This document shows, piece by piece, positions 1 to 64,000 of a DNA stretch of 64,000 bases. The position numbers and the translations under genes are program-made. This DNA comes from an endosymbiont of Lamellibrachia barhami (GTDB lineage Bacteria; Pseudomonadota; Gammaproteobacteria; Chromatiales; Chromatiaceae). Numbering within the stretch: the stretch's first letter is position 1; each line of letters starts with the position of its first letter. A model generated the notes under the pieces. The model was not told the origin of the DNA. It did not search any database and worked only from the letters and a program-made list of their open reading frames with translations. Location: the NCBI RefSeq assembly GCF_011947365.2, contig NZ_JAAVSH020000001.1:534907-598906 (forward strand), given 5' to 3'.

Positions 1-43
1 TTATCGAGTATTGCTGGTCAGATTTACACGTATTGCTCCCAGG

Positions 44-378
44 GGCGGCCAACAGATCGATAGCACTCTGTTCCAGGAGTGATACCAGGGCGCGTACCCG
101 ATCTTTGCGCCCCGCAAGTCAGGCATCAGGCAGACGATCATTTGTGAGGGCTTAGTGATAGGTGACTTAGCCGCCGGTCGCACGATGGCCAGGATGGTAC
201 CGGGTCGAAACAGGTGTTCCGGTTTGCCAGCCTGGCCGAGGTGAATACCGGCGTTGTTGCAGTAGCCAGGTTCATCACGGCTTTTTGCATCCCGGCGGTC
301 TGTATAGTCCTGCATTGCCTGCCAGGTGGTTGCGTAGGGCTGCAGGCCAAGCTGGCGGATCAGGAGGGATTTGCTCAC
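44..378 (-). pseudogene. lipB: lipB fragment, octanoyltransferase pseudogene
   Basis: The N-terminal third of octanoyl-ACP:protein N-octanoyltransferase, starting with GTG at 378 just below ybeD. The first 36 or so residues match the intact lipB at 36151-36795 almost exactly. After that several indels and substitutions destroy the active-site region (the [11 protein letters not shown] stretch of the intact copy is scrambled). Nucleotide homology to the intact copy ends at about position 43-46, well before the catalytic Lys and Cys codons. The remaining bases 1-43 are not lipB and belong to whatever lies left of the window. The product cannot be active. It is the decayed end of an inverted duplication. 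Confidence 0.88.
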
Positions 379-382
379 AGTT

Positions 383-661
383 CTATAGCGCCATCACGAC
401 CTTTTCATGGGCGGTGAGGTCGAGGTAGATCGCATCCAGTTGAGCCTTGCTGCTGGCCTGTATGGTGACGGTGACTGAAACCCACTTGCCTCCCTTGCTG
501 GAGCGTGATTTGACCGCGCCCTCATGCAGGTTGGGGACGTGGCTCCTGATCATCTCCACCACCAGCAGATCGAAGCCGGGTTCCGCCCTACCCATAGCCT
601 TGATGGAAAAGTCACAGGGGAACTCCAGCAGCGTCTCTGACTCATGTGCGTCTTTCATCAT
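383..661 (-). CDS. ybeD: YbeD/DUF493 family protein, copy 1
   Basis: Small conserved protein of the UPF0250/DUF493 family, about 91 residues, nearly always found between dacA and lipB. It has an ACT-like fold in solved homologues; its precise role is unsettled. The start is taken at the ATG that overlaps the dacA stop (ATGA at 661-658), which implies translational coupling; the second ATG at 658 matches the start of the other copy. It differs from the copy at 35872-36147 by about five residues in 91 (for example Asn/Asp and Val/Ile), so both copies look intact and under constraint. The next gene downstream is the dead lipB fragment. Confidence 0.9.
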   Translation of the reverse strand: MMKDAHESETLLEFPCDFSIKAMGRAEPGFDLLVVEMIRSHVPNLHEGAVKSRSSKGGKWVSVTVTIQASSKAQLDAIYLDLTAHEKVVMAL

Positions 662-1812
662 TCCAGCCATAACAGGGCGCTGTCTTTGGCGCGTTGCCAG
701 AGGCTGCCCTCCGGGATCTCGTCAAGTGCAATCAGTGGAACATTGGCAACCTCTTTGTCATCCAACGTGATGCTGACCCGCCCAAGCTCCGCCCCCTTGT
801 GGATCGGCGCCATGATCTTCGGATTCACCTCCATACGGGCACTCAGGTTCTTGTACTGCTTGCGGGGAATAGTGACCTTCAGGTCGCTGCCCAGTCCCAA
901 GGGCAATGATTCGCGATCGCCTTTCCAGATGCGTACCCGGTTGAGAACATCCCCTGTGCCATAAAGTTTGTGTGTCTCATAGAAGCGGAAGCCGTAGTTG
1001 AGCAGGGACTGACTTTCACTGGCTCGGATCTTTATACTGTTGGTACCCATTACCACGGAGACCAGACGCATCTCTTCGCGTTTGGCCGATGCAACGAGAC
1101 AATACCCGGCGGCTTTCGTGTAGCCGGTTTTCATGCCGTCCACGCTCTTATCCCGCCACAGCAGTTTGTTGCGGTTATGCTGCTTGATCTTGTTGAAGAG
1201 AAAGGATTTCTCTTGATACCACTCGTAGTACTCCGGAAACTCCCTGATCGTGGCAATGGCAACCTTGGCGATGTCCTCAGGGGTGGTGTAGTGATCCTCG
1301 TCCGGCAGGCCCGTGCTATTGGTAAAATGGCTGTCGAGCATGCCCAGGCGTTGGGCGTGATTGTTCATCACTTCGGCGAAGGTGGACTCACTGCCGGCGA
1401 TGTGTTCCGCCAGCGCCACGCAGGCATCGTTGCCGGACTGGATGATCATGCCCTTGATCAAGTCCTCGAGTCTGACCCGCTTGCCCACTTCAATGAACAT
1501 CTTTGAACCGCCGGTGCGCCAGGCCTTTTCGCTGATCAATACTTCCTCGTCCAGGCGGATATTGCCCTCCTTGAGTTCGCGGAAAACCGCATAGGCGGTC
1601 ATGATCTTGGTCAGGCTGGCGGGTTCGAGTCGCTGCCCTGGGTTTTTGTTCGCCAATATCTTGCCGGAGTCGAAGTCGATCAGCAGATAGCCGCTGGCAG
1701 TGAGTTTCGGCGGGGTTGGGATCGGCTGCTTGGCAAGTGCGGCAGTGGCGGGGAGGAACCAGCAGAGGATCAGGATATAGAGCAGGGAGAGTCTTGAAAA
1801 CTTCGCAGACAT
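658..1812 (-). CDS. dacA: D-alanyl-D-alanine carboxypeptidase (PBP5/6 type)
   Basis: Periplasmic carboxypeptidase that trims the terminal D-Ala from peptidoglycan pentapeptides. A signal peptide covers about residues 1-27, ending ATAALA. The three penicillin-binding motifs are present: SLTK with Ser66 and Lys69, SGN at 126-128, and KTG at 228-230. The C-terminal part is the PBP5 beta domain followed by a terminal amphipathic helix around residues 365-384 (LWQRAKDSALLWLE) that should anchor the enzyme to the outer face of the inner membrane. Length 384 is normal. It lies downstream of rlpA, with a 181-bp gap holding a palindromic repeat. A second, decayed dacA lies at 34711-35766, so this is the working copy. 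Confidence 0.96.
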   Translation of the reverse strand: MSAKFSRLSLLYILILCWFLPATAALAKQPIPTPPKLTASGYLLIDFDSGKILANKNPGQRLEPASLTKIMTAYAVFRELKEGNIRLDEEVLISEKAWRTGGSKMFIEVGKRVRLEDLIKGMIIQSGNDACVALAEHIAGSESTFAEVMNNHAQRLGMLDSHFTNSTGLPDEDHYTTPEDIAKVAIATIREFPEYYEWYQEKSFLFNKIKQHNRNKLLWRDKSVDGMKTGYTKAAGYCLVASAKREEMRLVSVVMGTNSIKIRASESQSLLNYGFRFYETHKLYGTGDVLNRVRIWKGDRESLPLGLGSDLKVTIPRKQYKNLSARMEVNPKIMAPIHKGAELGRVSITLDDKEVANVPLIALDEIPEGSLWQRAKDSALLWLE

Positions 1813-1838
1813 GGGATTACCGGGTTTGTGAATTGGGA

Positions 1839-1912
1839 GGGGTCGGAGTCAAATTTGATGGGTATCGCGGTGGTGAAACCTTGTTGCTTCAATCAAATTT
1901 GACTTCGACCCC
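1839..1912. repeat. inverted repeat with GGGGTCGGAGTCAAATTTGA ends
   Basis: A 20-base arm at 1839-1858 is repeated in inverted orientation at 1893-1912 with one mismatch, separated by 34 bases, in the dacA-rlpA gap. The arm resembles the palindromic repeats often found with REP-associated tyrosine transposases in gammaproteobacteria (from memory). No such transposase is in the window, so it would be a non-autonomous copy. It could fold as a hairpin between rlpA and dacA in the transcript. Confidence 0.75.
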
Positions 1913-1993
1913 TATGGAAAATTCTGGCCAATAAATTGATCCGCTATTTTATAGACTGCGGAACAGGACGCAAACCACTGTGGGTGGATGCAT

Positions 1994-2824
1994 CTACTGG
2001 ATCACGACATGGGTATTGCTGATGCCCAGCCCATCGAGACGCCTGCTCAGGCTGTCGGTGCCATCCACACCGGAAATCGGGCCGACCTGAACCCGGTAGA
2101 CCAGTTGATCGGCGCTTCTGCCCTCCAGTACCCGCACATTGGTGTTGAGATCGCTTTGCAGACGGGACTGCAGCCGGTCTGCGTTATCCCGGCTGCCAAA
2201 GGCGCCGACCTGGAGATAGAGACGGGTTGCCTCTGTTGCCACGGATTCGACCGATGACGCCGGTGAAGGTTCCGGTTCGCCTGGAGTGAGTGCACGCACC
2301 TCCACCAGACCGGTGCCACTGCCAATGATGCCGAGCTTGTGGGCTACGGTGTAGGAGAGATCGATCAGCCGGTTGTCGTGAAAAGGACCCCGGTCGTTGA
2401 TTTTAAGCACGACACTGCGGTTGTTACGCAGATTGGTGACACGGGCATAGGTTGGTAGCGGCAGGGTTTTGTGGGCGGCGGTCATGCCGTACATATTGTA
2501 GGTTTCGCCGCTGCTGGTGCGTCGGCCGTGGAATTTTTTGCCGTACCAGGAGGCGATGCCCCGTTCCTGGTAGCCCTTGCTGCTCTGCTTCGTGTAGTAA
2601 CGCTTGCCGCGTACGACATAGGAGCTGGGGTTGCCGTAGCGGCTGCGGCTTTCGAATTTCGGTATCGCGTCGGGGATGCTGTCGATGTCCACCGGCGGGG
2701 CAGCCGACGGGCCGCTGTCGACGATATCCTGCTCGATGATGGAGGGGCCGATGGAACAGCCGGCCAGCGCTGTGAGCAGGCTGAGGGCAGCGAGGTTGAT
2801 GGTCGTGTGCTTAGCGCTCCTCAT
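1994..2824 (-). CDS. rlpA: RlpA septal ring lytic transglycosylase, lipoprotein with SPOR domain
   Basis: Outer-membrane lipoprotein that cleaves denuded glycan strands at the septum in species where it has been tested. The lipobox is LAGC with Cys23. A double-psi beta-barrel domain occupies about residues 86-180 (GIASWYGKKFHGRRTSSGE, later INDRGPF), which holds the usual His and Asp of active RlpA. A proline- and serine-rich linker follows, and residues about 200-276 form a SPOR domain (LYLQVGAF...RVQVGPI) that binds denuded peptidoglycan. Length 276. It sits between mltB and dacA as in other gammaproteobacteria. Confidence 0.94.
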   Translation of the reverse strand: MRSAKHTTINLAALSLLTALAGCSIGPSIIEQDIVDSGPSAAPPVDIDSIPDAIPKFESRSRYGNPSSYVVRGKRYYTKQSSKGYQERGIASWYGKKFHGRRTSSGETYNMYGMTAAHKTLPLPTYARVTNLRNNRSVVLKINDRGPFHDNRLIDLSYTVAHKLGIIGSGTGLVEVRALTPGEPEPSPASSVESVATEATRLYLQVGAFGSRDNADRLQSRLQSDLNTNVRVLEGRSADQLVYRVQVGPISGVDGTDSLSRRLDGLGISNTHVVIQ

Positions 2825-2846
2825 GATTCAATACCCATCCTGTCGT

Positions 2847-3863
2847 CTAAGTTGCTGGCGGGGGTGCGCCCATGGCAGCCTGACGGGCCGCCTTGATCTC
2901 CTGACTGAGCTGGTAGACTGCCATCGCATAGAGATTGCTGTGATTGTAGCGGGTAATGATGTAAAAGTTATGCAGCCCGAACCAATATTCGTCCCCGTGT
3001 TTGCCTTTTAGCAGGATCAGGCTCGACAGCGCCTCCGGTTCCGGCAGGATCAGACCGTCCGGCCGCAGGCCGGATGCCATCAGTTCAGAGACCGGTATGC
3101 TGGGTTTCATCCCCGCCTGAACATATTTCTCATGGCGCTCTTCGCTCCTGGCCTGCTGGGTGATCATCTCACCCCGTCGCCAGCCGTGGCGTTTGAAATA
3201 GTTGGCCACGCTGCCGATCACGTCGGCATCGCTGTTGTGCAGATCGCGCTTGCCGTCTCCGTCGAAGTCCACTGCGTAATGCCGGTAGCTGCTGGAGATG
3301 AACTGGGGTTTGCCCATTGCGCCTGCGTAAGAGCCTTTGGCGGTTGCCGGGTTGATATCCTCCTCCCGGCTGAGCAGAAGAAACTCCACCAGTTCACTGC
3401 GAAAAAACTTGGCGCGTTTGGGATAACCGAATGCGAGGGTGGTGAGGGAGTCAAGCACCCGGTAGCGGCCGGTGTGCGCGCCGTAACGGGTCTCCACACC
3501 GATGATGGCAACCATGATCTCCGGCGGTACCCCATAGGTCTTTTCTGCCCGTTCAAGTAGCGCCTCGTGTTCTTTCCAGAATTTCACCCCGCCATCGATG
3601 CGGCCTTTTTTCAGGAAGATGGGACGATATTCGCGCCACTCCTTCGATTCCGCTGGACGGGTGATCGCCTTGATGATGTCTTCCCGAAAGTGGGTTCCGG
3701 CGAGCAGGTTCTCCAGTTTCTCAGCGGAAAAGCCGTGTTTCTGTGCCATCTCGGCAGCAAACGCCTTAAACGTTTCGCGAGGGATGCGGTCGGCGCCTTG
3801 GGCGCTGGAGACAGCGAGAGTAAGCAGCAGGCTGGTACAGAGTATTCTGAATGTCTGTTTCAT
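2847..3863 (-). CDS. mltB: lytic murein transglycosylase B
   Basis: Periplasmic lytic transglycosylase of the MltB family (GH103). A signal peptide covers about residues 1-23 and ends SSAQG; there is no lipobox Cys, so it is probably soluble rather than a lipoprotein as in E. coli. The catalytic Glu is Glu124 in GVETRYG, followed by the family motif GAMGKPQFISSSY and a Ca-binding-like DFDGDGKRDL loop. Length 338. It is followed by rlpA after 22 bases and preceded by rodA by only 3 bases, so the three are co-transcribed. Confidence 0.94.
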   Translation of the reverse strand: MKQTFRILCTSLLLTLAVSSAQGADRIPRETFKAFAAEMAQKHGFSAEKLENLLAGTHFREDIIKAITRPAESKEWREYRPIFLKKGRIDGGVKFWKEHEALLERAEKTYGVPPEIMVAIIGVETRYGAHTGRYRVLDSLTTLAFGYPKRAKFFRSELVEFLLLSREEDINPATAKGSYAGAMGKPQFISSSYRHYAVDFDGDGKRDLHNSDADVIGSVANYFKRHGWRRGEMITQQARSEERHEKYVQAGMKPSIPVSELMASGLRPDGLILPEPEALSSLILLKGKHGDEYWFGLHNFYIITRYNHSNLYAMAVYQLSQEIKAARQAAMGAPPPAT

Positions 3864-3866
3864 GTG

Positions 3867-4994
3867 TCAGGTCGGCAAAAGTTTGCGATGAGTGTGGATG
3901 GACATGAGGATACCGAACCCGGCGAGAATGGTCACCAGTGAAGTCCCTCCATAGCTGATCAGTGGCAGCGGCACACCCACCACAGGAAGCACGCCGGATA
4001 CCATGCCGATGTTGACGAAGAGATAGACGAAAAAGACCAGGGTCAATGCGCCGCTCAGCAATCGGCTGAAGGTGTCCTGTGCCTGGGTGGCGATATAGAG
4101 TCCCCGCAGGATAATGAAAAAATAGAGGGCCAGCAAGGCGGCTACACCGATCAGTCCGAACTCCTCGGAGATGACGGCGAAGACGAAATCTGTGTGGCGT
4201 TCCGGCAGGAACTCCAGGTGGGACTGGGTGCCGTTGAGCCAGCCCTTACCTGTCAGTCCGCCGGAACCTATGGCGATCTTCGACTGGATAATATGGTAAC
4301 CCGCGCCCAGTGGGTCGTTCTCCGGGTTGATGAAGGTAAGCACCCGCCGTTTCTGATAGTCGTGCATGAAAAACCAGATCACCGGTCCAAGCGCCGCCAT
4401 GGAGGCAGCAAAGAGGCTGATCAACTGCCAGCCGATGCCGGCGAGGAAGAGAATGCAGATGCCGGCGCTCGCTACCAGCAGGGCGGTGCCCAGGTCGGGC
4501 TGCTTGGCGATCAGCAGGACAGGGATCAGGGTCATGATAGCGGCGGCCAGCAGGCGTCGCCGTTTCGGCGGCAGGCGTTTCTCCGCCAGATACCAGGCGA
4601 TCATCATGGGCAGGGCCAGCTTCATCATCTCAGAGGGTTGAAAGCGGAAGAAGCCGAGATCGAGCCAGCGTTGCGCCCCCTTGCCGGTCTGACCGAAGAG
4701 GATGACCGCTACCAGCATCAGTACGCCGGCGATATAGAGCCAGGGCGACCAGCGGCGCAGATGGGTGATGTGTAACTGGGCCAAAATAATCATGACACCG
4801 AAAGCTATGCCCAGACGGATTAGCTGGCGTTGGATCAGTGCCCACTCCTGATCCCCCGCGCTGTAGAGGATCAGCAGCCCCACGCCACTGAGCAGCATCA
4901 GTCCGGTAAGCAGCGGCAGGTCAAGGTGAAGCCAGGCCAGCAGGCCGGTAGGCCGGGCGGGTTGTGACTCATGGGTAAAGGATATGCCGGTCAT
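3867..4994 (-). CDS. rodA: RodA peptidoglycan glycosyltransferase (SEDS)
   Basis: SEDS-family polymerase that makes glycan strands during cell elongation with PBP2. About ten membrane segments are visible, starting near residue 25. C-terminal signature motifs are present: ERHTDFVFAVISEEFG with the family Asp, then GVPLPLISYGGTS. The start is placed at ATG 4994 (MTGISFTH), preceded by GGAG; an upstream in-frame ATG at 5102 would overlap mrdA by 95 bases and add an unrelated sequence. Length 375. Only 13 bases separate it from the mrdA stop. Confidence 0.95.
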   Translation of the reverse strand: MTGISFTHESQPARPTGLLAWLHLDLPLLTGLMLLSGVGLLILYSAGDQEWALIQRQLIRLGIAFGVMIILAQLHITHLRRWSPWLYIAGVLMLVAVILFGQTGKGAQRWLDLGFFRFQPSEMMKLALPMMIAWYLAEKRLPPKRRRLLAAAIMTLIPVLLIAKQPDLGTALLVASAGICILFLAGIGWQLISLFAASMAALGPVIWFFMHDYQKRRVLTFINPENDPLGAGYHIIQSKIAIGSGGLTGKGWLNGTQSHLEFLPERHTDFVFAVISEEFGLIGVAALLALYFFIILRGLYIATQAQDTFSRLLSGALTLVFFVYLFVNIGMVSGVLPVVGVPLPLISYGGTSLVTILAGFGILMSIHTHRKLLPT

Positions 4995-5007
4995 GGTATG
5001 TACTCCA

Positions 5008-6864
5008 TCAATACAACCTTGTTGGAGTGCTAGCCTCCTTGAGCAGGTAGCGATCCAGTACCTTGCGGGCGATGGGGGCGGCCACAGAGCCGCCGTGGCC
5101 ACCGTTTTCGACGATCACCGCTATCGCAATCCTGGGTTCCTCCACCGGCGCGAAGGCGATGAACAGGGCATGGTCGCGTTTGCGTTTCTCCACCGTCTTT
5201 TCATCGTACTCTTCATCCTGCTTGACGGTGAAGACCTGTGCGGTACCGGTCTTGCCTGCGATGCTGTAGTGGTCTGAGCGAATGCGCCGGGCGGTGCCGC
5301 GCATGCCTTCGACCACCTGCTGCATTGCGTGGATGACCTGCTCCCAGTGCTCTGGGTCCACCTGTGTGAGTTGGGTGCTCTCCATTTGGGTTACTTGCCT
5401 GGTGCCATCCGGCAGATCGATGCTTTCGACCATCCGCGGGCGGATGCGTTGGCCGCGGTTGGCCAGGGTTGCGGTGGCGCTGGCGAGCTGCAGCGGTGTG
5501 GTGAGGAAGTAACCTTGCCCGATGCCGGTGATCAGCGTCTCGCCGGGGTACCAGGGTTCCCGCCGGGCTTTGCGTTTCCATTCGCGGCTGGGCAACAGCC
5601 CGGATCGTTCGCCTGTCAGGTCGATGCCGCTTCTGCTGCCAAAGCCGATTGTGGTGAGAAAATCGTGCAGGCGGTCGATGCCGAGAGTTCTGGCAAGTTC
5701 ATAGTAGTAGACGTCGCAGGACTGGATAATGGCATCCTCCATCGCCATCTGGCCATGGCCGGTTTTTTTCCAGTCCCGGTACTTATGCTCGTGCCCGGGC
5801 AGCTGGTAGAAACCGGGGCAATAGGTCTGCTGATTGAAACTGACGACGCCGGTCTCCAGCCCCGCCAGACCGATGAAGGGTTTGATGGTTGACCCAGGCG
5901 GATATTGGCCGCGGATGGCCCGGTTGAAAAGGGGTTTGTCCAGTGAATCACGTAACGCCGTATAGGCCTTGCTGCTGATGCCCTCGACAAAAAGATTGGG
6001 GTCGTAGCCGGGTTTGCTGACCAGCGCCAGTACCCCGCCGGTACGGGTGTCGATAGCGGCCACGGCGCCGCTGTAGTCTTTCAGTGCCTCCAGGGCGGTC
6101 GCCTGTAGATCCATGTCGAGAAACAGGTGCAGGTTCTCACCGGGCTGCGGCGGCTGGGTTTCCAGTACCCGCAGTACCCGCCCCTTGGCATTGACCTCCA
6201 CCTGCTGCAGGCCGACGCTGCCGTGTAACTGGGTTTCATAGGTCCTCTCCACACCGTTTTTTCCGATGTGGGTGGTGCCGCTGTAGTTCGAAGTGTCGAT
6301 CTGCTGCAGTTCCTGCTTATTGATGCGGCCCACATAACCCAATACGTGCGCGGTCTGCTCTTGCAGCGGGTAATCCCGTAACAGTTTGGCCTGAACATCG
6401 ACCCCCGGAAATCTATGCTGATTCACCGCAAATCGTGCTACCTCCTCATCACTCAGTCGAACACGGATGGGGATGCTGTCGAAACGCCGCCGTTGCTGAC
6501 GCAGTCGCTTGAAGCGTTTTCGGTCATCCTCGTTGATGGGAATGATCTCCGACAGTGCCTGGATCGTGGTCTCGATGTCCGGTGTCTTCTCCGGGGTGAT
6601 ATCGAGACTGTAGGCCGGCAGATTCTGCGCCAGGATGGTGCCATGACTGTCGTAGATCAGTCCGCGGGTGGGTGGACGGGGTTCCAGTTTGACCCGGTTA
6701 TCCTGGGAGAGTGTGGTGAAATGCTCATGGTTCAATACCTGCAGGTAGAGCAACCTGGTGAGCAGCAACAACAGCGTCAGTGTGACGATTATTGCAGCCA
6801 CAATGATCCGTCCCATGAAGAATTGGCTTTCGAAGAGGTGGTTCTTTATCGATAACTGGTGCAC
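5008..6864 (-). CDS. mrdA: penicillin-binding protein 2 (elongation transpeptidase)
   Basis: Class B PBP that crosslinks peptidoglycan during elongation with RodA. One N-terminal membrane segment (about residues 18-40) is followed by the pedestal domain and the transpeptidase domain. Motifs: STIK with Ser325 and Lys328, SCD, and KTGTAQ. The GTG start at 6864, eight bases after the mreD stop, gives 618 residues and a short basic cytoplasmic tail like that of homologues. The ATG at 6816 would remove that tail, so GTG is preferred, though its ribosome binding site is poor. The open frame continues upstream into mreD only by chance. Confidence 0.94.
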   Translation of the reverse strand: MHQLSIKNHLFESQFFMGRIIVAAIIVTLTLLLLLTRLLYLQVLNHEHFTTLSQDNRVKLEPRPPTRGLIYDSHGTILAQNLPAYSLDITPEKTPDIETTIQALSEIIPINEDDRKRFKRLRQQRRRFDSIPIRVRLSDEEVARFAVNQHRFPGVDVQAKLLRDYPLQEQTAHVLGYVGRINKQELQQIDTSNYSGTTHIGKNGVERTYETQLHGSVGLQQVEVNAKGRVLRVLETQPPQPGENLHLFLDMDLQATALEALKDYSGAVAAIDTRTGGVLALVSKPGYDPNLFVEGISSKAYTALRDSLDKPLFNRAIRGQYPPGSTIKPFIGLAGLETGVVSFNQQTYCPGFYQLPGHEHKYRDWKKTGHGQMAMEDAIIQSCDVYYYELARTLGIDRLHDFLTTIGFGSRSGIDLTGERSGLLPSREWKRKARREPWYPGETLITGIGQGYFLTTPLQLASATATLANRGQRIRPRMVESIDLPDGTRQVTQMESTQLTQVDPEHWEQVIHAMQQVVEGMRGTARRIRSDHYSIAGKTGTAQVFTVKQDEEYDEKTVEKRKRDHALFIAFAPVEEPRIAIAVIVENGGHGGSVAAPIARKVLDRYLLKEASTPTRLY

Positions 6865-6872
6865 GGGCAGGG

Positions 6873-7361
6873 TCAGCGGACGCGGAAACGGCGGCGGATA
6901 TCGCGCAGGATGATGTAGATCCAGGGCCAGAGCAACATGCCCACCACCGGCGTCGCCCAGTACCAGAGAGTGGGCGCCGGATAACCCGCGGCCCCTGTGG
7001 CCCAGATTGCCAGCAGGCGCTCCACCAGCAGTAGCACAAAGATTGTGAATATCTGCTGGCGCAGAGGCAGCACCCGCACCCGACGGTGCAGTTTGAGGGT
7101 CAGATAGGCGACAAGGGCGAGTCCAAAGGCGTGTTGCCCCAGCAGGGTGCCGGTGAGGACATCGAGGAGAATGCCGGTGAACCAGCCGACACCTACGCCG
7201 TAACGTTCCGGCAGTGCCATGCACCAGTAGATCAGGATCAGCGTGACCCACTGTGGACGGTAATTGATCGCCCATTCAGGCAGGGGACTCACCGTAAGGA
7301 CAAAACCGAGGGCGAGGGTGAGGTAGACGATATAACTCCGTCTCGGCTGCTGGGCGATCAT
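6873..7361 (-). CDS. mreD: rod shape-determining protein MreD
   Basis: Small inner-membrane protein, 162 residues with five or so membrane segments, which works with MreC and MreB in the elongasome. The family is weakly conserved; the call rests on size, topology (MSPLPEWAINYRPQW-type first loop) and position between mreC and mrdA. Its ATG overlaps the mreC stop (ATGA at 7361-7358), so translation is probably coupled. Confidence 0.93.
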   Translation of the reverse strand: MIAQQPRRSYIVYLTLALGFVLTVSPLPEWAINYRPQWVTLILIYWCMALPERYGVGVGWFTGILLDVLTGTLLGQHAFGLALVAYLTLKLHRRVRVLPLRQQIFTIFVLLLVERLLAIWATGAAGYPAPTLWYWATPVVGMLLWPWIYIILRDIRRRFRVR

Positions 7362-8248
7362 TGCCTTACCTCATCAGGATCAGCAGTGGATTCGGGACTC
7401 ACTGCGGCTTCCTGCAATAGGTCATCGGGATTCAGTGTCCAGACCAGCAGTACCTCCCGGATACGATCCAGATGGGCGGTTGGGCGGGCGGATACCGTGG
7501 CGAAATGTTGTCCAGGTTCGTGACGGACATCGGTGATTTCAGCGACCGGATAACCCGGAGGAAAGCGTCCGCCCAACCCGGAGGTGACCAGCAGGTCTCC
7601 CGGCCGGATGTCGGCATTGTTCGGCAGATGGGGCAGTTCGAGTTGGTTGATCAGCCCGGTACCCAAGGCGATGGTGCGCAAGCCATTGCGATTGACCTGT
7701 ACCGGCAGGGCGTGCCGGGCATCGGTGATCAACAGCACAGTGGAGGTAATGGGATCGGTATGGATGACCTGGCCAACCACAGCATGGGCGTCCACCACCG
7801 GCTGGCCGTTGAAAGTGCCGGAGGTGTCGCCTTTGTCGATGATCACCTGCTGGCTGAATGGGTTCTGCTCCACTGCAATCAGTTCGGCAATCAATACCCG
7901 TTCGCCGATCTTGAAGGTGGAGTCTAGCAGCCCACGCAGCCGCATGTTTTCCGCCTCCAGGGCCTCGAATTTCAATAGTCTGCCACGCAGCTCCAGATTC
8001 TCCCGGGAGAGGCGCTCCCGATCCGTCTGGATCTGCACCCGGGTCGAGAAGGCATTACCCATCTCCTCCACCAGGGAGGCAGGAAGGGTGGCGAGATACT
8101 GTATCGGATAGAGGGCGACCGCGAGCGCCGAGCGCAGGGTCTCCAAATGGTTCTGCCGATGGTCCAGTACCATCAGGACAATGGAGAGGATCGCCGCGCC
8201 GAGCAGGCGGGAGGTGATCGATGGTCCCTGTGTGAAGATCGGTTTGAT
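7358..8248 (-). CDS. mreC: rod shape-determining protein MreC, apparent ATC start
   Basis: Periplasmic scaffold of the elongasome: one N-terminal membrane segment, a coiled coil (about residues 70-105) and two beta domains. The first in-frame ATG (8173) lies inside the membrane segment, so it cannot be the true start. Reading upstream in frame gives IKPIFTQGPSITSRLLGAA, the usual MreC N-terminus, with ATC at 8248 where homologues have ATG, and AAAAGGG ten bases further up. A stop lies about 16 codons above that, and no ATG, GTG or TTG intervenes. Either ATC (or the CTG/ATT codons just upstream) is used, or a base has changed. With ATC the protein has 296 residues. Confidence 0.88.
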   Translation of the reverse strand: MKPIFTQGPSITSRLLGAAILSIVLMVLDHRQNHLETLRSALAVALYPIQYLATLPASLVEEMGNAFSTRVQIQTDRERLSRENLELRGRLLKFEALEAENMRLRGLLDSTFKIGERVLIAELIAVEQNPFSQQVIIDKGDTSGTFNGQPVVDAHAVVGQVIHTDPITSTVLLITDARHALPVQVNRNGLRTIALGTGLINQLELPHLPNNADIRPGDLLVTSGLGGRFPPGYPVAEITDVRHEPGQHFATVSARPTAHLDRIREVLLVWTLNPDDLLQEAAVSPESTADPDEVRQ

Positions 8249-8296
8249 GGCTGGTAAACCCTTTTCCAGATTTGCCCCAATACTCGGTCAGAGCAT

Positions 8297-8352
8297 AGGA
8301 GATGCGCCCCGCCGCGATCATACCGTGGGTTTCGCGGCGGGGCGCATCTCCT
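8297..8352 (-). promoter_or_regulatory. strong intercistronic hairpin between mreB and mreC
   Basis: A perfect 21-bp stem with a 14-base loop: arms 8297-8317 and 8332-8352, very GC-rich in the middle. It lies 52 bases below the mreB stop and about 49 bases above the mreC start. No run of T follows in the transcript direction, so it is not a typical intrinsic terminator. It may stabilise the mreB 3' end or mark an RNase processing site, which would allow more MreB than MreC and MreD. The structure is seen; the role is inferred. Confidence 0.8.
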
Positions 8353-8403
8353 GTGGATGACATGGCCTGACTGGCTCCCCGCCGGGGGTGGGCGGGAAAC
8401 GAT

Positions 8404-9477
<1,074 letters not shown>

Positions 9478-9729
9478 TTATGAGAAATCGGGCTATCGGA
9501 GGCGACAGGGTGGCAGGATGCCTGACCCTGATCCGAATAACCAGAAGAAACCGTCAAAACGGGTAATTTAACAATGGCGGGGGTATTGAGCAAGAAAACC
9601 GGGTCGCAAAATTCACTTGGGAGGGAAAAGTTACAGTTGCTGGAAACGGTCTATACTTACCATAAATCCCAAGTAAAAAGCTGGGGTATTAGGTGAGTTT
9701 ATGCCGAAAATCATTTGCAGGAGGTTATT

Positions 9730-9903
9730 ATGACAATGCCGAAACCAACTGAAGTAGAGAAACTGAGCCAGGATGTCTGCATGCGGGAGATCCCTCTGTC
9801 GGAGATGGGGGTGTCGGAAGCAGACGATTACATCCTGAACTATTGTGGTACAGAGTTTTATGCAAAACAGGCAGAAAATGAGGCGAAAAAGCAGAAAAAG
9901 TAG
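9730..9903 (+). CDS. small unknown protein, 57 residues
   Basis: Begins MTMPKPTEVEKLS with a very good ribosome binding site (AGGAGG, five bases before ATG 9730) and ends in a lysine-rich tail (EAKKQKK). It has two Cys residues, no membrane segment and no motif I recognise. A clean intrinsic terminator follows eight bases after the stop, which supports it as a real single-gene unit. It is divergent from mreB. Function unknown. Confidence 0.65.
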   Translation: MTMPKPTEVEKLSQDVCMREIPLSEMGVSEADDYILNYCGTEFYAKQAENEAKKQKK

Positions 9904-9911
9904 TGATTCGA

Positions 9912-9940
9912 ACAGATAAGTATTTATCTGTCCGCTTTTT
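9912..9940 (+). terminator. intrinsic terminator after the 57-residue gene
   Basis: Perfect 8-bp stem (ACAGATAA / TTATCTGT, arms 9912-9919 and 9924-9931) with a GTAT loop, followed by CCGC and five T. The stem is AT-rich, so strength may be modest. Confidence 0.75.
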
Positions 9941-10370
9941 GCTGTGTGAGCGACTTCTATCAGGCCGGGTTTTCCACCCGGCTCCGTTCGTGCCCGGCTT
10001 GCAGGTTTTCTTCTCCAAACGATATCCACTCCAAAATGGCATATCTTGAGTAAAAAACCATCGTCCCGGATGGTTTCTCCTCTGGACGGGCATGTCCCTT
10101 GTCCTGAACTCATCGAGACAGAAGATCATTGATCGCAACCAAGTTGCGGCTGATCTCTATTGGTCACAACCCCCCCGCTGTGGCCTGCGCAGAATTCCCT
10201 GATGGCATTAAAGTTCCACCAGCCAATGCCGATACCCAACCCATGCATATTCGCTTTTTCAGCCTGTTATCGCGCCAATTTCATAGCAGATCATGGGTTT
10301 TTCCTTGCAGACTGGGTACCCACGGCGTGTTTGAGAACCCGTAGCAGATCCCCGCACGCAAAGGAACAAT
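9941..10370. other. gene-free spacer before the first hybrid kinase
   Basis: No convincing gene on either strand. A small perfect hairpin (GCCGGGT, five-base loop, ACCCGGC) lies at 9964-9982. The promoter of the kinase should be here, and AAGGA precedes its ATG, but I see no -35/-10 pair worth calling. Confidence 0.5.
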
Positions 10371-13300
10371 ATGCAGTTGTCCGAAAAGACCCCGTCCATT
10401 CCACCCACCGATCCGCTGCTGGCCGGCAAGCGGCTCAAGCAGTTGCGGCTGCGCGTGGTGCTGGGAATGCTGGTTACCAGCATTCTGATTGGTACGGTCT
10501 CCACACTGCTGCTCTATCGGTCTCAGGCCGAACAGCTGGAAACAGCGATACTGTTCGAAGTGGCACTGCAGAAGACCGCTATCAAATCAGAGATCTCCCG
10601 GCTAAAAAATCTTGCAGCACAGATCACCAGCCGCAGCCGCATCCGTCAGGAATTGGAAAAATACCGAAATGGCCTGATCGGACTGGATGCACTGAGTGCC
10701 TTTACCCGTCCCAAGCTTATGGATGCCCTGCGTATGGCGCCGGACATGGTTGGCATCAGTCGTCTGGGTAACGATGGCAGGTTGTTGATAGAGGTTGGAG
10801 AAGCCATTCCGGAATCACTCAGGCCTGTGGGTTTTCGCGCTGACGCCATCCATCTCGGGAAACCTGGGCTAGTCGACGGTCGGCAGCGGCTGGTTGTCAG
10901 CGCGCCCATCATCAACCCAAAAGGCGACAAAGTCGGGATCGATCTGGTGGTGTTCGATACACATCATATCAGCGAAACCATTCAGGACTTTACCCGGCGC
11001 CAGCAGAGTCGTGGCAGTGTACAGATTGGTATCCCGGGTCCTGCGGGTGTGGAATATTATTTCGCCTCCGGTGATGCTGGGATATCAGACATCAGAGACT
11101 TTCTTGATCAGGAAATGCACGAGGCCCTGGGCGGGATCATAGAAGAGCTGCATACCGTTGAGACTGCCGACGGGGAGAGCATCATCGTTCACCAGAAGAT
11201 CGGCAATTCCGCCTGGGTCTTGCTGTTTTTTGATCAGGCGAATGATTTTTATGCGCCCGCGCAAACACATGCCGCCTATGTCGGCTTCTCTGTGTCGATT
11301 CTGGTGTTGATCGGTATCTTCCTGACCCTGCGCCTGGTACGCCCTCTGGTGGACCACGTCTCGCTTGAAAACGATCGAAACAGAAAGCTGTTGGACAAGG
11401 TGCAAGTCAGCGAAGAACGTCTGCAATCAATTCTGGATAACACCTCTTCAGTTATCTATCTGAAAGATTGCGATGGCAAATACCTGCTGATCAACCGACG
11501 ATTTGAAGAGCTGTTCCACTTATCCCGCGAGGAAATCTTCGGCAAGACCGATTATGAAATATTCCCCAAAGAGGCTGCCGATGCCTTCAGGACCGTTGAT
11601 AATAAGGTACTTGAGACAGAGGAACTTCTGGAACTTGATGAACAGGCGCCGCACGATGATGGTATTCATGATTACCTCTCGATCAAGTTTCCCCTGCATG
11701 ACGTAACAGGCAAAATCTACGGCCTATGCGGAATCTCCACAGACATTACAGCGCGTAAACGACTTGAGCAGCGTGAACAACTTCGCCTGAAGATCCTGGA
11801 AAAGATGGCGCAGGACGAGCCACTGAAACCCGTGCTGGAAACGCTGGTACAACTGGTTGAGTCAGAAATGCAGGGTGCTCTGTGCTCTGTCCTTCTGCTG
11901 GACGAATCAGGACAGCACCTGCTCAATGGCGCCGCCCCCAATCTGCCGGATTTCTACAATGAGGCAATTCACGGCACCAAAATCGGCAGTGGTGTCGGCT
12001 CCTGCGGGACAGCCGCTTACGAAAACCGCCAGGTGATTGTTGAGGATATCCAGCAGCATCCCTATTGGCAGTCTTATGCCGAACTGGCAGCACGGGCCAA
12101 TCTGGCGGCCTGTTGGTCAGAGCCCATTCGTGATCGCCAGGGCAAAATATTGGGCACTTTTGCACTCTACTACCATGAGCCGAGGGCGCCACAGGCCTCT
12201 GAGATCGAGCTCATCACCCAGCTCGCACACCTGGCGGGTATCGCAATCGAACACCATGCCAACGAGAAGGCGCTACGTGCCAGTGAAGAAGGCCTGCGCG
12301 CCGAAAGAGATTTTGTCGATGCGGTGGTGGAAGCGGCCGGCTCGATAATCGTCGTCATGGAGCGGGATGGAAAAATCGTCCGTTTCAATCATGCCGCAGA
12401 GGAGATTACCGGGTTTTCATTTGCAGAGTTGCAGGGTCAGCCAATTTGGGAATACCTGATTCCCGAAGAGATCCGTGAGGACGTTGAAGGTGTCTTCAAT
12501 AATCTTACCACCGGTAATATCGTCGGCAGCTACGAAAATGAATGGCTGATGAAAGATGGTTCACGCCGCCTGTTTCATTGGCGTAATACCGTACTGCAAG
12601 ACACAGATGGCAAGGTCACTTTTGTAGTCTCACAGGGCTACGACATTACCGATATACGTAAAACCCAGCGGGCACTTGCCCTGCATAAGGACAAACTTGA
12701 GCATCTGGTGAAAGAGCGTACCGCCGAGCTGGAAGAGATTACCGCTTATAACCGCACACTATTTGAAACCACGCCCATTGGTCTGGTCCTGTGCGACATG
12801 GATGGCAGACTGGTGGATGTCAACCCTGCCTACCTGAGAATCATCGGCTATGACGAAAGCGAGGCCAAAACGCTTTCGTATTGGGATATCACCCCGCATG
12901 ACTTTGAGCAAGAGGAAGCCTTGCAGCTTCAGGCATTGCAGGAGAGCGGACGCTACGGTCCCTATGAAAAGGAGTACCTGCACAAGAGTGGAAAACGCGT
13001 TCCGGTACGCCTCAATGGTCAGCTGATCGAGCAGCATGGCAGGCAATACATCTGGTCTTCAGTGGAAGATATTTCACAACGCAAGCGAATGGAAAATGCC
13101 CTGCGCGAGAGTGAGGCAAACCTGGTGCAGGCGCAGACCATCGCGCATCTGGGCAGCTGGCATCTGGATATCCTTAACGACCAGCTGAACTGGTCAAAGG
13201 AGACCTACCATATCTTTGGCATGGAAGTGGATTCTCCGGTCAGTCTGGGTAATTTTGTCGCCGCCCTTCATCGTGAGGATACCGACCGGGTACTGGATGC

Positions 13301-15044
13301 ATGGGATGCCGCACAGTTGGGTGCCCCCTACGATATCGAACACCGTATTATTGTGGACGGCAAAGAAAAATGGGTAAGGGAGCGGGCAGAGATCCACTTA
13401 AATGACCAGGGAGAGGCGATCTCCGCGCTAGGCACAGTGCAGGACATCAGCAGTCTCAAGCTGGCAGAACACGCCACCCAGACGGCGCTGGCTGAGGCCC
13501 AGCGCCTGGCAAGGGTTCGCAGTGATTTCGTGGCAAACATGAGTCACGAGATTCGTACCCCACTGAATGGGGTGCTGGGTCTGGCGAAGATGGGTGAGCG
13601 GGGAGTTACCGCTGAGAAAGCACAGGAGATATTTGCACGGATCAATCTCTCTGGCCGGCACCTTTTGCAGGTGGTCAACGACATTCTTGATTTCTCCAAG
13701 ATAGAGGCGGGCAAGCTGGTGATTGAAAACCGCCCCCTCGACTTGATTGCCTCAGTGGATAGAGCGGCCAGTCTGGTAAAGAGCCAAGTGCAGGATAAGG
13801 GATTGTCGTTTCATCTCGATTTTGCCGATGGATTGCCACTATGGGTGAAAAGCGATGCGCTGCGACTGGAGCAGATCCTGCTCAATCTGTTGTCCAATGC
13901 CGTCAAGTTTACGCAGCAGGGCGAGATCAGGCTGACTGTCGAGGCACAGAATCAAACCCTGTTGTTTCGGGTAAGCGACACAGGAGTCGGGATGGCCGAA
14001 AGCCAGCTGGCCCAGTTGTTCCAGCCTTTTGAGCAGGCTGACAGTTCCACTACCCGCCGTTTTGGTGGAACCGGCCTGGGCCTGTCGATCAGTATCAATT
14101 TGGCCAGGATGATGGGGGGCGATATCCAGGTAAAAAGCCGTTTGGGCAGTGGCAGTGAATTTATTCTGCATCTGCCTCTGGAACCTGCCACAGCTGTGCC
14201 TGATGCAGCAGCGCAGGCAATTCCAGCAAGTGGCCAACGTCTGCGGGGGATACGCCTGCTGGCCGCAGAGGATATCGAGGTCAACCGGCTGATATTGGCC
14301 GATCTGTTCGATCAGGAGGGTGCTCAGGTCGTATTTGCCGAACACGGACAGCAGGCGCTGGATCTGCTGCAGGAACAGGGAGAAAATGCCTTTGATGTCG
14401 TGCTGATGGATATTCAGATGCCGGTCATGGGCGGCTATGAGGCAACGCAGCGGATACGCGAACTGTCGGCGAAATTACCCGTAATCGGACTGACCGCACA
14501 TGCGCTGGCTGAAGAAAAGGCCCGCTGCCTGGCATGCGGGATGGTCGGCCATGTGGCGAAACCCATAGATGCAGATGAATTAGTCAAAACCATTCAACAG
14601 CATGTTTCGAGCAGTGTTGCAGATTTGCTTTCTCATACCACAGCGGAGTATCCGTTGTTGAGTGAGAATCTCTCTGACCAACCCACTCACCAGGATGGGG
14701 ATCCCCCGGTCGATTGGGAGGCGCTACGCAAACGCTATCGCGGGCGTGAAGACTTCATCACGAAACTGGTGAAAACTGCGCTCAACAGCTGTAAGGAAAC
14801 GCCGGATAAACTGCGTCAGGCGATGCATGCTCACGACAGCACTCAATTGAGTTTTCTCGCCCACGGCCTGAAAGGTATCGCAGGCAACCTGGAAGCAGAC
14901 AGAATGTATCAGCTGGCTACACAGGTCGAGATCAATGCGAAACAGGGTGGCACTGCAACAGATCCCGTTGCCGGCGAACTGGCGGCAGCTCTGGAAAAGG
15001 TGTTGGCTGCACTTGTCGAACAAGTCGACGTGACAGCTATATAA
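10371..15044 (+). CDS. hybrid sensor kinase: periplasmic sensor, four PAS, GAF, HK, REC, HPt
   Basis: A 1557-residue inner-membrane phosphorelay kinase. Order: membrane segment about 27-48, periplasmic sensor region, membrane segment about 300-322, PAS about 350-465, GAF about 480-630, PAS about 647-770, PAS about 790-904, PAS about 913-1030, HisKA with His1059 (MSHEIRTPLNG), ATPase domain about 1157-1270 (DTGVGM, FGGTGLGL), REC about 1290-1405 with Asp1347, HPt about 1440-1555 with His1498 (AHGLKG). All phosphorelay residues are present, so it should pass phosphate to a separate response regulator; none is encoded next to it. The last PAS and everything after it closely resemble the kinase at 16884-20321. 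The ligand is unknown. Confidence 0.92.
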   Translation: MQLSEKTPSIPPTDPLLAGKRLKQLRLRVVLGMLVTSILIGTVSTLLLYRSQAEQLETAILFEVALQKTAIKSEISRLKNLAAQITSRSRIRQELEKYRNGLIGLDALSAFTRPKLMDALRMAPDMVGISRLGNDGRLLIEVGEAIPESLRPVGFRADAIHLGKPGLVDGRQRLVVSAPIINPKGDKVGIDLVVFDTHHISETIQDFTRRQQSRGSVQIGIPGPAGVEYYFASGDAGISDIRDFLDQEMHEALGGIIEELHTVETADGESIIVHQKIGNSAWVLLFFDQANDFYAPAQTHAAYVGFSVSILVLIGIFLTLRLVRPLVDHVSLENDRNRKLLDKVQVSEERLQSILDNTSSVIYLKDCDGKYLLINRRFEELFHLSREEIFGKTDYEIFPKEAADAFRTVDNKVLETEELLELDEQAPHDDGIHDYLSIKFPLHDVTGKIYGLCGISTDITARKRLEQREQLRLKILEKMAQDEPLKPVLETLVQLVESEMQGALCSVLLLDESGQHLLNGAAPNLPDFYNEAIHGTKIGSGVGSCGTAAYENRQVIVEDIQQHPYWQSYAELAARANLAACWSEPIRDRQGKILGTFALYYHEPRAPQASEIELITQLAHLAGIAIEHHANEKALRASEEGLRAERDFVDAVVEAAGSIIVVMERDGKIVRFNHAAEEITGFSFAELQGQPIWEYLIPEEIREDVEGVFNNLTTGNIVGSYENEWLMKDGSRRLFHWRNTVLQDTDGKVTFVVSQGYDITDIRKTQRALALHKDKLEHLVKERTAELEEITAYNRTLFETTPIGLVLCDMDGRLVDVNPAYLRIIGYDESEAKTLSYWDITPHDFEQEEALQLQALQESGRYGPYEKEYLHKSGKRVPVRLNGQLIEQHGRQYIWSSVEDISQRKRMENALRESEANLVQAQTIAHLGSWHLDILNDQLNWSKETYHIFGMEVDSPVSLGNFVAALHREDTDRVLDAWDAAQLGAPYDIEHRIIVDGKEKWVRERAEIHLNDQGEAISALGTVQDISSLKLAEHATQTALAEAQRLARVRSDFVANMSHEIRTPLNGVLGLAKMGERGVTAEKAQEIFARINLSGRHLLQVVNDILDFSKIEAGKLVIENRPLDLIASVDRAASLVKSQVQDKGLSFHLDFADGLPLWVKSDALRLEQILLNLLSNAVKFTQQGEIRLTVEAQNQTLLFRVSDTGVGMAESQLAQLFQPFEQADSSTTRRFGGTGLGLSISINLARMMGGDIQVKSRLGSGSEFILHLPLEPATAVPDAAAQAIPASGQRLRGIRLLAAEDIEVNRLILADLFDQEGAQVVFAEHGQQALDLLQEQGENAFDVVLMDIQMPVMGGYEATQRIRELSAKLPVIGLTAHALAEEKARCLACGMVGHVAKPIDADELVKTIQQHVSSSVADLLSHTTAEYPLLSENLSDQPTHQDGDPPVDWEALRKRYRGREDFITKLVKTALNSCKETPDKLRQAMHAHDSTQLSFLAHGLKGIAGNLEADRMYQLATQVEINAKQGGTATDPVAGELAAALEKVLAALVEQVDVTAI

Positions 15045-15085
15045 GCCCAGTGTCATGACAATACATCAATGGTTAGAATAGAAAA

Positions 15086-15550
15086 ATGAGCGGAATCCAT
15101 CTGCCTTTATCTCTCTGCTCGCGACTTGTCGGGATCGCCTTAACCGGCGTGCTGGTTCTCTCCCTGTTTGTTTCCGTTGCTGCAGCCGAGGGGCTTCTGG
15201 TTGTGGTGCAGCAGGATTCGCAAGTCACCACCCTGACCCGGGAGGAGGCGGCCAACCTCTTTTTGGGCCTGGGATCGACCAACTCCCGGCTGATCCCCTT
15301 TGATCGGAGTGAACAGCCGCTGCGTGAGCGCTTTTATCGTGAAGTCACCGGCTTGTCGGCTGCCAGTGTGCGTGCTCACTGGGCCAAGCAGGTATTCACC
15401 GGTCGTGGCCGCCCTCCCGCTCGTATATCGAAAACGGACGTAACACAGGTGCTCAACGATAAACCGGGCGCCGTTACCTATGTTGCAATCGACCAGCTGC
15501 CTGCTCACAGTAGGGCATTGCTGTCCACGGAACAGGGAGAGCAGGAATGA
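15086..15550 (+). CDS. small exported phosphate-binding-like protein (PBP-like domain)
   Basis: 154 residues: a signal peptide to about residue 34 (FVSVAAAEG), then a shortened periplasmic-binding fold resembling one lobe of PstS (LTREEAANLFLGLGS, LIPFDRSEQPLRERFY, HWAKQVFTGRGRPP, NDKPGAVTYV). Such half-size proteins are too short to act as full ABC transport receptors and often sit beside a porin and a PAS kinase. Here it overlaps the porin start by four bases (ATGA), so the pair is translationally coupled. It may present a solute to the neighbouring kinases; that is inference. Confidence 0.8.
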   Translation: MSGIHLPLSLCSRLVGIALTGVLVLSLFVSVAAAEGLLVVVQQDSQVTTLTREEAANLFLGLGSTNSRLIPFDRSEQPLRERFYREVTGLSAASVRAHWAKQVFTGRGRPPARISKTDVTQVLNDKPGAVTYVAIDQLPAHSRALLSTEQGEQE

Positions 15551-16872
15551 ACCGACAATTTGCACCCGCTGGGCATAAGTTTCGTTTGAGCAGAGAAGTT
15601 GCTCAACTCAGCTTTACACCGCAAGGGCATAAGTTTCGTTTGAGCAGACGAGCTGCTCAACTCAGCTTTACATGGAGCAAGTTATTACTCGCAGCAATCC
15701 TGTTGACTTTGAGTCGCTCCGGTTTTGCGATTGAAACCTATGTTGGAGGTTTCGGTACGGCAAGTCTCTCCTGTTTCAGCAGCGATACGGCCGACTACGT
15801 CATCAATGATCAGCCTGAGGGACCAGGCCGGACCAGACATTGTGATGCCGGAATCGATTCCACGTTGGGCGTACAACTCGATCTGGGTTTGAGCGAATCG
15901 GTTGATTTCGCTCTGCAAATCGTTGCCGACCGCAACGTAGAGCGCAACTTCAAGCCAGATGTTACTTTGGCCCAGTTGCGTTGGCGACCCACCGACGCTT
16001 TGACTCTGCGACTCGGACGCATGCCTGCCAGCGCCTTTCTGCATGCCGAAAACCGCCAGGTGCGCTACGCAATGCCTTGGGTGCGACCTCCGCTGGAGGT
16101 CTATGGCCTGCTGCCGGCCTTTTCCCAGGATGGGTTGGAGATCATAAACGAGGGCAGTTTCGGCCGCTGGCAGACAGAGTGGCACGGGGGTATCACCCGA
16201 ATCGCCTTTGATGTGGCGGCATCCAACAGCAGGGAAACTTTTCCTATCGAGGCGGATGGCGCTTTCCTGAACCTGATGCTGCAGGATCGCAATACGCAGC
16301 TCAAACTCGGCTATGGCTACAGTAAAACAAGCTTTGCAAGCGCTGATGTCGAGGCGCTTTTCGGTGCGCTGAGCGCTCTGGTATTGCCGGACGGTGCGCA
16401 ACTGGCCGATGATCTGGCTATCGATCAGGCCGCAACACATCTGTTTGGTCTCGGTATGAGTCATGAGCAGAACGACTGGCTGGTCATGGCTGAATTCGGT
16501 TTCCGCTCCATCGAAGGCTTCTTCCGCGATCAGTATGGCGCTTATGTCACCCTGGGCAGACGGTTCGGCCCCTGGATGCCCTATTCAACCCTCGCCCGGC
16601 GCTGGACCCGTGGCCCGGACAGCGACAGTCGCGCCGGATTCCTGCAGCCACAGGTAGACGCGGTATTGGCCTCCAGCCGCTATGATACAAGCAGCCTGGC
16701 GCTGGGACTGTCACGGGAAATCACCGAACAGACCACACTCAAGTTCCAGGCCGACTGGATTCAGCCGGATAAAAACAGCTGGGGCCTCTATTACAACCAC
16801 GCACCGGACTACGATTATGCCAATCCTGATAGCGACTGGCTGTTTACCCTGAGTCTGGATTTCATCTTCTGA
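15547..16872 (+). CDS. porin-like outer-membrane beta-barrel protein with N-terminal repeat
   Basis: 441 residues. After an unusual basic leader, a hydrophobic signal segment (KLLLAAILLTLSRSGFA) lies at about residues 43-60, followed by alternating beta-strand sequence and a terminal strand ending FTLSLDFIF with the aromatic last residue typical of barrel proteins. The leader before the signal segment contains a duplicated 18-residue unit (GHKFRLSR...AQLSFT), encoded by a 54-bp tandem repeat, and looks like an inserted repeat rather than a normal signal peptide. ATG 15547 overlaps the previous stop. Substrate unknown; the paired phosphate-binding-like protein hints at an anion. Confidence 0.82.
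   Translation: MNRQFAPAGHKFRLSREVAQLSFTPQGHKFRLSRRAAQLSFTWSKLLLAAILLTLSRSGFAIETYVGGFGTASLSCFSSDTADYVINDQPEGPGRTRHCDAGIDSTLGVQLDLGLSESVDFALQIVADRNVERNFKPDVTLAQLRWRPTDALTLRLGRMPASAFLHAENRQVRYAMPWVRPPLEVYGLLPAFSQDGLEIINEGSFGRWQTEWHGGITRIAFDVAASNSRETFPIEADGAFLNLMLQDRNTQLKLGYGYSKTSFASADVEALFGALSALVLPDGAQLADDLAIDQAATHLFGLGMSHEQNDWLVMAEFGFRSIEGFFRDQYGAYVTLGRRFGPWMPYSTLARRWTRGPDSDSRAGFLQPQVDAVLASSRYDTSSLALGLSREITEQTTLKFQADWIQPDKNSWGLYYNHAPDYDYANPDSDWLFTLSLDFIF
15571..15672 (+). repeat. two copies of a 48-bp unit (54-bp period) inside the porin leader
   Basis: Copies at 15571-15618 and 15625-15672 differ at a few bases and are in frame. Each contains a small inverted repeat (GAGCAG...CTGCTC in the second copy). 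Together they displace the porin signal segment about 40 residues from the start codon. Confidence 0.85.
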
Positions 16873-16883
16873 GGTAATAAACC

Positions 16884-19800
16884 TTGTTCCATCACCGCTC
16901 AACTTCTCTGCGCTTCCAGATGATAGCCGGTATCGTCCTGGTGCTATTGGTCCTGGTCATGGTGGAGACTGTCAGCATGCGGCGCGCAATGGAGTCGGAG
17001 GCCGTGGAACATCTGCGTGATGAGCTGTGGAAGACCTCTAAATTGCTGAACCTGGTTGTGGTCCCGCATACCACACCCGAGGGCATGAAGACCCTGCGCG
17101 CTTATCTGAAAGAGCTGGTTACGGGCGATGGAGAGGGAATCGTCTATCTTGCCCTGCTGGACGAGAATAACAGCGTCCTGCTGCAGACGCGTGATACGCC
17201 TGACCCCATGCCCCCCGTCTGGGACCAATCCGGGCCGCTGCCCGACGCGCCCGTTGTGCATGCGGTTCAGCCCATCCTGTTGAGTGGGAATAGGATCGGT
17301 GTACTGCATTTTGGTTTGGATATCTCGTCAATCAGAGAAACGCATGCCAAGATTCAGAGGGAACAGTTGCTGTTGCAGGCGGGAGGGCTGGGGATTGCCC
17401 TGATCCTGCTGATTTTCTTCGAGAGGCGTATCAATACCCGGCTTAGGCGGTTGATGCTGGCCAGTCAGGCCCTTGCAGTAGGAAACTACTCGGAGAGAGC
17501 GCCCGAGTCCGGCCCGAAAGAGCTGGCCCAGCTCGCGCGCGATTTCAACAGCATGGCGGATGCCGTGGCCGAACGCACTGCGGCGTTACAGGAGAATGAG
17601 AGTAAATATCGTGGGATATTTACCGAATCAGTAGCTGCAATATATGTTTTCGACAGGGACAAAAACTTCATCGACACAAACGAGGCAGGCATTGAATTAT
17701 TGGGGTACTCCAGAAACGAACTGCTTAACATGAGTATTCCAGAAGTTGACGCAGATTCTGGTGCTGTTCAGCCCGCCCAGGAACACCTCCTTGCCGGGGG
17801 AAGGATTGTCAATTTCGAGCACAGACTGGTGCGTAAAGATGGGCGCATCATTACTGTACTAAACAACTCCAGGCCAGTGATTGATTCAGACGGTGAGGTT
17901 ACTGGCATGCAAAGCACGCTGATTGACGTTACCGAGCGCAATAAAATTGAGCACTCGCTTCAGGATCGTGAGCGGGAACTCGACACAATCATTGAAAACA
18001 TTCCCAACATGCTTTTTGTCAAGGATGCGAAAGAACTTCGGTTTGTCCGTTTCAATCAGGCAGGTGAAACACTGCTTGGGATGCCTCGCAAGGATCTTAT
18101 CGGCAAGAATGACTATGATTTTTTTCCGCAGGAACAAGCCGATTTCTTCACCGAAAAGGACCGGGAGGTGTTGGAATCGGGAAAGCAGTTGGATATATCC
18201 GAAGAGCCTATTGAAACACCCAAAGGAACACGGATTCTGCACACCCGCAAGACTGTCATTCGAGGTAAAAATGGCGAAGCCAAATTCTTACTCGGAATCT
18301 CGGAAGACATCACAGAGCGTAAGCGAACGGAACAGGAGTTGGAGAACCACCGTCTGCATCTGGAAGAGCTGGTGGCCGAACGCTCAGACAGTCTGGCACG
18401 CGCCGAGGCAATTGCCCATGTGGGCAGCTGGCATGTGGATATGGCCAGTAGTCAACTGACCTGGTCCAGCGAGACCTATCACATCTTCGGGGTTCCCGTC
18501 GGCGCACAGGTGAGCCTGGCGGACTTTGTCGGTTTTGTTCATCCGGATGATAGTGATCGCACCATGGCCGCGTGGCGTGATGCTTTGAAAGGCGCCCCCT
18601 ACGACATCGAGCATCGCATTCTCGTGGAAGGCAAAGCCAAGTGGGTGCGAGAACGTGCCGAAATGGTCTTTGATGCTCAAGGTCAGGCCATAACCGCCCA
18701 CGGCGCCGTGCAGGACATCACCGAGCACAAGGCTGCCGAACAGGCGATGACTGATGCGAAAGAGAGGGCTGAAGCGGCTGCAGGGGCGAAATCGGAGTTT
18801 CTCGCCAACATGAGTCACGAGATCCGCACGCCACTGAATGCCGTACTGGGGTTGGCCAGAATGGGGCAGCGCGATAGTAAGGAGTCAGAGAACAGGGATA
18901 GATTCCATCATATCCTCAACTCCGGGCAGCACCTGCTGGGCATCCTCAACGACATCCTCGATCTCTCCAAACTGGAGTCCGGCAAGGTCAAAGTGGAGAA
19001 CCAACCCTTCAAGCTGGTCGCAACCGTGAAGGATGCTGTCAGTCTGGTGGCGAGCCAAGCCGGAGAGAAGGGGTTGGCATTCTCCCTCCATCTTGACCCT
19101 GCGCTTCCAGCCTGGGTGGCGGGCGATTCACTGCGATTGCGCCAGATACTGCTGAACCTGTTGAGCAATGCGCTCAAATTCACCAAGGAGGGCAGGGTGC
19201 AGTTGCAGGTTGCCTGCCAGGGTGAACTGACCGGTTTCAGTGTGATTGACACAGGTATCGGCATGAACAGTGAGCAGATCTCGCGCCTGTTTACACCTTT
19301 CGATCAGGGCGACACATCCACCACGCGACGTTTTGGCGGCACTGGTCTGGGACTCGCCATCAGCAATAATCTGGCTAACCTGATGGACGGGCATATCAGC
19401 GTAAAAAGTGAGCCGAACAGGGGCAGTACCTTCACCCTCTGCCTTCCATTGGAGGAGACGGCTCCCGATACTGAGCGTGAGATCCAGAATCCGGGGATAA
19501 CAGGTTCCCGTCTCAAGGGTGTTCATGTGCTGGCGGCGGAAGATGTGGAGATGAACAGGCTCATCCTCAAGGATACGCTTGAACACGAAGGTGCCCATGT
19601 GGTTTTCGCCGAAAACGGCTATCAGGCGTTGGAACGCTTGAAGGAGCTGGGAGTCACCGCGTTTGATATCGTGTTGATGGACGTGCAAATGCCTGTGATG
19701 GACGGTTACGAGGCGACTCGACGTATCCATAAGCTCACCTCTGCGCTACCGGTGATCGGGCTTACCGCCCACGCGCTGGGAGAGGAGCGGCAGCACTGTC

Positions 19801-20321
19801 TTGCCACCGGCATGGTGGAGCATGTGACCAAACCCTTCGATGCCGATGAACTGATTGCCGCGATACTGCGACAGTTGAAGCAGCCGAGACCAGCTATGGT
19901 ATCGGAGGCGCCTTCAACACCTGCACAAGAGGCTGGGCCTAAACCGGTAACCAAGTCTGCGGCGGAAACACCGCCAGATTCCCTGCCTGGCATCGACTTG
20001 GTCGACGGCTTGCAGAGATTGCGCGGCAGATGGTCCTCCTATAAAAAGGTACTCCTGATGTTTCGACAGCAGCACAGTGCCAGCGCGGACAAGATGGCGT
20101 CGTTGCTGGAGCAGGGGGATATTGAAGAGGCCAGGCTGCTGGCTCACCGGCTCAAGGGTACTTGCGGCAATGTTGGCGCCAAACGGCTCTCTGAGCAGGC
20201 TGCGGCCATAGAAGCGGCTTGCAATGCGAATGACCCGGAGAAGACGGCGGCGGCTCAAATGGCTGCATTTAATGCCGGTTTGAAAGAAATCATGGATGGT
20301 CTGGCGATGTTGGATGAGTGA
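16884..20321 (+). CDS. hybrid sensor kinase: sensor, HAMP, three PAS, HK, REC, HPt
   Basis: 1145 residues from a TTG start with GAGGTAA upstream, 11 bases after the porin stop, so in the porin operon. Order: membrane segment about 10-28, periplasmic sensor about 30-160, membrane segment about 163-182, HAMP to 235, PAS about 240-352, PAS about 360-480, PAS about 506-615, HisKA with His645, ATPase domain about 745-855, REC about 875-1000 with Asp933, HPt about 1040-1135 with His1088. The third PAS through HPt is paralogous to the end of the kinase at 10371-15044, while the sensor halves differ. A complete relay with no cognate regulator nearby. Confidence 0.93.
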   Translation: MFHHRSTSLRFQMIAGIVLVLLVLVMVETVSMRRAMESEAVEHLRDELWKTSKLLNLVVVPHTTPEGMKTLRAYLKELVTGDGEGIVYLALLDENNSVLLQTRDTPDPMPPVWDQSGPLPDAPVVHAVQPILLSGNRIGVLHFGLDISSIRETHAKIQREQLLLQAGGLGIALILLIFFERRINTRLRRLMLASQALAVGNYSERAPESGPKELAQLARDFNSMADAVAERTAALQENESKYRGIFTESVAAIYVFDRDKNFIDTNEAGIELLGYSRNELLNMSIPEVDADSGAVQPAQEHLLAGGRIVNFEHRLVRKDGRIITVLNNSRPVIDSDGEVTGMQSTLIDVTERNKIEHSLQDRERELDTIIENIPNMLFVKDAKELRFVRFNQAGETLLGMPRKDLIGKNDYDFFPQEQADFFTEKDREVLESGKQLDISEEPIETPKGTRILHTRKTVIRGKNGEAKFLLGISEDITERKRTEQELENHRLHLEELVAERSDSLARAEAIAHVGSWHVDMASSQLTWSSETYHIFGVPVGAQVSLADFVGFVHPDDSDRTMAAWRDALKGAPYDIEHRILVEGKAKWVRERAEMVFDAQGQAITAHGAVQDITEHKAAEQAMTDAKERAEAAAGAKSEFLANMSHEIRTPLNAVLGLARMGQRDSKESENRDRFHHILNSGQHLLGILNDILDLSKLESGKVKVENQPFKLVATVKDAVSLVASQAGEKGLAFSLHLDPALPAWVAGDSLRLRQILLNLLSNALKFTKEGRVQLQVACQGELTGFSVIDTGIGMNSEQISRLFTPFDQGDTSTTRRFGGTGLGLAISNNLANLMDGHISVKSEPNRGSTFTLCLPLEETAPDTEREIQNPGITGSRLKGVHVLAAEDVEMNRLILKDTLEHEGAHVVFAENGYQALERLKELGVTAFDIVLMDVQMPVMDGYEATRRIHKLTSALPVIGLTAHALGEERQHCLATGMVEHVTKPFDADELIAAILRQLKQPRPAMVSEAPSTPAQEAGPKPVTKSAAETPPDSLPGIDLVDGLQRLRGRWSSYKKVLLMFRQQHSASADKMASLLEQGDIEEARLLAHRLKGTCGNVGAKRLSEQAAAIEAACNANDPEKTAAAQMAAFNAGLKEIMDGLAMLDE

Positions 20322-20511
20322 TAGGAGAAGCCCCAGCTGGCCAGATACCCTGCCAACAGCTTCGGCGGCAGTTCTATCGGTGCAGACGTCCGCTCGCAAA
20401 AAGGGAAATATGGAAACGGATCGGTTTGAATGCTCCAGTTTCAGGTACATGTAGGGTGCGGCAGGGATAAGTCTGCTGCACATTGAGAAATCGAATTACT
20501 ATACTTTAATT

Positions 20512-21873
20512 ATGTTTCAAGGTAACAAAAAAACAGTTCTCCAAATAGTGCTACTGGTGCTGTTGGTTTTAATTTCTGCCTTTGCTTATATGCACTACGA
20601 TGTTTCAGAAGAGATGCGTTATGTCACTTCTGAAAAATGTCAGGAGTGCCACAGTAATGAATACAATTCATGGCGTGAAAATACGCTTCACCCCTACATG
20701 TTTCTTCCAGTCAGTTCTCCTGATGCCAAAATTTTAGGTGACTTTGACAGCGGAGACCCTGCTGTCACCTTTAAAAAAGAGGATATTGAGTTTGTACTCG
20801 GCAGCAAATGGGAGCAGGTTTACGCCCGTATGATTGACGGTGAATATTACCCGTTTCCAGCCAAGTGGTATGTCATGCAGAATCGCTGGGTTCCTTATAA
20901 AGTCAATGACTGGCATGAGACACCTATGTCATATAAATGCAATGGCTGTCACACTACGGGTTTTGACCCGAACACCCTTGAGTTTGCAGAATTCGGCATT
21001 GGTTGCGAGGCCTGCCATGGCCCCGGAAGCCGCCATGTCCAGCATGAAACCACTGAGCATACAAAACCCTGCAATATCTGTCATGAGGGTGAGAGTTCTG
21101 AAAATGAGAGCGAGGAGGCTGGAGATATCATTCGCTCTGTATCTCCTTCAGTCTGCGGTCAATGCCATAACCGCGGCACGACTGCGAGCGGAGATGTTAT
21201 CAAGGGAACTCAGTTCAATTTCCCTACAGGATTTAAACCCGGTGATGACCTGAGCAAAACCACTTTTGATCCATCTACCCCTGACAACGATATAAAGGGA
21301 AAAAACTGGTGGGGCAACGGACTCTCTAAAAATCGTCATCAGGAATTCAGCGATTGGAATAAATCCAAACATTCCAAAGCCCTGACTAAACTACTGGAAA
21401 GCCACCAGGGTCAAGAGAGTAAACGTGGCCCACTAACCAAAGAGTGCTTGCAATGCCACTCCACTGATTATCGTCATGCCAGTGAGGGTGATAAACCTGA
21501 TCTGAACAGTGCCCGCTTTGGTATTACCTGTGTTTCCTGTCATGAGCCGCATGGTCATGACAAAAAACAGCCCGGCTTCGGAGATGGAGCAACAGTGTGT
21601 GGAAGTTGTCATGTAATGCAAATGGCACAAAATGAAGAACGCCATTTTCCCTGTCCTTCTGAACAGGTTGGCTGCCCCAGTTGTCATATGCCCCGTATCG
21701 TAAAAACCGGTGGTTTCTTCAGTTTGCGCAGCCACGCTTTTAAAGTCGTCAAACCCAAATCATCAAAAGGAAACAAGATGCCCAACTCCTGCCAGAATGC
21801 AGGATGTCATTCAGACAGAACCCTGGACTGGGCAATTAATGCCTATGATGATTTTTATGGCAAAGAAAAATAA
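20512..21873 (+). CDS. membrane-anchored ten-haem c-type cytochrome
   Basis: 453 residues with an uncleaved N-terminal membrane segment (about 8-26) and the rest in the periplasm. Nine CXXCH motifs begin at Cys43, 143, 165, 187, 215, 312, 340, 363 and 388, and a tenth, CX4CH, spans Cys427 to His433, so up to ten haems. The sequence around FGIGCEACHGPGSRHV and WGNGLSKNRHQEFSDW is of the kind found in multihaem cytochrome c family proteins of unknown substrate. It precedes a hybrid kinase by 15 bases and is probably co-transcribed with it. Codon use and base composition look more AT-rich than the upstream genes. I cannot name a substrate. Confidence 0.88.
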   Translation: MFQGNKKTVLQIVLLVLLVLISAFAYMHYDVSEEMRYVTSEKCQECHSNEYNSWRENTLHPYMFLPVSSPDAKILGDFDSGDPAVTFKKEDIEFVLGSKWEQVYARMIDGEYYPFPAKWYVMQNRWVPYKVNDWHETPMSYKCNGCHTTGFDPNTLEFAEFGIGCEACHGPGSRHVQHETTEHTKPCNICHEGESSENESEEAGDIIRSVSPSVCGQCHNRGTTASGDVIKGTQFNFPTGFKPGDDLSKTTFDPSTPDNDIKGKNWWGNGLSKNRHQEFSDWNKSKHSKALTKLLESHQGQESKRGPLTKECLQCHSTDYRHASEGDKPDLNSARFGITCVSCHEPHGHDKKQPGFGDGATVCGSCHVMQMAQNEERHFPCPSEQVGCPSCHMPRIVKTGGFFSLRSHAFKVVKPKSSKGNKMPNSCQNAGCHSDRTLDWAINAYDDFYGKEK

Positions 21874-21888
21874 ACAACCCATGAACAC

Positions 21889-24800
21889 ATGATAAACGTC
21901 CCATTTTACCGACGACTCGAATTTCGTATTGTCGCGCTGTTCTCAACAGTACTCTTCTTCGGTTTACTGATAGGTCTTTTCGGCGCCCGCTATGTTGCAG
22001 AGCAGGACTTTCGTGAGTTGTTAATCCGTCAGTTCCAGACTGCCGGCAACATGGCTGAAAATTCATTTACTCAAATTGGTCAAATGGGTCTGAATGGCGC
22101 CAATCACTTTTTATTGCACCCAGGCCTGCATGCTGCTGTCGATGCGCAGGACTCTGTCTCTATCACAACTGAGATGGATGCGCTGGAAAAAGAAACCAGT
22201 GCCGATATCGCCGTATTACTGGATCCTCGCGGGCGGGTGATCTACCACTCGGAAGATCCGCAACAGATTGGTAAATCCCGCATGTCTCATCTCATAGTGC
22301 GTGAGGCGATTCTTGATGGGGAAGCCAGTACCTCCATCCTGCAGGAGCTGGATAACTTTATCATCTATTCCTCGGGTCGATTATTATCGGATATCGATAA
22401 AGGTCATCTCAAGGCTGTTATTCTGATTGGTTATGCGATCAATGACCCACTTATAAAAAATCTTAGTAAAGATGCGGGTGTGGGTCTGACCATGGTCAGG
22501 CGTAGGGCTATCATGGCCTCAACCTTTAATCGTGAAGACCGACGCTTAAAGACCATTCCCATGCAGTGGACCGATTATCAGTCCATGCTCCAGCGTCCTG
22601 ATTCTATCGGTAAATTGTTGTTTAATGATGTTTCTTATTTCACCTATGCGCGCAGACTGAATTTGATGGACCCGATTCAGGAGGGTTCAATCCTGTTTAC
22701 CATTCCTGCACAACAGTTGGATGAGATCAAGGATGGACTTTTACGCGATTTCGAGCTGCTGTTTGCACTACTGTTTTTTCTTATTGCCCTTTTTGGCTGG
22801 CGATTTTCTCAACAACTACTAGAACCTCTGCATCGACTGTTTCTGTTTACCAATGAGACTCCAGAACAGAAAAATAAAGAACCGCTAAAGATAAAAACCA
22901 AAGATGAGGTGGGCGCATTGGCGTACCACTTTAATGACTTGATCAACGATATTAAAAAGAAAAACCGGGAACTGGAAAATCGCGTGGAAGAACGCACGCG
23001 CGAGTTGCAAGAGGCTAAAGAGAGAGCTGAGAAGGCCAATCGTTCACTGCAAAATGCCCACGCACAGCTGGAACAGCGGGTGGAACAGCGAACCAGTGAA
23101 CTACAACAGAGTGAAGAACGTACACGAGCCATTATCGACAGTGCCGCTGACGGCATCATTGTGATCGATGGAAAAGGTATTGTAGAGACTTTCAGCCCCT
23201 CTGCGGAGACTATATTTGGTTATGGTGCATCTGAGGTTACCGGCAACAACATCAATATGCTGATGCCCGAATCTATGCGCTCAGAACATGACAGCTACCT
23301 GGCCAGTTATCTCCCAGGAAGGGAATCAAAGGTTATAAGCAACAGAGTCGAGGTAACAGGTCTGCGTAAGAACGGTGATACCTTCCCAATGGAGCTGTCG
23401 GTCAGCGAACTGCTGGTGGGTGACAAGAAAATGTTTGTTGGCATCACACGCGACACCACTGAGCGAAAACAGGCCGAACAGGCGATGGCAGAAGCGAAAG
23501 AGGCCGCCGAAGCATCTGCACAGGCTAGAAGCGACTTCCTTGCCAATATGAGTCATGAAATTCGCACTCCGATGAATGCGATCATTGGAATGTCAAAACT
23601 GGCATTGGGAACTGATCTTAATCCAAAGCAGCATAACTTTATTGAAAAGGTACACTACTCAGCCGAATTGCTGCTTGGCATCATCAACGATATTCTCAAT
23701 ATTTCCAAGATAGAAGCCGGGAAGCTGGAAATAGAAAAAGTCAATTTTCAATTACAATCTGTACTGGGAAATGTTTCAAATCTTATCGGGATAGAGGAAG
23801 CTGAACAGAATCTGGAGTTAATCATAGAAGTCGCAGATGATGTCCCGGATGAACTCATTGGTGATCCGTTACGTCTTGGGCAAGTTTTGATTAATTTGGG
23901 TAACAACGCTGTTAAATTTACTCAACAGGGACGTATATCCATTAATGTCAAACTGGAGAACCATGAGGACAGGCAACTTACACTGCATTTTTGTGTCAGT
24001 GACACCGGTATCGGTATTTCAACAGAACAGCAGAAAAAATTGTTTCAATCTTTTAGCCAGGCAGACAGTTCAACCAGTCGCCGATACGGAGGTACAGGGC
24101 TTGGATTGACTATCAGTAAAAAGTTGACTGAATTGATGGGAGGTAAGATCTGGGTGGTGAGTAAACCAGACAAAGGTTCAGATTTTCACTTTACAGTGCA
24201 ACTGGAAGCCGGTGACCCTGAACAATTAAAGGAAATATACCTGGATGCAAAGGACAAACTGATCGGTGACTTTTCCGGTGCCAGGGTTTTACTGGTAGAG
24301 GACAATGAGATCAATCAAGAGTTAATAAAAGAGTTGCTCAGTGACAGGGGTTTTATAATCACCTCTGTTTGGAATGGTAAAGAGGCTGTTGAAATTTTAC
24401 AGAAGGAGCATTTCGATGGTGTCTTGATGGACATACAGATGCCAGTTATGGATGGCTATACTGCTACTCGAATTATACGTGAACAGGATAAATTCAAAGA
24501 ACTTCCCATCATTGCCATGACTGCCAACATCATGGAGAGTGACAGAATCAAGGCTAAGGCGGTGGGGATGGATGCACACATAGGCAAGCCGCTGAATGTG
24601 AATGAGTTATTCACTGTTCTGGCAAAATTGATATCTCCCAATAAACCAACAAAAGTGAAAGTTGCTTCTGCCAAAAAAGAGCCTGAAACAAACTACCCCT
24701 TCCACAAACTGACAGGCATTGATACAGACAAAGGTTTGGAAATTGCAAGAAACAGACCTGAGTTCTATATAAAACTATTGACCCTGTTTCGTGATAGCCA

Positions 24801-25053
24801 GCATAACTTCCACAATGATTTCCTCATGGAACAGCAGAGTGATGATCCGAATGGGGCCATGCGTGCAGCTCATAGCTTAAAAGGTTCCGCTGCAAATATT
24901 GGCGCAACCACCCTTGGTGATGCAGCTCTGGCGCTGGAAATGGCTTGTCATGAACATAATTCAGAAGATGAGATCTCTGAGAGATTGAAGAAGGTAACTG
25001 CTGAACTTGATCCTCTCATTGCCGGGCTGAATGATCTCCTCAACAATTCCTGA
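21889..25053 (+). CDS. hybrid sensor kinase: Cache-like sensor, HAMP, PAS, HK, REC, HPt
   Basis: 1054 residues. Membrane segments at about 14-33 and 290-308 enclose a large periplasmic sensor that looks Cache-like. Then HAMP about 310-360, a coiled coil about 360-410, PAS about 412-528, HisKA with His556 (MSHEIRTPMNA), ATPase domain about 655-780 (DTGIGI, YGGTGLGL), REC about 799-917 with Asp848, HPt about 960-1045 with His995 (AHSLKG). It follows the ten-haem cytochrome closely, so redox state is a plausible input, but there is no haem motif in the sensor itself. No partner response regulator is adjacent; an HDOD gene lies 300 bases downstream. Confidence 0.92.
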   Translation: MINVPFYRRLEFRIVALFSTVLFFGLLIGLFGARYVAEQDFRELLIRQFQTAGNMAENSFTQIGQMGLNGANHFLLHPGLHAAVDAQDSVSITTEMDALEKETSADIAVLLDPRGRVIYHSEDPQQIGKSRMSHLIVREAILDGEASTSILQELDNFIIYSSGRLLSDIDKGHLKAVILIGYAINDPLIKNLSKDAGVGLTMVRRRAIMASTFNREDRRLKTIPMQWTDYQSMLQRPDSIGKLLFNDVSYFTYARRLNLMDPIQEGSILFTIPAQQLDEIKDGLLRDFELLFALLFFLIALFGWRFSQQLLEPLHRLFLFTNETPEQKNKEPLKIKTKDEVGALAYHFNDLINDIKKKNRELENRVEERTRELQEAKERAEKANRSLQNAHAQLEQRVEQRTSELQQSEERTRAIIDSAADGIIVIDGKGIVETFSPSAETIFGYGASEVTGNNINMLMPESMRSEHDSYLASYLPGRESKVISNRVEVTGLRKNGDTFPMELSVSELLVGDKKMFVGITRDTTERKQAEQAMAEAKEAAEASAQARSDFLANMSHEIRTPMNAIIGMSKLALGTDLNPKQHNFIEKVHYSAELLLGIINDILNISKIEAGKLEIEKVNFQLQSVLGNVSNLIGIEEAEQNLELIIEVADDVPDELIGDPLRLGQVLINLGNNAVKFTQQGRISINVKLENHEDRQLTLHFCVSDTGIGISTEQQKKLFQSFSQADSSTSRRYGGTGLGLTISKKLTELMGGKIWVVSKPDKGSDFHFTVQLEAGDPEQLKEIYLDAKDKLIGDFSGARVLLVEDNEINQELIKELLSDRGFIITSVWNGKEAVEILQKEHFDGVLMDIQMPVMDGYTATRIIREQDKFKELPIIAMTANIMESDRIKAKAVGMDAHIGKPLNVNELFTVLAKLISPNKPTKVKVASAKKEPETNYPFHKLTGIDTDKGLEIARNRPEFYIKLLTLFRDSQHNFHNDFLMEQQSDDPNGAMRAAHSLKGSAANIGATTLGDAALALEMACHEHNSEDEISERLKKVTAELDPLIAGLNDLLNNS

Positions 25054-25353
25054 GTGATCATTGAATATCATCTGATACAGTCTTAGGGCCTGAACGCTCG
25101 TCTGCTTTATCCAAAGTTTTGGCAGAATTCTAATCCTAATCCCCATCCCATTGCTGTCCTTCTCGGTTCCTGATCTCTGTATTCCAGGACATACAGGCAT
25201 AGCTTCTGGGTGGTCTCAAATCAAAACGTCGAAGAGTCTAAAGATATCGGTCAGTGGGCCGACAATGATATTGAGCGTACGTCAGAGTGCCGCCAATCCT
25301 TCGTATACCACGACATTGTATTGAAAACATGAAAATGTGGAGAAGTTATACAC
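25054..25353. other. gene-free spacer between kinase and HDOD gene
   Basis: Three hundred bases without a credible gene, terminator or repeat. The HDOD gene has GGAGAAG before its ATG at 25354. Confidence 0.5.
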
Positions 25354-26208
25354 ATGCCCCCCATTATCGACACTGAAGAGCTACGCAAAGCTCGCATAAT
25401 CATAAAAGGACTTTCAATACCCACACCACCCAGCCTGCTGCTGGAGATCAGCGACGAACTGAGCCGTTTATGGCCGGACGACAATAAAGTGGCTGAATTG
25501 ATCCGCAAAGATATTGGATTGGCATCCAATATACTGAAGACAATCAACTCATCTGCATTCAACCTCAGGGCCGAAATCATGTCGATTGAGCATGCGATCC
25601 GACTCATGGGCCTGAAACAACTGAAGGACACGATTATCCGTGTGGCGCTGCACAATGCCCTGGAATCAAGTCTGCCAGAGTTTGAATATCTCTCCGAAGT
25701 CTCTCACTCGATTGGAACCAATGCCGGAGTGATCGCTGGCCACTTTGAAACCATAAATCCCGCAGAAGCCTATATGGCAGGGCTTTTCCACGAGGTGGGC
25801 AGCATATTCCTGATGCAGCGGTTTCCTGAGTACAAATCGTTCTACGAAGAAAACCGGTTGCAAGCACTCTCTCTGCCGAATCTGGAGAGGGAACGGTTTG
25901 GAGCATCTCATCCTGCGATCAGTTTTTTACTCGCCAAACACTGGAAGTTGCCGGGAAATGTATGTTCTGCCATCTATTTTCATCATACCGTAACAGATGG
26001 AATCGGCCTGACGACGGAACAAGAGGGATTATGCAGTGCCCTTAAACTCGCATCCTATATCACATTTACCCGGTATTTGGGGCTGGAGACAGAACAATCC
26101 GAGGAGAGCAAGATCTGTCGGGATAACTCCATGAAGGAGCTGATGATCGACCAGGAGGCGCTGGATGAAATTATGAGTGAATGCGATGGACTCAATTCAA
26201 TCCGGTAA
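25354..26208 (+). CDS. HDOD domain signalling protein
   Basis: 284 residues, cytoplasmic. The HDOD domain spans about residues 18-215: PTPPSLLLEISDELSR, IRKDIGLASNILKTINSSAF, IEHAIRLMGLKQLKDTI, then the second half with GLFHEVGSIFLMQRFPEY and LAKHWKLPGNVCSAIYFHH. HDOD proteins lack the full metal-binding set of HD phosphodiesterases and usually act in signal transduction rather than catalysis. Its place after the cytochrome-kinase pair, in the same AT-rich stretch, suggests a shared pathway, but it has its own spacer and could be independent. Confidence 0.9.
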   Translation: MPPIIDTEELRKARIIIKGLSIPTPPSLLLEISDELSRLWPDDNKVAELIRKDIGLASNILKTINSSAFNLRAEIMSIEHAIRLMGLKQLKDTIIRVALHNALESSLPEFEYLSEVSHSIGTNAGVIAGHFETINPAEAYMAGLFHEVGSIFLMQRFPEYKSFYEENRLQALSLPNLERERFGASHPAISFLLAKHWKLPGNVCSAIYFHHTVTDGIGLTTEQEGLCSALKLASYITFTRYLGLETEQSEESKICRDNSMKELMIDQEALDEIMSECDGLNSIR

Positions 26209-26236
26209 ACTGGTTTTTTCAAACTTAAGCAATCAT

Positions 26237-26253
26237 GGTGCGCACAGCGCACC
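26237..26253. repeat. short GC palindrome GGTGCGC-ACA-GCGCACC
   Basis: Perfect 7-bp stem with a three-base loop, 28 bases after the HDOD stop, without a T run. It resembles a widespread REP-type palindrome and may stabilise the 3' end of the HDOD transcript. Confidence 0.65.
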
Positions 26254-26442
26254 CTGTGTTCACCTCATTTCCCGTGCAACTAATCCCCTTTTTCAATGAA
26301 CTGTTTTTTATGTGATGCAGTACGCATTGTTTAGGCTCATTAGCGACTCCCGTTCAGTTTTAATTCAGCTTATAAGCATAAACTGATTCTGATTTAACAT
26401 TCAGGGCCTCCTGACCAGAAGGCCCACTTGCAGGAGCCGCTC

Positions 26443-27111
26443 ATGAATACCAAACAGTCCATACTTGCCGCCGCAATTGTTTCCTTGCTCGTTTCAGGAC
26501 CCATTCAGGCAGGCTGGAAGACGCAGTCTCAGGTTGGAAGTGATGCCCAGATTCAAGTGGTTGAACAACTGAGCGATGCGGAAACAGCCGATCTATTGTT
26601 TATGCGGGAGGAGGAGAAGCTCGCCAGGGATGTCTATCGGACGCTCTCGAGGCAGTGGTCGCAACCGGTCTTTTACAATATTTCAACGTCGGAACAGCGG
26701 CATATGGATAGTCTGGCAGTTCTGTTGAACCGATATGCGTTACTCGATCCTGTAATAGACGATTCTGTGGGGGCATTTGTCAATCCCGAGCTCGCTGCGC
26801 TCTATACAGCTTTGAGCGCCGAAGGGTCTGAGTCACTCATTGCCGCCCTCATTGTTGGAGCCAAGATTGAGGAGATCGATATTCTCGATCTGCAGAGGGC
26901 CATTGCCGAATCGACCCACGCGGATCTGATCCAGGTCTATGAAAATCTCATGCGGGGTTCCCGCAACCACCTGCGGGCATTCGTACGGCAGATAGAGGGC
27001 CTGGGTGTGGCCTATGAATCCCAAATGATGGAGCAGAGTGACGTGGATATGATCCTCGACTCTCCCATGGAACGGGGAGGTAACTTCCGCAAAGGTCGCC
27101 GCGGCCGGTAA
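26443..27111 (+). CDS. exported DUF2202 protein (ferritin-like fold)
   Basis: 222 residues from ATG 26443, with AGGAG eight bases before it; an in-frame ATG 15 bases upstream is less likely. A signal peptide ends at about residue 24 (GPIQAGW). The DUF2202 region covers about residues 40-195: REEEKLARDVYRTLS and STSEQRHMDSLAVLLNRY carry acidic and His residues in the spacing of a ferritin-like four-helix bundle, so metal binding is plausible. The C-terminus is basic and Gly/Arg-rich. A clean terminator follows about 120 bases later. The function of the family is not established. Confidence 0.88.
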   Translation: MNTKQSILAAAIVSLLVSGPIQAGWKTQSQVGSDAQIQVVEQLSDAETADLLFMREEEKLARDVYRTLSRQWSQPVFYNISTSEQRHMDSLAVLLNRYALLDPVIDDSVGAFVNPELAALYTALSAEGSESLIAALIVGAKIEEIDILDLQRAIAESTHADLIQVYENLMRGSRNHLRAFVRQIEGLGVAYESQMMEQSDVDMILDSPMERGGNFRKGRRGR

Positions 27112-27231
27112 TGGGTAACAGATTCAGTTGAAGCCTAGCCGCCTGGGCGATGGACCGGGATCCGGACAGGATTATGGCTATGGCGACGGTGGAAGAATGA
27201 ACTAACCCAGTCTATGTGAAGTTACTGAATA

Positions 27232-27258
27232 ACACGGGCCCAGTGCCCGTGTTTTTTT
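27232..27258 (+). terminator. intrinsic terminator after the DUF2202 gene
   Basis: Stem ACACGGGC / GCCCGTGT (27232-27239 and 27245-27252) with a five-base loop, followed by seven T in all. A strong rho-independent terminator that separates the DUF2202 gene from the cytochrome operon. Confidence 0.9.
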
Positions 27259-27345
27259 GCCTGAATTTTGTTGCTCAGATTCAGCTTGATTTCATTTTGC
27301 TGCTCTAGGATCACCCTACAAGATGAAAATAGTTGAGGTTTGGAG

Positions 27346-27975
27346 ATGAATGAACAGAAAAAGATAAAAGTTTGGGACCCGCTGATACGGTTGTTTCACT
27401 GGAGCCTGGTGGCGGCATTCGTGATCGCTTATGCAACTGAAGACGATTGGATGATGGTCCATTCCTGGGCCGGGTATCTGATTGGTGTGTTGCTGCTGTT
27501 TCGTTTGGTCTGGGGATTCATCGGTCCGCGCTTTGCTCGTTTTAGCGACTTCGTCAGGCCAGCCGCAGAGGTCAAGACCTATCTCAAGGATATGTCCGTA
27601 CTGAAGGCAAAGCGTCATATCGGACACAACCCTGCAGGCGGCGCAATGATCATCGCCCTTTTGTTGAGCCTGATGATAACCGTAATAACCGGTTTGGGCG
27701 CCTATGGTGTCGAAGGTGCGGGACCTATGGCCGCCTGGTTTTCAGGGGTGGGTCAGTTTGGTTGGAAGATGCTGGAGGAGGTCCACGAGTTCTTTGCCAA
27801 TTTCACCCTGCTGTTGGTGGTGGTGCATGTGGCGGGGGTAATGGTTGGCTCTCTTATTCACAATGAAAACCTGGTGCGTGCGATGGTGACCGGCTGGAAA
27901 CGGGCGGACGATGACAACGTCGAAGCGTGGAAAACCGATGATGCAGGACTGCACGGTGGGAGGCTGGAGAGATGA
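27346..27975 (+). CDS. cytochrome b561-type membrane subunit
   Basis: 209 residues from ATG 27346. Four membrane segments at about 17-32, 40-58, 98-120 and 148-170. His18 and His39 in the first pair and His147 and His161 in the last are placed as ligands of two b haems, as in Ni/Fe-hydrogenase-type b cytochromes. First gene of a six-gene operon with SHP-type and diheme c cytochromes, so it probably moves electrons between the quinone pool and those periplasmic cytochromes. The next gene overlaps it by four bases (ATGA). Confidence 0.9.
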   Translation: MNEQKKIKVWDPLIRLFHWSLVAAFVIAYATEDDWMMVHSWAGYLIGVLLLFRLVWGFIGPRFARFSDFVRPAAEVKTYLKDMSVLKAKRHIGHNPAGGAMIIALLLSLMITVITGLGAYGVEGAGPMAAWFSGVGQFGWKMLEEVHEFFANFTLLLVVVHVAGVMVGSLIHNENLVRAMVTGWKRADDDNVEAWKTDDAGLHGGRLER

Positions 27976-28376
27976 AGCATTTTTCGATTGCAGTGATCAC
28001 TTCACTAACCCTCTTGATGACGCCCGTCGTAAAGGCTGATTCGGTGGAGACGTTGAAGGCGCTTTACCAGTCTCAAGGCGCTAAGGATTTCAATCGTGAG
28101 GTGGGTGAGGCGTTGTGGAATAAGATTTTGCAACACCAGAAAAGTGGCCAGCAACGCTCCTGTGTGGATTGTCATGGCAAAAATCTGAAACTGCCGGGTA
28201 AACATATTCGCACCGGCAAGGTGATCGAGCCGCTGGCGCCGTCAGTCAATCCAAAACGGTTTACCGATCAGCGCAAAGTGGAAAAGTGGTTTATAAGAAA
28301 CTGCAAGTGGACGCTGGGTCGTGAATGCTCATCGCAAGAGAAGGGCGACCTGCTCGTCTATTTATTGAGCCAATAG
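27972..28376 (+). CDS. shp: SHP-type cytochrome c (DUF1924)
   Basis: 134 residues with a signal peptide ending near residue 22 (VVKADS) and one haem motif, CVDCH at 64-68. It resembles the Sphaeroides haem protein family (DUF1924), a cytochrome c known to bind oxygen and other small ligands at the haem iron. Members are typically encoded with a diheme cytochrome c and a membrane cytochrome b, exactly the neighbours seen here. Physiological role in this organism unknown. Confidence 0.87.
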   Translation: MKHFSIAVITSLTLLMTPVVKADSVETLKALYQSQGAKDFNREVGEALWNKILQHQKSGQQRSCVDCHGKNLKLPGKHIRTGKVIEPLAPSVNPKRFTDQRKVEKWFIRNCKWTLGRECSSQEKGDLLVYLLSQ

Positions 28377-28466
28377 TACCCGGAGATTGAGCCTATTCTG
28401 GCGCGCAGGTTGCACCCTGCGCTCTATTTATCGAATTAGTATACGAATATTGAGTGAGGAAAAGAG

Positions 28467-29030
28467 ATGAAAAACTTTTACAAGTTGAGTGCCATAGTCT
28501 TGGCTGCTGTTGCGGTGGCTGGCTGTGGGCAGGTAATGGGTGATGATGACGGGAGCTACTTTGCCCGCTGGTCCAATGAAGCAAGGTCGGGTGTGCCTTC
28601 AAAGGCATCAAAGCGATATGTGGAGGAGTGCGGGGGTTGTCACTTCCCCTATCAACCGGGCCTGTTGCCCGCCCAATCCTGGGAGGGCATTATGTCCGGA
28701 TTGGCCGACCATTTTGGTGAGAGTGCTGAGCTGCCGGATGAGGATACGATGTTCATTCGGAAATATCTCCTTGATAATGCTGCAGGACGGGTGCATGCCG
28801 GGTTGCCTAACAGAATTATGGGTTCGCAAGGCGATAGAGATTTTTCATTGCGGATTACTCAGACACGCTTCTTTCGTCACGAGCATAATGAACTGCCCAA
28901 AAAACTGGTACAGGAAAATCAACAGGTTCGCTCGTTCAGTAACTGCAACGCCTGCCATACCCGGGCGATGCAGGGTTCATTCAATGAGCATGAGATAAAA
29001 ATTCCCGGTTACGGGCACTGGGATGACTGA
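28467..29030 (+). CDS. dhc: diheme cytochrome c lipoprotein (DHC family)
   Basis: 187 residues. A lipobox VAGC puts the lipid on Cys20, so it is membrane-anchored rather than soluble. Haem motifs CGGCH at 55-59 and CNACH at 160-164. The spacing and the sequence between them (YQPGLLPAQSWEGIM, later PGYGHWDD at the end) fit the DHC family, which can reduce SHP in the system studied. It lies between the SHP gene and a PepSY gene. Confidence 0.9.
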   Translation: MKNFYKLSAIVLAAVAVAGCGQVMGDDDGSYFARWSNEARSGVPSKASKRYVEECGGCHFPYQPGLLPAQSWEGIMSGLADHFGESAELPDEDTMFIRKYLLDNAAGRVHAGLPNRIMGSQGDRDFSLRITQTRFFRHEHNELPKKLVQENQQVRSFSNCNACHTRAMQGSFNEHEIKIPGYGHWDD

Positions 29031-29041
29031 GAGATTACACC

Positions 29042-29344
29042 ATGTTGAATAGACGGATCCTGGCTGTTGCTGTTGGTCTTACTCTGCTGGCGAGTGGGGT
29101 CGGTGCCGATGATGACTACCGGGAGGCCCGCCGCCTTGTCCAGGGGGGCGAGATAGAGCCGCTGGAAACGATTCTGCAAACTGTGCGGAGGCACTATTCC
29201 GGACGAGTGCTGGAAGTTGAGTTCGAGCATGAGGGTGACCGCTATATCTACGAGATCGAGATGTTGGATGAGAAGGGCGTCGTCTGGGAACTCAAGGTCG
29301 ACGCGGTGAGTGGGCAACTCATTCAGTCTGAACAGGAGGATTGA
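29042..29344 (+). CDS. exported PepSY domain protein
   Basis: 100 residues: signal peptide to about residue 21 (ASGVGADD), then one PepSY domain (IEPLETILQTVRRHYSG, VEFEHEGDRYIYEIEML, LKVDAVSGQLIQ). Small PepSY proteins often precede an OmpR-type regulator and kinase and are thought to bind or inhibit a periplasmic partner. Here it comes three bases before the regulator gene, so it may be an accessory of the two-component system. Confidence 0.88.
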   Translation: MLNRRILAVAVGLTLLASGVGADDDYREARRLVQGGEIEPLETILQTVRRHYSGRVLEVEFEHEGDRYIYEIEMLDEKGVVWELKVDAVSGQLIQSEQED

Positions 29345-29347
29345 GCC

Positions 29348-30016
29348 GTGCGTCTGTTGCTGGTCGAGGATGATGGGTTGCTGGTGGAGTCACTGAAACC
29401 CGACCTGGAGCGTCGTGGCTTTGCCGTGGATATTGCCGATAATGGTGTGGATGCGGAGTTCATGGGCAACGAAGTGCCCTACGATCTGGTGATATTGGAC
29501 CTTGGTCTTCCCCAGCGTCCAGGTCTGGAGGTGCTCTCCAACTGGCGGCGCAATGGTAACCGGGTGCCTGTGATCGTTCTCACTGCAAGAGACGCATGGC
29601 ACGAACGGGTGGATGGTTTCAAAGCCGGTGCGGATGACTATCTGGGCAAGCCATTTCATGTGGAAGAGCTGATCGTGCGAATCCTGGCGCTGCTGAGACG
29701 CAGTCATGACATGGCAGGTGAATCGCTGCAGTGTGCCGGGCTGGAACTGGATGAGGAGCGTCAGCGTGTCAGGCTTCCCAGTGGAGAAATATTGGAACTG
29801 ACGGGTACGGAGTTCAGGTTGCTGCGATATTTCATGCTCAATCCGGGAAAAATCCTTTCCAAGACACGCCTTACCGAACATGTCTATGAGCAGGACTTCG
29901 ACCGGGACAGCAACCTGATCGAGGTCTATGTGCGGCGCCTGCGCGATAAACTGGGCAGGGAGCGGATAGTCACCCGGCGTGGTCAGGGTTACATCTTCAA
30001 GGCGGCTGAAAGTTGA
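29348..30016 (+). CDS. OmpR/PhoP-family response regulator
   Basis: 222 residues from a GTG start. Receiver domain about residues 1-115 with acidic pair Glu7-Asp8-Asp9 and phosphoacceptor Asp51 (VILDLGLP), and a winged-helix DNA-binding domain about 125-220 ([34 protein letters not shown]). Resembles the QseB/PmrA branch. It overlaps the next gene, its kinase, by four bases. The most likely target is the cytochrome operon itself, but I saw no obvious binding repeats. Confidence 0.93.
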
Positions 30017-31344
30017 ACTCTCTGGAACGCCGGCTGCAGATAGGTCTGGGACTCAGTCTCGTCCTGTTGATCGGGGTTTTGTGGGTCGTGGGTAATCAGT
30101 CTGTGCGTGGACTCACGGAAGATTTTGTCGCCTCCCGCCTTGAGCATGATGCAGAGAGTCTATTGTCAGCGCTGGTGCTGGATTCAGACAGGACAAAGCT
30201 GCGCTGGCGGCGTTTGAATCAGGTCTATAGCCAACCGCTCTCCGGGCACTACTATATCGTCCGTTTAGGTGAGGGGGATGTCTTTACATCCCGCTCCCTG
30301 TGGGACCATTTTCTGGATATCCCCACCCTCTCTCCCGGCGATGCAGCGCGTCTGTACCAAGCGGGGCCCGCGGGGCAGAAACTGCTGATCCTGGTCAAGG
30401 GATTCCATAAGTCCGGTATCGAGATCACCCTGGCGGTGGCGGAGGATATGTCTCCGATACAGGAGCGGCGTGACCGATTCAAGCTGGGTTTTGCCCTGTT
30501 GGCATTTGTCGGGCTGTTACTGCTGTTACTGGTGCAGCGTCTGGTGGTGCGGCGCTCTTTCCACTCTCTCGAAGCGGTACGTGATGACGTCCGTAGTCTG
30601 GAACAGGGCAAGACAGTAAAACTCTGTGAAAATGTGCCGCTGGAGATACTGCCTCTGGTGCAGGAGTTCAATCATCTGCTGTCACTGTTGACTCAGCGCA
30701 TGGAGCGTTCGCGCAATGCAGTCGGCAATCTTGCCCATGCGCTGAAGGGTCCGCTCAACCTGCTGACACGATATTTCGATACGGGTAAAGGGCATGAACA
30801 AACGCCGCAAAACGCCCAGGCCTGGGCGCAGATCGAGCGTATCCGCAGCTTGATGGAACGGGAGTTGAAACGTGCGCGCCTGGCTGGGAAAGGGGTATCG
30901 GGACAGCACTTCAATCCCCATCTGGAACTGGCGGATCTGGCGAAGACCCTGCAACTGATTCATCAGGACCGGGCGCTCGATATCCGGCTGCAGGCAGATG
31001 ATGATATACCCATGTTCGGTGATCGGGAGGATATGCTCGAACTGCTGGGAAACCTGCTGGACAATGCCTGTAAATGGGCCGAGTCCAGAGTGGTCTGCCG
31101 CATGACACTGGATGACGGTGTCCGTATGATCATCGAGGATGATGGTCCGGGGTTGACGGAGCAGGAGCTAGCCGCTCTGACCCGTCGTGGCGTACGCCTG
31201 GATGAGACGGTGGAGGGTCATGGTCTGGGCGTCTCGATCGCCAGGGATATCGTCAAGCTCTACGAAGGCACTATTCTATTCAGGCGTTCTCCTGAACTGG
31301 GGGGGATCAGGGTCGAGGTCGTCCTGCCGCTGGAAACCTCGTGA
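30013..31344 (+). CDS. sensor histidine kinase, partner of the upstream regulator
   Basis: 443 residues from a TTG start overlapping the regulator stop. Membrane segments at about 10-30 and 157-178, with a periplasmic loop of about 125 residues. The H-box is [13 protein letters not shown] with His242, of the PhoQ-like type rather than the common MSHELRTP. N-box [13 protein letters not shown]-boxes EDDGPG and GHGLGVSI. Last gene of the cytochrome-PepSY operon. Confidence 0.9.
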
Positions 31345-31362
31345 TGAGGAACAGGCCCTAGA

Positions 31363-31497
31363 TAGTGTCCATCCGGAAACCCACATCTAACCACAAAGGA
31401 CACGAAGAACACGAAGGTAAAAGATTGATTAACAGTGAATTTTCTTCGTGTTCTTCGTGCGCTTCGTGGTGAAAACAGTGTTTCCGGACGGGTCCTA
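31363..31497. repeat. composite palindrome, outer TAGTGTCC..CCGGAAAC ends, inner ACGAAGAACACGAAG repeat
   Basis: Outer arms at 31363-31380 and 31480-31497 are inverted copies with a few mismatches. Inside lies a second, unrelated inverted repeat, 31389-31416 (AACCACAAAGGACACGAAG type) against 31444-31470. The same outer ends enclose a different inner palindrome at 55048-55192. It fills most of the gap after the kinase gene and has no coding content. Confidence 0.85.
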
Positions 31498-31627
31498 GAT
31501 CGTCTCTCAAACTCTCCGAGCCGTTTGCGTGGATCTCTCTGGTTCGAAAATAGCCTGACCGCCAGTAGGGCTTGTCTATTCTGCCGGAATGGTGAAGAGT
31601 GACAAGAAAATCAACTGGTAATGTTCG

Positions 31628-32038
31628 ATGCCCCGTCTCAAGCAAATGCTATTTCCCGCTCAGTCACGTTATCTTCCAGGACACCGTTGGATCAATATCG
31701 GTCTGCGCACACTCCATCTGATCGGTATCGCCGGTGTGGGAGGCGGCTATCTTTACGCGGCGGCGGACGAAACCTGGCGTATCTATCTCGATCTTTGTCT
31801 GGCTAGCGGGCTGCTGCTGTCGCTGTTATTTATCTACGCCAACGGTATCTGGCTGCTGCAGTTGCGTGGGCATGTGATCATGCTCAAACTGCTATTGCTC
31901 TATGCCATCGCCCTTTGGCCCAGTCTGTCGATGCCGCTACTGCTGATGATTCTTGCGCTCTCCGGCTGGATCTCTCATGCACCGGGCAGTGTGCGCTACT
32001 ATTCGATCTTTTACCGGCGGCGTATTGAAAGTGTCTAA
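31628..32038 (+). CDS. unknown inner-membrane protein
   Basis: 136 residues with about four membrane segments (roughly 25-45, 52-75, 80-100 and 100-118) and a basic tail (FYRRRIESV). No motif recognised. The start at 31628 has no convincing ribosome binding site, so the true start may differ. It converges on the hybrid kinase at 32093-34582. Real-gene status rests on hydrophobic pattern and length. Confidence 0.65.
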   Translation: MPRLKQMLFPAQSRYLPGHRWINIGLRTLHLIGIAGVGGGYLYAAADETWRIYLDLCLASGLLLSLLFIYANGIWLLQLRGHVIMLKLLLLYAIALWPSLSMPLLLMILALSGWISHAPGSVRYYSIFYRRRIESV

Positions 32039-32092
32039 AACTCGGGTGCCGCTCCACAATTTAATCCCCCGCCTTGCCTGTAGAGGGGTTGC

Positions 32093-34582
32093 TCAATCGT
32101 ATTCAGATGTCAGTTCAAGCAGTCGATTGAATGCATATATCGAGACCAGATGGTGCAACTGCTCCGACAGCTCCTTGTGATGGGGGGCTATCTCTTCCAG
32201 CAGCGACTCCATTTCCATCATCTGTCCCTGCTCGATGGCGGCGTGAAAACGTCTGCGCCACTCACCGGAAAGCATGACGAGATCCGACGGTTCGAGTTTT
32301 CGCGGTACAACCTGTTTTTTCGAAGCCGCCCCCTCATAGAGGTAACGCACCCCTAAATGCTTTGCCAGCAGGGCAAGGATATCGGATTCCCAAAAGGGTT
32401 TGCTCAGAAAGTCATCACAGCCGGCGGCGAACAGTCTTTCCTTTCCCTCCCTGAATACGCTTGCGCTGACCGCTATCACTTTACACGCCTGTCCGGCTGG
32501 ACTCGCCTTGATGCTGCGGGTGGCTTCATAACCGTTCATATTGGGCATGCGGATGTCCATCAGCACCAACTGGGGCAGCCATTCGAAAAACACTTTCAGC
32601 CCCTGTTCACCATCGACCGCCTCCCGCACCTGAAAGCCGATACGCTCCAGAATGCTGCGCAGAAGAAGACGATTCGTTTTATTGTCCTCGACGATCAATA
32701 TTCGAAATTCCGCCTGGCCCGGCTCCAGCCCGATAACATTGCTGTAGTCGGCGCGTTTCGCTACTTCATCGATTTCACCCCGTGAAACAGAAAGCGACAG
32801 GGAAAAAACAGACCCTTTACCCAACGCACTTTGCAGACCTATTTCACCACCAAGGAGTTCGGCGTAGCTTTTGGAGATCGACAGCCCCAGTCCAGCACCC
32901 TCTTTATGTCCCCTATTACGCTTGATCTGGGTGAATTTTTCGAAGATCCGCGCCTGCTCCTGTTCTGCAATACCCCTGCCTGTATCCTCGATCTCCAGTT
33001 CCAGGTGAACTGTATCAGGTCCCGTTTCACGGGAGCGGGCACGAAAGATGACGCCCCCCTTGTCGGTATATTTGGCTGCATTACCCAGCAGGTTGAGCAG
33101 GATCTGACGCAGTTTGCCTGGATCGGTTCGAACATAGCGTTCAAATTCCGGATCCTGTTCGAGTTGTAACCAGAGTCCCTTCTCTTCCAGTTTTGGCCGA
33201 ATCAACATGATCACATCCTCCAGCAACTCATGGAGATTGATGACTTCGTTCTCGACTGTTGCCTTTCCGGCCTCGATCTGAGACATGTCCAGCACGTCGT
33301 TGATCAGGGTCAGCAGATGTTCGCTGCTGCGAAGGACAATACCCAGATTTTCCTGCTGTGATGGGCATTGTCGGCACTTCTTTTCCAGCACCTGGGAAAA
33401 ACCGAGGATGGCATTGAGCGGCGTGCGCAACTCATGGCTCATGTTGGCCAGAAACTCAGTTTTTGCCTGGCTTGCAGCCTCTGCATCCCGCTTTGCCTGC
33501 TCCATGGACGTGAGAGCCCCTTTCAGATGCTCCCCTGTCTCGCGCTGTGCCACATAGGCGCTCTCCAGGCGCTCGAGCATTGAATTGAATGTCCTGCTCA
33601 GATGTGACACTTCATCGTAGCCGTCTACCGGCAGACGGTTATGTTGGGCGGTGTCGAAGGAGATCCCGCCGGTAGCCATTTCCAGCTGCCGTAGTCGCCG
33701 GGTCAGGGAGTTTGCCAGTACACGGCTGGCCGGGATCAGAACGAACATGGAAACCAGTCCGGTTATCAGATAGATCCACAATAAACGGTCGATATGCTCG
33801 GGAATATTCTCAGGATTCGAATAGACCGAGATTTCCATCTGATTCGATGCAAATATGCCTGATCTGCCAACTGGTGCAGATGCTGCAACAAAGTTGGGTT
33901 TGGCATTCCCAATGGTCTTGGTTATTTGCTGTTTACTGATTGTCTCAATAAATCGAAAGGTGAATACATCCTCAAGATAGCGGGAGTAAGATGATGGCTG
34001 GTAAAACGGTGATCCAAACAACTCACGAGCGGCAAACTGTATGACCACTACCCCTTCCGGTCGACCGGTGTTGGCGAAGATCACTGGGGCGGCCAATACA
34101 AAATAGCATTTGTCATGATTGACAACGATGGTGGTGCGCCGTTCTCCCGAATCGACAACGGCTGCCAGCCACTCTTCGGCCACAACAAGCGCCCTTTCAT
34201 TGTTCTGGGAAAACGGTATTCCGCGAAAGTCGGTCACTGCAACGGTGACGGGAACGTCGTTGATCTGGCGAAAATCGGACAGAAAGCTGCGCAGATAGAT
34301 CTCTCGCCCAATGCTATCCACCAGTGCATTGCCGACCAGGGTGTTTTCCGACAAAGACGACAGGGTGCTGTTCATTACGGCTAATTTATCATCCAGGCGC
34401 TGAGCCAGATCCTGGACACTCTCATTGATCTCGGCATGCAGGGTCTCATTCATCTGTTGCCGCATGGCCAGATAGGAGAGTCCACCAAGAACGACAACAG
34501 TGATCAATGTCAGCACGCCGGTCCCCACTGCGATCTTCTGTGACAGGTTCCAGCGCAGGGTGTTGAGGAATTCCAACTTCAT
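32093..34582 (-). CDS. hybrid sensor kinase: periplasmic sensor, HAMP, HK, REC
   Basis: 829 residues. Membrane segments about 18-39 and 267-285 enclose a periplasmic sensor of the Cache type; then HAMP about 286-345, coiled coil, HisKA with His383 ([11 protein letters not shown]), ATPase domain about 480-600, REC about 625-745 with Asp676 (LMDIRMP), and about 80 C-terminal helical residues without the HPt histidine motif. It therefore ends at REC, unlike the three other hybrids in the window. A remnant of another gene ends six bases before its start, so it probably was second in an operon whose first gene is now cut. Confidence 0.92.
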
Positions 34583-34588
34583 GGCGGC

Positions 34589-34709
34589 CTATTTGCGCCC
34601 AAGAGAGAGCGGTACTATGACCCCGTCTTCACGGAAACGGGCCATGAATACCTGTTCCTGCTTGAGGGCATCATGGCTTTCAGGCGTGAAAGGGCGTGCG
34701 TAGGAACCG
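34589..34709 (-). pseudogene. C-terminal remnant of a gene truncated at the duplication junction
   Basis: An open frame of about 39 codons on the minus strand reads SYARPFTPESHD, then LKQEQVFMARFRED, ending VPLSLGRK and TAG, six bases before the kinase start. Its upstream part is missing because the dacA-derived sequence begins at 34710-34711. Periplasmic binding proteins often precede such kinases, and the helix-rich tail would fit one, but I cannot identify it. Its interruption exactly at the junction marks a rearrangement breakpoint. Confidence 0.6.
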
Positions 34710-34710
34710 A

Positions 34711-35766
34711 GCCGATCCCAACCCCGCCGAAACTTCACTGCCAGCGGCTATCTGCTGATCGACTTCGACTCCGGCAAGATATTGGCGAACAAAACTCAGG
34801 GCAGCGACTCGAACCCGCCAGCCTGACTAAGATCATGACCGCCTATGCGGTTTTCCATGAACCTGCTGAGGGCAATATCCGCCTGGACGAGGAAGTATTG
34901 ATCAGCCAGTGCTACCTGCGCACCGGCGGTTCAAAGATGTTCATTGAAGTGGGCAAGCGGGTCAGACTCGGTGACTTGATCATACATGATCATCCAGTCC
35001 GGCAACGATGCCTGCGTGGCGCTGGCGGAACACATCGCCGGCAGTGAGTCCACCTTCGCCGAAGTGATGAACAATCACGCCCAACGCCTGGGCATGCTCG
35101 ACAGCCATTTTACCAATAGCACGGGCCTGCCGGACGAGGATCACTACACCACCCCTGAGGACATCGCCAAGGCTGCTACGCTACGATCAGGAGTTTTATA
35201 CTGCACAGTGGGTATCAAGAGAAATCCTCTTCAACAAGATCAAGCAGCATAACCGCAACAAACTGCTGTGGCGCGGGATAAGAGCGTGATCAGTATGAAA
35301 ACCGGCTACCGGAAAGCCGCTGGTATTGTCTCGCTGCATCACAAACGCGAAGAGATGCGTTCATTCCGTGGTAATGGGTACCAACAGCGTAAAAATCCGG
35401 GCCAGTGAAAGTCAGTCCCTGCTCAACTACGGCTTCCGCTTCTATGAGACACACAAACTTTATGGCACAGGGGATGTGCTCAACCGGGTACGCATCTGGA
35501 AAGGCGACCGCGAATCATTGCCCTTGGGACTGGGCAGCGACCTGAAGGTCACTATTCCCCGCAAGCAGTACACGAACCTGAGTGCCCGTATGGAGGTGAA
35601 TCCGAAGATCATGGCGCCGATCCACAAGGGGGCGGAGCTTGGGCGGGTCAGCATCACGTTGGATGACGAAGAGGTTGCCAATGTTCCACTGATTGCACTT
35701 GACGAGATCCCGGAGGGCAGCCTCTGGCAACGCGCCAAAGACAGCGCCCTGTTATGGCTGGAGTAG
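34711..35766 (+). pseudogene. dacA: dacA duplicate, decayed
   Basis: Second copy of the D-Ala-D-Ala carboxypeptidase gene, on the opposite strand to the intact one. It starts at about codon 29-30, so it lacks start codon and signal peptide. Several small indels break the frame (one extra T in the first 30 bases, others near 34800, 34980, 35180 and 35280-35370), including at the KTG motif region. The last 130 codons remain almost identical to the intact gene. No functional product is possible. Confidence 0.93.
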
Positions 35767-35851
35767 GTCGGTTCAAGCGCAGCGGAACCGGCAATTCCAC
35801 GGATTTTTCCAATTTATAAACGCCCGATCCGCTTCGCTTGATCGGGCCTAC
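35763..35851. repeat. REP-like element (GTAGGYC..TTCAAGCGCAGCGG family), copy 1
   Basis: Left part GTAGGTCGGTTCAAGCGCAG, right part ending CTTGATCGGGCCTAC, with a variable middle. It lies exactly between the dacA remnant and ybeD; in the other copy of this locus those two genes overlap. So about 109 bases (35763-35871) entered here after the duplication. Related copies are at 43521-43575, 44892-44946 and 47191-47278. Confidence 0.85.
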
Positions 35852-35871
35852 ACCTCGAACCATCACAAACC

Positions 35872-36147
35872 ATGAAAGACGAACAAGAGTCAGAGACGCT
35901 GCTGGAGTTCCCCTGTGATTTTTCCATCAAGGCTATGGGTCGGGCGGAACCCGGCTTCGACCTGCTGGTGGTTGAGATGATCAGGAGCCACGTCCCCGAC
36001 CTGCATGAGGATGCGGTCAAATCACGTTCCAGCAAGGGGGGCAAGTGGATTTCAGTCACCGTCACCATACAGGCCAGCAGCAAGGCTCAACTGGATGCCA
36101 TCTACCTCGACCTCACCGCCCATGAAAAGGTCGTGATGGCGCTATAA
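35872..36147 (+). CDS. ybeD: YbeD/DUF493 family protein, copy 2
   Basis: 91 residues starting MKDEQESETLLEFP, nearly identical to the copy at 383-661. It lies three bases before the intact lipB and is separated from the dead dacA by a REP-like element, so it has lost translational coupling to dacA. The surviving reading frame in both copies suggests that either both are used or the duplication is recent. Confidence 0.9.
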   Translation: MKDEQESETLLEFPCDFSIKAMGRAEPGFDLLVVEMIRSHVPDLHEDAVKSRSSKGGKWISVTVTIQASSKAQLDAIYLDLTAHEKVVMAL

Positions 36148-36150
36148 ACT

Positions 36151-36795
36151 GTGAGCAAATCCCTCCTGATCCGCCAGCTTGGCCTGCAGCCCTACGCAAC
36201 CACCTGGCAGGCAATGCAGGACTATACAGACCGCCGGGATGCAAAAAGCCGTGATGAACTCTGGCTATTGCAACACCCGCCGGTATTCACCCTCGGTCAG
36301 GCCGGCAAACCAGAACACCTGCTTCGACCCGGCACCATCCCCGTCATCAAAAGCGACCGTGGCGGCCAGGTCACCTATCACGGCCCTGGCCAGTTGATCG
36401 TCTACCTGATGCTCGATCTGCGGGGCGCAAAGACCGGGGTACGCGCCCTGGTATCACTCCTGGAACAGAGTGTTATCGATCTGTTGGCCGCCCAGGGGAT
36501 AGATGCTGCCGCCCGCTCAGATGCCCCCGGTGTCTACGTCGATGGCAGCAAGATCGCCGCCCTTGGCCTGCGGGTAAGGCACGGCTGCAGCTTTCATGGA
36601 CTCAGCCTCAACGTGGATATGGATCTGGAGCCGTTCAGCCGCATCAACCCCTGTGGCCACCCCGGTCTGACGGTAACTCAACTTGCAGACCTGAACGGGA
36701 CCACCGACATCCCCACCCTTGGCCGGGATTTGGCGAAACATCTGGCGTCAGGTTTAGGTTACACTGCGGAATTTTACGAACCAACACAATCCTGA
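36151..36795 (+). CDS. lipB: octanoyl-ACP:protein N-octanoyltransferase LipB
   Basis: First enzyme of lipoate synthesis: moves octanoate from ACP to lipoyl domains. 214 residues from a GTG start. Family motifs [12 protein letters not shown] at about 70-81, Lys134 in DGSKIAALG and Cys168 in INPCGHPG, the catalytic pair. The TGA overlaps the ATG of lipA by one base (TGATG). Intact copy of the gene that is broken at 44-378. Confidence 0.96.
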
Positions 36796-37772
36796 TGAGA
36801 GACCAGAAAGGGTACCAACCCCCCTCCCGCTCAAAACCCGACAGCCACCAGCGCGGCGAGGCAAAGCTCGCCCGCATTCCCGTCAAGGTGGAATCGCGGG
36901 ACCAACTGCTGCGCAAACCGAAATGGATCCGCGCCAAAGCGCCGCTGGGCAGACAAGTCAGCCGGATCCGCCGCATCCTGCGGGAACGGGGCCTGAGTTC
37001 GGTCTGCGAGGAGGCAGCCTGCCCCAACCTGGGGGAGTGTTTCGAGCACGGCACTGCCACCTTTATGATCATGGGAGACATCTGTACCCGGCGCTGCCCC
37101 TTTTGCGATGTGGCCCACGGCAAACCTCAGCCATTGAACCCCGACGAACCCGGCCAACTGGCAGAGGCGATTGAGGCCATGGCCCTGAAGTATGTGGTCA
37201 TCACCTCAGTAGACCGGGACGACCTGCGCGATGGCGGCGCAGAACACTACCGCGATTGCATAAAAGCGGTACGTACCCGGATGCCTGAAACCCGTATCGA
37301 GGTGCTGGTGCCGGACTTCCGTGGGCGCATGGAGATCGCACTGGAGAGACTGACCCAGGTCCCGCCGGACGTCTTCAACCACAACCTGGAGACCGTTCCC
37401 CGCCTCTACCGCCAGGCCCGCCCCGGCGCCGATTACGCCGAATCCCTGAAACTGCTGCAGGCCTTCCGGGCCAGTTGTCCAGAAGTACCGACAAAATCCG
37501 GCATCATGCTCGGTCTGGGGGAGAATCTCAGCGAAGTTGAGGCCGTCATGCAGGATCTGCGTCACCACGGCTGCGAGATGCTGACCCTTGGACAATACCT
37601 GCAGCCCAGCCGGGACCATCTGCCGGTAGAGCGTTATGTCACCCCGGAAGAGTTCGATAAACTCCGCGAGACGGGGGAGGCCATGGGATTCACCAATGTC
37701 GCCAGCGGCCCGCTGGTGCGCTCCTCCTACCATGCGGATCTGCAAGCCGCCAACCCATTGCTGAACAGATAG
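36795..37772 (+). CDS. lipA: lipoyl synthase LipA
   Basis: Radical SAM enzyme that inserts two sulfur atoms into octanoyl-lipoyl domains. 325 residues. Auxiliary cluster cysteines Cys71, Cys76 and Cys82 ([12 protein letters not shown]), radical SAM cysteines Cys97, Cys101 and Cys104 (CTRRCPFC), and the C-terminal VRSSYHADL motif that supplies the Ser ligand. Only one lipA is seen in the window; the left-hand duplicate stops inside lipB. Confidence 0.97.
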
Positions 37773-37782
37773 CGGCACGACT

Positions 37783-38535
37783 ATGGACGTAGTCACCACC
37801 AAGGCCATCGAACACCTGCTGCTGCCACCGGGAGGGCCAATATTACTCGGCTTTATCGGCCTGCTCTTCTGGCGCCTCGGCTGGGGCCGCAAGCTGTTCG
37901 TGCTCGCCCTGCTCCTGTCGTGGATACTCAGTCTGCCGGTCACTGCCAGCCTGCTCACGGCGGGGCTGGAGCGCTATCCGGCACTGACCAACAAAGCGAT
38001 CGCCAACAGCGGCGCAGAGGCGATCGTGGTGCTCGGTGGCGGGCGCTATCTCGATGCACCGGAGTATGGCGGCGACACCGCCAATCAACGGGTACTCTTC
38101 CGCCTGCGCTACGCCGCCCGGCTCGCCCATAAAACCGGCCTGCCGGTGATCCCCAGTGGCGGCAATGCCGTCTACTCCGGCACTGCTGAGGCCAGGATCT
38201 CCGCTGAGATCCTGCGCGACGAGTTTGGCGTCACCGTGACGCATATCGAACCCCGCAGCCATACCACTTGGGAGAATGCCCGCTTCACCGCCCAGTTGCT
38301 CAAGAAGCTCGGCATCAAACGCATCCTGCTGGTGACCACTGCCTCACACATGCCCCGCTCGATGGATGCCTTTGCACGCAACGGCATCGACGCCGTTGCC
38401 GCCCCCACCGGTTTCGTCTACAAACCCGATGGTAAAAGCTCCTGGCTCAATGCACTGCCCAATGGCCGGGCAGTCCGGCAAACTGAAATGGCAATGCATG
38501 AGTATGTGGGCATGATCTGGTACCGGTTTAAATAG
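37783..38535 (+). CDS. YdcF/ElyC family membrane protein (DUF218)
   Basis: 250 residues. Two membrane segments at about 20-33 and 38-58, then a DUF218 domain from about residue 80: EAIVVLGGGRYLDAPEYGG, SGGNAVYSGTAEARISAEIL, THIEPRSHTTWENARFTAQ and LVTTASHMPRSMDAF. E. coli ElyC of this family affects envelope integrity and lipid-carrier use. It starts 10 bases after lipA and may be co-transcribed. Confidence 0.88.
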   Translation: MDVVTTKAIEHLLLPPGGPILLGFIGLLFWRLGWGRKLFVLALLLSWILSLPVTASLLTAGLERYPALTNKAIANSGAEAIVVLGGGRYLDAPEYGGDTANQRVLFRLRYAARLAHKTGLPVIPSGGNAVYSGTAEARISAEILRDEFGVTVTHIEPRSHTTWENARFTAQLLKKLGIKRILLVTTASHMPRSMDAFARNGIDAVAAPTGFVYKPDGKSSWLNALPNGRAVRQTEMAMHEYVGMIWYRFK

Positions 38536-38892
38536 TCATTTACCGCTATACCCCCCTTTCTGCCACCAAAGGCACCCTATTTTCCCTTCTTCCCAGCCTG
38601 TCGGCTTTTCTTACACCCCTGCCAGCAACATAGAAAACTTAACAACAAATTGTTTTTACTGCAGAATATGGGTAATTACCCCCATACCCCATCCATAAAC
38701 ACATTAATAAAGCACGATATAATGAATAACAATCCTAATACATGTCGGACTTTCTTACACACTGATCACCCAGCCAATCCATCCCATATGGGAAGTACCC
38801 GTCGATACAAAACTCATGCATTTTATTCCTGGTTCTTCAGATAAAAACAAACACCCTCCCACTAAGAAATTCTTCCCTGAAAAACAGGCATT

Positions 38893-38908
38893 TGTGACCT
38901 AGTTCACA
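38893..38908. promoter_or_regulatory. candidate CRP/Vfr-type binding site
   Basis: TGTGA-CCTAGT-TCACA, an exact TGTGA-N6-TCACA palindrome, in the AT-rich gap before the PEP-CTERM gene and about 90 bases upstream of the sigma-54-like element. The match is to the E. coli CRP consensus; whether the host has such a regulator is not shown by this window. Confidence 0.65.
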
Positions 38909-38998
38909 TTTTCACGCGATTATTTTTTCCGTGACAAAAGGGCTAAACGCTCCATCAAAAGGACCTTAATTACTGAATCAAAGAGAAAAAATCCACTT

Positions 38999-39014
38999 TG
39001 GCACGAGAATAGCG
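38999..39014 (+). promoter_or_regulatory. candidate sigma-54 promoter
   Basis: TGGCACG-AGAA-TAGCG: the -24 element is exact, and GG and GC are ten bases apart as required. The -12 element differs from TTGC by one base. The start site would be near 39025, and GGAGG lies before the ATG at 39060. PEP-CTERM genes are often RpoN-dependent in species with the PrsK/PrsR system, which supports the call. Confidence 0.7.
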
Positions 39015-39059
39015 AAGTAATAAGCAGCGTAATCAAAACAACATACGGAGGACGCGCTT

Positions 39060-39599
39060 ATGAAACGTTTAATAATTGTCTTAGTTGCTTTGGCAGGAAT
39101 CGGCTTCAGCGGCTTGATCAATGCCACCCCTTGCAGTCTTGGCGGGGTCACCCCAGCTAATGACTGCGCCGATGGCGATGGTGGTGCCGCAAACGCCGAC
39201 AAACTGAACGACGGCCTGTTTTTTGGCTTCAATGACTGGACGGAGTTGGACAAGGTAGAGCCTGGCGACCCTGTCAATACCACCTACTGGAGTGGGGACT
39301 TCACCGGCCTGGACGGCGATTTTTCCCTGGTCGCCAACATCTGGAATGACTTCGAGGATCTGGTCGTTATCCTGAAGGATGGGGCATCTGGCCCAAACAA
39401 CAACAAGGACATAAAATGGTCTGCCTATCTTCTGCAGGACGGCATACTTAATTATGATTGGAACTACGATGGTTCATACCATGAAATTTCCAACATCATG
39501 CTCTTTGGCCGCGGCATGGGAGTACCGGAACCCGCCGCACTCGCATTGATGGGTATTGCGCTGGCTGGACTTTCTTTGACCCGGCGCCGGAGAGTCTGA
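39060..39599 (+). CDS. PEP-CTERM sorted exported protein
   Basis: 179 residues: signal peptide about 1-22 (GFSGLINA), an acidic, Gly/Asp/Asn-rich body with a Cys pair near the start (TPCSLGG...NDCADGDGG), and a C-terminal sorting signal VPEPAALALMGIALAGLSL followed by TRRRRV. Such proteins are cut by an exosortase and go to the surface or extracellular matrix. No exosortase is in the window. Good ribosome binding site and a downstream terminator indicate a single-gene unit. Confidence 0.92.
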   Translation: MKRLIIVLVALAGIGFSGLINATPCSLGGVTPANDCADGDGGAANADKLNDGLFFGFNDWTELDKVEPGDPVNTTYWSGDFTGLDGDFSLVANIWNDFEDLVVILKDGASGPNNNKDIKWSAYLLQDGILNYDWNYDGSYHEISNIMLFGRGMGVPEPAALALMGIALAGLSLTRRRRV

Positions 39600-39620
39600 A
39601 CAGACAAACTGAAACAACCT

Positions 39621-39650
39621 GGCCCCACAAAATATGTGGGGCCTTCTCTT
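39621..39650 (+). terminator. intrinsic terminator after the PEP-CTERM gene
   Basis: Perfect 9-bp stem GGCCCCACA / TGTGGGGCC (39621-39629 and 39635-39643) with a five-base loop, followed by the T-rich TTCTCTTCTTTT. Confidence 0.9.
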
Positions 39651-39655
39651 CTTTT

Positions 39656-40040
39656 ATCTCAGAGAGAATCTGAGAATTCCTTATTCGCTATCTTCGCAAT
39701 TCGCCCCCACCGCGCACTTTGTTAACAAGCGGGCATCCCACTCCAGGCCGGCCATCTGGAAAGTGGGGGAGCACAAATTCAAGCAACCTGAATATGCAGT
39801 GGTAAATATCCAGACTGAATCTGTAGATGGACTCACAAAGTCCGCGTGTTACTACCAATACGATGCGGTCGGAGATAAAGCCATGGGACTCAGCGCCCCC
39901 TTCTCATCTTATGCGACGCTACCCCTATGAGGTGGCCCTGACCGGGAAGACCGTACGCCCATCAGCGCTGAAAAATGCCATCAATGCTGCGTAAACATGC
40001 AGTGCGATAAGTTTGTTCACGATGTGAAAAAACACGTTGA
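39656..40040. other. gene-poor spacer after the PEP-CTERM terminator
   Basis: A 98-codon frame crosses here but starts inside the terminator and matches no family I know. The DNA looks like decayed coding sequence without an identifiable source. A repeat shared with 41259-41311 begins at 40041. Confidence 0.5.
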
Positions 40041-40092
40041 AGAGACGGCCACTCATTGGAAAAATAGTCTGAGATAAAGCATTCAGGGATTA
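40041..40092. repeat. 52-bp direct repeat, copy A
   Basis: Shares most bases with 41259-41311 (common core GATAAAGC/AATAAAGC followed by ATTCAGGGATTA). Both copies lie just past or across the 3' end of a minus-strand gene (CHAD here, CNNM there), so the repeat may be a mobile or recombinogenic gene-end element. Confidence 0.75.
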
Positions 40093-40103
40093 AAGTGCAA
40101 CCG

Positions 40104-41078
40104 TTATACAGCATCCGTGTTGATGGGATTGTGCTGCGCCAAAGCGGCTTTCTTCCACCAGGGGTGCTTGGCATCCACGAACTCCTCCCAACGCCGATCG
40201 AAACCGAAAAGCAGTTCGTGATAGTAGCAGCTCCTCCAACCCATAATACCACCGGCGTATTGCTGCACCTCAGGATCTTTGACCCCTGCCAACAGCTCTT
40301 CCAGCAAATCGTACATGACCGCAACATCGTTCATTACACCGAGTAGATCCTGAAGCCCTTTCATGTGACCAATGAACTCGTCCATACCGGCGAATATGGG
40401 AAAGAAGAACTCGGTCGCATAACGGAGCTTCTTGCATTCGATACGCAGTCGATGCATATCCTTGGCGGAGTGCTTGTCGACGTAGGCCCCTGCCTCGAGT
40501 ACTCGACGTTCCTGTCGGTCCAATACCTTGAAGGCAAAGGAGATCAGATTTCCTTCCCTAAGCTTATGCTGCTTTTTCTTCAGATCCGCCTGTTCCCAGC
40601 CTCGGTTATCAATCCAGCTACCGAACTCGGTCTTGAAGCGAGCATACTGTTCGCTGTCGAACATGCTGTGAACCTCTTCATGGACCGTTTCCCGCTGCTT
40701 ATACACCAACGCTTCCAGACCTGCTGCTCCCGGTAAGGGTAACTTGCCACGAATACTGCTCAGCGCCTCATCGATGAAAACGTCCAGGTCCCGTGCTCTG
40801 CCAAGCTGTCCAGCCAGATCACGCATCTTATCCGCCCAGGTTTTAGAGACCTCTTTGGGAATTACCATCCGAAAGATGGTCAACGCTGACCGCATGCGCC
40901 GGAATGCGACGCGGGTCTGATGCACTCCCTCAATATCATCTAAGCAGCGGGCTGCTTGCTCCCATTCAGCCAGATAATCGAGGTTGTGCCTGAGAATAAT
41001 CTGGATCGCATCACTGACCGACATGGTCTTCTCGAGATGTGCATGTTTTTTGGATTTTTTATTCATCATCGACTCCAA
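40104..41078 (-). CDS. CHAD domain protein
   Basis: 324 residues, all-helical CHAD domain from about residue 20 (SDAIQIILRHNLDYL, EGVHQTRVAFRRMRSALTIF, HRLRIECKKLRYATEFF). The conserved His and many Lys/Arg residues form a positive surface that binds polyphosphate in studied members. No CYTH triphosphatase domain is attached. It stands alone between the PEP-CTERM gene and the CNNM gene. The start may be M4 or M5 rather than M1. Confidence 0.9.
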   Translation of the reverse strand: MESMMNKKSKKHAHLEKTMSVSDAIQIILRHNLDYLAEWEQAARCLDDIEGVHQTRVAFRRMRSALTIFRMVIPKEVSKTWADKMRDLAGQLGRARDLDVFIDEALSSIRGKLPLPGAAGLEALVYKQRETVHEEVHSMFDSEQYARFKTEFGSWIDNRGWEQADLKKKQHKLREGNLISFAFKVLDRQERRVLEAGAYVDKHSAKDMHRLRIECKKLRYATEFFFPIFAGMDEFIGHMKGLQDLLGVMNDVAVMYDLLEELLAGVKDPEVQQYAGGIMGWRSCYYHELLFGFDRRWEEFVDAKHPWWKKAALAQHNPINTDAV

Positions 41079-41258
41079 ATCGACTTCGGGGAACGTCAGG
41101 TAGGCCTTAACCTAATTTTTCTATCAGCAGTAGCGGCTTTCAGCGCACTCTTAACCGAGAAGCCTCGCGCCACCAGGATCACGGGTCGATTTCAACACAT
41201 ACCAGCGAACCAATAGGGTCACTGCCAATGAGCCGGGACTGGCACCGAGAGCGAACAC

Positions 41259-41311
41259 AGAGTCGCCCACTCAATTGAAGAATAATCTGAAATAAAGCAT
41301 TCAGGGATTAT
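41259..41311. repeat. 52-bp direct repeat, copy B
   Basis: Partner of 40041-40092. It overlaps the last codons and stop of the CNNM gene, so the repeat supplies that gene's 3' end. Confidence 0.75.
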
Positions 41312-42374
41312 AGGGAATATCCAGCCCCATTGCTTTTGCACGTCGCTTCCAGAGGCGACGTGCGAGTTCGCGCATATCGACATTCTTGTCCCCTTCGTCG
41401 ATGATCTCCATTCCAAGCAGGGTTTCGAGAACATCCTCAAGGGTGAGAACACCCTCCATGCCGCCATATTCATCCACGATCAACAGAATATGCGCACGCC
41501 GGTCGAGCAGCTTATCGAATGCATGGAGCAGCGATGTGGAATCGGGCAGTACCGGCAGTTCACGGCAGTAGTTGGCCAGCCTGTTTTCGGAATTCCCCCT
41601 GGCCCGGGCCAACAACAGATCACTACGCAGGACAAAACCACTAATATGCTCCCGGTCTCTCTCATATAGGGGGATACGGGAAAATCGAACGCTATCATGC
41701 TTGAGGAAAAAATCCTCTACGCTCATCGTTTCATCTAAAGCAAACACCACAGAGCGTGGCGTCATCACATCCCTTGCCTGCATATCCCGGAACAGGAACA
41801 GATTCTTCAGTATCAGCGACTCCTTCTGTCCCAGCTGTCCCTCTTCGGCCCCGAGGTCGGCCATGGCAGCGAACTCTTCACGACTGAATCCCCGCAGGGT
41901 GGGTTCGGTGGCTATTCTTCCCGTCAACCATTTTGCCATCATGACGAACGGGTAGAGTATGAAAATCAGGTATTTGAGCATATGGGCGGTCAGCGGCGCC
42001 AGCTGCCGCCAATAATGGGCGCCAAGCGTCTTGGGCACGATCTCGGAGAACACCAGAATCAACAACGTCAATACTGCGGAGGCCACCCCCACATAGGCAT
42101 TGCCAAACACCACTGCCGCCTGGGCGCCCGCCCCGGCAGCGCCAATGGTATGTGCGGTTGTGTTCAGTGTCAGGATCGCCGCCAAAGGTGTGTTGATATC
42201 CTCCTTGAGTCTGCGCAGCAGAATGCCGGTACCTTTTCCCTCCTGCTCCTGCTCCTGCTCCTGCTCCAGCAACGCAATATAGGGCATGGTGACACTGAGA
42301 ATCACCGCCTCAGCAACCGAACAGAGAAAGGAGAATCCCAAGGCGATACAGATATAGGTAAAAAGCAGCAACAT
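41301..42374 (-). CDS. CNNM/CorC-type membrane protein with CBS domains
   Basis: 357 residues. A DUF21 (CNNM) membrane domain about 1-175 with three to four segments, a cytoplasmic pair of CBS domains about 195-325 (MQARDVMTPRSVVFALDE, LIVDEYGGMEGVLTLEDVLE), and a short tail without the usual CorC_HlyC domain. Related proteins handle Mg2+ or Co2+ efflux. The loop after the first segment is EQEQEQEQE, encoded by a hexanucleotide repeat. It lies 72 bases after the aspartoacylase-like gene and may belong to the same transcript. Confidence 0.9.
   Translation of the reverse strand: MLLLFTYICIALGFSFLCSVAEAVILSVTMPYIALLEQEQEQEQEGKGTGILLRRLKEDINTPLAAILTLNTTAHTIGAAGAGAQAAVVFGNAYVGVASAVLTLLILVFSEIVPKTLGAHYWRQLAPLTAHMLKYLIFILYPFVMMAKWLTGRIATEPTLRGFSREEFAAMADLGAEEGQLGQKESLILKNLFLFRDMQARDVMTPRSVVFALDETMSVEDFFLKHDSVRFSRIPLYERDREHISGFVLRSDLLLARARGNSENRLANYCRELPVLPDSTSLLHAFDKLLDRRAHILLIVDEYGGMEGVLTLEDVLETLLGMEIIDEGDKNVDMRELARRLWKRRAKAMGLDIPYNP
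42240..42269. repeat. (CTCCTG)4 microsatellite inside the CNNM gene
   Basis: Four perfect hexamers and one variant (CTCCAG). Length changes would add or remove Glu-Gln pairs without shifting the frame. Confidence 0.9.
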
Positions 42375-42417
42375 CTCAGTAGTCTCTCCAGAAGGGCGGC
42401 TGCCCAGGTCGCAGCCA

Positions 42418-42442
42418 CCTTTAGCCTTTAGCCTTTAACCTT
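42418..42442. repeat. heptanucleotide tandem repeat, CCTTTAG/CCTTTAA
   Basis: Two CCTTTAG and one CCTTTAA unit, plus CCTT, between the aspartoacylase-like and CNNM genes. The same heptamer family is at 47374-47415 after rho. Confidence 0.8.
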
Positions 42443-42446
42443 ACGA

Positions 42447-43472
42447 TCAATCCCGCTCATGCAGATGAGCATTGTAACGCTCCATGAGATAACAGAGGCA
42501 ATCCTGACGCACCACCGCTTTGTTTGTAGTCAGCATGGAGGGCATCACCGGGATGCGCAGTCGCAACTCTCCCTCCTCCACGGCAAAGAAGCGTGCAGTC
42601 ACATCCTCGCCGCGCTCATCCCGCACATCCAGAATCGGCCGGCGATCGACAAGAACCCGTCCCAGGCTGGTGCCCCGGGGCAACTCCCGGAAGTTCATGT
42701 GGTCGAGATCCGGTGCAAAAAGGATATCCGCCTCCCAATCGCCAAAACTGAAACTCAGTGTCTCCGGCACCTTTACCTGCGCCACAGTGTGGAAGAGATC
42801 GATATCCTGATTGGCAACAGGATTGAGCGGATGCTCAGACAGATGCAGACAGGCGTCGAGATACTCCAGCGCATGGTTCACCCCTCTGGCCTGGCCGACC
42901 TTGCCGCACTCCAGCGTAACTGCAGGGCAGATCTCCGCCAGCGCCATCGACTGCACCCCTTTGGGCCGCAGGAAGTAGACCACGGTGCGGCCAAATAGAT
43001 TGGCGAGATGGAGAAAACTGGCATCCAGCCGGTTGACGCAGGCGTAGTGGGGATTGAGGCCCGTGTTGTTGTGCAGATCGACACTGGCAAACGGCTTGAG
43101 TCTGGCGATGGTTTCAGTCACCCGGCGCATCATGGCGTGCTCCGGCGTGCCATCTGTCTCGCTGCCGGGCCAGACCCGGTTGTAGTCCGGCTGTCCCGGT
43201 AGCCGACGCAACCCCAGGGCCGCAGCGGAAACATTACCGATAAAGAGGGAGATCGCGCGCGGTAGATCCCTGCCTCCTGCATAGCGTTTGAGCAGTCTGC
43301 GAACCGCCTCCCAACCCACCGTCTCGTTGCCGTGCATCAGCACAGAGAGAAAAAGGGGCGCGGGGCGTTTTCCCGGCAGATGAATCAGAACCGGACCGCC
43401 AAGCGCCGCTTCAAGCTGATCCGCTGGAAGGCCGTGCAGCCCTTCTGGAAGTGATGTCAGTTCCTGCAGCAT
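42447..43472 (-). CDS. succinylglutamate desuccinylase/aspartoacylase-like enzyme
   Basis: 341 residues of the M14-like AstE/AspA family, zinc-dependent amidohydrolases that remove an acyl group from an amino acid. Zinc-site motifs LMHGNETVGWEAVRRLL (about residue 46) and SVDLHNNTGLNPHYACVN (about 130). A C-terminal beta domain follows. It is longer than AstE and its substrate is unknown. Before the local tandem duplication it probably followed the GCS2 ligase gene directly. A fragment of its first 34 codons is repeated at 44740-44843. Confidence 0.85.
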   Translation of the reverse strand: MLQELTSLPEGLHGLPADQLEAALGGPVLIHLPGKRPAPLFLSVLMHGNETVGWEAVRRLLKRYAGGRDLPRAISLFIGNVSAAALGLRRLPGQPDYNRVWPGSETDGTPEHAMMRRVTETIARLKPFASVDLHNNTGLNPHYACVNRLDASFLHLANLFGRTVVYFLRPKGVQSMALAEICPAVTLECGKVGQARGVNHALEYLDACLHLSEHPLNPVANQDIDLFHTVAQVKVPETLSFSFGDWEADILFAPDLDHMNFRELPRGTSLGRVLVDRRPILDVRDERGEDVTARFFAVEEGELRLRIPVMPSMLTTNKAVVRQDCLCYLMERYNAHLHERD

Positions 43473-43520
43473 CCTGTGATTGTACTCGTTTGTGTCCTTC
43501 CAGAAAAAGACAGGCAGGCA

Positions 43521-43575
43521 GGTTCAAGCTTGTGGAACCGGCGATTTTCCCGATCCGCTACGCTTGATCGGGCCC
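43521..43575. repeat. REP-like element, copy 2
   Basis: GGTTCAAGCTTGTGGAACCG, short middle, then CCGATCCGCTACGCTTGATC and GGGCCC. Shortened relative of the copies at 35763 and 47191. Repeated with one change 1371 bases away at 44892-44946 as part of the tandem duplication. Confidence 0.8.
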
Positions 43576-43589
43576 AGGGTCACGTCCAG

Positions 43590-44525
43590 TCAAAATCCCC
43601 ATTCGTGCACCGGCAGACCGCTCTCCTGCCGTTCAAGATAAGCCAGACTCAATGCCGCCATATCGCGACCATGGCGCGCCACCCAGGCGCGTTGCCAGGC
43701 TGCCCCATTCATCTTCGTCTTGACCCTGGCCTCGATGATACCCAGCCAGTGATCACTCTCGGTCCGATCCACTCCGAGCAGCGCAAGCCCACGGCGCGCC
43801 TTGGGCAGCAACTGCTGCAGAATCAGTTGATCGATACGCAATTGCTTCCAGTCAAGCCAGTGCACCTCCGCCTCCAGTCCCAGCCGGGCCGCCGCATAAA
43901 AATTACTCCGCGCCCGCATAAAACCCAGAAGATTCTCCAGCCTCTCATCGCGTCAATTTCCTTATCATACCGAGTAGAAAGCGGCGGTAAGCGATAGTGT
44001 CCTGCACGCTGGGTCCTGCCGGCACCACCGGTGCTCGATACGCAGATGGGGACCTGGTTTCATCGAAGGCGATCAATGGGCGGTTTCCAGCCAGATGATT
44101 TGCCGACAATGGCCGTAAAAAGATGTGCAAGCTGCTCAACCGGCTCATCATCAATCAGGCAGCAGTATCGGATAGCGTTCGGGTTGGCGCTGATTCTCCA
44201 TCATCGACTCCACACATAACGGACGCCAACTGACACGCTTTGGTCAGGTCTGAAACCCCGACAAGTTGCCTGTTCAAAGGGAGATATACGGGTTTCATCC
44301 AGAGATCATAACCGAGATGGGGAATGGCGGTTACCGCCACCATCGGAGAACAGACTATTTTAGAAAGGTTATAAACAGGCGGCCGTGTGGATCGACCTGC
44401 AGATGTATCTGGAGAACGGGTGGTGGCGGACTCAACGTAACATCGTCATGATTCAACTTCAGTCTGTCACGACCTCGATATCACTTCAATCGACCGCCCT
44501 TCGTAGCCTGAAGGCCTCATTGAAG
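43590..44525 (-). pseudogene. decayed duplicate of the GCS2 ligase gene
   Basis: Matches the gene at 44961-46388 from its C-terminus back to about residue 145. The last 110 codons are nearly intact; upstream, small deletions break the frame every few tens of bases (for example MVAVTAIPHLGYDLW, which has lost several residues of the intact copy). Homology fades near 44525 and the next 200 bases up to the aspartoacylase fragment are unrecognisable. It has no start and is not functional. Confidence 0.93.
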
Positions 44526-44739
44526 TGGATGTCGGGGACATGTTGAACTGAGACAATCATGACATTCTTCATCGCAATTTTCCTACCATTCCAGTATCAA
44601 AAGATCGACTCCGTAAAACTGCCCGCTAACACTTTTCAAAAATAATCTCAACGACAACGGCAACTTTCATTCCTGAATGGCTGGGCATCGCTTCCCTGAC
44701 CAACGTCGCTTTAACATTCAGCGAATGAAAACAACTGCT

Positions 44740-44843
44740 TTTCCCGGCAGATGAATCAGAACCGGACCGCCAAGCGCCGCTTCAAGCTGATCCGCTGGAA
44801 GGCCGAGCAGCCCTTCTGGAAGTGATGTCAGTTCCTGCAGCAT
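44740..44843 (-). pseudogene. N-terminal fragment of the aspartoacylase-like gene
   Basis: Copies the first 34 or so codons of the gene at 42447-43472 with its start region, 1371 bases away, with one or two changes. It breaks off at about 44738 and so is the left edge of the tandem duplication's second copy. Confidence 0.92.
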
Positions 44844-44891
44844 CCTGTGATTGTACTCGTTTGTGTCCTTCCAGAAAAAGACAGGCAGGCA

Positions 44892-44946
44892 GGCTCAAGC
44901 TTGTGGAACCGGCGATTTTCCCGATCCGCTACGCTTGATCGGGCCC
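44892..44946. repeat. REP-like element, copy 3
   Basis: Tandem-duplication partner of 43521-43575, with GGCTCAAGC in place of GGTTCAAGC. Confidence 0.8.
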
Positions 44947-44960
44947 AGGGTCACGTCCAG

Positions 44961-46387
44961 TCAAAATCCCCATTCGTGCACCGGCAGACCGCTCTCCTGC
45001 CGTTCAAGATAAGCCAGACTCAGTGCCGCCATATCGCGACCATGGCGCACCACCCAGGCGCGCTGCCAGGCTGCTCCATTCATCTTCGTCTTGACCCTGG
45101 CCTCGATGATGCCCAGCCAGTGATCGCTCTCGGCCCGATCCACGCTGAGCAGTGCAAGCCCAAGGCGCGCCTTGGACAGCAACTGCTGCAGAATCAGTTG
45201 ATCGACACGCACTGGCTTCCCATCAAGCCAGTGCACCTCCGCCTCCAGTCCCAGCCGGGCCGCCGCATAAAAATTACTCCGCGCCCGCATAAAACCCAGA
45301 AGATTCTCCAGCCTCTCATCGTTTTCAATCAATCCCCTTATCATACCGAAGTAGAAAGCGGCATTGGCGATAGTGTCCTGCACGCTGGGTCCTGCCGGCG
45401 CCACCCGGTGCTCGATACGCAGATGGGGGCCATCGGTTTCATCGAAGGCGATCAATGGGCGGTTCCAGCGCCAGATGGTGCCATTGTGCAGCCGTAGATG
45501 TGCAAGCTGCTCAACCGGCTCATCCATCAATCGGGGCAGCAGTATCGGATAGCGTTCGAGGTTGGCGCTGAAGTTCTCCATCATCGACTCCCGCACATAA
45601 CGGACGCCGAAGCTGACACGCTTGGTCAGGTCTGAAGCCCCGACAGAGATCGCCTGTTCAAAAAGGGGTATGCGGGTTTCATCCCAGAGATCATAACCAA
45701 AGAGATAGGGGGAATTGGCGGTTACCGCCACCATCGGAGCCGAGACTATTTTTGAAAGGTTATAGGCGCGGGCAGCCTTGGCCGGATCGACCTGCAGATG
45801 TATCTGGAACGAGGTGGTGGCGGACTCAAGCATGACATCGTCATGATTCAACTTCAGTCTGTCACGACCCTCGATATCCACTTCAATCGACCGCCCTTCG
45901 CGTAGCCTGAAGACCTGCTCATTGAGCGCCCGGTAGCGATTGAGGGGTGACATGTTGGCCAGGGTCAGGTGCGACTGGCGCAGACTGGGTAGAATTCCGA
46001 TCATCCCGAGCCGCATTTCCAGCGGGGCGGCAGTCTGGTTGCACGCAGTCCAAAGCTGCCCCAACTCCTCTGCCATGCGGGTAAAGACACTGCCTTCCAG
46101 ATGCAGGGGTGTACTGTTGAGTTCCAGGTTGAAAGTGGCCAGTTCGGAGACCACCAGGGGATTATCCAAGCGCTGCAGGAGCACCTGATTCAATGGCGCC
46201 GGTTCCGCATCGGGGCCGATCAGCCAGGCCTCCAGCTCAAAGCCACCGATCGGCGGCTCTTGGACAAAACGTCCCTCTTTGAACCAGTCCGCCAGCAGAC
46301 TTGTCTCCGCTTCCAGCCGCGCATGAAACTCAGCAAAGTCATCGGGGCCAAAATGGCTTGATGAGATCTCCTGTCCCATATCTCCCA

Positions 46388-46388
<1 letters not shown>
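44961..46388 (-). CDS. GCS2-family carboxylate-amine ligase (glutamate-cysteine ligase-like)
   Basis: 475 residues. ATP-dependent ligase fold of the GCS2 group, which joins an amine to the gamma-carboxyl of glutamate or a similar acid. Motifs IGGFELEAWL (about residue 48), ELATFNLELNSTP (about 87), LESATTSFQIHLQV (about 196) and NRPLIAFDE carry the metal and substrate acids. The true acceptor is unknown. GTG 46388 overlaps the murU stop by one base; ATG 46379 is an alternative start. The pairing with an aspartoacylase-like hydrolase hints at making and breaking an acyl-amino acid. Confidence 0.8.
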
Positions 46389-47086
<698 letters not shown>

Positions 47087-47120
47087 CTAGCGGAATTTTG
47101 GGGGAGGGGCTACTGGGTGG

Positions 47121-47391
47121 AAGGCTAAAGGTTAAAGGAGGTTGTGCCACAGGAGAGTCCGGGCTTTGTCGTTACCGCAGTTGAAAGCACGTAGGCCAGT
47201 TCAAGCGCAGCGGAACCGGCAACCTATATGCTCTGCCACAGCTTGGATGCCCGATCCGCTACGCTTGATCGGGCCTACAGAAAAATTTAGTGTATCGAAG
47301 TTTTGGCCGGAATCAGATGCCCAGCCAACAGTAGTAATAACGACAGCGTTAGGCCTATCCTGTGGCACAACCTCCTTTAACCTTTAGCCTT
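47121..47391. repeat. perfect 32-bp inverted repeat enclosing a REP element
   Basis: Arms 47121-47152 and 47360-47391 are exact reverse complements over 32 bases (core GTTAAAGGAGGTTGTGCCAC). They enclose 207 bases including the REP-like copy at 47191-47278. The right arm runs into a heptamer repeat. It fills the murU-rho gap and has no coding content. Perfect arms suggest a recent or conserved element. Confidence 0.9.
47191..47278. repeat. REP-like element, copy 4
   Basis: GTAGGCCAGTTCAAGCGCAG, then CGGAACCGGC, a variable middle, and ACGCTTGATCGGGCCTAC. Closest to the copy at 35763-35851 in both ends; the middles differ. Confidence 0.85.
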
Positions 47392-47415
47392 TCGCCTTTC
47401 GCCTTTCGCCTTTCG
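47374..47415. repeat. heptanucleotide tandem repeat after rho
   Basis: Six units: CCTTTAA, CCTTTAG and four CCTTTCG, then a run of T. It ends seven bases past the rho stop. A shorter version is at 42418-42442. Confidence 0.85.
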
Positions 47416-47421
47416 CCTTTT

Positions 47422-48681
47422 TTACCTTTTCATCGAACTAAAAAACTCTTCATTCGTCTTGGTGGCCTTGAGCTTGTCGAAGAGAAACTCCATGGCCGCC
47501 AGTTCATCCATGGGATGGAGGATCTTGCGCAGGATCCACATCTTCTGCAACTCGTCGGGTTTCATCAGCAGCTCTTCACGACGGGTGCCCGAGCGGTTGA
47601 TATTAATCGCCGGGAAGATGCGCTTCTCGGCGATGCGGCGATCCAGATGAACCTCCATGTTGCCGGTACCCTTGAACTCTTCGTAGATCACATCATCCAT
47701 GCGCGAACCGGTCTCTACTAGCGCGGTGGCGAGAATGGTCAGGGAACCGCCCTCCTCCACGTTACGCGCGGCACCGAAGAAACGTTTCGGACGGTGCAGG
47801 GCGTTGGCGTCCACACCACCGGTCAACACCTTACCGGAAGAGGGAATCACAGTATTGTAGGCGCGGGCCAGACGGGTGATGGAGTCTAGCAATATCACCA
47901 CATCCTTCTTGTGTTCAACCAGGCGCTTGGCCTTGGCAATCACCATCTCGGCCACCTGTACGTGGCGGGTGGCAGGTTCGTCGAAGGTGGAGGAGATCAC
48001 CTCGGCACGGCTTACCGAGCGGGCCATCTCGGTCACCTCTTCAGGACGCTCATCGATGAGCAGTATGATGAGATGGCACTCTGGATGGTTGTGGGCAATG
48101 GACTGGGCGATGTTTTGCAGCATCATCGTCTTGCCCGCCTTGGGCGGGGAGACGATCAGGCCACGCTGTCCCTTACCGATCGGGGCGCAGAGTTCGATGG
48201 TGCGGGCAGTGATATCCTCGGTACTGCCGTTACCCTGTTCGAGAGTAAACTTCTTGTTGGCAAACAACGGGGTGAAGTTTTCAAACAGAATCTTGTTCTT
48301 TGCATTCTCCGGCTTGTCGAAGTTGATCTCGGCAACCTTGAGCAGGGCGAAGTAGCGCTCACCATCCTTCGGCGGGCGAATCTTACCGGAGATGGTATCA
48401 CCGGTACGCAGGCTGAAACGACGAATCTGACTGGGGGAGACGTAGATGTCATCGGGTCCGGCCAGATAGGAGCTGTCTGCGGAACGCAGAAATCCAAAAC
48501 CATCCTGCAGAATCTCCAGCACCCCGTCACCATAGATATCCTCGCCCTTCTTCGCATGGGCCTTGAGGATGGCAAAGATCAGATCCTGTTTACGGGTGCG
48601 AGACATACCCTCGATTTTCATTTCTCGCGTCAGGCTGGCCAGTTCTGGAACCGGCATCTTTTTAAGTTCAGTAAGATTCAT
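47422..48681 (-). CDS. rho: transcription termination factor Rho
   Basis: 419-residue hexameric RNA-dependent ATPase. Starts [17 protein letters not shown] at ATG 48681; the upstream in-frame ATGs add a non-homologous leader. N-terminal RNA-binding domain to about 130 ([17 protein letters not shown]), Walker A SPPKAGKT near 180, Walker [17 protein letters not shown] near 260. trxA lies 173 bases upstream on the same strand, the usual gammaproteobacterial order; that leader could carry rho autoregulation. Confidence 0.98.
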
Positions 48682-48854
48682 AATGGTTTTTTGGGGTGTT
48701 GTTAATTCAGATAGGATAGGGGGGAAAGGAAAACCGCACCTGTCTGGCAGGTGCATCAAATCATTTGAAAACTGGAATCAGGCTTGAAAGGGCTGCATTC
48801 AGAGACGCGCTTTGATTATTTATAGAGTGTAGCAGACGCGCCGGGGACAGCCAG

Positions 48855-49181
48855 TTACAGATTGTTATCGATGAAGGCAATCAACTGGGATTTGGATACT
48901 GCGCCCACCTTGGTTGCCTCTACCTGACCGTCCTTGAACAGCATCAGGGTAGGAATACCCCGGATGCCATAACGAGGCGGGGTATTGGGATTGTCATCGA
49001 TATTCAGCTTGGCCACGATCAGCCGATCACTGTACTCACCTGCGATATCATCGAGCACCGGCGCGATCATCTTGCAGGGACCACACCATTCGGCCCAATA
49101 GTCGATCAGTACCGGCTTGCCTGCCTGAAGCACGTCTGATTCAAATGAATCATCCGTTACATGGACAATCTGCTCACTCAT
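48855..49181 (-). CDS. trxA: thioredoxin 1
   Basis: 108-residue cytoplasmic disulfide reductase. Active site WCGPC with Cys33 and Cys36, cis-Pro in [12 protein letters not shown] 49181 ([13 protein letters not shown]) is the family start; an upstream ATG at 49220 would add 13 foreign residues. Divergent from rhlB and upstream of rho. Confidence 0.97.
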
Positions 49182-49388
49182 TCTAGGAGTCTCTCCAATA
49201 ATATCTGCGGAAAAATACACCGGCTCATGCAGAATTGCATCGGTGTCTCAAGCTATGAATCCAAACGCCGCTTGGTTCTTGTTTCGGCAGCAAATAGAGT
49301 GCTGCCCACGGCACAAAGCCCTATTTGATCGAAAAACTGTCTCTATTACAAGTCCCAAAAGCAAAAAAATAATGTATCCTAGCCCGCC

Positions 49389-50738
49389 ATGAGCGAAAAA
49401 CACCTGACAGACACAAGATTTGACTCTTTCGATCTGGCCCCAGGGATCCAACAGGGCATAGCGGAAGCCGGATTCACCTACTGCACACCGATCCAGGCGG
49501 AAGCCCTGCCCATCGCCCTCACCGGGCAGGATCTTGCGGGACAGGCCCAGACCGGCACCGGTAAAACCGCCGCCTTTCTGGTTGCGACCCTGCAGCATCT
49601 GACCGTCCACCCGGCCGATGAGTCACGCCGGGCCAATCAGCCCCGGGCATTGATCGTTGCGCCTACCCGCGAACTGGCAGTGCAGATCCACAACGATGCG
49701 GTGACCCTGACCAAACACACAAATTTCACCTCGGCGGTGGTCTTCGGCGGCACCGCTTATGAAGAGCAACGCAGGCAACTGCAAGAGGGTGTCGACATTC
49801 TCATCGGCACTCCCGGCCGACTCATCGACTATCTCAAACAGGGTGTCTACGATCTGAAAGCGATTCAGGTCATCGTGCTCGACGAGGCGGACCGCATGTT
49901 CGACCTCGGCTTCATCAAGGACATCCGCTTCATGCTGCGGCGCTGCCCCAAGCCGGAAAAACGTCTGGGAATGCTCTTCTCCGCCACCCTCTCCTACCGG
50001 GTAAAGGAACTGGCTTACGAGCACATGAACAACCCGCAGAACGTGGAGGTGGAACCGCAACAGGTGACTGCCGAGAATGTGCGCGAGGTCTGTTACATGA
50101 CCGCCAACGAGGAGAAGATCCCGCTGTTGATCGGGTTGCTGCGCAGCCTGGAGAATTCCCGCATCATCGTCTTCATCAATACCAAGCGCACTGCGGACAA
50201 GGTCTGGGGCTTTCTTCAGGGCAATGGCATCGAGACCGCAGTACTCTCCGGAGATGTGCCGCAGAAGAAACGTCTCAGCCTGTTGAAAAAGTTTCAGAAC
50301 GGTGAGGTCTCGGTCCTGGTGGCCACCGACGTGGCCGCCAGGGGACTGCACATCAGCGACGTCTCCCACGTGGTCAACTTCGACCTGCCGGAGGACGCAG
50401 AGGACTATGTCCACCGTATCGGCCGTACTGCCCGGGCTGGCGCCAGTGGCGACGCCATCAGCTTCGCCTGCGAGACTCATGCCTTCTCCCTGCCTGACAT
50501 CGAAACCTTCGTGGGTCACCGCATCCCCTTGGAATCGGTCGATCCAGCGCTGCTGGCGGAGATCGATCCCAAGAGCCGCATCTATCCTGAAAAGGGCAGC
50601 CGAAATCAGCGCCATCAGAAAGACGGTCGCAAGAGCCATGGTAAGGGCCACCACCACAGAGGCCACAAAAGACCGGACGGCTCAGGCAAACCGCACCACC
50701 GCCGCTCCAAGCCACCTGAGGGTGGTGGAACACAGTAG
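49389..50738 (+). CDS. rhlB: ATP-dependent RNA helicase RhlB
   Basis: 449-residue DEAD-box helicase of the RNA degradosome. Q motif around residue 33 (CTPIQAEALP), Walker A AQTGTGKT at about 53-60, PTRELA, DEAD in VLDEADRMFDLGF, SAT, and HRIGRTAR. The C-terminal 50 residues are a basic, His-rich tail (GKGHHHRGHKRPDG). The trxA-rho divergent neighbour supports RhlB rather than another DEAD protein. Confidence 0.95.
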   Translation: MSEKHLTDTRFDSFDLAPGIQQGIAEAGFTYCTPIQAEALPIALTGQDLAGQAQTGTGKTAAFLVATLQHLTVHPADESRRANQPRALIVAPTRELAVQIHNDAVTLTKHTNFTSAVVFGGTAYEEQRRQLQEGVDILIGTPGRLIDYLKQGVYDLKAIQVIVLDEADRMFDLGFIKDIRFMLRRCPKPEKRLGMLFSATLSYRVKELAYEHMNNPQNVEVEPQQVTAENVREVCYMTANEEKIPLLIGLLRSLENSRIIVFINTKRTADKVWGFLQGNGIETAVLSGDVPQKKRLSLLKKFQNGEVSVLVATDVAARGLHISDVSHVVNFDLPEDAEDYVHRIGRTARAGASGDAISFACETHAFSLPDIETFVGHRIPLESVDPALLAEIDPKSRIYPEKGSRNQRHQKDGRKSHGKGHHHRGHKRPDGSGKPHHRRSKPPEGGGTQ

Positions 50739-50743
50739 CAAAA

Positions 50744-51106
50744 ATGGACGATAAATGCGGCCGCTGCACAAACGCCAAGTGCTGCACCTACATCACAGAG
50801 GCCTTGGGGGCTGCCCCCCGCGCAAAATCCGATTTTGAACATCTATTGTGGCAGGTCTCCCACCAGGGCGTGGAGGTCTACAAGGATGAGGATGGCTGGT
50901 TTCTGATCTTTCAGGGGCGCTGCGAACACATCCAGCCCAATGGCGGCTGCGGCATCTACGACGAACGGCCGCAGATCTGCCGCGATTACGAAAACGACTG
51001 GTGTGAATTCGACGCCCCCGCCGAAGAGGGGCTCGAACTCTACTTCCGCAACTATGCTGAACTGTTGAGCTACTGCAAGAAACGATTCAAGACCTGGGGC
51101 CGATAG
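50744..51106 (+). CDS. YkgJ-type cysteine cluster protein
   Basis: 120 residues with eight Cys in the pattern of the YkgJ/UPF0153 family (CGRCTNAKCC near the start, CEHIQPNGGCGIYDERPQIC in the middle). The family is predicted to bind a metal or an iron-sulfur cluster. Five bases after rhlB and touching the next methyltransferase gene, so one transcript is likely. Confidence 0.88.
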   Translation: MDDKCGRCTNAKCCTYITEALGAAPRAKSDFEHLLWQVSHQGVEVYKDEDGWFLIFQGRCEHIQPNGGCGIYDERPQICRDYENDWCEFDAPAEEGLELYFRNYAELLSYCKKRFKTWGR

Positions 51107-51706
51107 ATGAAGCCCTACGCAGAATCCTGCGATCAGAACCGGACCCCTATCCTGACGGTTATAGAACCCCTCTTCGCCCGCTGCGTAAACGTACTGGAGA
51201 TCGGCAGCGGCAGCGGCCAGCACGCCGTCTTCTTTGCCCGTAAAATGCCCCACCTAACCTGGCACACCAGCGACCAGGCAACCCATCACGAGGGCATCCA
51301 CCTCTGGCTCGACGAAGCCGATCTGCCCAACGCCCGTCACCCTCTGCAGCTCGATGTGTGCCAGCCCGCCTGGCCCTCACTGCAGGTCGACGCAGTCTTC
51401 TCCGCCAACACAGCCCACATCATGCACTGGCACGAGGTCGAAGCTCTGTTCTCCGGGGTTGCGGAGCTACTACCGGAAAATGGCCTGTTTACACTCTACG
51501 GCCCCTTCAACTACAACAACCGCTTTACCAGCGACAGCAACGCCCGTTTCGACGACTGGCTCAAGGCGCGCGACCCGCAGAGCGGTATCCGGGATTTCGA
51601 GGCCCTCGACGCACTTGCGCACAAAAGGGGTATGGTTTTGCTCAAGGACTATGAAATGCCGGCCAACAACCGGATACTCTGCTGGGTAAAAATCGAGAAC
51701 GGTTAA
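51107..51706 (+). CDS. DUF938 SAM-dependent methyltransferase-like protein
   Basis: 199 residues. The class I methyltransferase SAM loop is VLEIGSGSGQHAVFFA at about 30-45. DUF938 proteins have the Rossmann fold, with no known substrate. Begins directly after the cysteine-cluster gene and overlaps the convergent yrfG end by four bases. Confidence 0.9.
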   Translation: MKPYAESCDQNRTPILTVIEPLFARCVNVLEIGSGSGQHAVFFARKMPHLTWHTSDQATHHEGIHLWLDEADLPNARHPLQLDVCQPAWPSLQVDAVFSANTAHIMHWHEVEALFSGVAELLPENGLFTLYGPFNYNNRFTSDSNARFDDWLKARDPQSGIRDFEALDALAHKRGMVLLKDYEMPANNRILCWVKIENG

Positions 51707-52368
51707 CTGCAATACAATCCCCGTATCACTTCCGAAAAGTCATGTATCGCCGGAAAGTGGCCCGCCTCCCGCAAGGGCCCCTTTGAGTCCGCCGCCACCA
51801 CCGCCAGCAACCACTTGATGCCGTAGTTTTCAGCCGACTGAAGCACCGACAAGCTATCGTCCACGAACAGGGTCCGCTCCCGGTCGAAGGGTTCCACCTT
51901 CTGCAGTTTGTCCCAGAACGCGGGATCCTCTTTCGGCAGCCCTAAGTCGTGGGCACAGATGATCCGGTCGAAAAATCCCGCCAGATGGGTGCGGTCCATC
52001 TTCAATGCCAGCGCCTTTTGATGGGCATTGGTCACCAGCACCCGGCGCTTGCCGGCGCACATCAGCTGATCCAGGAAGTCGATCACATGGGGGTGGACGG
52101 CGATCAGATGGTCCACCTCCGCTTTCAACAGCGCGATGTCCAGCCCCAGCTCCCGACTCCAGTGATCGACGCAGTACCACTCCAGCGTGCCTTCCATGTC
52201 TTTGTAACGCCCCAGCAACTCTGCTTTCGACGCGTCCAGAGAGAGCCCCCGCGCTTCGGCATAGCGTTGCGGCACATACTCCAGCCAGAAGTGGTTGTCG
52301 AAATGCAGATCCAGCAGGGTACCGTCCATGTCGAGCAAAACGGTATCGATTTGGTTCCAGTCGATCAT
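51703..52368 (-). CDS. yrfG: GMP/IMP nucleotidase YrfG (HAD family)
   Basis: 221-residue HAD hydrolase that in E. coli removes phosphate from purine nucleotides. Motif I DMDGTLLDLHFDN with nucleophile Asp14, motif II VLVTNAHQKALALK, motif III/IV KEDPAFW and LFVDDS. Divergent from nudE, and in many relatives next to it. Confidence 0.93.
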   Translation of the reverse strand: MIDWNQIDTVLLDMDGTLLDLHFDNHFWLEYVPQRYAEARGLSLDASKAELLGRYKDMEGTLEWYCVDHWSRELGLDIALLKAEVDHLIAVHPHVIDFLDQLMCAGKRRVLVTNAHQKALALKMDRTHLAGFFDRIICAHDLGLPKEDPAFWDKLQKVEPFDRERTLFVDDSLSVLQSAENYGIKWLLAVVAADSKGPLREAGHFPAIHDFSEVIRGLYCS

Positions 52369-52504
52369 CGGTGTGATTTGCCCTCAAGGATAAAGTACGG
52401 CCAGACGAGTTTTCCGGAGAGTCTAAGTCTAACAGCTGACGTGGATTCGCCCCACGCCCGGTGATTCCGGTAAGATGGCCGCCCAAACAGACAGTCGAAA
52501 CAAG

Positions 52505-53047
52505 ATGCCGCAAAAACCCAAAATCCTGAAGCAGAAAATTGCAGCCCAATCCCGGATCTTCCGGGTCGAGGCGCTCAACCTGGAGTTTTCCAACGGCGAG
52601 TTGCGCAACTATGAGCGGCTGCTCGGCGGTAGCCGCGGCTCGGTGATGATCGTACCCATGCTGGATGACGAAACCGTACTGCTGATTCGCGAATATGCCG
52701 CCGGTAGCCACGACTACCAACTCGGCCTGCCCAAGGGACGTATCGAGGTGGGAGAGGATCCGCTGCAGGCCGCCGACCGTGAAATCCGCGAGGAGGTCGG
52801 CTACGGCGCCAATCGACTGGAACTGCTGCGTACGGTAAGCATCGCCCCAGCCTATATCCAGCACTTCACCCACATCATTCTGGCCCGGGATCTCTTTCCC
52901 GACAAGCAGGAGGGTGACGAACCTGAACCCATCGAAATCGTTCCCTGGAAACTTTCGGCCTGGGATGAACTGCTGGCACAACCCGATTTCACCGAGTCAC
53001 GCTCCATTGCCGCCATCAGCCTGACACGCAAACAGTTTGGATATTAA
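52505..53047 (+). CDS. nudE: ADP compounds hydrolase NudE
   Basis: Nudix hydrolase acting on ADP-ribose, Ap3A and similar compounds. The Nudix box GLPKGRIEVGEDPLQAADRE continues IREEVG, fitting GX5EX7REUXEEXGU. The start MPQKPKILKQ at 52505 matches the E. coli N-terminus; an ATG at 52475 is possible. 180 residues from the chosen start. Stop is immediately followed by cysQ, as in E. coli-like neighbourhoods. Confidence 0.93.
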   Translation: MPQKPKILKQKIAAQSRIFRVEALNLEFSNGELRNYERLLGGSRGSVMIVPMLDDETVLLIREYAAGSHDYQLGLPKGRIEVGEDPLQAADREIREEVGYGANRLELLRTVSIAPAYIQHFTHIILARDLFPDKQEGDEPEPIEIVPWKLSAWDELLAQPDFTESRSIAAISLTRKQFGY

Positions 53048-53845
53048 ATGGCTTCCCTCCTGCCAGTCCCGGTCCAGACCCTGCTCGACCTTGCCAAACA
53101 AGCGGGCGATGCCATTCTGGCTATCTACAATTCCGGGTTCAGCGTCACTGAAAAGACCGACCACACGCCACTCACCGAGGCGGATCTCGCCGCGCACCGG
53201 GTCATCGTCACGGCCCTCAAAGAACTGACACCGGAGATCCCTGTGCTCTCGGAGGAGTCACAGGCGATCCCATTCGAGACCCGGAAAAAATGGTCGCGCT
53301 ACTGGCTGGTCGATCCCCTTGACGGCACCAAAGAGTTCATCAAACACAATGGGGAGTTCAGCGTCAACATCGCACTCATCGAAGAGCAGCAACCGATTGC
53401 CGGAGTGATCTATGCGCCGATCCTCGACATCGCCTACTACTGCACTGGTGACGGCAAGGCCTGGCGTATCCGACAACAGCTACCCCCTGAAAACATTCAT
53501 GTGACCCGGCAACGCCGCCACCCACCCATCATCGCCGGCAGCCGCTCTCACGCAGGCCCGCAGTTACAGGCATTTCTGCAACGGATCGGGGGCCACAAAC
53601 TGATCCCGATGGGCAGTTCCCTGAAATCCTGCCTGGTTGCCGAAGGCAAGGCCGACCTCTATGCCCGTCTCGGCCCCACCTCCGAGTGGGATACCGCTGC
53701 GGCCCAGGCAATTGTCGAGGCGGCTGGCGGGCGCATCACCGATACCCAAATGAGACCGCTTTTGTACAACACCAAACCTTCGCTATTGAATCCCCACTTT
53801 TTTGTCTTCGGCGATCTTTCGGAAGACTGGTCAGCCTATCTGTAG
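53048..53845 (+). CDS. cysQ: 3'(2'),5'-bisphosphate nucleotidase CysQ
   Basis: 265 residues. Inositol-monophosphatase fold; removes the 3'-phosphate of PAP formed in sulfate assimilation and sulfonation. Metal-site motifs EESQ near 73, DPLDGTKEFI near 93, and WDTAAAQAIVEAAGG near 218. No spacing from nudE. Confidence 0.95.
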   Translation: MASLLPVPVQTLLDLAKQAGDAILAIYNSGFSVTEKTDHTPLTEADLAAHRVIVTALKELTPEIPVLSEESQAIPFETRKKWSRYWLVDPLDGTKEFIKHNGEFSVNIALIEEQQPIAGVIYAPILDIAYYCTGDGKAWRIRQQLPPENIHVTRQRRHPPIIAGSRSHAGPQLQAFLQRIGGHKLIPMGSSLKSCLVAEGKADLYARLGPTSEWDTAAAQAIVEAAGGRITDTQMRPLLYNTKPSLLNPHFFVFGDLSEDWSAYL

Positions 53846-54012
53846 TGCGGTTAACCGCCATACGGGTTAGACCAGCGCTGTACTTTTCCGCCAATGCCAT
53901 ATAATTCAGTCAACGATAACAACCTTGGGGATCCAGTCCCCTCGCGAATAACAAATACCCGTTGCAGACTCCGGGCTCCATCGTCGTCATAACCCGCGAA
54001 GGGCCAACATTT

Positions 54013-55050
54013 ATGAAAATTCTCATCCAGCGATTGCTGAGCAGCATCGTCATCCCGTTGCTCTGCCTGCAATCCACGCTCCTCTGGGCGGGCGGGCAGG
54101 AGGACGATGCCTTCGAATTCGACGACTTTCCTCTTGAGGAGCCGATGGATCACCCAAGCTGGTTCAAACACAGCTTTCTCGATCTGCAGGAGGATCTGCA
54201 GGAGGCCATCGAGCAGGACAAACAGGGCATCATCGTCTATTTCGGACAACGGCGTTGCGCCTACTGCAAGATGCTGATACAGGTTAACTTTGGCCTCTCT
54301 GACATCACCGCCTATACCCGCAGCCACTTCGACATCATACCCATCGATATCTGGGGCATTGACGAGCTCACTGACCTCAAAGGCGAGACACTCACTGAAC
54401 GGGAATATGCGATCAGGGAGAACACCAACTTCACCCCCTCCCTCATCTTCTACGATCGGGAGGGCCATGAAGCATTGCGTCTGCGAGGCTACTACCCCCC
54501 CTACAAATTCCGCGCCGCCCTGGAGTATGTGGCGGATGGCCACTACCGCCAGGAGTCTTTCCCCGACTATCTTGCAAGAGGTGACGAAGGGCAGGTTTTC
54601 GAACCAGGGGATCTGAACGAAGAGGATTATTTCATCCCGCCGCCCCACAACCTCGACCGCAGCCGATTCAGAGGCGAACGTCCACTGGTGGTATTTTTTG
54701 AACAGGGAGAGTGTCACGCCTGCGACGTCCTGCACGGCCAACCCCTGCGGGATCCCGCCATCAACAAACTGTTCCGTAAATTCGACAACGTTCAGCTGGA
54801 CATCTATGCCGAATCCCCGGTCATCACTCCGAATGGACGACGGACAACCGCAAAGGCCTGGGCGCAGGAGCTGGGGCTTTTCTACACCCCCTCACTGATC
54901 TTCTTCGATGAAGAGGGGAAAGAGATCATGCGGGTCGATTCCGTGGTTCGCTTCTATCGTCTGCGCAATGTCATCAACTACATCACCAGCCGGGGTTATC
55001 TCAGCCAACCCAGTTACCAGAATTGGCGTATTGAAAACCTGAGCAATTAG
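54013..55050 (+). CDS. exported protein with two thioredoxin-fold domains
   Basis: 345 residues from ATG 54013: signal peptide to about residue 26 (STLLWAGG), then an acidic linker and two thioredoxin-like domains. The first has CAYC at 82-85 and cis-Pro in FTPSLIFYDREG; the second CHAC at 234-237 and YTPSLIFFDEEG. Each is about 140 residues with the same strand order, so the gene arose by internal duplication. It resembles SoxW-like or DUF255-like periplasmic redoxins; partner unknown. Its TAG stop lies inside the composite repeat end at 55048. Confidence 0.85.
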   Translation: MKILIQRLLSSIVIPLLCLQSTLLWAGGQEDDAFEFDDFPLEEPMDHPSWFKHSFLDLQEDLQEAIEQDKQGIIVYFGQRRCAYCKMLIQVNFGLSDITAYTRSHFDIIPIDIWGIDELTDLKGETLTEREYAIRENTNFTPSLIFYDREGHEALRLRGYYPPYKFRAALEYVADGHYRQESFPDYLARGDEGQVFEPGDLNEEDYFIPPPHNLDRSRFRGERPLVVFFEQGECHACDVLHGQPLRDPAINKLFRKFDNVQLDIYAESPVITPNGRRTTAKAWAQELGLFYTPSLIFFDEEGKEIMRVDSVVRFYRLRNVINYITSRGYLSQPSYQNWRIENLSN

Positions 55051-55192
55051 TGTCCATCCGGAAATCAGTTCCCGTAGCCCGGATGGAGCTTGCGTAATCC
55101 GGGAACAGAGTATGATTCAGCCACTTATCTTCCTGGATTCCGCTACGCTTCATCCAGGCTACAATTATTCACTTGTTTCCGGACGGGCACTA
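55048..55192. repeat. composite palindrome, same outer ends as 31363, different inner palindrome
   Basis: Outer arms 55048-55064 and 55176-55192 are inverted with two mismatches and match the outer ends at 31363-31497. The inner palindrome runs from GTAGCCCGGATGGAGC near 55074 to CTTCATCCAGGCTAC near 55162, a common proteobacterial REP type. The first three bases are the stop codon of the thioredoxin-fold gene. Confidence 0.85.
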
Positions 55193-55230
55193 TTTAGACA
55201 CCGGTGCCTGTAAGGGCCACACCCTGGGTT

Positions 55231-55677
55231 TTACGTGCGACAAAACTGCTTCAGATAATCCTCATAGTCAGCCTGCTGACGATGCAACTTGTCACTTTGA
55301 CTCGCCTTATAACCGGTACGCAGGCGCTTTTCGACCTTTTCCAGCTTCTTCCGCTTTGCCCAGCAACGTTTCTCTTCACTGCGCTTGCGGCGGGTTTTCG
55401 TGGCTTTTGAGCGGCGTTTGGACACCTTTTTCTGTTTTGTTCTTTGCAGTCTGAGGGCCGGTTTGGCGGGACTCAGACCTGCACTCCGATTCACGATGCG
55501 GATCTGTTGCTGCTCACCCGAAACACAAGGGATCTGCTGAAACGTCACATCCCCCTCCGGCAGTTGACATCGATAGACCGTCACACCACCACTGGATGCA
55601 GCGCCAGGCTGTCCCACTGAACCTGCAAGAGTGAGCCCCAAGAGGACGCAAAAAACTGTTTTTCTGAATAAGTTCAC
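55231..55677 (-). CDS. exported basic protein, DUF4124-like N-terminus
   Basis: 148 residues: signal peptide to about residue 26, a short beta domain with two Cys (VTVYRCQLPEGDVTFQQIPC) like DUF4124, then a strongly basic Lys/Arg-rich region (KRRSKATKTRRKRSEEKRCW) and a helical tail. The basic segment could bind polyanions. Function unknown. Confidence 0.75.
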   Translation of the reverse strand: MNLFRKTVFCVLLGLTLAGSVGQPGAASSGGVTVYRCQLPEGDVTFQQIPCVSGEQQQIRIVNRSAGLSPAKPALRLQRTKQKKVSKRRSKATKTRRKRSEEKRCWAKRKKLEKVEKRLRTGYKASQSDKLHRQQADYEDYLKQFCRT

Positions 55678-55799
55678 TATCCAACCTCCCTGTCAGATCC
55701 ACTTGCCCAATCATAAAGGGAACAATATTCCTATTCAAGTTTTTTCGGGAACTGCCGATAGACTTTTAATCACCTGGGGAGAAAAACAGATACGCCACC

Positions 55800-56927
55800 A
55801 TGAGGAGCCTGGAACAGGAAAACCGAATGTTGCGCCAGCGACTGCTGGAACTGGGACGCGAGGCCCTGCATAACGAAAACACCTTCAAACGTTTTCACCA
55901 AAGAGAGTTGGAGTTGCTCTCGGCCAGCTCCCTGCCGGAACTGCTGAACAGCATGACCGACGGCCTGCAGGACTCCTTTCAGGTAAAGGCGATCCAGTTG
56001 ATTATCGAAGATCAGGAGCACGACATCCGCCGCCTGCTCTATAATACCGGCATCCCGGAAGATGCTTTTCCTCTGGTTCGCTTTGTCGATCAAATCGACT
56101 CGGTCAACAGAGAGTATGCAACGCTGCGACTACCCCGGCTGGGTCCCTTCCTCAGTCCCGACCATGATTCGCTCTTCTCTTCGAGAAGCGAGTTGCGCAG
56201 TATTGCGATATTACCGATATTCTGTCGCACCCGACTGATCGGCAGCCTAAACCTCGGCAGTACCGACAGCAAAAGGTTCACACGCCACCATGGCAGTGAT
56301 TTTCTCCACCGGCTGGCAGCGATCGGCGGTGTCTGCCTGGAAAATGCGGTAAACCGGGAGCGGTTGATCATCAGCGGACTCACCGATGCACTGACCGGGA
56401 TGCACAACCGCCGCTATCTCGACCGGCGGCTCAAGGAGGAACTGGCCAGGGCCAACCGCTATCGCCAGCCCATGAGCTGCCTTTTTATCGATGCGGATCA
56501 CTTCAAACAGGTCAACGACACCCACGGCCACCAGGCGGGCGACACCGTATTACGGGAGTTGGCCAGCCGTATTCGCTCCCAACTGCGCGCCAGCGATGTG
56601 GCCACCCGCTACGGCGGTGAAGAGTTCACCCTGCTGCTGCCACAAACCTCCCTCGAAGAGGCCAAACTGCTGGCTGAACGCATTCGCCTGGAGATCTCAA
56701 ACCATCCCATTACCCTTGATAGCGGTGAGCAGATACCGCTTACCGTTTCCATCGGCATCAGTGAGGCCCTGCCAACGCTGGGCAAGGCCTCGTTGGAACA
56801 GGTCGGAGAACATCTGCTTGCCACTGCAGATGAAGCCGTTTATCGAGCCAAACACAACGGCAGAAACCGGGTGGAGCACTGCCGCGAAGATATCCCCCAA
56901 CAACTGCCGGTTGATGAGGTCAGTTAG
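55800..56927 (+). CDS. GAF/DUF484-like sensor diguanylate cyclase
   Basis: 375 residues, cytoplasmic. N-terminal coiled coil and a DUF484/GAF-like domain to about 190 (IQLIIEDQEHDIRRLLY, SIAILPIFCRTRLIGSLNLGS), then GGDEF about 200-365 with active-site GGEEF at 272-276 and an RXXD inhibitory site at 263-266. So it should make cyclic di-GMP under product inhibition. No membrane segment. Confidence 0.93.
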   Translation: MRSLEQENRMLRQRLLELGREALHNENTFKRFHQRELELLSASSLPELLNSMTDGLQDSFQVKAIQLIIEDQEHDIRRLLYNTGIPEDAFPLVRFVDQIDSVNREYATLRLPRLGPFLSPDHDSLFSSRSELRSIAILPIFCRTRLIGSLNLGSTDSKRFTRHHGSDFLHRLAAIGGVCLENAVNRERLIISGLTDALTGMHNRRYLDRRLKEELARANRYRQPMSCLFIDADHFKQVNDTHGHQAGDTVLRELASRIRSQLRASDVATRYGGEEFTLLLPQTSLEEAKLLAERIRLEISNHPITLDSGEQIPLTVSIGISEALPTLGKASLEQVGEHLLATADEAVYRAKHNGRNRVEHCREDIPQQLPVDEVS

Positions 56928-57101
56928 GGATCATCAGATTAATTTGGATTTTGTCGTCCCGACCCTGGAGATAGATTTCAAACCACCAAGGCACAAGGAT
57001 GCAGACCTCTTGTTACACGAAGCGCAGGGTCCGCTTCTCTCCACGCAACAGGGTCTAAACTTACTTAGTAAGAGGTACCCACCACTGAGTAAACGCAACC
57101 T

Positions 57102-57821
57102 GTGAACTTGCCCCTAAAAAACCTGGTCGAGCGTTTTTTTAACGAAATCAAAAGCCGACCGCTGTTGGCCGCCCTGATGGTGCTTGGCTCGCTGCTGATC
57201 GGTTTGAGCCAATTCACCACCGCCACGCAAAACCTGGTCAACCAGGCCAAAGCCCTCCTGTTCACTCCCGAATACCGGCTGGTGGCGACGGTGCCGGACG
57301 CTAATCTGCTGCTACGCTGGAACTCACTGACTCAAAGCTGGCAGCACCCGAGGAGAGACATCTGGTTCGAGACGGAGATGAGGCTTCCGCTCTCCCTCAG
57401 AAACACAGGCGACCGGGTGGCCGGCATCGAGGGACTGAAGCTGTTGTCCCAGGGCGAGGGGCAGTCCATCACTTGGGAGGCGGTCTGGATCGCACAGCAT
57501 TTCGAGTGGGAACGCTGGGCCTCGATCGAACCCCAGATCCAGAAACAGCGGGAACGGCTGACACCGATCATGCTCGAACCGGGCCAACCGGCACTGCTGG
57601 AAGATATCGACTTTGTGCCGCTGGACTTCGCCGATGAACTTGCCGCCGGTCGCTACACCGCCCAATTGCAGGCACGCGTGACCGGGACAGAAGGCTGGAT
57701 CGAGCTGCTGCGTTTCTCCTTCACCATCCCGGAGGATTTTGTGCTGGCTTCCGGCCGCGTCTCGCGCTATCAGTACTGGCAGCGTTTTGCTGTAGAGGAG
57801 ACAGCTGCATCGACCCGATAG
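57102..57821 (+). CDS. unknown membrane-anchored protein
   Basis: 239 residues from a GTG start without a clear ribosome binding site. One membrane segment at about 22-40, then a probably periplasmic beta-rich domain (RDIWFETEMRLPLSLRNTG, SITWEAVWIAQHFEWERW, RYTAQLQARVTGTEGWIE). No family recognised. It lies between the cyclase and the outer-membrane protein. Confidence 0.7.
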   Translation: MNLPLKNLVERFFNEIKSRPLLAALMVLGSLLIGLSQFTTATQNLVNQAKALLFTPEYRLVATVPDANLLLRWNSLTQSWQHPRRDIWFETEMRLPLSLRNTGDRVAGIEGLKLLSQGEGQSITWEAVWIAQHFEWERWASIEPQIQKQRERLTPIMLEPGQPALLEDIDFVPLDFADELAAGRYTAQLQARVTGTEGWIELLRFSFTIPEDFVLASGRVSRYQYWQRFAVEETAASTR

Positions 57822-58016
57822 GCAAACTTCAGCAACCCCGGGAATGGAACATCAAGCATGACAGTGCAAGTCTTGCATTACGATAATTTTCATTATCCTA
57901 ATTGAAAAGTGATCGAATGCTAAACCATTGTATTTTACCTCTATTCAGTTGTAACCTGATTTGCTGCGCCGTTGAATATGGCATCCATCCTGATATTCGA
58001 GCCTGGAAATAGAGAT

Positions 58017-58823
58017 ATGAAAAAAAGGATTATTGGGGCAGCTTCTCTGGTCTTGCTTCTGGCATCGTCGAACCTCTTCGCTGATGTGCTGGAAAATGAC
58101 CGCTTCAATCTGCGCCTGGGCGGCTTTTTTGTTACCAATACCGAGGCGACTCTCAGTTTTGTCAGTCCTGCTTTGGCAGGAATCTCGATCAATACCACAC
58201 GGGATCTGTCGATGAACGACACGACGAATGTCTTCCGTCTGGACGGGTACTACCGCTTCACAGAGCAATCCTCCATCGACTTCTCCTACTACCGCGTAAC
58301 CCGCGACGGCAACACAGTGCTCGATACGGAGATCCATTGGGGGGAAAATATATATCCGGTTAGTGCCAATCTCGATAGCAGCCTGAACACAGACACCTAC
58401 AAAATCGCCTATGTCTGGTCGTTTCATCATGATGAAAAGGTTGAGCTTGGCCTTTCCGCCGGCCTGCATGTCACCTCGTTCAATGTAAAATTGAAAGGCA
58501 CACTCAACGACATACCCATCCACGATGACTCAAACTCCGCCACTGCACCCTTGCCTGTGGTTGGCTTCAAGCTCAACTACAACATCACCCCCAAGCTGAT
58601 GTGGATGAATAAGATAGAGGTGTTTTACATCAAAATCGATAATTTCAAAGGCAACTTCTCCGATTTCATGACTGCGCTTGAGTACCGGGCATTCGACAAA
58701 ATCGGCTTTGGCGTGGGTCTCAACTCCATAAATTCTGAATTAGAGCTCGAAGAGGGCGACGGGCTCCTTAGCCTGGACACCAACAATCTTGGACTGCTTG
58801 CCTACGCTTCGATCTATTTTTAA
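58017..58823 (+). CDS. OmpW-like outer-membrane beta-barrel protein
   Basis: 268 residues from ATG 58017: signal peptide to about residue 22 (SSNLFAD), then alternating strands consistent with a small barrel (FNLRLGGFFVTNTEATLSF, VFRLDGYYRFTEQSSIDFSY, GLSAGLHVTSFNV) and a final strand LGLLAYASIYF with terminal Phe. Function unknown; a related gene may be the broken one at 63545. Confidence 0.82.
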   Translation: MKKRIIGAASLVLLLASSNLFADVLENDRFNLRLGGFFVTNTEATLSFVSPALAGISINTTRDLSMNDTTNVFRLDGYYRFTEQSSIDFSYYRVTRDGNTVLDTEIHWGENIYPVSANLDSSLNTDTYKIAYVWSFHHDEKVELGLSAGLHVTSFNVKLKGTLNDIPIHDDSNSATAPLPVVGFKLNYNITPKLMWMNKIEVFYIKIDNFKGNFSDFMTALEYRAFDKIGFGVGLNSINSELELEEGDGLLSLDTNNLGLLAYASIYF

Positions 58824-58912
58824 TCTTGAAAGCGCTAAAACAACTAGCCCGGAAGCGTGGCCTGTACCCTATGGAGTTCGATCCCAATGACACGCATTGA
58901 CACGTTACCTGC

Positions 58913-59908
58913 GTGGTGAAGATACTCATATTTTGTCTGTTATCTGCAATCAGCTGGAGCAACTTCGCGGCTGAGTCCAGTGACGTGTATATCGGCCTGA
59001 AGATCGACCAGATCACCAACATCGATCAAAAAGCGGAAAATTTTAGCGTCGTTGGCAGCCTGCGCATCGATTGGCATCAGCCCCTTCTGGCCTTCGAACG
59101 CGAGCCCGGCATGCCAAGGCATCGAACCTATACCCTGGCCACCTTTCTCAAGCTGCTGGAGGAGAAGCAGATCCGCTGGCCAGCCTCCATTTATCAGAAT
59201 CAACAGGGGCGCATGGATTTCCAAAATCGGCTCATCTCCCTGGGGGAAGATGGCACCGTTTTGTACCTGGCCCGGTTTACCTCAACCTTCCAGGCCCCGA
59301 TGTTCGATTTCCGGCTGTTTCCGTTCGATAACCAACTCTTTTTTATCCATGTGGATTCGATCTTTCCGGAGCGTCTGTTTAAATTTAGACAGATGGAGGG
59401 GTTCAGTGGACTGGGGGATCAGTTGGGTGAAGAGGAGTGGATCGTTACCGATGTGGATACTCGCCTGACAACACACAATGCGTTCAACAAAGAGGATGCC
59501 TCCCGTTTTGTGCTGGAATTCCACGCCGTGCGCCACCTCAATTACTATCTGATACGAATTTTGATTCCGGCACTACTGATCATTACCGTCTCCTGGTTCA
59601 CCTTCTTTCTGCAGGACTACACCAAGCGTATCGATCTGGCCGGTGGCAATCTGCTGCTCTTTATCGCTTTCAACTTCACCATCTCCAGTGATCTGCCCCG
59701 GCTTGGCTACATCACCCTGATGGATGCCTTTCTGGTGGGCACCTTTATCATTACCGCCTTGGTGGTATTGGGTAATGTCTGGCTGCGGCGTCTTGAAAAT
59801 CACGGTAGACACGAGCTTGCACGAAAGCTTGATATCTACGCAATCACCAGTTATCCACTGGCCTATCTGATGGGTGCTCTCGTCTTGTGGATACACTTTT
59901 TCTGGTGA
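58913..59908 (+). CDS. pentameric ligand-gated ion channel homologue
   Basis: 331 residues, same superfamily as GLIC, ELIC and animal Cys-loop receptors. Signal peptide about 1-20; extracellular (here periplasmic) beta domain about 25-205 with the superfamily signature FDFRLFPFDNQ (136-139 is FPFD, no disulfide Cys as usual in bacteria). Four membrane helices follow: M1 211-233 with the conserved Pro, M2 239-257, M3 264-290 (DLPRLGYITLMDAF is the bacterial signature), M4 308-330. Starts with two GTG codons. Ligand and ion unknown. Confidence 0.92.
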   Translation: MVKILIFCLLSAISWSNFAAESSDVYIGLKIDQITNIDQKAENFSVVGSLRIDWHQPLLAFEREPGMPRHRTYTLATFLKLLEEKQIRWPASIYQNQQGRMDFQNRLISLGEDGTVLYLARFTSTFQAPMFDFRLFPFDNQLFFIHVDSIFPERLFKFRQMEGFSGLGDQLGEEEWIVTDVDTRLTTHNAFNKEDASRFVLEFHAVRHLNYYLIRILIPALLIITVSWFTFFLQDYTKRIDLAGGNLLLFIAFNFTISSDLPRLGYITLMDAFLVGTFIITALVVLGNVWLRRLENHGRHELARKLDIYAITSYPLAYLMGALVLWIHFFW

Positions 59909-59995
59909 TTAGCGCTCTCCTGCAGACGTTGATTGAATTGATCCATCTGTCCTGTGGCAAAACCGATCGCAGTGCGGGGTCTTCATCAGCACCCT

Positions 59996-62900
59996 TCACT
60001 CAAACTCCAACAGCGGTGAGATTGCTGGGGTTTTCTCCTCCCCCTCTGTCTCACTCTTCTGTTCCTGACCCAGAATCTGTTCCAATGGACTGAATACCTT
60101 TTTGAGGGTCCGCCCGAAACGATCCAGCTGGCTTGTCAGGTCGGCCTCGACCTCTCCGGCCAAACCACCCATTCCCTGCTTCTCTTTGGCCGCAGTTTCT
60201 ACCTGTTGAATAGCCGCCAGACAGGGGCTCTCATCACCTACACCAACATCACCGAACGCAAGCAGCAGATAAGCCGGATTGGCGATGCCCGCGGTCACCC
60301 CGGCAATGGTTTTCAGCATACCCAGCTTTGTCGGCATGATGACCGGAGCGTGCAGCCTGCCCTCCAGTTTCACCGGGTTGGCCAGTGAAACCAGGGTCAA
60401 CTCCTTCGGTCTGGGGTTAAGAATCATATCAAGGGTCTCTTTACGCAGATCGATCTCCCCGCCACCGGCAATGGTCAGTTTCGTGGTATCGATCAACATG
60501 CCGTTGGAATGCCCAATCCCTTTATCGAAATCGAGGCGGTCGACAAGGCAGTTGAGGTCGACCACCGGCTCTTCTTTGAGCCCCATTTGAGGTAACAATT
60601 TTCCCACGAAGTCTTTCAGTTTAAAGGGCAAACCCTGGTTTTTGATGCGGCCCTTGCCGCCAATCAAGACCAAGTGGCCATCCAGTCCTGCCGCCACTTC
60701 ACGCCAGCTCTCTCCCGAACCGGAGATATCGATCGAGAAGTCAGCACTCCCCTCCACATCCGACGTAACCTTCACCCTTTCCAGTAGCACACCATAGTCG
60801 AACTCTTTGACCTTCAGTTGCAACGCCAGTTGCGGTGGCATTGTGGCTGCATTTGCGCTTGCCGTGGCCCGCAAGCTGCCCCCGGTAGCCAGTTTGATAA
60901 CCACGGGGTCGATGCGCAGCTCGCCTGCACTGAGACTCACAGATGCGTGCATGCTGCCGACTGGAGCGGTGCCGAGGACCAATTTTGGTAGTTTCAGCTG
61001 CAGATTCATGTCGAAGAGCGTTAGCCAGGAGAGGGGCAGCGGACGTTCCGAAAACAGCCAGTCGGACTCCCCCGAGCCTTTCTGTGGCTGCGCCTCTTCC
61101 TGCTGAAGTTGTCGCAGCTCTGCGAGGTCTATGGTCTCCGCTTTCAGCTCTCCCTGGACATTTGGCCTCTCTCCCTGCAGCTCGATCCGCAGAGAACCGG
61201 TTATCCGACTTTTCCCCATCTCCGCCCGGAGCTTGGAAAACACCACCCGCTCCTTCGAGGCCATTGCTTCACCCTCCAGCCGATAGGCCGGGGTTTCCGG
61301 CAGCGCCACTCCCGTCAGCTTCGACAGTGTTTGCAACGAAGGGCATCGGATCGAAAAGGACTGAGGCCCTTTGACCTTACCGGTGGTCCCATCCAGATGT
61401 AGTGACAGCGCACCTTCTGTTTTTCCCAAGGTGATCTTTGTAGAGACTGGCAGAGAAGGTCTCCCCTGCACCAACGCAGTCAATTCAGGGCCTGTCGCCT
61501 GTAGATTGAAGCGCTCACCCCGCAACTCGCCTTGGGCGTTCAATGTCATGTTTTTTCCATGCAGGGATGTGAGTTGCAAATGACGGATTACAAGGTCAAG
61601 CAGCGGCGAATCCTGGGCCGCTCCAATAGCGATATGTCCCGTCGCCATCTCAAGCCGGAGTTCCCCTTGCGCCATCAATTCACCCAGGGTTCGACCCTTC
61701 CCGGAAAAGAGCATCTGGATCTGTTTCAGGTCTCCGCGCAGCTTGCCCTTCAGCCCTAGTCGGGAGGCGATGTTTTCAAGTTTGATCGCGCTGCCGGTCA
61801 GATCAAAGGTCAGCGCCTCGCCATTTTTCATCTGCAGACCACCCCGCAGAGGCACCCCGTCAAGATGCAGCTGCAGACCATCTACCCCGAGTGTTTGAGC
61901 ATCAACCTGCAGACGCCCTTTGACATTTTGAAGCGGCAGATCCAGCCCGTCGATCTGTTTAGCCGAAAGTTTCAGGTCCAACGCCAGCGACTCTGGCCAA
62001 GCCACCTCCAACGGCGTCTCAAGCAGACTTTTCCGGGACTCCCCTGCTGCGCCAGATGGCATTTTTTGCGGCTTCGGTTCAGGCTTTATGAGTGGCGTTA
62101 GATCGAGCCGAACCGCCTGCAACTCACCCTGAAGGCGCATAACTGACTGATCCAGATGCAGGATCAACGCACCGGTGATATCGCTGCCACCGACCTTGGC
62201 ATCGATTCCGGTAAACGCCACCTGTGTCCCGTCCGCAGACATCTGGCTTTTGATCCGGAAAACTCCCGTCTTCGGCAATTTCCCCATGAGCAGCGGCAGA
62301 TACGACAACTCCTTGCCTTCAAGTCCGAGAGCCAGATTGATGACCGTCTTGTCCCCCGGCACTATCGCCCCCTTCACCGTGAGCCGATCACTTTCCATCT
62401 GCGCACCGGCCTGCAACGGCCATTCAGCCGCTTCGGCAAAAGCGTGCTTGCCGTCTCCCAGAGAGAACTGCAGTGTAGTTTCACGCTGTTCGAGCAGACC
62501 CTTCAGATCCACCTCGACCCGGCCATCAGTAACCTTCACACTGCCATCGGCAATAGCAAACTCATCAAGACCATAGAGATTGCGCAGCCAACCCTTCAGG
62601 TCGTGGAGCAGCACCCCCCGCTCAACCAGACTGATTGCGCCCTGCAAGTCGGCAGAAACGCCTTCAGGCAGGCCGACGCCGACCAACTTCGATAGTTCAT
62701 CACCCGGGCTCTTGGTCAGGGTCCAGGTGATCCGCTCCCCTTTCGCCTCAGCATGAAGTTCACTCTGCCCCGCCTTGATATCGAGGCGGTAATCGCGCAT
62801 GCCTGCCGCAGTGATCATGCCGACGAAATGCCCCTGCAGATCCACCGAGTGGAAATTGAGCCCGGCGGTCACCTGCAATTCTCCTGTGGCAGAAAGGCTT

Positions 62901-63433
62901 GCCTCGGCGCGCTTTACCTGCAGTATCATCGGCGCGGCTCCAGCATTTTGATAACCCAGCCGCACATCCTTCAATAGCAGTTTGTCTATCAACAGCAACC
63001 GCATTTCACTGGAACCGACCAGATCGCCATCCTCCTGGCCTGTGGCAAATACCCAGTTTTCACCCTGTTCCCCAGAGGACTCCAGCATCAAATCGCCACC
63101 CTGCAGCAGCAGCCGCTTGACCTCCAGCTCACCATCCAGCAACGGCAACAACGCCAATTGCAGTTCGAGTCTCTTCAGTTCCAGTAGATTGGCCCTGGTC
63201 GCCCAGGCAGGATTGGCAACAGCAATGTCTTCAACCACCAGGGTAGGGTAGAGGGAGAGACCCAGTGCGAGTTCGCCATTCAGGCTGACCTCACGGCCCA
63301 AGGTTTCACTGAGCATGACCGCAAGGGCATCACGTTGGGCATTCAGCCAATAGGAGGCCGACATCATCAAACCCATAACCAGCAGCAGAAGGATAAGCGC
63401 CACTGTGACGGACCAACGCCAGGCTGTTTTCAT
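59996..63433 (-). CDS. asmA: AsmA family protein
   Basis: About 1145 residues from ATG 63433 (MKTAWRW), with one N-terminal membrane helix and a long periplasmic beta-repeat body. N-terminal AsmA domain (LNGELALGLSLYPTLVVEDIAVANPAW) and C-terminal AsmA_2-like part (KLTIAGGGEIDLRKETLDMIL). Such proteins are thought to bridge inner and outer membrane for lipid transport. It converges with the channel gene. Larger than E. coli AsmA (617), similar to many AsmA proteins of sulfur and marine gammaproteobacteria. Confidence 0.9.
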   Translation of the reverse strand: MKTAWRWSVTVALILLLLVMGLMMSASYWLNAQRDALAVMLSETLGREVSLNGELALGLSLYPTLVVEDIAVANPAWATRANLLELKRLELQLALLPLLDGELEVKRLLLQGGDLMLESSGEQGENWVFATGQEDGDLVGSSEMRLLLIDKLLLKDVRLGYQNAGAAPMILQVKRAEASLSATGELQVTAGLNFHSVDLQGHFVGMITAAGMRDYRLDIKAGQSELHAEAKGERITWTLTKSPGDELSKLVGVGLPEGVSADLQGAISLVERGVLLHDLKGWLRNLYGLDEFAIADGSVKVTDGRVEVDLKGLLEQRETTLQFSLGDGKHAFAEAAEWPLQAGAQMESDRLTVKGAIVPGDKTVINLALGLEGKELSYLPLLMGKLPKTGVFRIKSQMSADGTQVAFTGIDAKVGGSDITGALILHLDQSVMRLQGELQAVRLDLTPLIKPEPKPQKMPSGAAGESRKSLLETPLEVAWPESLALDLKLSAKQIDGLDLPLQNVKGRLQVDAQTLGVDGLQLHLDGVPLRGGLQMKNGEALTFDLTGSAIKLENIASRLGLKGKLRGDLKQIQMLFSGKGRTLGELMAQGELRLEMATGHIAIGAAQDSPLLDLVIRHLQLTSLHGKNMTLNAQGELRGERFNLQATGPELTALVQGRPSLPVSTKITLGKTEGALSLHLDGTTGKVKGPQSFSIRCPSLQTLSKLTGVALPETPAYRLEGEAMASKERVVFSKLRAEMGKSRITGSLRIELQGERPNVQGELKAETIDLAELRQLQQEEAQPQKGSGESDWLFSERPLPLSWLTLFDMNLQLKLPKLVLGTAPVGSMHASVSLSAGELRIDPVVIKLATGGSLRATASANAATMPPQLALQLKVKEFDYGVLLERVKVTSDVEGSADFSIDISGSGESWREVAAGLDGHLVLIGGKGRIKNQGLPFKLKDFVGKLLPQMGLKEEPVVDLNCLVDRLDFDKGIGHSNGMLIDTTKLTIAGGGEIDLRKETLDMILNPRPKELTLVSLANPVKLEGRLHAPVIMPTKLGMLKTIAGVTAGIANPAYLLLAFGDVGVGDESPCLAAIQQVETAAKEKQGMGGLAGEVEADLTSQLDRFGRTLKKVFSPLEQILGQEQKSETEGEEKTPAISPLLEFE

Positions 63434-63544
63434 CTCAACCATGATTCAGACCAACGTCGCGTGAGCAAATATTCACATTGTGTGATAAGTCGCATACGCT
63501 AATAATAGCCGTTAAATATTGCCGGTAAGGGATAGACGGCCTCC

Positions 63545-64000
63545 GTGAAACATTGGTTCATTTTGCTGCTGTTAATCTGCTCCCCATTGCAGGCGACCGT
63601 ACCGACATTACAGCAAGAGGAGTTGCCAAACTACGCCTTCGCCCCCTTTATCGGTTCGGGCATCTACGCCACCCAAAACCGTACCGTCACTGTCTTCAAC
63701 ATTCCACTCTCCTACAACCTGCGCTCCATAGAGGACGATGACTGGGGACTGGGGACTGGAGATCACCACGCCGCTCACTATCGGTCTATTCAACTTTGAT
63801 TTCGGAGACTTCGAGATCCCTGATCTGCGGGAGCAACTGGGGACCCTGAGTTTCGTACCCGGCCTCCACTTCCATCTGCCGGTTTCAAAACAGTGGATTC
63901 TCACTCCGCTTGTCGACTTGGGAGTCGGCAAGGCCAGCAGTGGCAGCGACTTCGCCTGGATCTACTCCATCGGCATAGAAAGCCGCTACTATTTTGACTG
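63545..64000 (+). pseudogene. frameshifted outer-membrane protein gene, runs off the window
   Basis: GTG start at 63545 with a signal peptide (FILLLLICSPLQAT), then YAFAPFIGSGIYATQNRTVTVF up to SIEDDDWGL. A direct 7-base repeat (TGGGGAC twice, 63743-63756) shifts the frame, and the first frame stops at about 63799. Removing one unit gives DDDWGLEITTPLTIGLFN and an open frame to the window end (last residues IESRYYFD). So the gene is one tandem unit away from intact: a real mutation, a switchable site, or a sequence error. Confidence 0.85.

Follow-up and report, generated by a model that had tools for sequence, protein, structure and literature searches.

The closest described system is sTeLIC (PDB 6FL9 and further entries), the channel of the Tevnia jerichonana endosymbiont. 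Its pore has been described as wide-open (PMC8449418). The channel is opened by alkaline pH and is potentiated by cinnamic-acid derivatives through an intrasubunit vestibular site with an EC50 of 21 uM, and GLIC, which opens with protons, shows the opposite pH response (PMC7336382). Bromoamphetamine also binds the vestibular site of sTeLIC, for which W75, Y104 and L93 were named (PMC11988449). DeCLIC (PDB 6V4A) is a calcium-inhibited channel carrying added N-terminal domains (PMC9897478). In a published survey, the partners noted next to bacterial pentameric ligand-gated ion channel (pLGIC) genes were PBP-II and Cache-domain genes (PMC549065).

This study was concerned with a pLGIC gene in a stretch of 64,000 nucleotides, referred to as the window, from an endosymbiont of Lamellibrachia barhami. 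A literature search on ligand-gated channels and Lamellibrachia symbiont genomes found no paper, and one on the genes that surround prokaryotic pLGICs gave only a paper on CRISPR. The window channel is like sTeLIC in that its M2 helix and the residues W75, R86, L93 and Y104 (sTeLIC numbering throughout) are identical, and unlike it in carrying 41 substitutions, 32 of which lie in the extracellular domain. DeCLIC is farther from the window channel than sTeLIC (E 4.3e-80). The two share a wider clade of 15 rows and have a similar M2 and pro-loop, but DeCLIC has N-terminal domains that the window channel does not have, and N at the positions of R86 and H194. ELIC (best chain E 7e-25) and GLIC (chain 3eam, E 5.4e-22) share the superfamily with the window channel and are much farther away, at about 80-91 bits versus 620 for sTeLIC.

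The channel gene and its kinship to sTeLIC

The open frame at 58913-59908 on the + strand has 331 codons and is intact. In the alignment, the GTG codon at 58913 is replaced by CTG, CTG and TTG in three same-site relatives, whereas the GTG codon at 58916 is GTG in all three and lines up with the ATG of two Escarpia copies found at a second site. Because of this codon pattern, the gene is most likely 58916-59908, with 330 amino acids. The preliminary description of this DNA had given 58913-59908; the frame is sound and its start probably lies one codon later. The features of the channel gene are as follows.

58916..59908, + strand: sTeLIC-type pLGIC, 330 aa, start set by alignment; PF02931 and PF02932; 274 of 315 residues identical to sTeLIC
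58916..58972, + strand: predicted signal peptide of about 19 residues (hydropathy segment 1-20), with a putative cleavage site; the alignment to the sTeLIC chain begins correspondingly after it
59288..59344, + strand: pro-loop region FQAPMFDFRLFPFDNQLFF with the FPFD motif, placed by alignment
59624..59719, + strand: M2 pore helix with the M2-M3 loop, KRIDLAGGNLLLFIAFNFTISSDLPRLGYITL; no difference from sTeLIC

Both Pfam domains of the superfamily passed their cut-offs, Neur_chan_LBD (PF02931) with 38.5 bits against 26 and Neur_chan_memb (PF02932) with 29.5 bits against 28.1. The top solved match among the best 60 of 269 matches was sTeLIC (6FL9), with an E value of 6.8e-186. Chance is therefore excluded, and by its sequence 58916-59908 codes for an intact pLGIC, as had been proposed. 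The NCBIfam models LIC and LGIC_1 scored 106.8 and 80.3, under their own cut-offs of 280.2 and 500, respectively. The FPFD and LPRLGYITL signatures that had been pointed out were both found in the alignment. A full set of four helices had also been claimed; all four were assigned through the gap-free alignment to sTeLIC, while a hydropathy scan at a threshold of 1.5 flagged only the signal peptide, M1 and M3. A closed ring of five subunits would be expected from the 87% identity to a solved pentamer.

The identity to sTeLIC is 87.0% over an alignment without gaps, and is made up of 165 identical residues out of 197 in the extracellular part and 109 out of 118 in the membrane part. From M1 to M3 (sTeLIC residues 200-281), 80 of the 82 residues are identical. 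Placement in a pLGIC tree, which the preliminary description had suggested, was carried out by maximum likelihood with 25 rows, and the five full-length copies of the genus formed a single clade with sTeLIC (support 100/100). Within this clade, the window copy clusters with the copies of genomes G020 and G068 (100/99), and sTeLIC was placed beside the copies that belong to the cassette described below (92/86). However, sTeLIC is 88.3% identical to each of the second-site copies of G099 and G120, versus 87.0% to the window copy. Identity thus favours the second-site copies and the tree favours the cassette copies, so that the position of sTeLIC inside the clade is tentative. The named near relatives are MAGs from symbionts of Lamellibrachia anaximandri, Escarpia spicata and Escarpia laminata. 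Judged by identity and tree placement together, the window channel is an orthologue of sTeLIC, a known channel type with a solved structure; it is a new orthologue and a largely ordinary one.

The window genome (4,169,104 bases in 19 contigs) contained one pLGIC match. The homologues at 47-50% identity vary in length at the N-terminus. Three of them (L006, L007 and L008) carry 325-363 extra N-terminal residues, and L083, which comes from a different family within the class, carries at least 354, its frame being cut by the locus end. The extension is 113 residues in L012 and 8-12 residues in L009-L011. In addition, a contig labelled as an ANME-2 cluster archaeon (L035:2-514) holds the C-terminal part of a pLGIC, 176 residues that are 51-52% identical to the window channel; this piece may reflect transfer or mis-binning.

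The barrel-channel cassette in the genus

The channel gene is preceded by an outer-membrane barrel gene, and the two occupy a cassette of about 2.16 kb between the gene for an anchored-type protein and a convergent AsmA-type gene.

57102..57821, + strand: anchored-type protein, left flank outside the cassette; in 6 of 6 genus genomes, adjoining AsmA at two empty sites
57823..59980, + strand: cassette of two genes, bounds approximate; in same-genus genomes it is complete, partly deleted or missing between the two flanking genes
58017..58823, + strand: outer-membrane beta-barrel protein, 268 aa, first cassette gene; OMP_b-brl match, C-terminal YASIYF
59996..63442, - strand: AsmA/YhdP-type protein, convergent, right flank outside the cassette; Pfam AsmA and YhdP

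The barrel gene is intact and ends 89 bases before 58913 and 92 before 58916. The earlier statement that a barrel gene lies some 90 bases upstream on the same strand was thus accurate, but its OmpW-like identity was unsupported and was rejected, as OmpW is absent from the seven families listed for 13 members of the barrel family. In the Pfam scan at E up to 0.1, the barrel matched OMP_b-brl and no other family (28.9 bits, the cut-off being 28.7), and 12 of the 13 members match this model at that threshold. No convincing solved relative was found, the best E values being 0.25 by sequence and 1.6 by profile, and an AlphaFold model based on three sequences was unusable (mean pLDDT 29.7). No terminator-like site was found between 58823 and 58916, so that barrel and channel are probably co-transcribed; the scan gave 4 sites overall versus 2.1 expected. 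A promoter-like scan (4 sites versus 2.6 expected, sd 1.8) was uninformative. Scans of Pfam, NCBIfam and PHROGs at E up to 0.1 gave no match for the anchored-type protein.

Six congeneric genomes were compared at this site. The cassette is complete in three of them (G000, G020 and G068), has lost most of the channel in one and is absent from the site in two. In G120 the barrel is intact and about 56 channel residues are left before AsmA. The deletion junction (L052, G120:C32, about 8130-8143) has a short near-repeat, and the two BLAST pieces share 14 contig bases. Both cassette genes are missing from the site in G099 and G138, where 94 bases separate the aligned ends of the anchored-protein and AsmA genes. 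No barrel match was found in either of these genomes at E up to 0.001, and no pLGIC match was found in the G138 genome.

An intact channel, 83% identical to the window copy and without this barrel alongside, is found elsewhere in G099 (L054:6589-7581) and G120 (L053:7760-8752). The neighbours of these second-site copies are a META-domain gene directly upstream and a convergent OprB-type porin gene downstream, as named by family scans of the G099 genes. The dS between second-site and cassette channel copies is 1.0-1.1, versus 0.22-0.24 between the window channel and the G020 or G068 copies. Thus, the second-site copies are old paralogues or were separately acquired. The META-domain gene was considered as a required partner of the channel and was rejected, since G020 and G068 carry the channel but lack any match to the META-domain gene. 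A 51% relative of that gene does occur about 5 kb beyond the window channel; just past the right end of the window, L078:3414-4115 encodes a protein with YcgJ and META domains, of which the META part shares 51% identity with the G099 gene.

The cassette also appears to have moved within the genus. When DNA identity between G020 and G068 was calculated in bins of 500 columns, it was 95.8-99.2% in the four bins covering 57891-59890 and 82.8-94.6% in the eleven upstream bins (52475-57890). The similar block extends into the 3' end of AsmA, where the two bins that follow are 92.5% and 99.4% identical. In the left-flank DNA tree, G020 groups with G138 and G099 and not with G068 (support 100), and the left-flank protein tree gives the same grouping (support 85-87). 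The identity jump and the left-flank tree together indicate that the history of the cassette differs there from that of its left flank, which would be most simply explained by recent homologous recombination.

Along the right flank, the AsmA/YhdP-type protein (59996-63442) is 71-73% identical to five same-genus orthologues, with the divergence spread along its whole length; the six genes on the other side of the cassette are 89-99% identical to theirs. At the right end of the window, the overlapping open frames 63545-63799 and L078:2645-3280 (starting at window position 63738), which differ in reading frame, read like one secreted barrel-type protein and are possibly a frameshifted gene. A Pfam scan of the second piece gave nothing at E up to 0.1.

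Barrel and channel as a possible pair

The preliminary description had suggested that barrel, channel and anchored protein could form a small-solute uptake and sensing set. Within the reach of these searches, we read the pairing of barrel and channel as a linkage specific to one lineage, for several reasons. First, pLGIC matches at E up to 0.001 were found in 25 of 210 genomes of the order; 12 of these were near full length with at least 47% identity and the others were remote or partial. Barrel matches were found in 14 of the 210, and only four genomes, all from this genus, matched both. In a sample of the class, a pLGIC match was found in 19 of 369 genomes, the window's own included. Secondly, a tblastn search (E up to 1e-5) of nine stretches of 10.6-17 kb that surround other pLGIC copies, two from the same genus and seven at 47-50% identity, turned up no barrel relative. 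Likewise, no pLGIC was recognised by eye in the frame list near four other barrel relatives (L079-L082), and three of those four genomes (G183, G189 and G150) had no pLGIC match. Lastly, the anchored protein exists as described, but its membership of the set is not supported, as it is present in all six congeners including the two whose site has no cassette. Synteny of barrel and channel was seen for three intact same-site copies and the G120 remnant; it was not seen in the nine other pLGIC stretches, and among the 210 order genomes only members of the genus matched both. The linkage as read here would not be evidence for a general uptake-and-sensing set; the generality of such a set is not supported by the order counts, and the set itself is unproven.

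A functional pair, in which the barrel admits a solute or ion that the inner-membrane channel senses or conducts, would fit part of the data. The two genes are same-strand neighbours separated by about 90 bases, and no terminator-like site lies in the gap; they occur together in three genomes and are jointly missing from the site in two, and the dN/dS of both barrel and channel is below 0.35 in every pair compared. However, linkage alone can suffice for the joint loss or gain of the two genes as a block. In addition, G120 has kept an intact barrel though the neighbouring channel is mostly deleted, the intact channel at the other site in G099 and G120 does not have this barrel beside it, and the genomes that match both, among the 210 of the order, all belong to the genus. 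We consider such a pair unlikely. Slightly less likely still is that barrel and channel are a matched pair across both membranes, spread between tubeworm symbionts by homologous recombination; if true, the cassette would be a first physiological setting for a sTeLIC-type channel.

Ligand-site residues and proposed mechanism

The residues W75, R86, L93 and Y104 are identical in all six sTeLIC-type copies of the alignment. R86 is presumably part of the vestibular site of sTeLIC; the sTeLIC variant 6fvq has A in its place. The acidic residue near the cytoplasmic end of M2 (sTeLIC 227) is D or E in 15 of 15 rows of the wider sTeLIC-DeCLIC clade. The histidines H174, H190 and H283 are common to all six sTeLIC-type copies and are missing in the other 19 rows, and H194 is also present in eight relatives at 47-50% identity and not in DeCLIC. 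We infer from these distributions, and only as candidates, that the four histidines may take part in the pH response. Four histidines of sTeLIC are replaced in the window channel (H49R, H81Q, H140R and H170R) and three are gained (R41H, Q286H and L314H); the replacements call for caution against too close an analogy with sTeLIC.

The ligand preference may also differ from that of sTeLIC, since most of the substitutions (32 of 41) are extracellular and several adjoin vestibular residues in sequence (F78S, T79I, H81Q, M103L and E106A). It could even be that the diverged extracellular domain answers to a different agonist or stimulus. However, the named vestibular residues W75, Y104 and L93 and the M2 helix are identical to those of sTeLIC, and we think a different stimulus improbable. 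That the channel is a decaying, non-functional accessory gene, as the mostly deleted G120 copy and the two genomes without the cassette at the site might suggest, is very hard to reconcile with an intact window copy that gives dN/dS values of 0.10-0.16 in comparison with the other four intact copies of the genus, values that indicate purifying selection.

The sTeLIC-like account as a whole is the one we favour, with high confidence. The gene would encode a sTeLIC-type channel of a chemosynthetic tubeworm-symbiont bacterium, forming a homopentamer in the inner membrane that conducts cations, with its ligand-binding domain facing the periplasm. An alkaline periplasm would open the channel, and small aromatic compounds in the vestibular pocket would potentiate it, both as published for sTeLIC. 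The pentameric assembly, the response to pH, the preference for cations and the cellular role are predictions. The channel would be the second gene, after the outer-membrane barrel gene, of a cassette in which both behave as accessory genes, exchanged and lost. The preliminary description had remarked that few bacterial channels of this type have known ligands; for an 87% orthologue of sTeLIC, with its structures, alkaline gating and vestibular modulators, the view of a channel of unknown stimulus is not supported.

The orthologue is otherwise ordinary, and the cassette, with its partial loss in one genome and what appears to be exchange, adds modestly to it. To our knowledge, what such channels do in bacteria is a question still open, and a cassette that is present, partly deleted or absent in close symbionts is a natural comparison for the role of the channel in bacteria. 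In addition, natural sTeLIC variants with an altered extracellular domain, in which M2 and the named vestibular residues are unchanged, could help to map alkaline gating.
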